The notes under the pieces were generated by a model that searched no databases, had not been told where the DNA came from, and was given only the letters and a program-made list of their open reading frames with translations. A stretch of DNA of 41,313 nucleotides from Lachnospiraceae bacterium (GTDB taxonomy: Bacteria; Bacillota; Clostridia; Lachnospirales; Lachnospiraceae), in contig JAAUZM010000030.1 in assembly GCA_014804605.1 (NCBI GenBank), positions 99,057-140,369 of the forward strand. Direction: 5' to 3'. A program made the position numbers and the translations under genes. Of this stretch, positions 1 to 41,313 are shown one piece after another. How positions within the stretch are numbered: position 1 is the stretch's first letter; each line of letters starts with the position of its first letter.

Positions 1-19
1 GATAAATATATCAACAAAC

Positions 20-1717
20 ATGGAGTATATAGTGCTTGCCGGTGCGATTGTGCTGCTGATTGTGCTGATTATGGGAAGTGAGTATGTAAGCAGCAGAAAG
101 TTCCGGAAGAATTATCTGGAGAAGATCTATCAGAGTTACGGAACGGTCTCTGATAGGGTGTATAAAGAAGGAGAGATGGAACACATCAGGATGTACTATC
201 TCAAACATCTCTCGGAGCAGGTGATAGACGATATTACATGGAATGATTTGAATATGGATCATATCTATCGTAAGATTAATGTATCCTGCAGTGCGGCGGG
301 AGATGAGTATCTCTATTACAGACTGCGTACACCGATCTATGATGAAGCGCAGATGCAGCATGAGGAATCGCAGATCAGTTTTTTTATGGAACACGAAGAG
401 GAGCGGCATAAAGCGCAGCGCGCACTTCTTGGTCTAGGCAGAATGGGCAAATACTCGATCTACGAATATCTGGAGAATCTGGATACGCTGGGTGAACGCA
501 GGAACATGAAATATGCGGTGAGCAATCTGCTTCTTGCGATCAGTGTAGGTATTATGTTTCTGTCACTTCCGGTCGGTATTGTTGCACTGATGGCAGTACT
601 TTGTCATAATTTTGTCGGGTATTTCAAAGAATACAAGCAGATTGAGCCATATATCACCAGTTTCCGGTATATCAGCAGGTTACTGGATAGTGCGGAGCAG
701 TTGGGTCGGACAAAGATAGATGGAATGGAACGGGAGCAGGAGCGTCTGCGGGAGTGCCATAAGCAGATGAGGGGATTTATCAGGAATGCTTATCTGATTG
801 TTTTTACAGACAAGGGAAACGGTAATCCGCTGGGAGTCGTGCTGGACTATGTGCGGATGATCTTTTATCTGGATCTGATACAGTTCAACAATGCACTCCG
901 TGCCGTGAGGGGGCATCTGACGGAGATTGATGAAATGATCACGGTGATGGGACAGATCGAGACAGCGATCGTGATTGGATCGTACAGAAGCAGTCTGCAG
1001 GGAGAATATTGTATTCCTACGATACACTACGGACATCATGCTGACAGGCACATGGAGATAGAGCAGCTCTATCATCCGCTTCTGGCTGAACCGGTTAAAA
1101 ATTCTATCACGGTGTCCGGAGGAGTGCTTCTGACCGGTTCTAATGCTTCGGGTAAGTCCACATTTCTGCGTGCAGTGGCTGTGAACGCGATATTGGCGCA
1201 GACGATTCATACTTGTTTGGCTAAACGGTATGAAGCGCCGGTTTTGCGAATTTATTCCTCCATGGCGCTGAAAGATGATCTGGTCGGCGGGCAGAGTTAT
1301 TATATGGTAGAGATCAGATCCATTAAGCGTATTATGGATCAGGTTAAGCTGGCAGAGGCGGAGCAGTGTCATGTACTCTGTTTTGTGGATGAGGTGCTGC
1401 GGGGAACCAATACGGTAGAGCGGATTGCCGCTTCCACGCAGATCATGAAGATGCTGGCAGCGGATCATGCTCTGTGTTTTGCGGCTACCCATGATGTGGA
1501 ACTGACGAGGTTGTTGGAGCAGGAGTATGACAATTATCATTTTGAAGAGCGCATTGAGGGGAATGATATTTTCTTCCCCTATAAATTGATAAAAGGACCT
1601 GCCACTACAAGAAATGCGATTGCACTTCTTAAGATGCTCGAATATGATGAACAGATTACGGCGGAGGCAGAGGTTATGGCGGAGAGATTCCTGAGAAGTG
1701 GGAACTGGCAGACGTGA
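20..1717 (+). CDS. Membrane-anchored MutS-family ATPase
   Basis: The C-terminal half is a MutS domain V ATPase: Walker A GSNASGKST at residues 373-381, Walker B CFVDE at 454-458 and the ATH switch with His491. The N-terminal half has a hydrophobic segment at residues 4-20 and a hydrophobic pair near 165-205, so the protein is probably membrane bound. The mismatch-recognition and connector domains of true MutS are absent, and no Smr nuclease domain as in MutS2 is present. It is therefore unlikely to do classical mismatch repair; its role is unknown. There is no good ribosome-binding site before the ATG at 20 and the frame stays open to the window edge, so the true start may lie outside. The stop is 49 bases before rnhA, suggesting co-transcription. 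Confidence 0.85.
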   Translation: MEYIVLAGAIVLLIVLIMGSEYVSSRKFRKNYLEKIYQSYGTVSDRVYKEGEMEHIRMYYLKHLSEQVIDDITWNDLNMDHIYRKINVSCSAAGDEYLYYRLRTPIYDEAQMQHEESQISFFMEHEEERHKAQRALLGLGRMGKYSIYEYLENLDTLGERRNMKYAVSNLLLAISVGIMFLSLPVGIVALMAVLCHNFVGYFKEYKQIEPYITSFRYISRLLDSAEQLGRTKIDGMEREQERLRECHKQMRGFIRNAYLIVFTDKGNGNPLGVVLDYVRMIFYLDLIQFNNALRAVRGHLTEIDEMITVMGQIETAIVIGSYRSSLQGEYCIPTIHYGHHADRHMEIEQLYHPLLAEPVKNSITVSGGVLLTGSNASGKSTFLRAVAVNAILAQTIHTCLAKRYEAPVLRIYSSMALKDDLVGGQSYYMVEIRSIKRIMDQVKLAEAEQCHVLCFVDEVLRGTNTVERIAASTQIMKMLAADHALCFAATHDVELTRLLEQEYDNYHFEERIEGNDIFFPYKLIKGPATTRNAIALLKMLEYDEQITAEAEVMAERFLRSGNWQT

Positions 1718-1766
1718 GAAAAAAACTGATTTCGGAAAAAGCATGGTTTAAGGAAAGGCTGAATGC

Positions 1767-2237
1767 ATGAAAGTAACAATTTACACGGATGGTGCGGCGC
1801 GCGGAAATCCGGAAGGGCCGGGCGGCTATGGTACTGTTCTGCAATATATTGATGGTAAAGGAACGCTGCACGAGCGGGAATATTCCGCAGGATATAAGAA
1901 AACAACAAACAATCGAATGGAGCTGATGGCGGTGATCGTAGGGCTGGAAGCTTTGACGAAACCGTGTGAAGTTCTTCTGATATCGGATTCCAAATATGTA
2001 ACGGATGCCTTTAATCAGCATTGGATCGACGGATGGATCAGGAAGAATTGGAAGACTGCCGGAAATAAGCCGGTTAAGAATGTTGATCTGTGGGAGAGGC
2101 TTCTGCGGGCAAAGGAACCCCATCAGGTGACTTTTCAGTGGGTCAAGGGGCATGACGGCCATCCGGAGAATGAACGCTGTGATAAACTTGCCACAACGGC
2201 GGCAGATGGCACAGACTTACTTGACGATACATTCTAG
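1767..2237 (+). CDS. rnhA: Ribonuclease HI
   Basis: A complete 156-residue RNase HI, which cuts the RNA strand of RNA:DNA hybrids (R-loops, primers) in the cytoplasm. The N-terminal [15 protein letters not shown] motif carries Asp8; the other carboxylates are Glu52 (NNRMEL) and Asp74 (LISDSKYV), with the C-terminal [11 protein letters not shown] segment supplying His and the last Asp. The length matches bacterial RNase HI without an extra hybrid-binding domain. A purine-rich ribosome-binding site (AAGGAAAGG) precedes the ATG. It follows the MutS-like gene closely in the same direction, so the two may share a transcript. Confidence 0.96.
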
Positions 2238-2290
2238 TTGGTGGTATTATTAATTTCGAAGGAATTCACTTCTAGGAAGGATGAGGACAG

Positions 2291-2476
2291 ATGACAAATT
2301 TAATTTTATTTGTAAACGCATTTTTATCTTATCTTTTAATTTTTGTATTGATCGTTGCGCTTGTAATTGTGGCATGTATAATCGGCGTGAAGTGCTGGAA
2401 GAGTAAGGATGTCAAAGAGGCTGTGTCTGCTGACTCAGAGCAGGCGGGAACGGTTGGCGGAAATACGACGGTATAG
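2291..2476 (+). CDS. Small single-span membrane protein
   Basis: A 61-residue protein with one long hydrophobic segment (about residues 4-33), then a basic stretch (KCWKSKD) and a short acidic, polar tail. I do not recognise a family. A strong ribosome-binding site (GGAAGGATGAGG) stands just before the ATG and a clear terminator hairpin follows at 2502-2527, which together support a real gene. The predicted topology is N-out or a membrane anchor with a short cytoplasmic C-terminus. Function unknown. Confidence 0.7.
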   Translation: MTNLILFVNAFLSYLLIFVLIVALVIVACIIGVKCWKSKDVKEAVSADSEQAGTVGGNTTV

Positions 2477-2501
2477 GAACGTAATAAGCAGAGTGGAGAA
2501 G

Positions 2502-2527
2502 GGTGTTCATAATCAGAACACCTTTTT
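2502..2527 (+). terminator. Rho-independent terminator
   Basis: Perfect 7-bp stem GGTGTTC / GAACACC with a 7-base loop followed by TTTTT. It ends the unit containing the small membrane protein gene. Confidence 0.85.
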
Positions 2528-2553
2528 ACTGTTTCTGCTTTGACATGGAGATA

Positions 2554-2611
2554 GATTGAAAAATCAAAGATTTTTCAATCGCAAATTTGTGCCTTGCGGC
2601 TACAAATTCGC
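2554..2611 (+). repeat. Double-hairpin intergenic element, copy 1
   Basis: A perfect 12-bp inverted repeat (GATTGAAAAATC / GATTTTTCAATC, 3-base loop) is followed at once by a second hairpin with arms GCAAATTTGTGCC and GGCTACAAATTCGC around the loop TTGC. A related arrangement with different arm sequences occurs at 28088-28151: a palindrome beginning with GATTG, then an AAATTT-armed hairpin whose tip is CC-TTGC-GG. This looks like a REP-like or structured-RNA repeat family rather than a simple terminator. Confidence 0.6.
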
Positions 2612-2638
2612 AGGTTGTGAGAAAGGCATGGGTATTGG

Positions 2639-3343
2639 ATGAAAAGATATACGACAATACTTTGGGATTTGGATCAGACACTATTAAATTTTGATCTTTC
2701 CATGGATTACGCCATACGGGAGGTATTCGGGCGATTTGGGTTGGAAATCAACGATGGGATCGTGGCGCGGTATGATGTCATTAACAGAGGTTACTGGAAC
2801 AGACTGGAACAGGGCGAGATCACGAAGGATGAACTGATCGTGGGTAGATTTCGGACCCTTTTTGATGAGCTGGGAATTGACAGTGTTGCACCGGAGGATG
2901 TGCAGGAGGTTTACCAGAAAGAGCTGGGAAGCGTTTTTTTCTATATGGATGGAGCGAAGGAGCTGGTCACGCGGCTTAGGACAGCAGGGTTTAGACAGTA
3001 TGTGGTCACCAACGGTGTCAATGCGACGCAGGCGAATAAGATGAAGCTGTCCGGATTAGATCAGATCATGGACGGCGTTTTTGTGTCTGAGATGATGGGA
3101 TATCCCAAACCGAGAAAGGAATACTTCGATTCCTGTTTTGCATTATTGCCGGATGTGATGCGGGAAGAGTGCATTCTGGTAGGTGATTCACTGACCAGTG
3201 ACATGCGGGGTGCCAATAATGCAGGGATTACAGCTTGTTGGTTTAACCCTGAGTACAAAGCAAAGAACGTGGATGTGCACACGGACTATGAGATACACCG
3301 GTTGGCTGAATTGCTGCCGATACTCGGATGGGAGTGTGAGTGA
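2639..3343 (+). CDS. YjjG-family HAD nucleotidase/phosphatase
   Basis: A 234-residue HAD-superfamily hydrolase. Motif I is WDLDQTLLNF (nucleophile Asp10, acid/base Asp12), motif II VVTNGV, motif III the Lys in YPKPRKEYFD, and motif IV ILVGDSLTSDMRGA. The alpha-helical cap between motifs I and II and the overall length fit the YjjG-type pyrimidine 5'-nucleotidases, which clean up non-canonical nucleotides; the substrate is inferred from family resemblance only. The stop TGA overlaps the ATG of the following WYL regulator (TGATG), so the two are translationally coupled. Confidence 0.88.
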   Translation: MKRYTTILWDLDQTLLNFDLSMDYAIREVFGRFGLEINDGIVARYDVINRGYWNRLEQGEITKDELIVGRFRTLFDELGIDSVAPEDVQEVYQKELGSVFFYMDGAKELVTRLRTAGFRQYVVTNGVNATQANKMKLSGLDQIMDGVFVSEMMGYPKPRKEYFDSCFALLPDVMREECILVGDSLTSDMRGANNAGITACWFNPEYKAKNVDVHTDYEIHRLAELLPILGWECE

Positions 3344-4344
3344 TGCCGAAGTCACCGAATCAGAAATTGAAATTATTATATCTGGTCAAAATACTGACGG
3401 AACAGACCGATGAAGAGCATTGTCTGAGCGCACAGGCATTGATCGATGCCTTAGAGACTTACGGTATCAAGGCAGAGCGTAAGAGCATCTATGACGATAT
3501 CGCACAATTGATTGATTTCGGATATGATATTGTTCTAGTCAAGGCGAAGACCGGCGGCGGATATTATCTGGCGGGAAGGGATTTTGAACTGGCAGAACTA
3601 AAGCTTCTGGTGGAGACTGTACAGGCTTCCAGATTCCTGACACAGAAGAAATCAAGGGAATTGATCTCTAAGATCGAGAAGCTTGCATCGAAAGCGGAGG
3701 CAGGACAGCTGCAGAGACAGGTTTATGTGGCCAATCGTATCAAAACGGCCAATGAGAGTATTTATTACATAGTGGATGATATCCATCGGGCAGTCCAGAA
3801 TAATGAGCAGATCACGTTTCAGTATTTGGAATGGAATCTGGATAAAGAGCTTGTACCCCGCAAGGATGGCAAGAATTATCGGGTGAGCCCTTGGGCGCTG
3901 ACATGTAAAGATGAGAATTATTATATGATTGCCCATGACAGTGAAAGCGATTCGATTAAGCATTTCCGTGTGGACAAGATGGGGCAGATCAAAGTACTGA
4001 CGGGTGTGCCGCGGGAGGGTGCGGAACTGTTTGAACGGTTCGACATTGCTGCATATGCGAATAAGACTTTCGGTATGTTCGGCGGCAGGGAAGAAGTCGT
4101 TACGCTTATTTTTGAAAATCGGTTCATCGGTGTTGTTTTGGACCGTTTCGGGAAAGAAGTGCCCATTCGCATACGGGATGACGAACACTTCTCGGTAAGA
4201 GTGCAGGTGGCGCTAAGCGGACAGTTCTACGGCTGGCTGACAGGTCTGGGCGTTGGTGCCAAGATCATTGCCCCGACAGGAGTCCTGGAGGAATACAAAG
4301 ACTACCTAAACAGAGTTTATATGCAATATACACGTAAGCAATGA
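3343..4344 (+). CDS. WYL-domain transcriptional regulator
   Basis: The N-terminal ~65 residues form a DeoR-like winged helix (KLKLLYLVKILTEQTDEEH, then LIDALETYGI and ERKSIYDDIAQL). A WYL domain occupies roughly residues 135-225 (ITFQYLEW, YRVSPWALTCKDENYYMIA) and a C-terminal WCX-like extension completes a 333-residue protein. WYL domains usually sense a ligand, often a nucleotide or nucleic acid. Translational coupling to the HAD nucleotidase suggests a shared role in nucleotide damage or signalling, which is inference. The start was set at ATG 3343; a GTG one codon upstream is possible. Confidence 0.88.
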   Translation: MPKSPNQKLKLLYLVKILTEQTDEEHCLSAQALIDALETYGIKAERKSIYDDIAQLIDFGYDIVLVKAKTGGGYYLAGRDFELAELKLLVETVQASRFLTQKKSRELISKIEKLASKAEAGQLQRQVYVANRIKTANESIYYIVDDIHRAVQNNEQITFQYLEWNLDKELVPRKDGKNYRVSPWALTCKDENYYMIAHDSESDSIKHFRVDKMGQIKVLTGVPREGAELFERFDIAAYANKTFGMFGGREEVVTLIFENRFIGVVLDRFGKEVPIRIRDDEHFSVRVQVALSGQFYGWLTGLGVGAKIIAPTGVLEEYKDYLNRVYMQYTRKQ

Positions 4345-4352
4345 GCAGTGCC

Positions 4353-4407
4353 ACTCCGTAAGCAGACAAAATGGCAGCTCGCTGACAATTTTGTCTGCTT
4401 ACGGAGT
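4353..4407 (+). repeat. 20-bp perfect inverted repeat
   Basis: The arms ACTCCGTAAGCAGACAAAAT (4353-4372) and its exact complement (4388-4407) enclose a 15-base loop. No T-run follows on the plus strand, so it is not a classical terminator for the WYL gene. It may be a palindromic repeat or a structured leader of the aminotransferase transcript. Confidence 0.7.
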
Positions 4408-4451
4408 GATAGGGCGAAGCCCGTGAGCGAGATGAAGCAAAGCGGAATCGA

Positions 4452-4535
4452 GCGTGCACTGCTGGGTAGAATTCCCCAGCGTGCACTGCGGGGTTAAATC
4501 GGGCGCACTGCGGAGTAGAATTCCTCAGTGCGGGA
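4452..4535 (+). repeat. Imperfect tandem repeat, three units
   Basis: Three diverged units of about 24-27 bases start near 4452, 4479 and 4503. Each contains G(T/C)GCACTGC; units 1 and 3 also share GTAGAATTCC and can each fold a small hairpin (CTGGG/CCCAG and CGGAG/CCTCAG types). They lie just upstream of the aminotransferase ribosome-binding site. Confidence 0.6.
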
Positions 4536-4561
4536 TACAGCAACACAGAAAGGAAAAAGAC

Positions 4562-5746
4562 ATGAGTATACAATTTGCAGACCGCATGAAAGATTATGAG
4601 GCGGGCATATTTCAGGTTTTAAACGACAAGAAAGCGGAGGCGGAAAAACAGGGTAAAAAAATCTACAATCTTTCCGTAGGCACACCGGATTTCCCACCTG
4701 CTGAGCATGTGATGCAGGCGGTGATTGAGGCAGCGAAGAAACCGGAGAATTACAAGTATGCGCTGATCGACATACCGGAACTGGTTGAGGCCGTTCAGAA
4801 GCGGTATAATGAGCGTTACGATGTGAATCTTGAGAAGGATGAGATCATGTCAGTGTATGGTTCTCAGGAGGGAATCGCTCATATCTGTCTGACGCTTTGC
4901 AATGCAGGAGATGTGGTGCTGGTGCCGAATCCGGGTTATCCTATTTTCGGGATCGGGCCGTCTCTAGCAGGGGCGGAAGTGGTGACTTACGACCTGACGG
5001 AAGAGAATCATTATCTGCCAGACTTGGAGGGCATGGATGAGAAGCTGCTTGCACGTGCCAAATGTATGATTGTTTCCTACCCGCTAAATCCGGTATGTAA
5101 GACGGCACCGGATACGTTCTATGAGAGATTAATCCCATGGGCAATTGCGCATAATATTATCATTATTCATGATAACGCTTATTCTGATATTATCTATGAC
5201 GGCAGAGTAGGCAAATCGATTCTGCGGATACCCGGAGCGAAGAAGATTGCGGTGGAATTCTATTCTCTTTCCAAGTCATATAATTACACAGGAGCCAGAA
5301 TGAGCTTTTTAACAGGGAATAAAGAGATCGTGGCTAATTTTAAACGACTTCGGTCCCAGATTGATTATGGTACGTATCTGCCGGTACAATACGGTGCGGT
5401 GGCTGCGCTCACGGGATCGGATGACATGGTGAAGGAACAGTGCATGGAATATCAGCGACGCAGGGATGCTCTATGCGGAGGCCTGCGAAAGATCGGGTGG
5501 CATATGGAAGACAGTGAAGGCACAATGTTTGCATGGGCGAAGATTCCAGAGGGCTATACGGATGACGTGGATTTTGTCATGGAATTGGTGGAGAAGACGG
5601 GTGTACTGTGTACACCGGGAAGCAGCTTCGGATCGCTGGGCAGCGGACATGTACGGTTTGCCCTGACGATGCCTGTGGAGATCATTCAGGAGGCAGTCGA
5701 GGCGATTGCGGGTTCCGGCATGATAAAGGTTTCTAAAAGTCAATAG
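4562..5746 (+). CDS. PLP aminotransferase class I/II
   Basis: A 394-residue fold-type I aminotransferase. The PLP Lys238 is in SLSKSYN, Asp204 (HDNAYSD) pairs with the pyridine nitrogen, Asn176 is in YPLNP, and Arg365 (GHVRFAL) would bind the substrate carboxylate. The closest relatives I can recall are the MalY/AspC/DapL-like class I enzymes that convert an amino acid and a 2-oxoacid; the substrate cannot be read from sequence. The start is ATG 4562, preceded by AAAGGAAAAAG; a longer upstream frame translates the tandem repeats and is rejected. A terminator follows at 5781-5812, so the gene is probably monocistronic. Confidence 0.88.
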   Translation: MSIQFADRMKDYEAGIFQVLNDKKAEAEKQGKKIYNLSVGTPDFPPAEHVMQAVIEAAKKPENYKYALIDIPELVEAVQKRYNERYDVNLEKDEIMSVYGSQEGIAHICLTLCNAGDVVLVPNPGYPIFGIGPSLAGAEVVTYDLTEENHYLPDLEGMDEKLLARAKCMIVSYPLNPVCKTAPDTFYERLIPWAIAHNIIIIHDNAYSDIIYDGRVGKSILRIPGAKKIAVEFYSLSKSYNYTGARMSFLTGNKEIVANFKRLRSQIDYGTYLPVQYGAVAALTGSDDMVKEQCMEYQRRRDALCGGLRKIGWHMEDSEGTMFAWAKIPEGYTDDVDFVMELVEKTGVLCTPGSSFGSLGSGHVRFALTMPVEIIQEAVEAIAGSGMIKVSKSQ

Positions 5747-5780
5747 ATTTTTTATAAAAAATGGATATCGTGTAAAGTTT

Positions 5781-5812
5781 GGGATATGTCACAAAAAGGC
5801 ATATCCCTTTTT
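5781..5812 (+). terminator. Rho-independent terminator
   Basis: 8-bp stem GGGATATG / CATATCCC with an 11-base loop, followed by TTTTT. It separates the aminotransferase gene from the nrdD promoter. Confidence 0.85.
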
Positions 5813-5836
5813 GGTAGTTTTTAATCAGAAGAGTCA

Positions 5837-5865
5837 TTGACATAAGATGCTTCTTATCTTATACT
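5837..5865 (+). promoter_or_regulatory. Sigma-A promoter of nrdDG-dut
   Basis: A consensus -35 TTGACA (5837-5842), a 17-base spacer and -10 TATACT (5860-5865). Transcription would start near 5872, directly before the paired NrdR boxes. Confidence 0.75.
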
Positions 5866-5874
5866 TAATCTAAA

Positions 5875-5920
5875 CCACAAAATATAGTGATTTTATGTCA
5901 ACCGTCACTATATTTTGTAG
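5875..5920 (+). promoter_or_regulatory. Two NrdR boxes upstream of nrdD
   Basis: Box 1 at 5875-5890 (CCACAAAATATAGTGA) and box 2 at 5905-5920 (TCACTATATTTTGTAG) each match most positions of the NrdR consensus ACACWATATATWGTGT. Their starts are 30 bp apart, about three helical turns, as is usual for paired NrdR boxes. The two also form a 14-bp inverted repeat with each other. They lie just downstream of the predicted transcription start, which suits repression by the ATP/dATP-sensing NrdR. Confidence 0.75.
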
Positions 5921-5990
5921 ATTTTTTGCGAGATGCAATCTGAGAAGTACGGCAATACCATTTATACGAAACACCACGGAGGGGAAATGA

Positions 5991-8180
5991 ATGAGCAGTA
6001 AGTTTGGGTCGGACAATACAGTTGACGAGAATTTCGGACTGGAATATAAACCGGACAAGGTCGTAAAAGTAATCAAGAAAGACGGCAGTCTGGAAAATTT
6101 CAATGTCCAGAAGGTGATCGATGCCGTAGGCAAGAGTGCATATCGTGCCCTGACGAAGTTCACGGATGAAGAGAAACGTCATATATGCCAGACAGTGATA
6201 GATAAGGTAAATGAGCTGGGAGAACAAGAGATTCCGATTCAGATCATGCACAATATAGTAGAGAGTGCGCTGGAGGATGTCAAGCCGATCGTTGCCAAGA
6301 GTTATCGGGATTATCGTAATTATAAACAGGATTTTGTGCGGATGATGGACGACGTCTATAAGAAGAGTCAGTCCATCATGTATATCGGGGATAAAGAGAA
6401 TGCTAATACGGACAGCGCTTTGGTATCCACGAAGAGAAGTCTGATCTTTAATCAGTTTAATAAAGAATTATATCAGAAGTTTTTCATGACCACGGAAGAG
6501 ATTCAGGCGTGTCGTGACGGATATCTGTATGTCCATGATATGTCGGCCAGAAGAGATACGATGAACTGCTGTCTTTTCAATGTGGCGGAGGTCTTAAGCG
6601 GCGGATTTGAGATGGGTAATATCTGGTATAACGAGCCGAAGACACTGGATGTGGCATTCGATGTGATCGGTGATATTGTACTTAGTGCTGCCAGTCAGCA
6701 GTACGGCGGGTTTACCGTGCCGGAAGTGGATAAGATCTTAGAACCCTATGCGGAAAAGTCTTATAAACGCAATGTGGAGAAATATACGAAGCTGGGAGTA
6801 GATGGAGAAACTGCCGAGGCACAGGCGTTGGCGGATGTCAAGAAAGAGTTTGAACAGGGCTTCCAAGGATGGGAGTACAAGTTTAATACGGTGGCCAGCA
6901 GCCGCGGAGATTATCCTTTTATTACCGTAACGGCGGGGATCGGCACCGGAAGGTTTGCAAAGCTGGCAACCATCACCATGCTCAATGTGCGCCGGAAGGG
7001 ACAGGGCAAGAAAGAATGTAAGAAACCGGTACTTTTCCCGAAGATCGTATTCTTATATGACGAGAATCTGCACGGACCCGGCAAGGAACTGGAAGACGTG
7101 TTTGAGGCGGGTGTGGAGTGCTCCGCCAAGACGATGTATCCGGACTGGCTGAGTCTGACAGGTAAAGGATATATTGCAAGTATGTATAAGCAGTATGGCA
7201 AGGTGATCTCCCCTATGGGCTGCCGTGCGTTCCTGTCTCCGTGGTATGAGAGGGGCGGCATGCATCCGGCGGATGAGTCAGATTCTCCTGTTTTTGTAGG
7301 TAGGTTTAATATAGGTGTTGTTTCGCTGCATCTGCCTATGATTCTGGCGAAATCCCGTCAGGAGAATAAAGATTTTTATGAGGTGCTGGACTATTATCTG
7401 AATCTGATCAGACAGCTACATATCAGAACTTATGCGTATCTGGGGGAAATGCGTGCTTCCACGAATCCGCTTGCTTACTGTGAGGGCGGATTCTTAGGCG
7501 GACATTTGCAGCTTCACGATAAGATCAAACCGATTTTGAAGACGGCGACCGCCAGTTTCGGCATAACTGCCTTTAACGAACTACAGGAGCTATATAACGG
7601 CAAATCACTTGTTGAAGACGGAAGCTTTGCGCTTGAAGTGCTGGAACATATTAATAATAAAATAGCGGAATATAAAGAGGAAGACGGAAACCTCTATGCG
7701 ATCTACGGTACACCGGCCGAGAATCTGTGCGGTTTACAGGTGAAGCAGTTTCGGGCAAAATACGGCATTATTGAGGGCGTGTCCGATAAAGAATATGTAT
7801 CCAACAGCTTCCATTGCCATGTGACGGAGGACATTACCCCGATTGAGAAGCAGGATCTGGAATACCGTTTCTGGGAACTGGCTAACGGCGGCAAAATACA
7901 ATATGTGAAATATCCTATTGATTATAACATGGATGCGATCAAGACATTGATCCGCCGGGCCATGGAGATGGGATTCTATGAGGGTGTCAATTTATCATTA
8001 GCCTACTGCGACGACTGCGGACACCAGGAACTTGAGATGGATGTGTGCCCTGAGTGCGGCAGCCGCAATCTGACTAAGATCGATCGTATGAACGGTTATC
8101 TTGCGTATTCCCGTGTACACGGAGATACCAGATTAAGTGATGCGAAGATGGCAGAGATCGCAGAAAGGAAAAGTATGTAA
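5991..8180 (+). CDS. nrdD: Anaerobic (class III) ribonucleoside-triphosphate reductase
   Basis: A 729-residue glycyl-radical enzyme that reduces ribonucleoside triphosphates to deoxy forms without oxygen. An N-terminal ATP-cone (about residues 22-115, VVKVIKKDGSLENFNVQKV) gives allosteric control. The barrel contains MNCCLFN and RGDYPFITV. The C-terminus holds a zinc site of two Cys pairs (CDDC...CPEC) and the radical loop RMNGYL with Gly702. The start ATG 5991 follows GGAGGGG; an ATG four bases upstream is out of frame. The stop overlaps nrdG by one base. Expression is probably NrdR-controlled from the boxes at 5875-5920. Confidence 0.97.
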   Translation: MSSKFGSDNTVDENFGLEYKPDKVVKVIKKDGSLENFNVQKVIDAVGKSAYRALTKFTDEEKRHICQTVIDKVNELGEQEIPIQIMHNIVESALEDVKPIVAKSYRDYRNYKQDFVRMMDDVYKKSQSIMYIGDKENANTDSALVSTKRSLIFNQFNKELYQKFFMTTEEIQACRDGYLYVHDMSARRDTMNCCLFNVAEVLSGGFEMGNIWYNEPKTLDVAFDVIGDIVLSAASQQYGGFTVPEVDKILEPYAEKSYKRNVEKYTKLGVDGETAEAQALADVKKEFEQGFQGWEYKFNTVASSRGDYPFITVTAGIGTGRFAKLATITMLNVRRKGQGKKECKKPVLFPKIVFLYDENLHGPGKELEDVFEAGVECSAKTMYPDWLSLTGKGYIASMYKQYGKVISPMGCRAFLSPWYERGGMHPADESDSPVFVGRFNIGVVSLHLPMILAKSRQENKDFYEVLDYYLNLIRQLHIRTYAYLGEMRASTNPLAYCEGGFLGGHLQLHDKIKPILKTATASFGITAFNELQELYNGKSLVEDGSFALEVLEHINNKIAEYKEEDGNLYAIYGTPAENLCGLQVKQFRAKYGIIEGVSDKEYVSNSFHCHVTEDITPIEKQDLEYRFWELANGGKIQYVKYPIDYNMDAIKTLIRRAMEMGFYEGVNLSLAYCDDCGHQELEMDVCPECGSRNLTKIDRMNGYLAYSRVHGDTRLSDAKMAEIAERKSM

Positions 8181-8683
8181 TGAGATATCACAATATAACT
8201 AAAGATGATATGTTAAATGGGGACGGTCTGCGCGTGGTGCTCTGGGTTGCCGGCTGTACGCATTGTTGTAAGGAATGCCATAATCCCATTACATGGGACC
8301 CTGACGGCGGCATTTTGTTTGATGAAAAAGCAAAGAAAGAGATTTTCGATCAACTGGATAAACCATATATCAGCGGCATTACTTTTTCCGGCGGAGATCC
8401 GCTGCACTCGGCGAATCGGTTGGACGTAAGGGAGCTGATGGAAGAAATCAGGCAGAAGTATCCGAATAAAACGATCTGGCTTTATACGGGAGACACATGG
8501 GAGGATGTTTTACACTATCCCATGATGAAATATATAGATGTTCTGGTGGACGGGGAGTTTAAGATTGACTTGAAAGATACCAAGCTGCGTTGGAAAGGAA
8601 GCAGCAATCAGCGGGTGATTGACGTGCAGGAGAGCCTGCGGCAGACGGATCCTGCGACCCCGGTACTGCATTGTGTTGATTAA
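8180..8683 (+). CDS. nrdG: NrdD-activating radical SAM enzyme
   Basis: A 167-residue radical SAM protein that generates the glycyl radical on NrdD. The 4Fe-4S ligands are Cys26, Cys30 and Cys33 in GCTHCCKECHNP (CX3CX2C), and FSGGDPL is the SAM-binding glycine motif. Its length is typical for NrdG. Its ATG shares one base with the nrdD stop (TAATG), so translation is coupled, which fits the stoichiometric partnership of the two proteins. Confidence 0.96.
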   Translation: MRYHNITKDDMLNGDGLRVVLWVAGCTHCCKECHNPITWDPDGGILFDEKAKKEIFDQLDKPYISGITFSGGDPLHSANRLDVRELMEEIRQKYPNKTIWLYTGDTWEDVLHYPMMKYIDVLVDGEFKIDLKDTKLRWKGSSNQRVIDVQESLRQTDPATPVLHCVD

Positions 8684-8704
8684 TTGCGGAGAGAGGAACA
8701 GAGA

Positions 8705-9139
8705 TTGGAAACGATCAAGATAAAATACTTTACGGATAAGATAGAAAAACTGACTTATATTGACGGCAAATCCGACTGGATAGATCTGCGCTCGGCGGAG
8801 GATGTGGAGCTGAAAGCAGGCGAGTTTAAACTGATTCCGTTAGGGGTTGCAATGGAATTACCGGCAGGGTATGAGGCGCATGTGGTGCCCAGAAGTTCTA
8901 CATTCAAGAATTTCGGCATTATACAGACGAATCATCAGGGTGTGATAGACGGCTCATACTGCGGCGATAACGATCAGTGGTTTATGCCGGTATATGCGGT
9001 GCGGGATACGCAGATCCGTGTGAATGACAGGATATGCCAGTTTCGCATTATGGAAAATCAGCCGAAGATTGTTTTCGATGAGGTTGCGCAGCTGAATCAT
9101 GATGACCGCGGCGGACACGGCAGCACAGGTAAGCAATAA
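8705..9139 (+). CDS. dut: dUTP diphosphatase
   Basis: A 144-residue trimeric-type dUTPase, converting dUTP to dUMP and pyrophosphate. All five motifs are visible: [26 protein letters not shown] (catalytic Asp in VIDG), [12 protein letters not shown], and a C-terminal RGGHGSTG. The last motif has His where many family members have Phe. The start is TTG 8705, 6 bases after GGAGAGAGGAA; a TTG at 8684 in the same frame lacks a ribosome-binding site. It lies 21 bases after nrdG, so the operon makes dNTPs and keeps uracil out of DNA. Confidence 0.92.
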
Positions 9140-9170
9140 TCTTGTTAAAAATACTGATAAGGTGCATAAG

Positions 9171-9227
9171 AAAACTCCTTTCAAGACATACTATGGAAAA
9201 CGATGGTACAGTCTTGGAAGGAGTTTT
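9171..9227 (+). promoter_or_regulatory. Long hairpin covering the germination-gene ribosome-binding site
   Basis: The arms 9171-9187 (AAAACTCCTTTCAAGAC) and 9211-9227 (GTCTTGGAAGGAGTTTT) pair over 17 bp with one mismatch and a 23-base loop. The right arm contains GGAAGGAG (9216-9223), the ribosome-binding site for GTG 9233, and ends in TTTTT. It could terminate the nrdD-nrdG-dut transcript, hide the ribosome-binding site in read-through RNA, or both. Confidence 0.65.
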
Positions 9228-9232
9228 TAACA

Positions 9233-10669
9233 GTGCAGAAAAGAGAAGAAAACCAGAATAGTAAAATGACTACATCCCTGCAGCAGACTATGACGTATAT
9301 GAATGAACACATGGCGCCGGATACCAGCTTTGACATTGTGTATCGTGTCATAGAGGTGGGCGGAAGGCAGGCCTGCATCTACTTTATAGACGGATTCTGT
9401 AAAGATGAACTGATGATGAAGATTCTGCAGTATTTCATTGATCTGAAACCGGCGGACATGCCGGAGAATGTTCATGAGATGGCGAAGAAGGCAACACCGT
9501 ATGTGGAAGTCGATTTAAAAGATGCGTGGAACGACATTCTCTACAGTATTTTATCCGGTGTGTTTGCACTCTTTATTGATGGCTATGACAGATGTATTCT
9601 GATTGATTCCAGAACTTATCCGGCAAGAGGAGTGGAAGAACCTGATAAAGATAAAACACTGCGTGGATCTAAGGATGGCTTTGTGGAGACCATAGTCTTT
9701 AACACGGCGCTGATCAGGCGGCGGATACGGAGCACGGAGCTTCGCATGGAGATGTTAAATGCCGGTCAAAGCTCCCGCACGGATATTGTACTGTGCTATA
9801 TGGATAACAGGGTGGATCACGGATTTCTTGATAAGGTGAAGAGAAGGATCGAGGAGATACAGGTGGATGCCTTGACAATGAATCAGGAAAGTCTGGCGGA
9901 ATGTCTCTATCAGCGTAAGTGGTTTAACCCCTTTCCGAAATTTAAGTTTACGGAACGGCCGGACGTGGCGGCAGCGCAGGTGCTGGAGGGGGATATCGTG
10001 ATTCTGGTGGATAATTCGCCCTCCGCGATGATCGTGCCCACATCCATTTTTGATATTGTGGAAGAGGCGGACGACTATTATTTCCCGCCGGTCACGGGAA
10101 CATACCTGAGGTTGTCCAGATTCATCATCTCTATACTGACTTATATCATGACCCCCACATTCCTGCTTCTCATGATGAATCCGGAGTGGATACCGGAATC
10201 CTTTCAGTTTATCATGCTGCAGGAGGATCCGAATATTCCGCTGATCGCCCAATTCCTCATATTGGAACTGGCGATAGACGGATTGAAGCTGGCGGCTGTC
10301 AATACACCCAATATGCTCAGTACACCGCTCAGTGTGATGGCGGCGCTGGTACTTGGTGAATTTTCGGTTAACAGCGGGTGGTTCAACTCGGAAGTTATGC
10401 TCTATATGGCCTTTGTGGCGATTGCAAATTACACCCAGCAGAATTATGAACTGGGGTATGCATTGAAATTTATGCGGATCATCAATTTGATTCTGACAGC
10501 GATATTCGGATTGTATGGGTATATTGCGGCAGTTCTGATCTTCGTATTCTCGATTGTTTGCAATAAGACACTTTCCGATAAAAGTTATATTTATCCTCTG
10601 CTTCCGTTCAATCCCAGACAGCTTGCGAAGAGACTGTTACGTCTGCGGTTGCCGGAGGCAAAGAAGTAG
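9233..10669 (+). CDS. GerA-family spore germination protein (SpoVAF-like)
   Basis: A 478-residue GerA-type protein of the spore inner membrane. A soluble N-terminal domain (about residues 1-290, with FDIVYRVIEVGGRQACIYFIDGF and the IVDNSPSAMIVPTSIFD segment) precedes a cluster of 5-6 membrane helices (about 285-450), containing the conserved LRLSRF and ELAIDGLKLAAVNTPNML. SpoVAF and GerA A-subunits share this plan; the lone gene without B or C partners nearby favours SpoVAF. GTG 9233 was chosen because GGAAGGAG lies 9 bases upstream; ATG 9203, in the same frame, lacks a good site and lies in the hairpin loop. Confidence 0.88.
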   Translation: MQKREENQNSKMTTSLQQTMTYMNEHMAPDTSFDIVYRVIEVGGRQACIYFIDGFCKDELMMKILQYFIDLKPADMPENVHEMAKKATPYVEVDLKDAWNDILYSILSGVFALFIDGYDRCILIDSRTYPARGVEEPDKDKTLRGSKDGFVETIVFNTALIRRRIRSTELRMEMLNAGQSSRTDIVLCYMDNRVDHGFLDKVKRRIEEIQVDALTMNQESLAECLYQRKWFNPFPKFKFTERPDVAAAQVLEGDIVILVDNSPSAMIVPTSIFDIVEEADDYYFPPVTGTYLRLSRFIISILTYIMTPTFLLLMMNPEWIPESFQFIMLQEDPNIPLIAQFLILELAIDGLKLAAVNTPNMLSTPLSVMAALVLGEFSVNSGWFNSEVMLYMAFVAIANYTQQNYELGYALKFMRIINLILTAIFGLYGYIAAVLIFVFSIVCNKTLSDKSYIYPLLPFNPRQLAKRLLRLRLPEAKK

Positions 10670-10938
10670 TAGGAAGAATGTTTTTTTGGATGGTATTTTA
10701 AATCAAAGACAACTTAAATTAATCTATGAATTAGCTAAAAAATGCGCTAATACTTTGTGCATAGTTAATAAAAGAGAAAAAATAATTTTGTTTTACTTGT
10801 TATTTTTATGATGCAATAGTAGAATAAAAACATACAGATGAAGAAATTATTATTAGGCAACTTGAAGATGACAGACAAATATTTAAGTTAAAAAAATTGA
10901 TTTTAGAGTAAAATTAACTTTATGATTTAAGCCAAACT
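10670..10938 (+). other. AT-rich spacer with a possible decayed coding remnant
   Basis: This stretch is much richer in A+T than its neighbours. Plus-strand reading gives short protein-like pieces interrupted by stops, such as NQRQLKLIYELAKKCANTL and, after a frame change, DEEIIIRQLEDDRQIFKL. No start with a ribosome-binding site is seen. It may be a remnant of an acquired gene; I do not recognise the family. Confidence 0.35.
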
Positions 10939-10971
10939 ATGATGAAAAAACAAGAGCGGGGAGGATATGAT

Positions 10972-12084
10972 ATGGGATATGAAATACATGCTGAAAAAGG
11001 GTGGGTCAATCGAGGGAATCTTTATCGGCTAAAGGAACTTATGAAAAGGGCGGAAAGCGGAGACAGGATGACGTTGGCATTCTTAGGCGGCTCGATCACG
11101 CAGGGAGCGGTATCTACCCGACACACAAATTGTTATGCCTATCTTGTATATGAATGGTTTGTGAGAAGGTTTCCGAAGACCGCATTCACTTACATTAACG
11201 CCGGCGTTGGCGGGACGACTTCGCAATTCGGTGTGTCCAGAGTAGATGAAGATGTGCTGTTATACAAACCTGATTTTGTGATCATAGAGTTTTCGGTCAA
11301 TGATGATAACAATGATTTCTATCAGGAGACATATGAAGGGCTCGTACGCAAGGTATACGGCAACGCTTATGAGCCCGCTGTTCTGTTGGTACATAACATT
11401 TTCTATGATACGGGTATCAGTGCGGAAGAGAAACATCGGGTCATCGGCGCTCACTATGGGCTGCCGAGTGTCAGCATGAAGACTACCATATATCCGGAGG
11501 TGGCTTCAGGTGTCATTCCCAATCGCGAGATCACGCCGGACGATCTGCATCCGAATGCCAACGGACATGAACTGGTCGCGGAGGTGATTACGGATTGCCT
11601 GGATCGGATCTATATGTGCAGATGGGAAGAGGAAGAGAAACCTGTCGATATGCCGGAACCTGTGACAGCTAACGCGTATGCGAAGGCGAAACGTTATCAG
11701 AATCACAACAGCAGCCCTGTATGCAATGGCTTTACGGTGGATAATACATTAAAGAAATATGTGAGCGACACGTTCCGGTGTGGATGGACTGCATCAGAAA
11801 AAGGCGCTTCCATTATATTTGAAGTGGAGGGTACAGAGATCGCAGTGCAGTACCGTAAATCGGTGAATAAGCCCGCACCTGTTGCGATTGCGATAGTTGA
11901 CGGAGATGACGCGCACGCGGTCACTTTGGATGCTAATTTTGATGAGGATTGGGGCGACTGTCTGCATATTGATACGGTGGCATACCATATCAAACCGAGT
12001 GTACATAAGGTGGAGATCAGACTGACGGAAACACATGAAAATGATGCAGTGCCGTTTTATCTGGTATCAGTGATCGGGGCGTAA
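10972..12084 (+). CDS. SGNH/GDSL hydrolase, probable carbohydrate esterase
   Basis: A 370-residue two-domain protein. The N-terminal SGNH domain has Ser41 in GGSITQG (block I), the Gly block GGTTSQFG, Asn in FSVNDDNND (block III) and the Asp190-x-x-His193 pair in DDLHPNANGH. The C-terminal ~130 residues look like a beta-sandwich (GWTASEKGASIIFEVEGTEIAVQY). Such proteins often remove acetyl groups from plant polysaccharides. No signal peptide is visible, so it probably acts on imported oligosaccharides. The start ATG 10972 follows GGGGAGG by 7 bases. It lies 63 bases before the GH1-ManA gene and probably forms an operon with it. Confidence 0.85.
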   Translation: MGYEIHAEKGWVNRGNLYRLKELMKRAESGDRMTLAFLGGSITQGAVSTRHTNCYAYLVYEWFVRRFPKTAFTYINAGVGGTTSQFGVSRVDEDVLLYKPDFVIIEFSVNDDNNDFYQETYEGLVRKVYGNAYEPAVLLVHNIFYDTGISAEEKHRVIGAHYGLPSVSMKTTIYPEVASGVIPNREITPDDLHPNANGHELVAEVITDCLDRIYMCRWEEEEKPVDMPEPVTANAYAKAKRYQNHNSSPVCNGFTVDNTLKKYVSDTFRCGWTASEKGASIIFEVEGTEIAVQYRKSVNKPAPVAIAIVDGDDAHAVTLDANFDEDWGDCLHIDTVAYHIKPSVHKVEIRLTETHENDAVPFYLVSVIGA

Positions 12085-12147
12085 CTTGATTCGGGCAATA
12101 TATTTATAAATACGTAAAATCAGATTTAGAAGAGGAGAACTGTATAA

Positions 12148-14451
12148 ATGTTCAGAGATGATTTTGTGTGGGGCGTTGCCAGCAGCGCCTACCAGATAGA
12201 GGGAAGAGGTTCACAAGACGGAGCCGGTAAGATGATCTGGGATACGTTTACCGAGGAAGGACGTATCATGGACGGCAAGGATGCATACGTTGCCTGTGAT
12301 CATATGCACCGGTATCGGGAAGACTATCGGCTCATGCGTCTATTGGGCGTGAAGGCTTACCGTTTTTCTGTCAGTTGGAGCAGGATTATGCCGGAAGGGA
12401 CAGGCAGAGTTAACGAGAAGGCTGTCGCGTTATATAGAGATATGATTGCAGCCATGAGAGAAAATGGTATTACGCCGTATCTGACGATGTATCATTGGGA
12501 ACTTCCGCAGGCACTGCAGGATCAGGGCGGCTGGCTGAATGAAGAGATGATAGGATGGTTCGGTGATTATGCGAGAGTGGTTGCAGAGAACTTTTCCGAT
12601 ATCTGTGAATATTTTATCACATTGAATGAGCCGGAATGCTTCGTCGGACTGGGACACTTAAGCGGCATCCATGCTCCCGGAAAGAAGCTGGGTTACCGGG
12701 AAACTTTTCAGGTTGCGCACAATGCACTGCGGGCGCACGGACAGGCGGTTATCAATCTAAGGAAGTATGCGAAGCAGCAGATTAAGATCGGATATGCTCC
12801 TACCTGCGGAATGGCATATCCGGCGAGCAATAAGCCGGAAGATATCGAGGCGGCAAGGAAAGTGCTTTTTTCATTCTATAATCCGATGGATAACTGGACT
12901 TGGAATGTTGCATGGTTTAACGATCCCGTATTTTTGGGGAAATACCCGCAGCACGGTTTGGAGCAGTTTGGAGAATACCTTCCCGATATTACCGAGGAGG
13001 ATATGGCGCTGATCGCGCAGCCTCTTGATTTCATGGGACAGAATATATACAACGGTTATATGGTGCGCGCAGGTGCAGACGGCGAGCCGGAATTTGTAGA
13101 CAGACCGGCGGGCTTCTCTAAGACGGCGGCAGGCTGGCCTGTGACACCGGAATGTCTTTACTGGGGCGTGAAATTCCTGTATGAAAGGTATCGTATGCCC
13201 TTGTATATTACGGAGAACGGCATGTCCTGTCATGATATTGTATCTATTGACGGACAGGTGCATGATCCTAACAGAATCACTTTCTTAGATCAATATCTGT
13301 CGGCGCTGCAGCGTGCGAGCGACGATGGTGCAGATGTAAGGGGATATTTTCTGTGGACGTTTTTAGATAATTTTGAGTGGGATAAGGGCTATACGGAACG
13401 GTTCGGGCTCGTATATGTAGATTTTGCAACGCAGAAGCGCATCGTTAAAGATTCCGCTTACTGGTATCAGAAAGTTATGGAGGAAAATGGTAAAATGTTA
13501 TCGATCAATCAACCTGTAAAACCGATACTCTTTTTAAATCCTGTTTTCAAACAGATGATCTGGGGCGGAGACCGTCTTGGAAAAGACTGGCCCTATGAGA
13601 TTCCCGGCAGCGATACCGGGGAATGTTGGGCTGTCAGCGCTCATCCGAATGGGGACTGCACGATTAGAGAAGGCATCTATGAAGGACAGACGCTTTCTAC
13701 ACTTTGGGAGAAGCAGCCGGAACTGTTCGGGAACACCGGTTTGGATCGTTTCCCGTTACTTGTTAAAATCATAGATGCGAAAGAAGACCTGAGTATTCAG
13801 GTGCATCCCGATGATGCTTATGCTAATGTACATGAGAATGGGTCTCTTGGTAAGACCGAGTGCTGGTATGTGTTGGATTGCGATGATAATTCCAGTCTTG
13901 TAATCGGACACAATGCAGGCAGTAAGGAAGAACTCGCCGATATGATACATAATGGCAAGTGGGATGAACTGATCAGAGAGATTCCCGTGAAAAAAGGTGA
14001 CTTTATACAGATCGATCCGGGAACCGTGCATGCGATCAAAGGCGGATTGATGATTCTGGAGACACAGCAGAACAGTGATATTACTTACCGTGTGTATGAT
14101 TACGGACGATTGATGGGTGGTAAGCCGAGAGACCTGCATATCGACAAGAGCATCGATGTGATTACCGTACCGGCTAAGTCTGTGGCGGAAAGTATCATGA
14201 AGGTGGACGATCTGCCGGTTAATCAGATGAATCTGTTGATTTCCTGTGATTATTATAAGGTGTGGAAACTGGATGTGACAAAACCTGTCACGATTGATCA
14301 GGAATATCCGTTCCTGATTATGAGCGTGATTGAGGGTGATGGGCTGATTAACGGACAGATGATACGCAAAGGAGATCACTTTATTCTGCCAAACGAATAC
14401 GGAGAGGTAAAATTACAGGGCAGCATGCAGTTGATTGCGTCAACAATATAA
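12148..14451 (+). CDS. GH1 beta-glycosidase fused to mannose-6-phosphate isomerase
   Basis: One uninterrupted 767-residue frame holds two complete enzymes. Residues 1-447 are a GH1 beta-glycosidase: acid/base Glu161 (TLNEPE), nucleophile Glu356 (ITENG), and FLDNFEWDKGYTERFG, which is the pattern of non-phosphorylated beta-glucosidases rather than 6-phospho enzymes. Residues ~452-767 are a type I mannose-6-phosphate isomerase, with zinc ligands His553 (QVHPDD), Glu571 (KTECWY) and His628 (GTVHAI). Each half has normal family length and there is almost no linker. Met450 (ATG 13495) follows GGAGG (13479-13483) by 11 bases, so a separate isomerase may also be made from inside the gene. The pairing suggests breakdown of beta-linked gluco/manno-oligosaccharides and entry of mannose into glycolysis (inference). 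A lost stop codon between two former genes would explain the structure. Confidence 0.9.
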   Translation: MFRDDFVWGVASSAYQIEGRGSQDGAGKMIWDTFTEEGRIMDGKDAYVACDHMHRYREDYRLMRLLGVKAYRFSVSWSRIMPEGTGRVNEKAVALYRDMIAAMRENGITPYLTMYHWELPQALQDQGGWLNEEMIGWFGDYARVVAENFSDICEYFITLNEPECFVGLGHLSGIHAPGKKLGYRETFQVAHNALRAHGQAVINLRKYAKQQIKIGYAPTCGMAYPASNKPEDIEAARKVLFSFYNPMDNWTWNVAWFNDPVFLGKYPQHGLEQFGEYLPDITEEDMALIAQPLDFMGQNIYNGYMVRAGADGEPEFVDRPAGFSKTAAGWPVTPECLYWGVKFLYERYRMPLYITENGMSCHDIVSIDGQVHDPNRITFLDQYLSALQRASDDGADVRGYFLWTFLDNFEWDKGYTERFGLVYVDFATQKRIVKDSAYWYQKVMEENGKMLSINQPVKPILFLNPVFKQMIWGGDRLGKDWPYEIPGSDTGECWAVSAHPNGDCTIREGIYEGQTLSTLWEKQPELFGNTGLDRFPLLVKIIDAKEDLSIQVHPDDAYANVHENGSLGKTECWYVLDCDDNSSLVIGHNAGSKEELADMIHNGKWDELIREIPVKKGDFIQIDPGTVHAIKGGLMILETQQNSDITYRVYDYGRLMGGKPRDLHIDKSIDVITVPAKSVAESIMKVDDLPVNQMNLLISCDYYKVWKLDVTKPVTIDQEYPFLIMSVIEGDGLINGQMIRKGDHFILPNEYGEVKLQGSMQLIASTI

Positions 14452-14492
14452 TGAGTGCCTTTGTGGAGAAGTGCGCTGTTTATGTATATCGG

Positions 14493-14521
14493 TTGACTTT
14501 TGTTTGCGGGATTGATATTAT
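14493..14521 (+). promoter_or_regulatory. Sigma-A promoter for the first EAL gene
   Basis: TTGACT (14493-14498), a 17-base spacer, then TATTAT (14516-14521), placed 44 bases before the ATG at 14566. Confidence 0.65.
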
Positions 14522-14565
14522 AATTAATATATAAAATCGTTATACATACGCAGGGGAAGAGCGCT

Positions 14566-16497
14566 ATGGAGAAAAGTATCAGTCTTGACATCGCCGCACT
14601 TATTTTGTTGATTATACTGTTACTTTCATGTATTTTACGCAAAATGACGAGTGATTTATCCAATCGCATATTTCTTATTATTATATTATGCGCAATCGCG
14701 TCGACGGTGTTCGATATTATAGCGGTAGCGCTTGATAATGTGCACAGTGATCAGACCTCCTTGCTGTATGCGGTAAATGCAGGGTATCTGTATATGCATT
14801 TTCTGAGTGCACCGATGCACCTGATCTTTGTAATCAGTCTGACCGATACTTGGCATAAACTGCGCAAAAATCACTTTATGCAGTTTATGCTTATTCTGCC
14901 GCTTTTTGTTATGCTGGTCGCCTTCGTCGCGAACGCCGGCAACCAGCTTGTCTTTTCAGTGGAGAACGGTTATACAAGAGGTCCGCTGTTTGGCATGATG
15001 TATGTGGCGACTGTCCTGTATATCGTTTTTGACATTCTCTATATTATCCGTTATAGAAAATTATTTAATTTCAGTAAAATTTTGACGATCAGTGCAGTCA
15101 TTCCCATCGGAATGGCAGCTATGCTGATACAACTGTTTATACCGACTGCTCTGGTGGAGATGTTTGCTGGGGCTATCAGCTTGCTGATTATCAGCATCGG
15201 TATCCAGAGACCGGAAGATTATATTGATTCTTTTACTTTACTCATGAAACACAGTGCGTATGCGAATGACATGAAGCGCACTTTTTATAATGAAAAGCAT
15301 GTGAATATTATCATGCTCAATATCGGTAATTTCCGAACGATTCAGTCGATGATGGGGTTTGATTCTGCTGCGCAGGTGCTTAGGGATGTGGCGGATAAGA
15401 TTCGGGAAGTTAACAGAAAGCAACATGGATATGCGGATCTGTATTATCTTGATAACGGCAGATTCAGGATGGTTTTCTATGGCAAAAATATCGATAACGC
15501 GGAATCTGTGGCAAATGTATTGAATCAGGAATTGAAAGAAAAGAGAAGTTTTTATGGACTGGATATTAACCTGACACCCTTCATTGTTCTGGCGAGCTGT
15601 CCGGAAGAGATTACAGACTTTAAGATGCTCATGACGTTCGGCGCCGATTTCCATGAGAAGAATCATTACACGGGACAGATTATGAAGGCAGGAGAGCTAT
15701 ATGATAAGAATCAGCTCTCCATTCAGAATAATATTGACATGATTATAGACCGGGCGCTTGAAGAAGGAAGTTTTCAGGTGTACTATCAGCCGATTTACTC
15801 TATTCCCCATGGCAAATTTGTCTCTGCCGAGGCATTGATCCGTCTGTTTGATTCGCAGTATGGTTTTATCTCTCCGGAGACGCTGATTACTGCAGCAGAG
15901 AGAAACGGTGCAATTCACAGAATCGGAGAGTTTGTCTTCGAGCAGGTATGCCAGTTTATTGCAAGCGAAGAATTCAGGCGGCTGGGATTGGACTATATCG
16001 AGGTAAACCTGTCGGTGGCACAGTGCATGAACAGTGATCTTCCGGAGACATTACTTGCAATCATGAAAAAGTATAATGTTTCATCGGATAGGATCAATCT
16101 GGAGATCACGGAGACGGCTGCGGCCTATGCGCAGAATGTCCTGACAGAAAATCTGGAGAGACTCACGGAAGCCGGAATCAGCTTCTCTCTGGATGATTAC
16201 GGAACAGGATATTCTAATATGAAGCGCGTGATTCAGATGCCGCTTAAGATCATTAAGCTGGATAAATCCTTTGTGGATGAAAACAATAATCCGAAGATGT
16301 GGATATTCTTGGAAAATACAGTCAGGATGATTAAGGACATGAATATGGAGATCGTTGTGGAAGGTGTTGAGACGCAGGAGATGCTTGATGCATTTTCGAG
16401 ACTACAGTGCGATTTTATCCAAGGTTATTTCTTCTCAAAACCGATTCCGAGAAAAGATTTCGTAGCGTTTATTGCGCAGGCAAACAGCGCTTCCTAA
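14566..16497 (+). CDS. Membrane c-di-GMP phosphodiesterase (7TM - degenerate GGDEF - EAL)
   Basis: A 643-residue protein. About seven hydrophobic segments fill residues 5-220, a sensory membrane module. A GGDEF-like domain follows (about 225-385) with DNGRF in place of GGDEF, so cyclase activity is unlikely. The EAL domain (about 390-640) retains AEALIRLF, the Asn in EVNLS, EITET, DDYGTGYSN, the Lys in KLDKSF, VVEGVET and QGYFFSKP, so it should hydrolyse c-di-GMP to pGpG. It has its own promoter at 14493 and a terminator at 16521-16561, so it is a single-gene unit inside the glycan region. The ligand of the membrane module is unknown. Confidence 0.9.
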   Translation: MEKSISLDIAALILLIILLLSCILRKMTSDLSNRIFLIIILCAIASTVFDIIAVALDNVHSDQTSLLYAVNAGYLYMHFLSAPMHLIFVISLTDTWHKLRKNHFMQFMLILPLFVMLVAFVANAGNQLVFSVENGYTRGPLFGMMYVATVLYIVFDILYIIRYRKLFNFSKILTISAVIPIGMAAMLIQLFIPTALVEMFAGAISLLIISIGIQRPEDYIDSFTLLMKHSAYANDMKRTFYNEKHVNIIMLNIGNFRTIQSMMGFDSAAQVLRDVADKIREVNRKQHGYADLYYLDNGRFRMVFYGKNIDNAESVANVLNQELKEKRSFYGLDINLTPFIVLASCPEEITDFKMLMTFGADFHEKNHYTGQIMKAGELYDKNQLSIQNNIDMIIDRALEEGSFQVYYQPIYSIPHGKFVSAEALIRLFDSQYGFISPETLITAAERNGAIHRIGEFVFEQVCQFIASEEFRRLGLDYIEVNLSVAQCMNSDLPETLLAIMKKYNVSSDRINLEITETAAAYAQNVLTENLERLTEAGISFSLDDYGTGYSNMKRVIQMPLKIIKLDKSFVDENNNPKMWIFLENTVRMIKDMNMEIVVEGVETQEMLDAFSRLQCDFIQGYFFSKPIPRKDFVAFIAQANSAS

Positions 16498-16520
16498 AGC
16501 ATAATAGCATGTAGAAAAAT

Positions 16521-16561
16521 AAAACAGCCCCAAAGTGGCAAACTGCTTTGGAGCTGTTTTT
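16521..16561 (+). terminator. Rho-independent terminator
   Basis: A long stem AAAACAGCCCCAAAG / CTTTGGAGCTGTTTT with one mismatch and a 10-base loop, ending in T residues. It terminates the membrane EAL gene. Confidence 0.85.
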
Positions 16562-16633
16562 CAAATAGTTGTTGATTGATATAAATATTATATGTTAATT
16601 GAAAGTAGATGAGAGAAAGGTGAGGGTAGCAGT

Positions 16634-18196
16634 ATGGAGAAAAGATTTGTTTATGACGAGGACGTCGCGCTCGTAGAAACAGGGTGCGGAAAGGTTCGCG
16701 GCTATTTTTATGATGACGTGTACATTTTTAAAGGAATCCCATATGCGAAGGCGAAACGCTTTCACGCGCCGGAGCCGGTAGAACCTTGGGAAGGTGTATT
16801 TGAGGCAACAAGTTATGGTTATGTGTGCCCGCTGCTAAACCTGCCGAAGCCGAATGGTGAATTATTGGTGCCTCACCGTTATTGGGTAATGAATGAGGAC
16901 TGCCAGAATTTGAACGTCTGGACGCCGGGCTTGGACGGTGAGAAGCGTCCTGTTATGGTGTGGCTCCATGGAGGCGGATTTACTGATGGTTCTTCGATTG
17001 AGCAGATTGCCTATGAGGGCGGGAATATGTGTAAGCTGGGGCAGGTTGTGGTAGTGTCTGTGAACCACAGACTGAATGTGCTGGGGTATTGCGATCTTTC
17101 TCCTTTCGGGGAAGAATATGCAGATTCCGGAAATGCGGGAACGGATGATCTTGTAGCTGCTTTAAAATGGGTGCATGATAATATTGAGAGATTCGGCGGT
17201 GATCCGGAGAACGTGATCGTTTTCGGACAGTCCGGCGGTGGCGTGAAGGTAACGACCCTGTTGCAGACCCCGTCGGCGGACGGACTCTATGCCAAGGGAA
17301 TCATCATGAGCGGCGTAATCGATGATAGTTTGCTTATGGACGGAAAGGGCAGCGGAGAGAAATTAGGGCGTGCTCTTATGGGGGAGCTCAAGGTTGATAA
17401 TGTGAAGACTCTTGAGACAGTTCCCTATGATGTGTTGGCCGCAGCTTATAATAAAGTAATGCCTGATTTAAAGAATGCCGGAGAGTACGTTGGCTGTTCG
17501 CCCTATGTGAATGCTTTTTATAAGGGGGAACCGGTTAAGAACGGTTTTCGTAAAGAAACAGAGCATGTGCCGTTAATAGTGGGCAGCGTATTCGGAGAGT
17601 TTGGCTCGTTTGCACCTACGCCATATAAACGTTCCGGGCTGACGAAAGAGGAGGGTGTAAAGATTGTGGAGCAGGAAGTGGGAAAAGAAGAATCGAAAGA
17701 GCTGATCCGACTGTTCCAAAAGACTTATCCGGAACGTAACCCGGCGGACATCTTGACAATGGACTTTATGTTTAGGAGACCTGAGATAGACTATATCAGA
17801 GAGAGAAGCAAGTGCAGCGGAAGAGTATGGTCATATTTATTTAATCTGGACATGAACTTTGACGGCGGACGTACGCCATGGCACTGTGCGGATATTCCTT
17901 ATTTCTTCCACAATACACAGTGTGCACCGTACACACAGGAAGAAGGCGTTACGGAGCGTGTGGAGAAGTTAATGTTTGATTCCATTATGGCTTTTGCTAA
18001 GACAGGAAATCCCGAGAATCCGGAGGTGCCCAAGTGGGATGCCTGTACGCCTGATAAGGAATCCACACTTGTGATCGGTAGGGAGACAACAGTGTGGGAG
18101 AACTTTGACCATGAATTGATTCCGGTCGTTGAAAAGTGCATGGGACCTGTATATGCCAGAAATATGGAGAAACAGATGAAGAACGTACAGCATTAA
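16634..18196 (+). CDS. Type-B carboxylesterase
   Basis: A 520-residue alpha/beta-hydrolase of the carboxylesterase type B family. Ser200 is the nucleophile in FGQSGGG, the oxyanion hole is WLHGGGF, Glu is probably in SVFGEFGSF and His in WHCADIPYFF. No signal peptide is seen, so the enzyme should be cytoplasmic. In a glycan-use cluster it may remove ester groups from imported glycosides; the substrate is not known. The EAL gene and the GH3 gene follow with short gaps of about 26 bases, suggesting one transcript. Confidence 0.88.
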   Translation: MEKRFVYDEDVALVETGCGKVRGYFYDDVYIFKGIPYAKAKRFHAPEPVEPWEGVFEATSYGYVCPLLNLPKPNGELLVPHRYWVMNEDCQNLNVWTPGLDGEKRPVMVWLHGGGFTDGSSIEQIAYEGGNMCKLGQVVVVSVNHRLNVLGYCDLSPFGEEYADSGNAGTDDLVAALKWVHDNIERFGGDPENVIVFGQSGGGVKVTTLLQTPSADGLYAKGIIMSGVIDDSLLMDGKGSGEKLGRALMGELKVDNVKTLETVPYDVLAAAYNKVMPDLKNAGEYVGCSPYVNAFYKGEPVKNGFRKETEHVPLIVGSVFGEFGSFAPTPYKRSGLTKEEGVKIVEQEVGKEESKELIRLFQKTYPERNPADILTMDFMFRRPEIDYIRERSKCSGRVWSYLFNLDMNFDGGRTPWHCADIPYFFHNTQCAPYTQEEGVTERVEKLMFDSIMAFAKTGNPENPEVPKWDACTPDKESTLVIGRETTVWENFDHELIPVVEKCMGPVYARNMEKQMKNVQH

Positions 18197-18222
18197 ATGA
18201 TAAGAAAGGCATGGGGATACAA

Positions 18223-19887
18223 ATGGGACAAGGATTTTGGCACGAAAATGAAAGTTACATAGATTCGGTAATGAATACGGTAAATATGCTGGCGGAAGAT
18301 ACCTATATTTACATTCTGCACCTAAAGCAGAACAGAGTATGGTTTTCGGAGACGGCCAGAACCTATTTTGGGATTCGGGATAAGTATGTTTTAAACCATT
18401 ATGAAGTCATGCACGATCTGGTCCATCCTGTTGACTGGTGGGAGTACGAAGAAGGGATTCCGGAAAGGGCGCAGGGAAAGAATCTTGACAGGGAATTGTG
18501 CGTCCGGATGAAGGGTGTTGCCGGGGAATATCATATGTTCAGCATCCATACGGATATCGTAACGGATGAGAAGAATGAGGAAGAGTATCTGCTTGTTCTG
18601 TTACATAATGAAAATGTTCTGCCGAGAATTGATGCCCTGACGGATTTATATTCTCAGGCAAGATTCGTGGCAGACATTGATACGGCGATCGGAAAGAAAG
18701 AGCCTTTTGCCGTGTTAATGATCAAACTGGAGCGATTTACGAATCTGAATATTATTTATGGGAATGACTTTACCAACCAGATTCTAAAAGAAACGGCACT
18801 GCAGTTTATTTATATGATGGATGAGAACAGCGCTGTTTACCGTCTGGACGGTCCGAAATTTGGGTTTATCTTAAAGGGATGCGGGAGAGAAAAACTGCTT
18901 ATTTTCGAGCAAGAGCTCAAGGACAAGATGGCAAAGGGAATTCAGGTAAACAACACGCAGATTACGCCGAAAATATGTGCGGGAGCGATTTTGATCGAGC
19001 AGTATGACGGGAAAGCGGATGCACTCTGTTCTAAAGCAGCATACGCTCTGGGACAGTCGGAAACAGAGCAGCAAGGGAGAATGATCATTTTTAACGATGA
19101 AGTGCGCACTTCTAAGAATGCAGATCTGGAATTGATGAAGGTGATCCACCAGTCGGTCAGGGAAGGCTGCAAGGGATTCTATGTAGAATATCAGCCGATT
19201 GTGGTTTCCGGGACAGGGCGTATTATAGGAGCAGAGGCATTGGTCAGATGGCGCATGGAACCCTATGGAACCGTGCCGCCCGGCATGTTCATCGCATGGA
19301 TGGAAAAAGATCCGGAGATGTATGAACTCGGCAATTATGTGCTGAAAACGGCTCTACAGGAAACAGTGGGACTGCTTGAGATCTTGCCGGAGTTTGTTCT
19401 CAACGTCAATGTGTCGGCGAGACAGATGGAGCGGGAAGAGTTTCACGCGGAGGTGCTGCGTATTTTAGAACAGACGGGGTTTCCGGCCAGCCACCTGTGT
19501 CTGGAATTGACTGAACGGTGTAAAGATATGCCGCTGGAATCAATAAAGAGAGAGGTGGAATTCTTCCAGAGATACGGTATCCGCATGGCAATGGATGATT
19601 ATGGAACCGGAAGCGCTTCTTCAGGAATCGTGCTTTATGCTCCGATGGATGAGATCAAACTGGATATGAGCTTCATTCGGGGGATTACCGAAGATGCCAA
19701 GAAACAGGCTATGGTTAAGGCTATTGTCGAATTTGCCAACAGTTCCGGTATGAGTACCTGTTTAGAAGGCGTGGAGACAGAGGAGTTGCAGAATTATCTG
19801 CGGCAATATCAGGCTACATGGTTTCAGGGCTATTATTACTCGAAACCGATTGAAATAGCAAAACTTAAAGAGCTGGTGCAGGCTTAG
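18223..19887 (+). CDS. Soluble c-di-GMP phosphodiesterase (PAS-like - degenerate GGDEF - EAL)
   Basis: A 554-residue cytoplasmic protein. The first ~130 residues resemble a PAS sensor (WFSETARTYFGI, VHPVDWWEYEEG). The GGDEF domain (about 135-295) has DGPKF in place of the signature and should not make c-di-GMP. The EAL domain (about 305-550) keeps AEALVRW, NVNVSA, ELTERC, DDYGTGSAS, the Lys in KLDMSF, CLEGVET and QGYYYSKP, so it is probably an active phosphodiesterase. ATG 18223 has GGGGA 5 bases upstream; ATG 18211 is in frame but its purine run is too close. It is sandwiched between an esterase and a GH3 enzyme in an apparent operon. Confidence 0.88.
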   Translation: MGQGFWHENESYIDSVMNTVNMLAEDTYIYILHLKQNRVWFSETARTYFGIRDKYVLNHYEVMHDLVHPVDWWEYEEGIPERAQGKNLDRELCVRMKGVAGEYHMFSIHTDIVTDEKNEEEYLLVLLHNENVLPRIDALTDLYSQARFVADIDTAIGKKEPFAVLMIKLERFTNLNIIYGNDFTNQILKETALQFIYMMDENSAVYRLDGPKFGFILKGCGREKLLIFEQELKDKMAKGIQVNNTQITPKICAGAILIEQYDGKADALCSKAAYALGQSETEQQGRMIIFNDEVRTSKNADLELMKVIHQSVREGCKGFYVEYQPIVVSGTGRIIGAEALVRWRMEPYGTVPPGMFIAWMEKDPEMYELGNYVLKTALQETVGLLEILPEFVLNVNVSARQMEREEFHAEVLRILEQTGFPASHLCLELTERCKDMPLESIKREVEFFQRYGIRMAMDDYGTGSASSGIVLYAPMDEIKLDMSFIRGITEDAKKQAMVKAIVEFANSSGMSTCLEGVETEELQNYLRQYQATWFQGYYYSKPIEIAKLKELVQA

Positions 19888-19912
19888 AGAAAGTGAAGAC
19901 AGGGAGAAGATG

Positions 19913-22753
19913 ATGGAAAATAAGATTTTTGACATCGAAAAGTATGCGAAAACGGCAAGAGCTGTGGTGGCGGAAGGGATTGTTATGCTTCGCAATGAAT
20001 CCCATTTGCTACCCTTGAAAAATGGAGAGAAGATTGCCTTGTTTGGCAGAGGACAATTTAATTATTATAAAAGCGGTACCGGTTCGGGCGGTATGGTTAA
20101 TACAAGCTATGTAGTCGGTATCAGAGAGGCCCTTAAGCAGAGCAGCTTTGCTTTAAACGAGGAACTGGAGTCAGTCTATGAGGAGTGGCTTAAGGATAAT
20201 CCGTTCGATACCGGATCAGGCTGGGGTGCGGAACCATGGTTCCAGAAGGAAATGCCTCTGACGCAGGAATTAGTAGAGCGTGTCAGAAAAACATCTGACA
20301 CGGCGGTGATTGTGATTGCCAGAACGGCAGGGGAAGATAAGGACAATAAAGCGGAAGCCGGCAGTTATCTGCTGACGGAAGAAGAGGAGGAGATGCTCAG
20401 GCTTGTATGTGCATCTTTTGAACGCACAGTGGTTCTTCTGAATGTAGGAAATATTATTGATATGAAGTGGGTGGAGCGTTACCGCCCCTCCGCGCTTCTG
20501 TATGTATGGCAGGGTGGTCAGGAAGGCGGAAACGGGGTGCTTGACATACTGGAGGGAAAGGTATCTCCCTCCGGTAAGCTTACGGATACCATTGCGGAAG
20601 ATATTACGGATTATCCCTCCACACGAAATCATGGTGATCGGAAACGAAACATCTATCAGGAGGATATCTATGTAGGCTATCGGTATTTTGAAACTTTTGC
20701 AAAGGAGAAAGTGCTTTACCCCTTTGGCTTTGGGCTTTCCTATACTACCTTTGCAATAGAGGCAGAACTTGCGAGGAATGAAAAAACGGACAGTGGAAAA
20801 GCAGAGCAGGCCGACGTGATTATGTTCTGTGTGAAAGTGACAAATACGGGAACATATGCCGGTAAAGAGGTAGTGCAGGTTTATTGTCAGGCACCACAGG
20901 GAGTATTGGGCAAACCGATCAGAAGTCTGTGCGGTTTCGCTAAGACGAGAGAACTTGCTCCTGGGGAGTCACAGGAATTACAGATACCGGTTTCGCGGGA
21001 ATATCTTGCATCCTATGATGACAGTGGAATTACCGGACACAAGTCCTGTTATGTACTGGAAGAAGGGGAATATCGCTTCTTTGTGGGGACAGACGTAAGA
21101 GGCGCATATCCTGCCGGAAGCCTGTGTCTGGAGGAAACGGTTGTAGTACAGCAATTGGAAGAAGCCTGCGCGCCGGTGACACCTTTCGAGAGAATGAAAC
21201 CGCAGCCGGCGGGAAACGAAGGATTTCGGGTAGATTATGAAGCGATAACACTTCGCACGCAGAGTCCGTCGGTCAGGCGCACGGAAAAGTTGCCGGAGAG
21301 TTATGCCTGCACAGGAGATCAAGGATATAAGCTTTCTGATGTGGAAGAAGACAAAGTGTCCATGGAGATATTTCTTGCTCAGTTATCGGATGAAGATTTG
21401 TGCTGTATTGTGCGCGGAGAGGGTATGTGCTCTCCGAAAGTGACACCCGGAACAGCGGGAGCTTTCGGCGGCATTACGAAGCGGCTGCAAGACTTTGGAA
21501 TTCCGGCGGCCTGTTGTGCGGATGGACCGAGCGGTATCCGCATGGACTGTGGAAGTATTGCTTTTGCCATGCCAAACGGGACCTGTCTGGGAAGCACTTT
21601 TAATGAGGCGCTTTCGGAGGAATTGTTTGAATGGGAAGGATTGGAGCTTCGCAAAAATAAAATTGACACATTGTTGGGGCCCGGCATCAACATTCACAGG
21701 AATCCGTTAAACGGGCGTAATTTTGAATATTTCAGCGAGGACCCTTTGCTGACGGGTAAGATGGCGGCAGCCCAGCTTCGCGGCATGGGACGCTATGGAG
21801 TTACCGGAACGATCAAACACTTCGCATGTAACAGTCAGGAATTTAAGCGCCATATCGTAGAGGCAGTTGTTTCGGAACGTGCGCTCAGAGAGATCTATCT
21901 GAAAGGCTTTGAGATCGCGGTGAAGGAGGGCGGCGCATACTCCGTCATGAGCTCTTACAATCCGATCAACGGATTCTGGGCTGCCGGCAATTACGATTTG
22001 ATCACCACGATACTGCGTGAAGAATGGGGATATGACGGTATCGTTATGACTGATTGGTGGGCAAAGGCCAATGATGAGGGCGCTGCCGGCAAAACGGAGA
22101 ATGTGGCGGCGATGGTGCGCGCCCAGAACGATCTGTTTATGGTGACGACCAATGCCGAGGAAAATTCCATGAAGGATAATTCCATGGAGAGTCTGGAAAA
22201 GGGAACTGTCACGAGAGGCGAATACCTTCGCAGCGCGGCGAACATCTGCCGGTATCTTCTGCGTACTCCTGCATATCAGCGGCTTATCGGCAGGGAGAGC
22301 GAACTGGACAGACAACTGGCGGCCATTGTGGAACAGGAAGCGGAGTCTTTCGGCGAGATGCTGCGCTTCTCTATGGCAGAGAATATCGGTTATCTTCCGG
22401 TAGAACAGATCAAGACAGGAAAGGGAAGCAGTGTAACATTTGAGATCAGTGTAAAAGAACGGGGAATATACCGTATGGAGCTTGTCTGCAGAATCGCCGG
22501 ACAGGGAAGTCTGGCTCAGATTCCGCTTACGTTGTCTCAGGATAAACAGATTTTGAAAACCATATCCCTTACCGGTGCGGATCAAGAATGGAGGACTGAA
22601 GAAATACAGTTAAATCCCTCATTCCATAATACTACTTTTTTGAAATTCTACTTCGGACAGGGTGGTATGGAGATTCGGGAGGCTCGTGTGGTGTTTGTTG
22701 AATCACTGGAAGAAAAATTCCGTGCGATGAGAGCGGCGCGAAGAGAAGAATAA
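19913..22753 (+). CDS. GH3 beta-glucosidase with reversed domain order
   Basis: A 946-residue family 3 glycoside hydrolase. The usual C-terminal domain comes first (about residues 10-290, LRNESHLLPLKNGEKIALFG), then a fibronectin-III-like domain (about 310-395, GKEVVQVYCQAPQG), then the catalytic TIM barrel (about 480-790) with GINIHRNPLNGRNFEYFSED, KHFACNSQE and nucleophile Asp714 in VMTDWW. The last ~130 residues look like a carbohydrate-binding beta-sandwich. This permuted order is known from Ruminococcus albus and Butyrivibrio beta-glucosidases. No signal peptide is present. Two ATGs are in tandem; the second is better spaced from GGGAG. It is 25 bases after the EAL gene. Confidence 0.9.
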   Translation: MENKIFDIEKYAKTARAVVAEGIVMLRNESHLLPLKNGEKIALFGRGQFNYYKSGTGSGGMVNTSYVVGIREALKQSSFALNEELESVYEEWLKDNPFDTGSGWGAEPWFQKEMPLTQELVERVRKTSDTAVIVIARTAGEDKDNKAEAGSYLLTEEEEEMLRLVCASFERTVVLLNVGNIIDMKWVERYRPSALLYVWQGGQEGGNGVLDILEGKVSPSGKLTDTIAEDITDYPSTRNHGDRKRNIYQEDIYVGYRYFETFAKEKVLYPFGFGLSYTTFAIEAELARNEKTDSGKAEQADVIMFCVKVTNTGTYAGKEVVQVYCQAPQGVLGKPIRSLCGFAKTRELAPGESQELQIPVSREYLASYDDSGITGHKSCYVLEEGEYRFFVGTDVRGAYPAGSLCLEETVVVQQLEEACAPVTPFERMKPQPAGNEGFRVDYEAITLRTQSPSVRRTEKLPESYACTGDQGYKLSDVEEDKVSMEIFLAQLSDEDLCCIVRGEGMCSPKVTPGTAGAFGGITKRLQDFGIPAACCADGPSGIRMDCGSIAFAMPNGTCLGSTFNEALSEELFEWEGLELRKNKIDTLLGPGINIHRNPLNGRNFEYFSEDPLLTGKMAAAQLRGMGRYGVTGTIKHFACNSQEFKRHIVEAVVSERALREIYLKGFEIAVKEGGAYSVMSSYNPINGFWAAGNYDLITTILREEWGYDGIVMTDWWAKANDEGAAGKTENVAAMVRAQNDLFMVTTNAEENSMKDNSMESLEKGTVTRGEYLRSAANICRYLLRTPAYQRLIGRESELDRQLAAIVEQEAESFGEMLRFSMAENIGYLPVEQIKTGKGSSVTFEISVKERGIYRMELVCRIAGQGSLAQIPLTLSQDKQILKTISLTGADQEWRTEEIQLNPSFHNTTFLKFYFGQGGMEIREARVVFVESLEEKFRAMRAARREE

Positions 22754-22778
22754 GAGGATAGCGAAGGAGTAAATTTAT

Positions 22779-23726
22779 ATGAAAACTAAAGTTTTTATTG
22801 ACGGAAGCGAAGGGACAACAGGATTAAGGATTAATGAACGCTTCCAAAATCGTGACGATATAGAGTTATTGCACATAGCCCCGGAACTTAGAAAAAATCC
22901 GGATGAGAGAAAGAAAATGATTAATGCATCAGATATTACTTTTCTGTGTCTACCGGATGAGGCGGCAAGGGAATCTGTTGCACTGATCGAGAATGAAGAA
23001 GTGGTAATTATCGACGCATCTACTGCGCACCGGACAGAAGAAGGATGGGCATACGGATTCCCGGAATTGTCCGATGAACATAAAGCAGCCATTAAGAAAG
23101 GAAAGCGGGTAGCGGTCCCGGGATGCTATGCTACGGGATTCATATCCTTAGTGTATCCTCTGATAGCAGGCGGGATTCTCCCCAAAGATTATCCGGTAAG
23201 CAGCTTTGCAATTTCAGGATACAGCGGAGCCGGTAAGAAAACGATAGCGGCTTATGAATGCGAGGATAGACCGAAAGAATTATCGTCAGGAAGAGAATAT
23301 GCATTGACACAACAGCACAAGCACTTGAAAGAGATGAAGAAAATCACAGGACTTGCGCGTACGCCGTTATTCTCACCGATTATCGATGACTATTATAGCG
23401 GCATGGTGGTTTCCGTACCGTTGTATGCGGATATGCTGGCAAAAAAGGAGACACCCGAATCGCTGCTTGATTATTATGCAGAGTATTACCAAAATCAACG
23501 GTTCATTAAGGTAAGTGCAGTAGATGACGAGATTGCAGCGGGCGGTTTTTTAGCAGGAAATGGATTGTCCGGTTGGGATGGTTTGAAGATTTATGCGACA
23601 GGCAATGAAGATCGCCTTGTTATTTCCTCACAGTTTGACAATTTAGGAAAAGGTGCATCCGGAGCGGCAATTCAATGCATGAACATTATTTTGGGATGTG
23701 ACGAGGCAAAAGGACTTGATTTGTAA
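22779..23726 (+). CDS. argC: N-acetyl-gamma-glutamyl-phosphate reductase
   Basis: A 315-residue protein of the short (type 2) ArgC group, making N-acetylglutamate semialdehyde with NADPH in arginine synthesis. The N-terminal FIDGSEGTTGLRI is the nucleotide-binding loop, Cys116 in PGCYATG forms the thioester intermediate, and SGYSGAGKK follows as usual. AAGGAG precedes the ATG. It is 25 bases after the GH3 gene, so it probably shares its transcript although no other arg gene is present in the window. Confidence 0.92.
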   Translation: MKTKVFIDGSEGTTGLRINERFQNRDDIELLHIAPELRKNPDERKKMINASDITFLCLPDEAARESVALIENEEVVIIDASTAHRTEEGWAYGFPELSDEHKAAIKKGKRVAVPGCYATGFISLVYPLIAGGILPKDYPVSSFAISGYSGAGKKTIAAYECEDRPKELSSGREYALTQQHKHLKEMKKITGLARTPLFSPIIDDYYSGMVVSVPLYADMLAKKETPESLLDYYAEYYQNQRFIKVSAVDDEIAAGGFLAGNGLSGWDGLKIYATGNEDRLVISSQFDNLGKGASGAAIQCMNIILGCDEAKGLDL

Positions 23727-23800
23727 TTATACAGTGCATATATAAATATCAAAAATTAAGTAAAAGTAAAAATTTCTGTTGAACGGAAGGATAATGGCTT

Positions 23801-25735
23801 ATGATAAGCAATTTACTTCTTATAGTCGGTATAGCGCTTTGGGGATATGTATTGACAGGTATTTTAAAAATAAATAAAGGTTTCGGACCTATTCTGGGTA
23901 TTGCAACCAGCATGGCTGTATTGGAAATAGGCGGAGCATTCGGGGTATTGTGGCCGGTTGCAAACATTTATTGCATTGCTGTCGGTATTTTTTCCGTTGC
24001 CTATATCGCCTGCACAAAGAACAGCGTGGATATAAAAGCTTACTTTTTAAATCCTGCCATTATCGGTTTTATGTTTGCGGCTTTGTTTTATATGTTTTTG
24101 TCTTACGGAAAAACGCTTTTCTATACAGAATTGGATGCCTTTTTGCATTGGGGCATGTTTTCCAAGGCCGTATTTTATAATCATAATCTTGATGTCTGGA
24201 ATAATGATTTGTGTGTAAACCATAGAGTCTATCCCCATGGTATGGCAGCATGGTATTCATTATTTGCTTTGGGGAAGAGTGTATATTCGGAACGAGATGT
24301 TATGTTAAGCAGTAATGTTCTTTTGTTTGCCTCCAGTTGTTCGGTTATTGATATTACCGTATGTAAGATAAGGAAATTGCTTCCAAACAATAAAATAATT
24401 ACTTTTATTGTTTATATTATATCCGGAATGAGTGTTGCAAGTTTTCTGTGGATTTGGAAATTTGGGGAAACATGGCCGTATACATCCGGTTATATGGATA
24501 TACCGCTTGGCGCGGCCTTTATGGCAGCCCTTTGTCTGGCCGTAACAGATAGTGAAGACTATTACCGTAAAGCATTCGGTGTTTCCCTGCTATCCGCTAT
24601 GCTGGTTATGATAAAGCCTAGCGGTATTATTTTTGTCAGCGTTGTTTGTCTGGTTTATCTGGTGAATGAGTATATCAGTAAAGGATTTCATATGACATCC
24701 AATGCCGCATGGAAATTATTACGTGGGGGAATACTGAACGTTTCTATTCCTTTGATGGAATTAGGCATATGGAATGCCATGATGAAATATCTTAACATAA
24801 CGGGCGGAGACCAATTTAGGTTGTCAAGTTTCCTGCCCGGTACTGTGATTGCAAAATATCAATCGGATACTGCGTATGCGGAATTATTTCATATTGTCAT
24901 ACGGAACTTCTTTACTGCCTTTTTTACTAGAGGAGTGATATTTCACATAAGTGCCTTTGGATGGATGGCATTATGTATCGCCATGGCGGTGTTTACGGTC
25001 ATATTTCAGAAAAATCAGCGTGAGAAAAAGAAAGTACTGTGTGTGAATATTTGCATGCTGCTATTGTTCTGTCTCTACAATCTTTTTTTGCTATGGACTT
25101 ACTTAACTACGATGTCGGAGGGAGAGGCGGTTGGAATAGTATGCTATGACAGATATATCGGCTCATATATTATAGGCTGGTTCGTGGTGTGCACCTATCT
25201 TCTGGTTTTTTATAATGTTGGTCCTATGAAAGTTCAATACCTATATTTAGGCATTTTGTTTATATGCAATATTTTTGGTTTTTTGAGCAGAGACACCTAT
25301 ATCAAAGAAACTGACCCTGAAATTAAGGAAATTTATGAGTTGAGAGACAGTATCCGGGCATGCATTCCGGAGATGACCTATGATGATTCCGGAGACATGC
25401 CGGATTTATGGATTTCTTATGCAGACAAAGAAGAGTCTCTTAATGACGATCAGATAACTCAATTAAAATATTATTTATTTCCGGAATTTGACCTTATAAA
25501 TATCTATAGAATACAGGAAGATTACCAACGTGAAATGAAAGATATTATTGCCGAATTTAGTTTTGACTATATTGTTTTATATGGCGTGGATGAAGACTTT
25601 TATGATACCTATTATTGGTTTTTTGCAGATGGTCTGTCGAATGCCAGAGAACAATATGAGAATGGACACTATCAGGCATATAAGATAATAAGAGATGAAA
25701 TTACGAATGAATTTCGTTGGTTTGAACCGCTATGA
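23801..25735 (+). CDS. Large polytopic membrane protein, possibly GT-C-like
   Basis: A 644-residue protein with about 12-13 hydrophobic segments through residue ~510 and a soluble C-terminal domain of ~130 residues rich in Asp, Glu and Tyr. The first large loop holds FYTELDAFLHWGMFSKAVF and NHRVYPHGMAAW, which resembles the Asp/His-containing first loop of GT-C membrane glycosyltransferases using lipid-linked sugars, but I cannot assign a named family. It is monocistronic, with a terminator at 25801-25840. Function should be stated as unknown. Confidence 0.75.
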   Translation: MISNLLLIVGIALWGYVLTGILKINKGFGPILGIATSMAVLEIGGAFGVLWPVANIYCIAVGIFSVAYIACTKNSVDIKAYFLNPAIIGFMFAALFYMFLSYGKTLFYTELDAFLHWGMFSKAVFYNHNLDVWNNDLCVNHRVYPHGMAAWYSLFALGKSVYSERDVMLSSNVLLFASSCSVIDITVCKIRKLLPNNKIITFIVYIISGMSVASFLWIWKFGETWPYTSGYMDIPLGAAFMAALCLAVTDSEDYYRKAFGVSLLSAMLVMIKPSGIIFVSVVCLVYLVNEYISKGFHMTSNAAWKLLRGGILNVSIPLMELGIWNAMMKYLNITGGDQFRLSSFLPGTVIAKYQSDTAYAELFHIVIRNFFTAFFTRGVIFHISAFGWMALCIAMAVFTVIFQKNQREKKKVLCVNICMLLLFCLYNLFLLWTYLTTMSEGEAVGIVCYDRYIGSYIIGWFVVCTYLLVFYNVGPMKVQYLYLGILFICNIFGFLSRDTYIKETDPEIKEIYELRDSIRACIPEMTYDDSGDMPDLWISYADKEESLNDDQITQLKYYLFPEFDLINIYRIQEDYQREMKDIIAEFSFDYIVLYGVDEDFYDTYYWFFADGLSNAREQYENGHYQAYKIIRDEITNEFRWFEPL

Positions 25736-25800
25736 AACCAGAGATTATGACGATTTTTATATAGCCGGTTATGAAGGAGCAGATAACACCATATTTAAGC

Positions 25801-25840
25801 GAAAGCATCTGTCAATAATGACCGATGCTTTCACTTTTTA
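25801..25840 (+). terminator. Rho-independent terminator
   Basis: A 9-bp stem GAAAGCATC / GATGCTTTC with a 14-base loop, then ACTTTTTAT. It ends the polytopic membrane protein gene. Confidence 0.75.
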
Positions 25841-25894
25841 TATTTTTTACAGCAGAAAAGTTCGTTTCAAATTAAATATAAATGTCAAGGTCTC

Positions 25895-25981
25895 TTATTT
25901 CGAACAGTCAAACCCCGGATTAAACGCATAGAAGTTCTTCTCATTCAGTCTATCCTGAACGATTCTGAGAGCTTCACCAAA
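25895..25981 (-). pseudogene. cotJC: Detached 3' end of cotJC
   Basis: The minus strand reads FGEALRIVQDRLNEKN then FYAFNPGFDCSK and a TAA stop at 25895-25897. This is the conserved C-terminal tail of CotJC, absent from the main cotJC gene at 33663-34217. The first four residues FGEA are encoded by both copies at the 11-bp repeat GCTTCACCAAA (25971-25981), and the frame agrees. Joining codon 175 of the main part to the 25 codons here gives a 200-residue CotJC. There is no start codon, so it is silent unless the mobile element excises. Confidence 0.9.
25971..25981. repeat. Left attachment-site direct repeat (attL core)
   Basis: GCTTCACCAAA, identical to 33691-33701. To its left is cotJC coding sequence; to its right ACGGGAA starts the element. 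Confidence 0.85.
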
Positions 25982-26010
25982 ACGGGAAGATTGAAGTAAA
26001 AATCTTTTCA

Positions 26011-26027
26011 AAGAAGCACAGCTTCTT
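26011..26027 (-). terminator. Small hairpin after the recombinase gene
   Basis: AAGAAGC / GCTTCTT with a 3-base loop. On the minus strand it is followed by TGAAAAGATTTTT, so it may be a weak terminator for the recombinase gene. Confidence 0.4.
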
Positions 26028-26077
26028 AAAAATTTTCCTCATAGATTGCGTGTTTTAGACTTTCATGGTGTGTGATG

Positions 26078-27583
26078 TTAAATGTTCCATGTGATTTCAA
26101 TGTTACCGTTTGCAATCCGAATGACTTTGATTAGTGTATCAACCACCGCCTGTCTGTCCTCGAAAGGGAGCGTTTCCCATGCTTTTACATGGTTGGTTAT
26201 CTGCTTGAGTCTGCCCTCTGTGTCTGTGACATTTGCCGTAACGATTTCTTCCTGCAAGGCTTTTCGTTCTGTATCCAGTTCTGATACCTTTTCGTCTATG
26301 TATTTCATCAGAACGCCGCTTGCTCCGGACACTTTGGATAAAAGTTCTTCAATTTCTTCCTCAATCTGTGTCAGACGGATTTTTTTCGTCATATTCTTTT
26401 GTGCTTCTCCAGTGTTAGTTACACAGGAAAGTTTTTGAAACTCCGACAGTCTTTCTTTAATTGCACCAAGCATATATTCTTCCAAAACGTCTGCATAAAT
26501 AGTACAGCCTGCACCCTTGCAGTTCCCGTGATTTCCCGACTGGCTGCATACAAAGTAGCGTCCCCATTTTGTCTTTGCCTTTCGGATCGTCAGAGCGTAA
26601 CCACAATTTCCACATTTTACCTTGCCTACAAGCCACGAATTTTTCGGTTTACAGGTCTTTGTGGATTGTCTGTTGTTCAGACACCGTATACGGCAGGCTA
26701 ACCACGTTTTAGAGGGAATAAAGCCCTTATGCGGTGCAAGGACGATTTCTTTGTTGAACAAGTCGCATTGTTTCCTCGTAGTGGAAACTGTACCCTTGTA
26801 GAGATAGCAGGCATTATATCCTGTAAAATCACTCGCCGGGTTATAGATATTTGCGCCTTGACTTTGAAAGAACTGGTACACGTCAATGTCGGCTTCCACA
26901 TACACGGGATTGCGGAGCATTTCGCTGATACGGGCGGTATTCCAGTTTGCACCACGCAGATTTTTAATCTGGTGTTCATTCAAGTACCGTACAATATCGC
27001 CAAGTGAATTATCTGTGTCTGCATACATGGAATAAATCAGCTTTAGCTGTTCGCTTTCCTCCGGGACTTCCTCATACATGGAAGTACGGACATTATCAAT
27101 GACCGTGTTTGTCAGACGATAGCCATAGGGAATACGACCGCCCATGTAAAAACCACGTTTGCACCTTGCATAATAAGCGTCCGTCACACGTTTCTGTATC
27201 GTTTCCCGTTCCAGTTGGGCGAACACGATACAGATATTTAACATTGCCCTGCCGATTGGCGTAGAGGTGTCAAACTTTTCCGTGGAAGAAACAAACTCAA
27301 CATGATATTTCTGAAAGATTTCCATCATGTTTGCAAAGTCCAGAATAGAACGGCTGATACGGTCAAGTTTGTAGACAATGACACGCTTTATTTTGCCTGT
27401 GCGGATATCATTCATCATTTTTTCAAAGCCCGGTCTGTTGGTGTCCTTTCCAGAAAAACCTTTGTCTGTATATTCAATATAGGCTTCCCCGTGGGTTTCG
27501 TATCTGCAATACTCAAGCTGGCTTTCTACGGATATGCTGTCCTTTTTTTCGATTGACTGTCTTGCATATAATGCGTCATACAT
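26078..27583 (-). CDS. Large serine recombinase (TnpX/TndX-like)
   Basis: A 501-residue site-specific recombinase. The N-terminal resolvase domain has the catalytic Ser10 in YARQS, then SVESQLEYC, GFSGKDTNRPGF and YKLDRISRS with the catalytic arginines. The recombinase domain (about 150-270) is followed by a zinc ribbon (KCGNCGYALTIRK...FVCS...C) and a coiled coil near 400-450 (IEEEIEELLSKV...ELDTERKALQEE), as in large serine integrases. It should insert and excise the element at the cotJC site without needing long homology. The gene ends about 100 bases from the left junction. GGGAGG lies upstream of the ATG. Confidence 0.93.
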   Translation of the reverse strand: MYDALYARQSIEKKDSISVESQLEYCRYETHGEAYIEYTDKGFSGKDTNRPGFEKMMNDIRTGKIKRVIVYKLDRISRSILDFANMMEIFQKYHVEFVSSTEKFDTSTPIGRAMLNICIVFAQLERETIQKRVTDAYYARCKRGFYMGGRIPYGYRLTNTVIDNVRTSMYEEVPEESEQLKLIYSMYADTDNSLGDIVRYLNEHQIKNLRGANWNTARISEMLRNPVYVEADIDVYQFFQSQGANIYNPASDFTGYNACYLYKGTVSTTRKQCDLFNKEIVLAPHKGFIPSKTWLACRIRCLNNRQSTKTCKPKNSWLVGKVKCGNCGYALTIRKAKTKWGRYFVCSQSGNHGNCKGAGCTIYADVLEEYMLGAIKERLSEFQKLSCVTNTGEAQKNMTKKIRLTQIEEEIEELLSKVSGASGVLMKYIDEKVSELDTERKALQEEIVTANVTDTEGRLKQITNHVKAWETLPFEDRQAVVDTLIKVIRIANGNIEITWNI

Positions 27584-27621
27584 TTAGTATCTACCTCCCA
27601 AAACGTAAGACGCAATACCCA

Positions 27622-27650
27622 ATGTCAAATTCTTATGGAATTTGACATTA
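27622..27650. repeat. 12-bp inverted repeat upstream of the recombinase gene
   Basis: AATGTCAAATTC / GAATTTGACATT with a 5-base loop. It lies between the 54-residue gene and the recombinase gene, so it could be an operator, an attenuator, or a recombinase or accessory-factor binding site. The 11-mer CAATGTCAAAT recurs at 32941-32951 near the other end of the element. Confidence 0.6.
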
Positions 27651-27689
27651 AACTGATCATACCGTTTGTATGATTGTTTTGCAAGTGAC

Positions 27690-27854
27690 TTACGCATACT
27701 TTTTGAAAATCTGATAGAGCCGGGCTGCTATTTCCTGTCGGGTTTCCTGCTCTGTTTTTTTCTGAAAGGCGGGGTAGATATTGGTAACTGTCAGCCTCAT
27801 TTTATCCTTGCGTATCTGGGTATCGGGTGTAGGAGAGGTATCGTTGTTCAGCAT
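27690..27854 (-). CDS. 54-residue element-encoded protein
   Basis: A short gene preceded by a strong ribosome-binding site, AAAGGAG, 6 bases before the ATG. The protein starts MLNNDTSPTPDTQIRKDK and continues MRLTVTNIYPAF, a basic and polar N-terminus followed by a likely beta-strand and a helix (QETRQEIAARLYQIFKKY). The position directly upstream of the recombinase and the pattern TVTxxYPxF then helix recall the small TnpW-like proteins in Clostridia transposons, but I am not certain. It could be a directionality factor (excisionase-like) or unrelated. Confidence 0.65.
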   Translation of the reverse strand: MLNNDTSPTPDTQIRKDKMRLTVTNIYPAFQKKTEQETRQEIAARLYQIFKKYA

Positions 27855-27903
27855 AAACTTTCTCCTTTGGCGGTTTCCCTTAATTTTATGAGAAGTGGCA
27901 AGT

Positions 27904-27989
27904 ACACTATAACAGTGTGAGAAGAACTTCTAAAACTCATGTCATAGGACATTTCGTTAAGAAGTTCTAAATCTCACACAGAATAGTGT
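27904..27989. repeat. Long imperfect inverted repeat upstream of the 54-residue gene
   Basis: The left arm 27904-27931 (ACACTATAACAGTGTGAG, then AAGAACTTCT) and the right arm 27960-27989 (AGAAGTTCT, then CTCACACAGAATAGTGT) pair along ~28 positions with a few mismatches and a 28-base loop. It sits upstream of the small gene and the recombinase, so it may be their operator or leader, or an origin of transfer. Confidence 0.65.
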
Positions 27990-28087
27990 AGATTACCCCT
28001 TTACCCTTACTACGCACGTAAGGGAAAATCTGGCAAGTTTTTTGTGGAATTTTATAAAAAGTTTAGAAGAGCAGAATAGCAAGCATA

Positions 28088-28151
28088 GGGATTGAGTACT
28101 CAATCCCGTAAATTTTCACATTGTCGTCCTTGCGGACTTGTAAAAATTTGC
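28088..28151 (+). repeat. Double-hairpin element, copy 2
   Basis: A perfect 20-base palindrome GGGATTGAGTACTCAATCCC (28088-28107) is followed by a hairpin with arms GTAAATTTTCACA and TGTAAAAATTTGC and the inner tip GTCC-TTGC-GGAC. It has the same architecture as the element at 2554-2611 with different arm sequences. Confidence 0.55.
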
Positions 28152-28209
28152 TTGTTAGGAACGCGTCCAAGCCAACTTTAGTTGGCTTTACCCTTCTTAG
28201 AAAAAGCAG

Positions 28210-28258
28210 AAAAAGACACCGGGGAATGACAGTCAATGAAACTGCCATTGTCCGGTGT
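28210..28258 (-). terminator. Terminator of the winged-helix gene
   Basis: On the minus strand the stem ACACCGGACAATGGCAG / CTGTCATTCCCCGGTGT (some mismatches) is followed by CTTTTTCTGCTTTTT. It begins right at the stop codon of the 28259-28657 gene. Confidence 0.75.
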
Positions 28259-28657
28259 TTATACATTGAATTTATAGCCGACACCTAAAACGGTTTTTAT
28301 GTATATTGGGTTTTTGCTATCTGGTTCAATCTTTTTACGCAGGTTGTATATTACATTTACCACACTGGACTGGCAACTATCACTATCCATGCTCCAGACT
28401 GCTTCAAAGATTTGTTCCTGCGAAAATACCATGCCCGGATAGGAAGCTAAATACACAAGCGTACCATATTCAAGTCGGGTAAGGTAAATATCAATTCCGT
28501 CCCGGAGTACCCGGCGTTGGTGCTGTCTTATTTCCAGTCCCGGAAAAACCAATGCGGGGGATTGTGGCGGTTGTATGGCTTCCAGCGGTATCATATCGGC
28601 AAGGGCAGTTATGGCTTTCTCAACCGCTTTTTCTTCCGTGTCGTTGAATATAAGCAT
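28259..28657 (-). CDS. Orphan OmpR-type winged-helix protein
   Basis: A 132-residue protein. The C-terminal ~90 residues are a transcriptional-regulator winged helix like that of OmpR/PhoB (LEIRQHQRRVLRDG, LTRLEYGTLVYLA, VFSQEQIFEAVW, VVNVIYNLRKKIEPD, YIKTVLGVGYKF). The N-terminal ~40 residues are too short for a receiver domain and no phosphoacceptor Asp is present, so it is not a normal response regulator. It probably controls element genes. ATG 28657 was preferred because TGGGAAA lies before it; GTG 28681 in frame is an alternative. Confidence 0.8.
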   Translation of the reverse strand: MLIFNDTEEKAVEKAITALADMIPLEAIQPPQSPALVFPGLEIRQHQRRVLRDGIDIYLTRLEYGTLVYLASYPGMVFSQEQIFEAVWSMDSDSCQSSVVNVIYNLRKKIEPDSKNPIYIKTVLGVGYKFNV

Positions 28658-28866
28658 GACTATTTTCCCACGAAAAACCACCTCCCGTTATAGTGTATGA
28701 AAACTTTACAGAAGCTGTTGAAAGTTTACATGATATGTTCCTTGTATGCTTCTGTGCAAGTCATAGGAAATTTACCCTTTCTCCCACATAGGACGTTGTT
28801 TATTTGACAGTTACATTTATTCTGAAAAAGGACGATTACATTTTGAAATATTTACTACTTCTTAGG

Positions 28867-30918
28867 TTATGGCTCAATGTTTTTATTAAACTGAAAATAT
28901 GTTATAGAAAAATATAAAATGTATATCCCAAGAAAACTAGTCAATGAAATGCAAAAATATAAAATCCATTCTGTACGTATTCCTGTGTAAATCACAAATT
29001 GTCGTCCTACATATAGTATAAATACTGCACTGATAATAACCGAAAGGATAACAGGGCATAGATAGTAGAAGAATAGCTGCTTAGCTACTACCTGTCTGAT
29101 TCTTTTTTTCCCCAATCCAAGTTTGTTTAAAATCTGATAACGAAATTTATATTTATTGGAATCGCTTAACTGTTGGACGGAAAGAACCGTAAGTGATACA
29201 CACAAAAACACTAATCCAATATAAAATAATGGAAATGACAGGGTACTCATTAAAAATTTTAGTTCTAAAACCTCTCGGCTTTTGACTTGTATGGTAGCAG
29301 GCATTAAAAAAAGTTCTTCGCTTCCAATTTTTATATAATCAGCCAATTCATCATATCCCCGTATTTTTCCGGTTAAATCATATAAACATTCTGATAAATA
29401 CTCCGGCACATCTCCGTTTGCCATAACTGCCATAAGTGAAAAATATTTTTTCATTCCCGCAAGTTTCTTATCTGGCACAACCAGCAAGTAATCTGTTCCA
29501 TTATGCCCATTTTGTGCAAATCCCTCTGTTTTGAATCCAGCAAAATCAAGCCCTATATTTAGGCTATTGGGTAGTTCGGCACTTTTATCCTTAATTTCTT
29601 GATATACACGGTTTGCTATATGAATTAAATACTGGTCATCTTGCAAAGTAACAGGCGTTAAATCCAGCATTTCCCGTAAACGGTTATAATCGCTAATTCC
29701 CATATACACATCATAATCATAATAAGCAACAGCCCGTTTTCCCTCTGCCACAACTGGGTCGCTATCCCTATCAGAAAAAATCCTTAAATTCTGATACAAA
29801 TAATCGCTCATATCACTTGTTCCGTTTTGGTATACAAAATATTTCAATATATTCCGTGGATTTATATTTTCGTTTATCAATGATTCTTCTTGAGAAAAGT
29901 CATTGCTCGTATTATCGCTGATTATAATAATGTCAAACGGATATTCTACATCTAATTGTTTGTTTTGATAGTCGCTCAACATAAACGCAAGCGAACTTCC
30001 TACTAGCGCAAACATAAACAAAAGACTTAATGTTCCAAGAACAAAACAGGTATTCCGCATTTTTGAGGAAAACTGCCTAATCATAAATAAATATTCTCTT
30101 TTATAGATTAACTTGCCTTTCCCATTTATATAATTCATCAGAAAAGCGGAAAGTCCTAAATAGAAAAAGTAAAACGTAAAAATCAGCCCAATCATTTCCA
30201 ATATCGCTGTCCATTTCGTTATCCCGCCTGTAAAAATCAGAAAATATAAAAGCAATATATTTCCTATGGAGAGAAAGAACAGCTTTTTCCATAAAGCGTT
30301 TCGCTTTTCATTTACTGTTTCATTCTGCTTATCCATGTTAATTAAATTGATTATTTCCATGTGGGAAAACTTTTTCCTGTTCCGAAACAGGGCAGCAAAA
30401 AAACAAACGCCATACAAGATAACTGTCAATATTATGCTACCCGTTGATATTTCTACATTTACCTTGTAATTTTTCCCGATACTTTTATAAAAAATGAAAA
30501 ATAGCACCTGCTGTAATCCACTGCCGAAAATCAGTCCTGCAAAAAGAGCGCATACGCCAAGATAAAGATTTTCTTTCATGTAAAGACTTGCAATTTGTTC
30601 TTTCCTCATTCCCGATAACAAATAAATAGCAAATTCCCGGCTTCTTTTTTCTAAAATGAAACGGGTCATATAATTGATCAGCCAAGCTACTATGATAAGA
30701 ATTGTCACTGTGGAAACGGACATAAAAGCAATCAACATAGTTCCTGCTGTAGATAGTTCCCCATTATTTCCGTAATGAATCATTTCGTAAATATCTTTTG
30801 AAAATAGTAGTGAATGAAAGGAAAAAGTAATGGCAGTTATCATACATAAGGTCAAAAAATAATTCAAATAGTCTTTCCACAATCTCCACGCATTTCGCAA
30901 TGCAAGTTTATTCAGCAT
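28867..30918 (-). CDS. BceB-like ABC transporter permease (FtsX family)
   Basis: A 683-residue permease with about 10 membrane helices. The N-terminal LALRNAWRLWKDYLNYFLT and the helix carrying EFAIYLLSGMRKEQI (FtsX-like) are typical of the peptide-antibiotic permeases BceB/YtsD. A large extracellular domain of about 220 residues (about 320-540) lies between the middle helices, which is the hallmark of transporters that sense and remove bacitracin-, lantibiotic- or nisin-like peptides. It overlaps the ATPase gene by 11 bases. ATG 30918 was chosen over GTG 30930 for spacing from GGGGGTGA. Resistance function is inferred from family only. Confidence 0.85.
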   Translation of the reverse strand: MLNKLALRNAWRLWKDYLNYFLTLCMITAITFSFHSLLFSKDIYEMIHYGNNGELSTAGTMLIAFMSVSTVTILIIVAWLINYMTRFILEKRSREFAIYLLSGMRKEQIASLYMKENLYLGVCALFAGLIFGSGLQQVLFFIFYKSIGKNYKVNVEISTGSIILTVILYGVCFFAALFRNRKKFSHMEIINLINMDKQNETVNEKRNALWKKLFFLSIGNILLLYFLIFTGGITKWTAILEMIGLIFTFYFFYLGLSAFLMNYINGKGKLIYKREYLFMIRQFSSKMRNTCFVLGTLSLLFMFALVGSSLAFMLSDYQNKQLDVEYPFDIIIISDNTSNDFSQEESLINENINPRNILKYFVYQNGTSDMSDYLYQNLRIFSDRDSDPVVAEGKRAVAYYDYDVYMGISDYNRLREMLDLTPVTLQDDQYLIHIANRVYQEIKDKSAELPNSLNIGLDFAGFKTEGFAQNGHNGTDYLLVVPDKKLAGMKKYFSLMAVMANGDVPEYLSECLYDLTGKIRGYDELADYIKIGSEELFLMPATIQVKSREVLELKFLMSTLSFPLFYIGLVFLCVSLTVLSVQQLSDSNKYKFRYQILNKLGLGKKRIRQVVAKQLFFYYLCPVILSVIISAVFILYVGRQFVIYTGIRTEWILYFCISLTSFLGIYILYFSITYFQFNKNIEP

Positions 30919-31681
30919 AAATATCTTCACCCCCTATTTGGGACTGTATATCAAGAATACGGTTTAGGTAATCTTTTTTACTCATATTTTCCCGGTTTAA
31001 TTCAGCACATATTTTTCCGTCGCTCAAAAATAAAATCCTCTCACAATAACAGGCTGAAAACACATCATGTGTTACCATTAAAATAGTTGCGCCTAGTTCT
31101 CTGTTCATAACCTGTAAAGTACGAAGCAGCATAGTAGATGATTTAGAGTCTAAAGCCCCTGTTGGTTCGTCAGCAAGAATCAATTTCGGTTTGTTGACAA
31201 GTGCCCTTGCACAAGCCGCACGCTGTTTTTGCCCGCCGGACACTTCATACGGGAATTTACTCAAAATATCGCCAATATGTAGGGCTTCCGATATATTCTT
31301 TATTCTGCTTTCTATTTCTTCTTTCTTCTCGCCGCTAAGAGCCATAGGAAGCATAATGTTTTCTTCAATGTTTAATGTATCTAAAAGATTATAGTCTTGA
31401 AAGACAAATCCAAGGTTTTTCTGCCGAAAGTCAGATAGTTCAGCTTCATTCATTCTTGATATATCAATCTTGTCATAAAAGACCTGTCCGTCCGACATAG
31501 TATCTATGGTAGAGAGAATATTTAAGATTGTGGTTTTACCAGAACCAGAAGCTCCCATAATTCCAATAAATCCCCCTTTATCAACATAAAAGTTCACATG
31601 ATCAACGGCGTTTACTTTTACATTTCCTGTTCCATAATTTTTTACAAGATTTTTGACTTCAATATAATGATGTTCTGTCAT
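30908..31681 (-). CDS. BceA-like ABC transporter ATP-binding protein
   Basis: A 257-residue ATPase of the MacB/LolD/BceA type. Walker A is GASGSGKTT, the Q-loop is FVFQDYN, the signature is VSGGQKQRAACARAL and Walker B is LILADEPTGALD, with switch His in VTHD. It pairs with the permease at 28867-30918. It is encoded 6 bases after the XRE regulator, so all three genes form one operon, with the regulator first. Confidence 0.92.
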   Translation of the reverse strand: MTEHHYIEVKNLVKNYGTGNVKVNAVDHVNFYVDKGGFIGIMGASGSGKTTILNILSTIDTMSDGQVFYDKIDISRMNEAELSDFRQKNLGFVFQDYNLLDTLNIEENIMLPMALSGEKKEEIESRIKNISEALHIGDILSKFPYEVSGGQKQRAACARALVNKPKLILADEPTGALDSKSSTMLLRTLQVMNRELGATILMVTHDVFSACYCERILFLSDGKICAELNRENMSKKDYLNRILDIQSQIGGEDIYAE

Positions 31682-31687
31682 AAAATT

Positions 31688-32461
31688 TTACCTTTCCTTT
31701 CTTTCGGGATTTCGGAGTAATATTGAGTAAGACCAGTAAATACCTATACAAAAAAATGTGATAAAGCTACTGATACCTGTTAAAACCATAGAGAATACAA
31801 TATAAAAGAGAATATTTGTATAACTCATATTCTCAAATATAGGAAGCCCCCAACCGCTGTTACTTGCTCCAAATATCACTAGACCAATCGCAATACCACC
31901 AACCAACATTTTCTTCATCTTAATAAATTCCTCTTGTATTTCCGTTCGCACTTCCTCATCAAAAACAAGTTCCTTTTTCCGAAGCATTCTGTAAGGATTT
32001 TGTTTCAAAGCAATATAAATTACGATAGCAAGCAACATAATAATTGATATGGTTGTAAGTATTGGAGCAATATTGGAAGCGAACAAATAATGTTCTGTCG
32101 ATGTATAAGATACTGAATTACAACCTAACGCAATTCCACTCGCCGCAGCCAATAGCAAGAATTTCTTTTTATAATAGAACAGAAAACCATTTGCTGTTTC
32201 CCTGCTTACATAAAATCCCTTTGTTTCTTCCGAAAATTTTCTTTCTTCTTTTGAGCCAAGCTCCTTATCATCAATCAGTAAATCGTCAAGTGTTATTTGA
32301 AATATTTTACTAATCAGAATAATTTTTTCTGTTTCGGGATAGCCGTTATTATTTTCCCATTTGCTTACAGCCTGTCTGCTCGTATTCAATTTTTCTGCTA
32401 AGGCTTCTTGTGAAAGCCCCTGCGCCTTTCTTAACTTATACAGTTTTTCACCAAATGTCAT
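31688..32461 (-). CDS. XRE-family regulator with membrane domain
   Basis: A 257-residue protein. Residues 1-65 are a lambda-repressor-type helix-turn-helix (LYKLRKAQGLSQEALAEKL, NTSRQAVSKWENN). After a linker of about 35 residues come four hydrophobic segments (about 105-125, 135-155, 190-210, 220-245). A membrane-bound DNA-binding protein next to a BceAB-like transporter suggests that the membrane part reports on peptide stress or transporter activity; that is inference. It may repress its own promoter, which has an inverted repeat (see 32487-32522). Confidence 0.88.
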   Translation of the reverse strand: MTFGEKLYKLRKAQGLSQEALAEKLNTSRQAVSKWENNNGYPETEKIILISKIFQITLDDLLIDDKELGSKEERKFSEETKGFYVSRETANGFLFYYKKKFLLLAAASGIALGCNSVSYTSTEHYLFASNIAPILTTISIIMLLAIVIYIALKQNPYRMLRKKELVFDEEVRTEIQEEFIKMKKMLVGGIAIGLVIFGASNSGWGLPIFENMSYTNILFYIVFSMVLTGISSFITFFCIGIYWSYSILLRNPERKER

Positions 32462-32486
32462 ATTTTTTTCCTCCTAACTCTCATTC

Positions 32487-32522
32487 ATGATAGCATAATA
32501 AAGTGAATTTTCTATCATTCAA
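32487..32522 (-). promoter_or_regulatory. Promoter and candidate operator of the XRE-ABC operon
   Basis: On the minus strand TTGAAT (32522-32517), a 16-base spacer and TATTAT (32500-32495) form a promoter just upstream of the XRE gene. The inverted repeat ATGATAG / CTATCAT (32518-32512 and 32493-32487) overlaps both elements, a likely autoregulatory site. Confidence 0.55.
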
Positions 32523-32937
32523 CTTTAACAATTCCGCAACTTTAAGTTGCTTTTGTTTATTTCCTCCTGTAAACATCATTGAAAACTCGCTTAAAATAAT
32601 AATTTAATATTATATCCGACAAATTGAAACAAAAATCCAAAAAGTAACTATATGGTTTATTTATCTAACAAACATATGAAGAATGAAGTGAAATTTCGTC
32701 GTCGGCATTGTGGTAAAATCTTATCTTTTGGATTTTTCCATGAAATCTTACGTTTTTGTGTTCGGAATAGAGTGGTGCTGGCGGTCTATATAATTTAGGA
32801 ATATTATATTAAGTAATAAAAATGAAAGCCGGGAAACAGCAATCCGTAGACTGCCATTCCCCGACTTTTCAATTACTCTATATCTTCCGCAGGTAAAAAC
32901 ACAAGTCCGGCAAATTCTTTTTACGCCTTTTCCAGAC

Positions 32938-33017
32938 TATCAATGTCAAATAGCCAAGTCAAGGACGTAAACGCCGCTAAAGCGGTAAATCCTTGACTTG
33001 ACTGTCTGCCATTGATA
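32938..33017. repeat. Nested inverted repeat (cruciform-like)
   Basis: Three concentric arms: TATCAATG / CATTGATA outside, AAGTCAAGGA / TCCTTGACTT in the middle and CCGC / GCGG around a TAAA loop. The 80-bp structure has no gene in it. Such nested dyads are common at transfer or replication origins; no nick consensus is recognised. Confidence 0.6.
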
Positions 33018-33216
33018 AGGGGTAATCAAGGCATAAATGAATAACTATGTTGGCTACATTCTTTTCACTTCCATTCCTTTCCCGTGATAGGAAAATCGGA
33101 TTATCAGTTAAAGAACGGATAGGAAAGGAATAGATATTTTATCATTCTGTATTTTATTCTTTAGTATTTTATATATCTATATTTTATTGCGTTGGTTTTC
33201 CCTGTGTTGGAAATAC

Positions 33217-33573
33217 CTATGTTGGATTATCCGGTGTAGGCTTTTCCATGACAGGCTTTTTGCTATAATCTTCATTCAGCATTGGAGAAGAATAGACGGT
33301 ATATTCCATTTCCCGAAGTTGTCCCTTTTCATTCCGCACTCTGGCACGGGTAATATATCCTGCCTGTTCTAATTCGTGTATAACCGTTGTAATGGCGTCT
33401 AATCCCTCTTTGTTGATATACGCTAACCCTTGCAATGTAAAATTCCATTCTGGGGGCATTGAGAGCATTTGACACAGCAATCCCTTTGCCCGAAGGGACA
33501 ACTGGCGGTTGCGTAAATGAAGATTTGGCATAATCGTATAATCTTTGACTTTCTTTACTCTGAATACTGGCAT
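33217..33573 (-). CDS. Truncated replication-initiator-like HTH protein
   Basis: A 118-residue protein. Residues ~1-90 (MPVFRVKKVKDYTIMPN, LSLRAKGLLCQMLSMP, LAYINKEGLDAITTVIHELEQAGYI) are the N-terminal winged helix found in DUF6017/replication-initiator-A-like proteins of Clostridia conjugative elements. Those proteins run to ~250-300 residues; here the frame ends after EKPTPDNPT. Downstream, in the same frame, the linker pattern continues as VFPTQGKPTQ, NIDI, NTKE, NTE with a stop between pieces, so the gene is probably decayed. Its DNA-binding domain could still be made. Confidence 0.65.
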   Translation of the reverse strand: MPVFRVKKVKDYTIMPNLHLRNRQLSLRAKGLLCQMLSMPPEWNFTLQGLAYINKEGLDAITTVIHELEQAGYITRARVRNEKGQLREMEYTVYSSPMLNEDYSKKPVMEKPTPDNPT

Positions 33574-33662
33574 AATAAACTTGTCCTTTCTTTTGGTGTG
33601 AAAGCCTAAATCATAGCTTAGAGGAAATGTGGGTATGCGTCTTAGTGATTGTATTTTGTGTG

Positions 33663-34217
33663 TTACGATTTACTACAATGTTCCCGGTTTGCTTCACCAA
33701 ATCTCTGGAAATGCACGACTTCCCTTGCACGCAGGAATTTGATCGGTTCACAGACTTCCTGATCGTGAACGAGTCTTAAGATGTTGTCATAGGTAGTTCT
33801 TGCTTTCTGCTCCGCAGCCATATCCTCTGTCAGATCCGTGATGATATCACCCGTGGACTGGAACTGAGCCGCGCTGAACGGGAATCCGCCTGCGTCCTGA
33901 GGCCAGATGCCGATCGTGTGATCTACATAATAGTTGGAGAAACCGGATTTCTCGATTTCTTCCATGGATAAGTCCTTAGTGAGCTGGTGTACGATGGTAG
34001 CAACGATCTCTAAGTGCGCTAATTCTTCTGTGCCGATATCTGTCAGAACAGCGGATACTTCCCTGTAAGGGCAGGCATATCTCTGGGACAGGTAGCGCAT
34101 GGAAGCGCCCATTTCACCGTCGGGACCGCCGTACTGGCTGATAATCGCCTGTGCCAGCATTGCATTAGGTTCTGTAATATTGACGGGGTATTCAAGTCTT
34201 CTTTCATAATTCCACAT
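33663..34217 (-). CDS. cotJC: Spore coat protein CotJC, C-terminus replaced by the element
   Basis: A manganese-catalase-like coat protein. MWNYERRLEYPVNI is the normal N-terminus and the ferritin-like metal motifs are present (QYGGPDGEMGASMRYLSQRY, TEELAHLE, AAEQKARTTYDNI, AREVVHFQRFGE). After Glu175 the sequence changes from the expected ALRIVQ... to ANREHCSKS and stops, giving 184 residues; the last nine codons come from the inserted element. The native tail is at 25895-25972. ATG 34217 follows GGAGG and overlaps the cotJB stop by one base; a longer frame to 34259 lies in cotJB. The shortened protein may keep its fold. CotJC is normally made in the mother cell during sporulation. Confidence 0.93.
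   Translation of the reverse strand: MWNYERRLEYPVNITEPNAMLAQAIISQYGGPDGEMGASMRYLSQRYACPYREVSAVLTDIGTEELAHLEIVATIVHQLTKDLSMEEIEKSGFSNYYVDHTIGIWPQDAGGFPFSAAQFQSTGDIITDLTEDMAAEQKARTTYDNILRLVHDQEVCEPIKFLRAREVVHFQRFGEANREHCSKS
33691..33701. repeat. Right attachment-site direct repeat (attR core)
   Basis: GCTTCACCAAA, identical to 25971-25981. To its right is intact cotJC coding sequence; to its left TTCCCGGTTT ends the element. Confidence 0.85.
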
Positions 34218-34492
34218 TAAGCACAACCTCCTTCCCAAGGCATAGGCATTGTAGCCCAATCCCAGCCGCCGCAGTTAGAGGTGTCAGCGAGTGCCAGTGT
34301 CAGAGGGCCGAATTTTTCAGAGTATTCTTTTTTGGCCTGATTAGTCATACGATTATAGTGGTTAAAATATTCCATTGCATTTCTGTCGGTAGGATGGGTG
34401 TCCAGATACAGGGACATTTCGATGACTACGAAGTCCAGAACCCGGATATCGTGCAGCAGTTTTTCCTGCTCGTTGGCAAAATGCATATTCAT
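34217..34492 (-). CDS. cotJB: Spore coat protein CotJB
   Basis: A 91-residue CotJB: LLHDIRVLDFVVIEMSLYLDTHPTDRNAMEYFNHYN is the family core, followed by the C-terminal GPLTLALADTSNCGGWDW and WPWEGGC-like end (MPWEGGCA). CotJB is an inner-coat protein expressed with CotJA and CotJC under sigma-E in Bacillus. A GGAAGGAG site lies 11-12 bases before the ATG. The gene overlaps cotJA by four bases and cotJC by one, so the operon is translationally coupled. Confidence 0.92.
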   Translation of the reverse strand: MNMHFANEQEKLLHDIRVLDFVVIEMSLYLDTHPTDRNAMEYFNHYNRMTNQAKKEYSEKFGPLTLALADTSNCGGWDWATMPMPWEGGCA

Positions 34493-34662
34493 TTTTTACA
34501 GCATCTCCTTCCTGTGAATGGTTTGTCGAGTTCCGGAAAGATCGTTCCGGTGTCAAGAGCTTCATCGAGATTATCGTATATTCCGTTAAATCGCTGCCAC
34601 GGAACATAAGCCATTGCGAGAGGAAACTTATCAAAGTTTTCTTTATACATATAATCCTTCAT
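34489..34662 (-). CDS. cotJA: Spore coat protein CotJA
   Basis: A 57-residue protein, MKDYMYKENFDKFPLAMAYV, then PWQRFNGIYDNLDEALDTGT and IFPELDKPFTGRRCCKK. The segment LAMAYVPWQ and the motif GTIFPELDKPF are characteristic of CotJA. The stop TGA overlaps the cotJB ATG by four bases (ATGA), which supports both starts. A weak AAGAAAGGG site precedes the ATG. It is the first gene of the cotJABC operon, whose promoter should lie in the 34663-34900 spacer; I could not identify a sigma-E consensus there. Confidence 0.88.
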   Translation of the reverse strand: MKDYMYKENFDKFPLAMAYVPWQRFNGIYDNLDEALDTGTIFPELDKPFTGRRCCKK

Positions 34663-34934
34663 ATGATCCCTTTCTTATATAGTTAACGACATTAAAATTT
34701 ACGCTTTCGTTCTTATAAAAGTTTCCGTATATGGCTCCTACAAGAACCGGAAGCAGGAATTTGTTATGTTGTTTACTATAATTTAAAGTGTTTTTAGTAA
34801 TATAATATGATATAATCGTGGCGGTGTGTTTGCGGCAAATATGACCGGACACAGAAATTTCACAATTTGATAAGAATAGAAACACACTTTGCGAGTACAT
34901 TTATATGAGCGTTTGCAGAAGGGAGGACCCTATT

Positions 34935-35903
34935 TTGATACAGGTTGAGAATTTGGTAAAAAGATATGGTGCACATACAGCGGTGGATCATTTGACTTTT
35001 ACGGTAGAAAAGGGACAGATCTACGGTTTTTTAGGACCAAACGGAGCCGGAAAGTCAACGACAATGAATATTATGACGGGATATATCGCTGCCAACAGCG
35101 GTACCGTGAAGATAAATGGCTATGATATTTTAGGACAGCCGGAGAAAGCCAAACAGTGTATCGGCTATCTGCCGGAGATTCCGCCTTTATATACAGATAT
35201 GACGGTGTGGGAATATCTGATGTTCGCGGCGGAGCTCAAGAAAGTCGGCAGGAAAGAAAGAAAAGAACATGTGGAAGAAGTCATAGAGAAGGCACAGCTA
35301 AATGAGGTAGAAGAGCGGCTGATCAGAAACTTATCCAAGGGATATAAACAGCGAGTAGGACTGGCACAGGCACTCATCGGCTATCCGAAAGTTCTCATAT
35401 TGGATGAACCTATGGTCGGCTTAGACCCGAAGCAGATCATAGAGATGCGGGACCTGATTAAGAGTCTTGCAAAGAAACATACGATCATCTTAAGCTCACA
35501 TATTTTGTCCGAAGTGAGTGCGGTGTGTGATCATATTATGATTATCTCTGACGGTAAATTAGCGGCAGACGGTTCACCGGAGGAATTGCAGCAGAAGATG
35601 CAGGCCAGAGCGGAGCTTGAAGTGACGGCCGTCGGGACTAAAGAGCAGGCGGAAGAGGTCCTGAAGGGGATGGAGCAGATTGTGACTTATACGATCGAAC
35701 ATGGACAGGAGGAAGACTCGGTAGTGATCCACGTGGAGACAGCAGACGATGCGGATATCCGGAAGGAGCTTTCGATGGCTTTGTCGAGGGCGGATATGCC
35801 GATCCTTTCCATGAACCGTCTCGAAAGATCTTTGGAAGATATATTCCTTAAGCTGACAGAGGATGCGCAGAAGGAGGATTTGAACGATGATAGCGATTTA
35901 TAA
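34935..35903 (+). CDS. GldA-like ABC transporter ATP-binding protein
   Basis: A 322-residue ATPase. Walker A is GPNGAGKST, the signature is NLSKGYKQRVGLAQAL, Walker B is VLILDEPMVGLDP and the H-loop is LSSHIL; the C-terminal ~100 residues are the regulatory domain usual in GldA/NatA/CcmA-like proteins. It works with the permease encoded next, whose start it overlaps by 17 bases. The start is TTG 34935 (GGGAGG 8 bases upstream); ATG 34905 is in frame but without a site. The system is widespread in Firmicutes but its cargo is unknown; the Gld name comes from Bacteroidetes gliding proteins. Confidence 0.88.
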   Translation: MIQVENLVKRYGAHTAVDHLTFTVEKGQIYGFLGPNGAGKSTTMNIMTGYIAANSGTVKINGYDILGQPEKAKQCIGYLPEIPPLYTDMTVWEYLMFAAELKKVGRKERKEHVEEVIEKAQLNEVEERLIRNLSKGYKQRVGLAQALIGYPKVLILDEPMVGLDPKQIIEMRDLIKSLAKKHTIILSSHILSEVSAVCDHIMIISDGKLAADGSPEELQQKMQARAELEVTAVGTKEQAEEVLKGMEQIVTYTIEHGQEEDSVVIHVETADDADIRKELSMALSRADMPILSMNRLERSLEDIFLKLTEDAQKEDLNDDSDL

Positions 35904-38010
35904 GAGAGAGTTGAAGTCCTTCTTTCACTCCTTTATAGGCTGGCTCTACTTGGCGGTCATGCTGTTTATGATGGGAGTATATTTTATGGTACTTAATATG
36001 CTCTCTGGGTATCCCACGATCTCGTATGTTTTACAAAGTGTTGTGTTCCTGCTGATCATTACTGTACCGATTCTGACCATGCGTACGCTGGCGGAAGAGC
36101 GGAAGTATAAGACGGATCAGTTGATCCTGACGGCACCGGTCTCGGTGGGTAAGATTGTGATGGGTAAATTTCTGGCACTGGTGACTATGTATGCGGTTCC
36201 GGTATTTGTGATCGGTCTGGCACCGATCCTGTTGATGCGTGCGGGAGAATTTCAGACAGGTACATCCTACACATCGCTGCTTGGTTTTTTTCTGTATGGT
36301 TGTTTAGGCCTTGCAATCGGTTTGTTTATGTCCTCACTGACCGAAAGCATTGTGATTGCGGCTGTGCTGTCTTTTGCAGCGATGTTTCTGGGGTATATTA
36401 TGTCTGGACTTTGCAATGTGATATCTGCATCCGGCACGTCGAAACTAGCAGAGTATATTGCAAAACTGTTACGATGCTTTGATATGGTAGGACGGTTTGA
36501 TGCACTGTGCAATGGCTATTTTCAGGTGGAATCCGTGGCATATTTTGTGACTGCTACGGCATTTGTACTGTTTTGCACAACCCAGTCCATTCAGAAACGA
36601 AGATATGCGGTGGCGGGCAAAGGAATCAAACTGGGGGCGTACAGTATCGTTACTATTCTGTTGACGACGCTCTTGACTATCGCGGTCAATCTTGGACTGA
36701 ATTATGTGCCCGATCAGTACACATCATTTGATGTGACGGCGAATAAGCTCTATACGCTCACGGAAGATACCGAGCGGATCATCGGCAGTCTGTCGCAGGA
36801 TGTCACGATCAATGTGCTGTCGGAGGAGGCAGCGAAAGATGAGGATCTGGACAGGACACTGCAGCAATTTAAGGGACTCTCTAAGCATATTAAGGTAGAA
36901 TATATCGATCCGATAGCGAATCCGAAGTTTTATTATAAATATACGGATACGGAACCTTCGCGCAACAGTCTGATCGTGGTCGGACCGAACGGAGATACGG
37001 TGGTAGATTACAATGATATCTATGCTTATGAACCGAACTATACCACATACAGTTATGAGATTGCAGGCTATGACGGGGAAGGGCAGCTGCTCTCGGCGAT
37101 CATGCGAGTGACGACGGACGATATTCCCAAATTCTATATTGTAACGGGGCATGATGAGCTTGTTTTTGATGAAAAATTCTTGAATGCCTTGGCTAAGGAA
37201 AACGTGACTTATGAGAATCTGAGTCTTCATACGGTGGATGAGATTCCTGAAGATGCCCGCGGTATAATTCTGAATGCGCCGGTCAATGATTATTCGGAAG
37301 ATGATACAAATAAGGTGTTAACGTATCTGGAGCAGGGCGGCAATGCACTTATTATTCCTACGTGGACAGGTACGAGTATGGAACAGTTTGAGAAGATCAT
37401 GGGATACTACGATGTATCTGTGGTAGATGGCGTGATCGCGGAGGAAGATCGCAGTTATTATTATCAGAATCCATACAATCTTTTTCCAGAAATCGAGGAA
37501 GGGGATCTTACGGAAAAGGTGTCCGGCGGGACGGTGCTGGCACCTTTATCCAGAGGACTGACTTACCCGGAGGACGTTGATGATGTGTCTTATCAGCCGT
37601 TTCTGACAACGAGCGAGAGTGCTTTCAGTAAGACTGATATGATGGATGGCGATAATTATCGCAAAGGTGAAGAGGATATCGATGGTCCATTCGTAATCGG
37701 ACTGAAAGTGAGAAAGGGTACTGAGTCAGGAGGAGAATCACAGGCGGTCATTGTAGCGACGGAGCAGATGTTTACTGCCATGGCGGATGAGATCGTACCG
37801 GGATATAATGTGAAACTGTTCGGCAGTGTGATCGCCAGTCTGGCAGACCGCGAGGACTCCGTGGCCATTCCGGTGAAATATTATGCGATCGGTTATCTGG
37901 CATTCAATGCGCAGGTCGTCTATATCGTCGGATTTGTGTCTGTTATTCTGCTTCCGCTTCTGTGTCTGGTGAACGGACTGATCATCTGGCTGAGCCGCCG
38001 CAAGAAGTAG
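35887..38010 (+). CDS. GldF-GldG fusion, ABC permease with extracytoplasmic domain
   Basis: A 707-residue protein. Residues 1-235 are an ABC-2 permease with six membrane helices (KRELKSFFHSFIGWLYL, LAEERKYKTDQLILTAP), like GldF. A further helix (about 250-275) leads into a large extracytoplasmic domain (about 280-675; YTLTEDTERIIGSL, ITGHDE-like VTGHDELVF) of the GldG type, and a final helix (about 678-702) with a basic tail returns to the membrane. In Bacteroidetes these are separate subunits; here they are fused. It is followed by a terminator at 38032. Confidence 0.85.
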   Translation: MIAIYKRELKSFFHSFIGWLYLAVMLFMMGVYFMVLNMLSGYPTISYVLQSVVFLLIITVPILTMRTLAEERKYKTDQLILTAPVSVGKIVMGKFLALVTMYAVPVFVIGLAPILLMRAGEFQTGTSYTSLLGFFLYGCLGLAIGLFMSSLTESIVIAAVLSFAAMFLGYIMSGLCNVISASGTSKLAEYIAKLLRCFDMVGRFDALCNGYFQVESVAYFVTATAFVLFCTTQSIQKRRYAVAGKGIKLGAYSIVTILLTTLLTIAVNLGLNYVPDQYTSFDVTANKLYTLTEDTERIIGSLSQDVTINVLSEEAAKDEDLDRTLQQFKGLSKHIKVEYIDPIANPKFYYKYTDTEPSRNSLIVVGPNGDTVVDYNDIYAYEPNYTTYSYEIAGYDGEGQLLSAIMRVTTDDIPKFYIVTGHDELVFDEKFLNALAKENVTYENLSLHTVDEIPEDARGIILNAPVNDYSEDDTNKVLTYLEQGGNALIIPTWTGTSMEQFEKIMGYYDVSVVDGVIAEEDRSYYYQNPYNLFPEIEEGDLTEKVSGGTVLAPLSRGLTYPEDVDDVSYQPFLTTSESAFSKTDMMDGDNYRKGEEDIDGPFVIGLKVRKGTESGGESQAVIVATEQMFTAMADEIVPGYNVKLFGSVIASLADREDSVAIPVKYYAIGYLAFNAQVVYIVGFVSVILLPLLCLVNGLIIWLSRRKK

Positions 38011-38031
38011 ATTGGTAAATGTACTTGATTT

Positions 38032-38078
38032 CCCCGTAAGTTTATGCAAAAATAGACATGATAACTTACGGGGATTTT
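38032..38078 (+). terminator. Hairpin terminator after the Gld-type operon
   Basis: An 11-bp stem CCCCGTAAGTT / AACTTACGGGG with a 20-base loop, followed by ATTTT. It ends the two-gene ABC operon. Confidence 0.7.
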
Positions 38079-38156
38079 CCTTACATCCGTGACAGAATAC
38101 GTGATGGTATGCGAAAAGTTTGTGAAAATATTAACACATAAATGACGGAGGATTAT

Positions 38157-39635
38157 ATGAGAGGGATCGATACGCAGGTTCGCAAGAACAGACGACGTAT
38201 TTTCAAAGAGGTAGCTAATCTGGCTTATCATTCAGAGAACTTAATCGATGATGTGGAAGCGCTTCCTTATCAGATCGTAGATTATGATGAATCTGAATAC
38301 GAGAGTATTTATAGGGAACGCGCCATTGTACGTGAACGGATCAGACTGGCAATGGGGTTATCTTTGCGGCCGGAGAATCGTCTGGTGCATCTGACGCAGG
38401 GGTTAGAAGAAAGCAATATCTCCGAGAAATATTATGAACCGCCTCTTATGCAGGTAATTCCTTCGGCGTGCAATGCCTGTCCGGAGAACTGTTATCAGGT
38501 GACGGACCGGTGTATGGGATGTGTGGCACATCCTTGTCGGGAAGTATGTCCCCGTGGTGCAATATCCATGAAGAACGGCAAGTCTGTCATTGATCAGGAG
38601 AAATGCATTAAATGTGGTAAGTGTAAGGCGGTCTGTCCTTATGATGCCATATCCCATCAGGTAAGACCTTGTGCGGGAGCCTGTGGTGTGGGAGCCATCA
38701 AGAATGACGAGAAGGGCAGGGCAGTCATCGATAATGATCTTTGCGTTTCATGCGGTCAGTGTATGGTGAATTGTCCCTTCGGTGCGATTGCGGATAAGTC
38801 TCAGATATTCCAATTGATTCGTGCCATGCAGTCGGGCAATAAGATCATTGCGCAGGTAGCGCCCGCTTTTGCGGGACAGTTCGGGCCGAATGTGACACCG
38901 GATATGTTGAAGACTGCTTTGAAGGAGTTAGGGTTCTATGATGTCTATGAGACGGCGATCGGCGCCGACCGGGGAGCTATGGCAGAAGCGGAACACTACG
39001 CCACGGAGGTGGCGACAGGTAAACTGCCCTTCAGTCTAACCTCCTGTTGTCCGTCATGGTCTGTGTTGGCGAAGCGGTTTTTCCCCGAGACCATTGACAA
39101 GATATCAAACGCGCTGACCCCCATGGTGGCGACGGCCAGAATCATAAAAGAAGATCATCCCGATGCGAAGGTTGTCTTTATCGGGCCATGTGCATCTAAA
39201 AAACTGGAGGCTTCCAGAAGGACGATTCGTTCGGATGTGGATTTTGTCATCACATTTGAGGAACTGACAGGTATTTTCGAGGCGAGAGGAATCCTGCTTG
39301 ACGAGATCAAGGCGATGGACGAGCTGAAAGGCGCTACCGGTGCGGGGCGCGGCTATGGTGTGGCAGGCGGTGTGGCAAGTGCCATCGAGGAATGTGTGCG
39401 GGAGTATTATCCCGATGTGGAAGTGAATATCGAACATGCGGAAAGTTTATCCGAGTGTAAAAAGATGCTGATGCTTGCCAAGGCGGGCAAGAAGAACGGA
39501 TGTCTGATCGAGGGTATGGCATGTCCGGGCGGATGCGTGGCGGGTGCCGGGACGAATATTGCCATATCGGCGGCAGCGAAGGCGGTCGGCTCCTTTAAGG
39601 AAGCGGCGGACAGAAAGATTCCGGATATGAAGTAA
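38157..39635 (+). CDS. [FeFe]-hydrogenase, group-B-like
   Basis: A 492-residue iron-sulphur protein. After an N-terminal alpha region (about 1-95), Cys-rich segments bind 4Fe-4S clusters: [34 protein letters not shown] and [12 protein letters not shown]. The H-cluster motifs are TSCCPSW, GPCASKK (replacing the common MPCxxKK) and EGMACPGGC. It should catalyse proton reduction or hydrogen uptake in the cytoplasm; the altered second motif fits the group-B hydrogenases, whose partner is not established. The start is ATG 38157 (GGAGG 6 bases upstream); ATG 38142 lies inside that site. No hyd maturation genes are near. Confidence 0.88.
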
Positions 39636-39645
39636 GGAGGAAATT

Positions 39646-41103
39646 ATGAGTCAGAAAATAAGAACAAGATATGCCCCCAGTCCTACGGGACGTATGCATG
39701 TAGGAAATCTCAGAACAGCATTGTATGCCTACCTGATTGCGAAGCATGAGAGAGGTGACTTTATCCTGAGAATAGAGGATACAGATCAGGAGCGTTATGT
39801 AGAAGGAGCGGTGGATATTATCTACCGTACACTTGAGAAAACCGGACTCATTCATGACGAAGGACCGGATAAAGACGGTGGCGTGGGACCTTATGTACAG
39901 AGCGAACGTCAGAAACAGGGGATCTATCTGCAATATGCCAAGGAGCTGGTGGACAAGGGAGAGGCATATTACTGTTTCTGTGATAAGGAGCGCCTTGCAT
40001 CCCTGACGCGTACCGTAGCGGGCAAGGAGATCAATATTTACGATAAGCATTGTCTGCATTTATCGAAGGAAGAGGTGGAGGCAAATCTTGCGGCCGGAAA
40101 ACCTTACGTGATCAGACAGAATAATCCTACAGAGGGAACTACCACTTTCCATGATGATATCTACGGAGATATCAGCGTGGATAATTCGGAACTGGATGAT
40201 ATGATCCTGATCAAATCGGACGGTTATCCCACATACAATTTTGCTAATGTGGTGGATGATCATCTGATGGGCATCACCCATGTGGTGCGCGGCAATGAAT
40301 ACCTGTCGTCTTCCCCCAAATATAACCGTCTTTATGAGGCATTCGGCTGGGAAGTGCCGGAATATGTGCATTGCCCGCTGATTACCGATGAGAATCACCA
40401 GAAATTGTCCAAGAGATGCGGGCATTCCTCCTATGAGGATCTGATCGAACAGGGATTTTTGTCGGGGGCGATCGTTAATTTTGTGGCACTGCTTGGCTGG
40501 AGTCCGGAGGATAACACGGAGATCTTTACGCTGGAAGAACTGATCGGTAAATTCGATTACCATCATTTGTCCAAATCGCCGGCAGTATTTGATTATACGA
40601 AATTAAAATGGATGAACGGCGAATACTTCAAAGCGATGGATGCTGACCGGTTCTATGAGATGGCGGAACCGTATTTGAAAGAAGCACTCAGCGGACATCT
40701 GGATCTTCATAAGATTGCCGCAATGGTTAAGACAAGAATAGAGATTTTCCCGGATATCAAGGAAATGGTCGATTTCTTTGAGAAATTACCGGAATATGAC
40801 GTGGAGATGTATACCCACAAGAAGATGAAGACAAATGCAGAGTCTTCATTGGAAGTATTGCAGGAGGTTCTGCCGCTTCTGGAAACACAGACGGATTACA
40901 GCAATGATGCACTGTATCAGACTCTTGTTTCCTACGTGGAGCAGAAGGGCTGTAAAAACGGATACGTGATGTGGCCGATACGGACGGCAGTTTCCGGCAA
41001 GCAGATGACACCGGCAGGCGCTACCGAGATCATGGAGGTGCTTGGCAAGGAGGAGTCTCTTGCAAGAATCCGTAAAGGAATCGAGAAATTACAAGGTGCC
41101 TGA
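39646..41103 (+). CDS. gltX: Glutamyl-tRNA synthetase
   Basis: A 485-residue class I synthetase that charges tRNA(Glu). The HIGH-type motif is [11 protein letters not shown] (residues 10-20), and the KMSKS-type motif is KLSKRCG (about 252-258). The C-terminal anticodon-binding domain ends with the region [38 protein letters not shown] that is typical of GluRS/GltX. Length and order match bacterial enzymes. AAGGAGG precedes the ATG by 6 bases. The helicase gene begins inside its last 44 bases. Confidence 0.96.
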
Positions 41104-41313
41104 ATTTACGGGAAATCCCAATCAGGAACAGGCTATAATGCATACTGTCGGGGCAGCGCAGGTTTTTGCCGGTCCCGGCAGCGGCAAGACTTACGTCATC
41201 GTACATCGTATCAGACAGCTCATCACCGGACAGGGCATAGACCCGTCACATATTCTTGTCATCACTTTTACGAAAGCGGCGGCACTGGAAATGCAGGAAC
41301 GCTTCTTTCGTCT
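41060..41313 (+). CDS. UvrD/PcrA-type superfamily I helicase, 5' part
   Basis: The first 84 codons of a gene that runs off the window. The frame gives [16 protein letters not shown] (Q-motif), [11 protein letters not shown] (Walker A, motif I) and [13 protein letters not shown] (motif Ia), which identifies a UvrD/REP-family DNA helicase. The start is TTG 41060, 6 bases after AAGGAGG at 41047-41053, so it overlaps the end of gltX by 44 bases in another frame; GTG 41096 is a less likely alternative. Exact family member cannot be decided from the fragment. Confidence 0.85.

Follow-up and report, generated by a model that had tools for sequence, protein, structure and literature searches.

A small mobile serine-recombinase element splits the spore-coat gene cotJC in Lachnospiraceae and probably acts as a sporulation intervening element

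The window analysed here, a 41,313-nucleotide stretch of a Lachnospiraceae genome, contains a cotJ operon whose sporulation gene cotJC is interrupted by a mobile element at codons 173–176 of the coding sequence (Table 1). Read as it stands (minus strand, start 34217, stop 33663), the gene encodes 184 residues, of which the last nine, after Glu175, are ANREHCSKS; the missing 25 codons (ALRIVQ...FDCSK, stop 25897–25895) are found past the element's far end, on the same strand and in the same frame. An 11-bp repeat, GCTTCACCAAA, has exactly two copies in the window, one at each junction (chance expectation 0.04; two copies in 0 of 100 shuffles). It forms the crossover core of a serine-recombinase site at which attL and attR share the core and the arms are inverted. 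The first-pass annotation had outlined this arrangement, namely a C-terminus lost after Glu175 in favour of nine unrelated codons, 25 displaced codons, a repeat at both junctions and a large serine recombinase beside one of them, and it held in every part, the recombinase being recognised by its domains in a gene ~96 bp from the tail junction.

Table 1. Features of the split cotJC locus, in window coordinates
Feature	Position	Strand	Basis
Whole element, core to core, 7,720 bp	25982..33701	.	rejoining, length measurement, empty sites
Stranded 3' cotJC end, last 25 codons + stop; first codon shares core	25895..25970	-	rejoining, sister-species alignment
Crossover core, tail junction	25971..25981	.	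repeat search, site comparison
attP arm, tail side, inverted relative to other arm, plus strand ACGGGAAGATTGAAGTAAA	25982..26000	.	site comparison
Large serine recombinase, 501 aa	26078..27583	-	Resolvase, Recombinase, Zn_ribbon_recom; 79 related loci
54-aa ORF upstream of recombinase	27690..27854	-	core motif in 38/43 upstream regions examined
Conserved upstream stretch ATA-N17-CATAAAAT, possible promoter	27883..27913	-	upstream-region comparison
Response-regulator C-terminal domain without receiver domain, cargo	28259..28681	-	Trans_reg_C 2.1e-20
FtsX-type ABC permease, cargo	28867..30930	-	domain search
ABC transporter ATPase, cargo	30908..31681	-	domain search
HTH regulator, membrane-like C-terminal part, cargo	31688..32461	-	HTH_3 1.3e-15
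Small HTH protein, cargo	33217..33573	-	weak HTH_36 match below cut-off
Element-made end of unexcised frame (ANREHCSKS + stop)	33663..33690	-	similar ends in other site-C loci
attP arm, exon-1 side, plus strand TTTACTACAATGTTCCCGGTTT	33669..33690	.	site comparison
Crossover core, exon-1 junction	33691..33701	.	repeat search, site comparison
cotJC exon 1, codons 1–175 + shared core (Mn catalase family)	33691..34217	-	Pfam Mn_catalase 3.6e-45
cotJB, upstream of cotJC in operon	34217..34492	-	CotJB 8.4e-29
Conserved cotJ operon promoter-like motif ACACAC-N-GATTATA-CATATTATA	34801..34829	-	79 upstream regions aligned

Joining the two pieces in silico at the core yields an intact 200-residue CotJC frame, as had been predicted for excision, and the joined protein is 100%, 99% and 96% identical to the uninterrupted proteins of G011, G018 and G012, respectively, none of which ends in ANREHCSKS. 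The empty site that the first-pass annotation had proposed looking for in related strains is present in exact form in these three sister species, together with a 200-residue CotJC; their DNA is 92.8–94.6% identical to the window over ~2.7 kb, and the alignment across the join is gapless (190 bases shown). No second intact cotJC was found in the window's genome at the search threshold.

A PDB search with the recombinase ranked TP901-1 integrase and SP-beta YokA ahead of TnpX, known from Tn4451-type transposons, to a domain of which only residues 15–106 matched (1.4e-8), and the recombinases as a group are constrained (pS 0.36, pN 0.031 over 1,348 pairs). Upstream lies a 54-aa ORF with no Pfam match, which is a candidate directionality factor, and then a conserved stretch that offers a lead to a possible recombinase promoter and that we presume to resemble a sigma-E promoter; the cotJ operon motif we take to be sigma-K-like. 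The upstream regions of the site A1, A2 and B recombinases have no clear sporulation promoter by eye, and the spoIVA upstream region of the window's genome was unusable as a yardstick. Pfam and NCBIfam scans recognised no phage structural families among the window cargo, and neither relatives of the window recombinase nor matches to the half-site pattern were found in viral contigs. All recombinases in phage records, and all those in the best 5,000 plasmid records (best 47.5%), are <60% identical to it. A viral origin or prophage identity was rejected on the lack of recognised phage genes and of recombinase relatives in viral contigs, and an identity as an integrative mobilizable element was set aside, no relaxase being recognised among the window element ORFs scanned.

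Interruption of cotJC extends well beyond this genome, to many gut bacteria; carriers include Eubacterium sp. 14-2, Lachnospiraceae bacterium A4 and 28-4, and Parablautia muri. A cotJC fragment is present at 75 of the 79 loci holding relatives of the window recombinase, many showing the tail only, with an intact copy possible elsewhere in those genomes; other recombinases cut the gene near codons 25–34, 60–68 and 133–135, in stretches coding for conserved catalase motifs. By hand tally, cotJC is split or cut short in 34 of the 66 cotJC-bearing genomes of the genus, in some of them twice, and in a class-wide draw two cotJC pieces meet at codons 59–72 in 12 of 97 matching genomes. A family-wide search gave a cotJC match in 249 of 396 genomes and no match at all in the other 147. 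The 40 elements that were measured span 2.5–9.1 kb.

Comparisons between hosts show that the elements move horizontally. L043 and L118, whose own cotJC genes are near-saturated with silent changes, share a 7-kb copy at 99.9% identity; the A1 recombinases of G068 and G070 are nearly identical, and those of the more closely related hosts G009 and G059 differ. Even so, the stranded exons are maintained: internal stops occur in 0 of 18, 0 of 27 and 0 of 81 stranded segments, and 73 of 74 trimmed tails are open to the native end (77 of 78 before trimming, which removed L071, where the two fragments probably lie behind another copy, L112, where a full copy stands in front, and the contig duplicate L057/L181). 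Of the pieces lying behind an intact copy, 4 of 10 are broken, versus 1 of 76 stranded pieces (Fisher p 5e-4, on counts before trimming); the ten are L112, L127, L128, L129, L132, L156 and the four broken ones, L145, L157, L158 and L173. Leftovers on other contigs (L147, L159, L172, L186) stand outside this count; the L159 leftover is broken and that of L147 has a changed conserved Gly. The stranded tail of L097, L098 and L099 shows 7 silent and 0 amino-acid changes, their recombinases form one clade, and silent divergence agrees between recombinase and host; one element appears to have been inherited vertically in all three, from an old insertion. Over codons 178–196, omega is 0.119 for stranded–intact pairs versus 0.028 for intact pairs, and pooled omega alone does not separate stranded from leftover pieces because the latter reach down to 0.025. 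In G048, part of the recombinase and the half-site have been lost, and the damaged tail, still carried, can no longer be restored.

Taken together, these observations lead us to give a probability of roughly 70% to the reading that a small mobile serine-recombinase element, inserted at a fixed cotJC site, acts as a sporulation intervening element. cotJC would stay split in growing cells; during sporulation the recombinase would join the two half-sites, the element would leave as a circle, and full 200-residue CotJC would be made in the mother cell, which has no descendants, so that the germ line would retain the element. The small upstream ORF, or another factor, may set the direction of recombination. 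Since evolution has left the stranded pieces intact, cells most likely cut the elements out when they form spores. Besides the stop-free segments, the open tails and the L097–L099 clade, we count for excision the empty sites, the exact rejoining, the inverted-arm site, the 75 of 79 loci, the other split sites, the 34 of 66 genomes of the genus and the constrained recombinases. Against it we count G048, the pooled omega, the tail-only loci, the recombinases without an established sporulation promoter, and the frequent movement, since elements that move often may include many young insertions. A further point against is that a search for the pattern of an excised circle (attP) came up empty in viral contigs, in 397 genomes of the family and in 77 of the genus, all of them assemblies and weak evidence either way. 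The original interpretation as a developmental element has thus gained from the site-specific serine-recombinase insertion, empty sites, restored frame and tail constraint, and been weakened by the missing excised junction and by the non-restorable G048.

The main rival casts it as an ordinary mobile element whose conserved attachment site lies in a gene that can be spared; cotJC would then be knocked out in carriers, without developmental excision, and intact exons would reflect young insertions with fast turnover. Frequent horizontal movement, the lack of attP in the assemblies and the tolerance of a non-restorable tail in G048 fit such an element, and with no match in 147 of 396 family genomes, cotJC can therefore be lost. 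We nevertheless consider it unlikely, as the L097–L099 insertion appears old and its tail still constrained, stranded segments are free of stops where some pieces behind an intact copy are broken, and the split genes, found in half of the genus, have not decayed.

The first-pass annotation had left open whether the element is excised or uses a permissive gene end, at which the 184-residue site-C hybrid would work unexcised. The hybrid does retain the metal-motif segments, and the element-made end is similar in many loci; this alternative is nonetheless weakened, to the point of being quite improbable, because the native tails are kept, with only silent changes in the vertical clade, and because it cannot account for splits at codons of about 33, 62 and 136, which are not expected to leave a working protein. 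Another possibility, that the elements excise reversibly in growing cells, through phase variation or element transfer and independently of sporulation, would also keep exons intact; the elements must excise at times because they are mobile, and cultures contained excised yin at all time points (PMC10747680). We hold this to be very improbable given that no circle junction occurs in the 397 family and 77 genus assemblies and that every site family read targets a spore gene. An assembly artefact or binning chimera might be suspected, the carriers being mostly metagenome-assembled genomes and many contigs breaking inside elements, but a single contig spans both junctions in the window and at many other loci, nine strain-named records without a MAG label (L042, L044, L052, L056, L058, L068, L085, L100, L105) have split-off cotJC pieces, and the one-contig genomes G568 and G659 are also split, leaving this explanation a negligible chance.

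A broader proposition is somewhat favoured: that cotJC serves spore-forming Clostridia as a general docking gene, entered time and again by unrelated families of serine-recombinase elements at four or more sites in catalase-motif DNA. One such gene could then contain two or more developmental DNA introns, and in the mother cell each intron would be excised by the recombinase that it encodes. If true, a split spore gene would be a stable niche for non-phage elements still moving between species, which may occupy a safe place in a gene needed only in a cell about to die. Such loci provide many natural replicates for testing whether selection acts on developmental excision, what sets its timing and by what steps a mobile element is drawn into a development programme. 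Where annotation of a Clostridia genome lists cotJC as truncated or absent, the gene may in fact be split.

Among known systems, as described in the cited reports, gin in gerE of Bacillus cereus (28.6 kb, three recombinases, one target site, excision demonstrated; PMC5595907) is likewise non-phage, splits a mother-cell spore gene inside codons and uses a serine recombinase, with the frame restored on excision; its 9-bp shared core and 27-bp imperfect inverted repeat resemble the cotJC element site. The cotJC elements, known here from sequence, differ from gin in their 2.5–9.1 kb length (n=40), the single recombinase of the window element and the several sites in one gene. IME_Rho_tet and similar gut integrative mobilizable elements, which target MAFF2 ORFs and carry a relaxase (PMC12904643), share the size (~10 kb), a serine recombinase, inverted terminal motifs (21 bp), a preferred target ORF family and spread across gut genera; the window element differs in having no recognised relaxase, and its site-A relative L121 does carry one (Mob_Pre). 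Skin in sigK of C. difficile and B. subtilis also has an internal serine recombinase in a split spore gene that excision would restore, but is prophage-like and has the sigma-E/SpoIIID-driven factor CD1234 to direct excision (PMC5025042), where the cotJC element has a candidate factor only. Yin in yabG of C. botulinum, with measured excision, splits a spore gene with a recombinase of the same three Pfam domains and has a 14-bp repeat with inverted repeats (PMC10747680); it is prophage-like and described as unique to one strain, whereas the cotJC elements are widespread and not phage-like. The B. subtilis spore-envelope gene spsM is restored when SP-beta excises at sporulation; SP-beta is a full active prophage (PMC4191935), unlike the cotJC element, with no recognised phage genes and no relative in viral contigs. 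The intervening elements compared are, in these accounts, mostly prophage-like and confined to one site in one gene; cotJC is one coat gene with several split sites, which unrelated recombinases use in many genera, sometimes twice per genome, and the elements involved are small and have no recognised phage genes. It is best read as a new, recurrent target of a known kind of intervening element.

As the first-pass annotation had described, the cotJC gene of the window loses its C-terminus after Glu175, running instead into nine element codons, and the missing 25 codons with their stop lie beyond a 7,720-bp insert. The repeat claimed for both junctions, GCTTCACCAAA, occurs nowhere else in the window (chance expectation 0.04), and its gene-strand form, TTTGGTGAAGC, falls at cotJC codons 173–176. 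Rejoining the two pieces in silico gave the 200-residue protein proposed as the product of excision. The empty site sought in relatives was likewise confirmed in three genomes of the same genus (G011, G018 and G012), where uninterrupted CotJC is 100%, 99% and 96% identical to the rejoined protein and the DNA aligns across the join at 92.8–94.6% over ~2.7 kb. No second intact cotJC was found in the window's genome at the search threshold used; SpoIVA is present.

The element carries its own large serine recombinase beside one junction, as claimed: a 501-aa gene with Resolvase, Recombinase and zinc ribbon domains, ending ~96 bp from the tail junction. In most site-C loci (exceptions L080, L082, L088, L093 and L114), the core is preceded by TTTACTTCAATCYTCCCG at the tail junction and followed by AAACCGGGAAGATTGYAGTAAA at the exon-1 junction, these arms being mutual inverted repeats; inverted arms around a core are the usual attP layout of large serine recombinases. 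Upstream of the recombinase lies a 54-aa ORF with no Pfam match; of 43 relatives examined, 38 showed the core of this ORF. A conserved ATA-N17-CATAAAAT in its upstream region is taken here to resemble a sigma-E site, as a lead and not a result. A promoter-like motif of the cotJ operon is kept across 79 aligned upstream regions, and cotJB of locus L177 may be interrupted too.

Features and cotJC insertion sites by position
Feature	Where	Position	Core or remark
cotJC exon 1	window	34217–33691	minus strand; then element codons ending at 33663
cotJC tail	window	25970–25895	
Inverted repeat	window	27905–27985	5' of small ORF, around TGTGTGAGATTTAGAACTTCT / AGAAGTTCTTCTCACAC, by eye
Site A1	cotJC	codons 60–62	GACATCGGT
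Site A2	cotJC	near codon 62	arms unlike A1
Site B	cotJC	codons 133–135	GCAGCAGA
Site C	cotJC	codons 173–176	window-type recombinase
Site C2	cotJC, L114	codons 173–176	distinct recombinase
Site D	cotJC, L056	near codon 25	
Recombinase–cotJC fusion	L154 (G048:C16)	6200–6560	truncated site-C recombinase fused to last 19 cotJC codons
Recombinase fusion	L188	4980–7334	single frame, serine recombinase and DNA-alkylation-repair-like domain
Tandem cotJC	L124 (G038:C68)	4661–8665	codons 49–199 twice, one contig
cotJB matches	L177 (G007:C14)	1476–1979	two apart pieces (1–54, 77–90)

Within the genus, 66 of 77 genomes searched had a cotJC match, and junctions were also read from loci fetched afterwards. 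By hand tally, cotJC is full-length in 32 of the 66 and split or shortened in 34 (12 at A1, 2 at A2, 5 at B, 13 with the site-C exon end and 2 placed by tails); in G054 and G058 we infer the split, because the 5' piece ends at a contig end. Several genes are split twice (e.g. L066, L082, L115, L116 and L119), and G033 and G034, both among the 34, have an additional, 65% identical paralogue. Breakpoints fall within or beside GGPDGE, EELAHLE, AEQKAR and REVVHFQ, presumably metal-ligand segments, which can be aligned to solved Mn catalases. Recombinases of groups B, C and A2 form one clade each; the status of A1 cannot be judged because the tree is rooted on an A1 sequence. In L127, L128 and L129 (G035, G017 and G049), more cotJC pieces, beginning at ~codon 59, lie kilobases downstream of a full-length copy. 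Site-A elements may bring their own 3' part of cotJC, restoring the gene upon insertion.

Scanning genome contigs for recombinase relatives, we kept 79 loci from the best 80 of 97. A cotJC fragment was present on 74 of the 79 by the first search and on 75 with L104 added, a tally that leaves out L048, L087, L089 and L065; in the first three of these, the family half-site abuts non-cotJC sequence, which suggests secondary target sites. Recombinase and cotJC are oppositely oriented in L081, L088 and L106, so the element may be insertable either way round. Cargo differs among elements (ABC transporters, MatE, an acetyltransferase, a ParE-like protein), and their size ranges from 2.5 to 9.1 kb (40 measured). 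Across 7,016 bp the elements of L043 and L118 share 99.9% identity, whereas 39 of the 43 silent sites in codons 65–132 differ between their cotJC genes, and their tails past the element show 8 silent and 8 non-silent differences; therefore, transfer involved the element but not the tail. Similarly, G068 and G070, though diverged hosts, carry nearly identical A1 recombinases, and those of the closer hosts G009 and G059 are very different.

In a class-wide draw, cotJC matches occurred in 97 of 146 genomes, and in 12 of the 97, from nine families going by the given labels, two pieces abut at codons 59–72 (G542, G552, G566, G568, G577, G603, G604, G622, G632, G649, G659 and G666). Both pieces share contig and strand in 7 of the 12, at distances from ~5 kb (G649) up to ~157 kb (G568). 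Of the 11 class-level genomes from which regions were read, eight have a serine recombinase right at a break (G568, G577, G622, G625, G626, G649, G659 and G666); in G566 it sits within the element away from the break, in G646 it is 5.5 kb off, and none was found in the fetched G593 region. A second break, at codons ~29–34 and with its own recombinase, occurs in both G659 and G666. An in-frame common core of 5–13 bp was found at five of nine class-level junctions tested and was not found at four. Two split cases, G568 and G659, are one-contig genomes; in G568 the pieces (L192 and L193) share a strand, the recombinase adjoins the distal one, and the gap is either a very long insert or the result of subsequent rearrangement.

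For codons 66–131, 138–171 and 178–196, in that order, internal stops occurred in 0/18, 0/27 and 0/81 stranded segments. Pooled nearest-neighbour omega was 0.072, 0.099 and 0.044 among stranded segments and 0.050, 0.062 and 0.028 among intact genes; omega was 0.084, 0.090 and 0.119 for stranded versus intact, and 0.102, 0.094 and 0.025 for leftover pieces behind an intact cotJC (n = 4, 4 and 6). Pooled omega alone does not distinguish these classes, and the stranded set covers more genera. Tails are open through to the native end in 77 of 78 cases (73 of 74 in the trimmed set of loci), the exception, in G048, having a truncated recombinase and no half-site; its locus, L154, is a dead element. 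Of the pieces behind an intact cotJC, 4/10 are broken, versus 1/76 (p = 5e-4), although the two groups could be of different age and many loci are tail-only.

The strongest test of selection is a comparison under vertical inheritance. L097 and L099 have the whole 7.75-kb element in common at 92.6% identity, the recombinases of L097, L098 and L099 form one clade (support 1.0), and silent divergence among the three (host exon 0.25–0.32, recombinase 0.18–0.20) is what inheritance of the element would predict. Across codons 177–200 of their stranded tail, there are seven silent changes (codons 177, 178, 183, 185, 191, 194 and 195) and no amino-acid change, a result with a neutral chance of ~1e-5 given 14 silent and 58 non-silent sites, or 2e-4 with 30% of changes silent. 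This improbability argues that the tail, though kilobases off, most likely remains an expressed portion of CotJC.

Excision ahead of the need for cotJC would be the simplest cause of this constraint. No excised circle was found in the assemblies searched (viral contigs, 397 family and 77 genus genomes), a weak negative because a product of mother-cell-only excision would rarely enter genome assemblies. None of the open-access papers found in literature searches describes, in its title or opening abstract, an intervening element in cotJC; in C. difficile, the cotJC-like gene CDR20291_1465 lies beside the phi027 prophage, according to one paper (PMC11222575).

The splitting of cotJC is real, precise and recurrent, and, judging from sequence comparison, the elements are best interpreted as developmental intervening elements. 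By analogy, excision would resemble that of skin, gin and yin in its timing, cell type and directionality. The site-C arms are like those of gin, for which the same kind of attP layout is described (PMC5595907), with inverted arms around a core in both.
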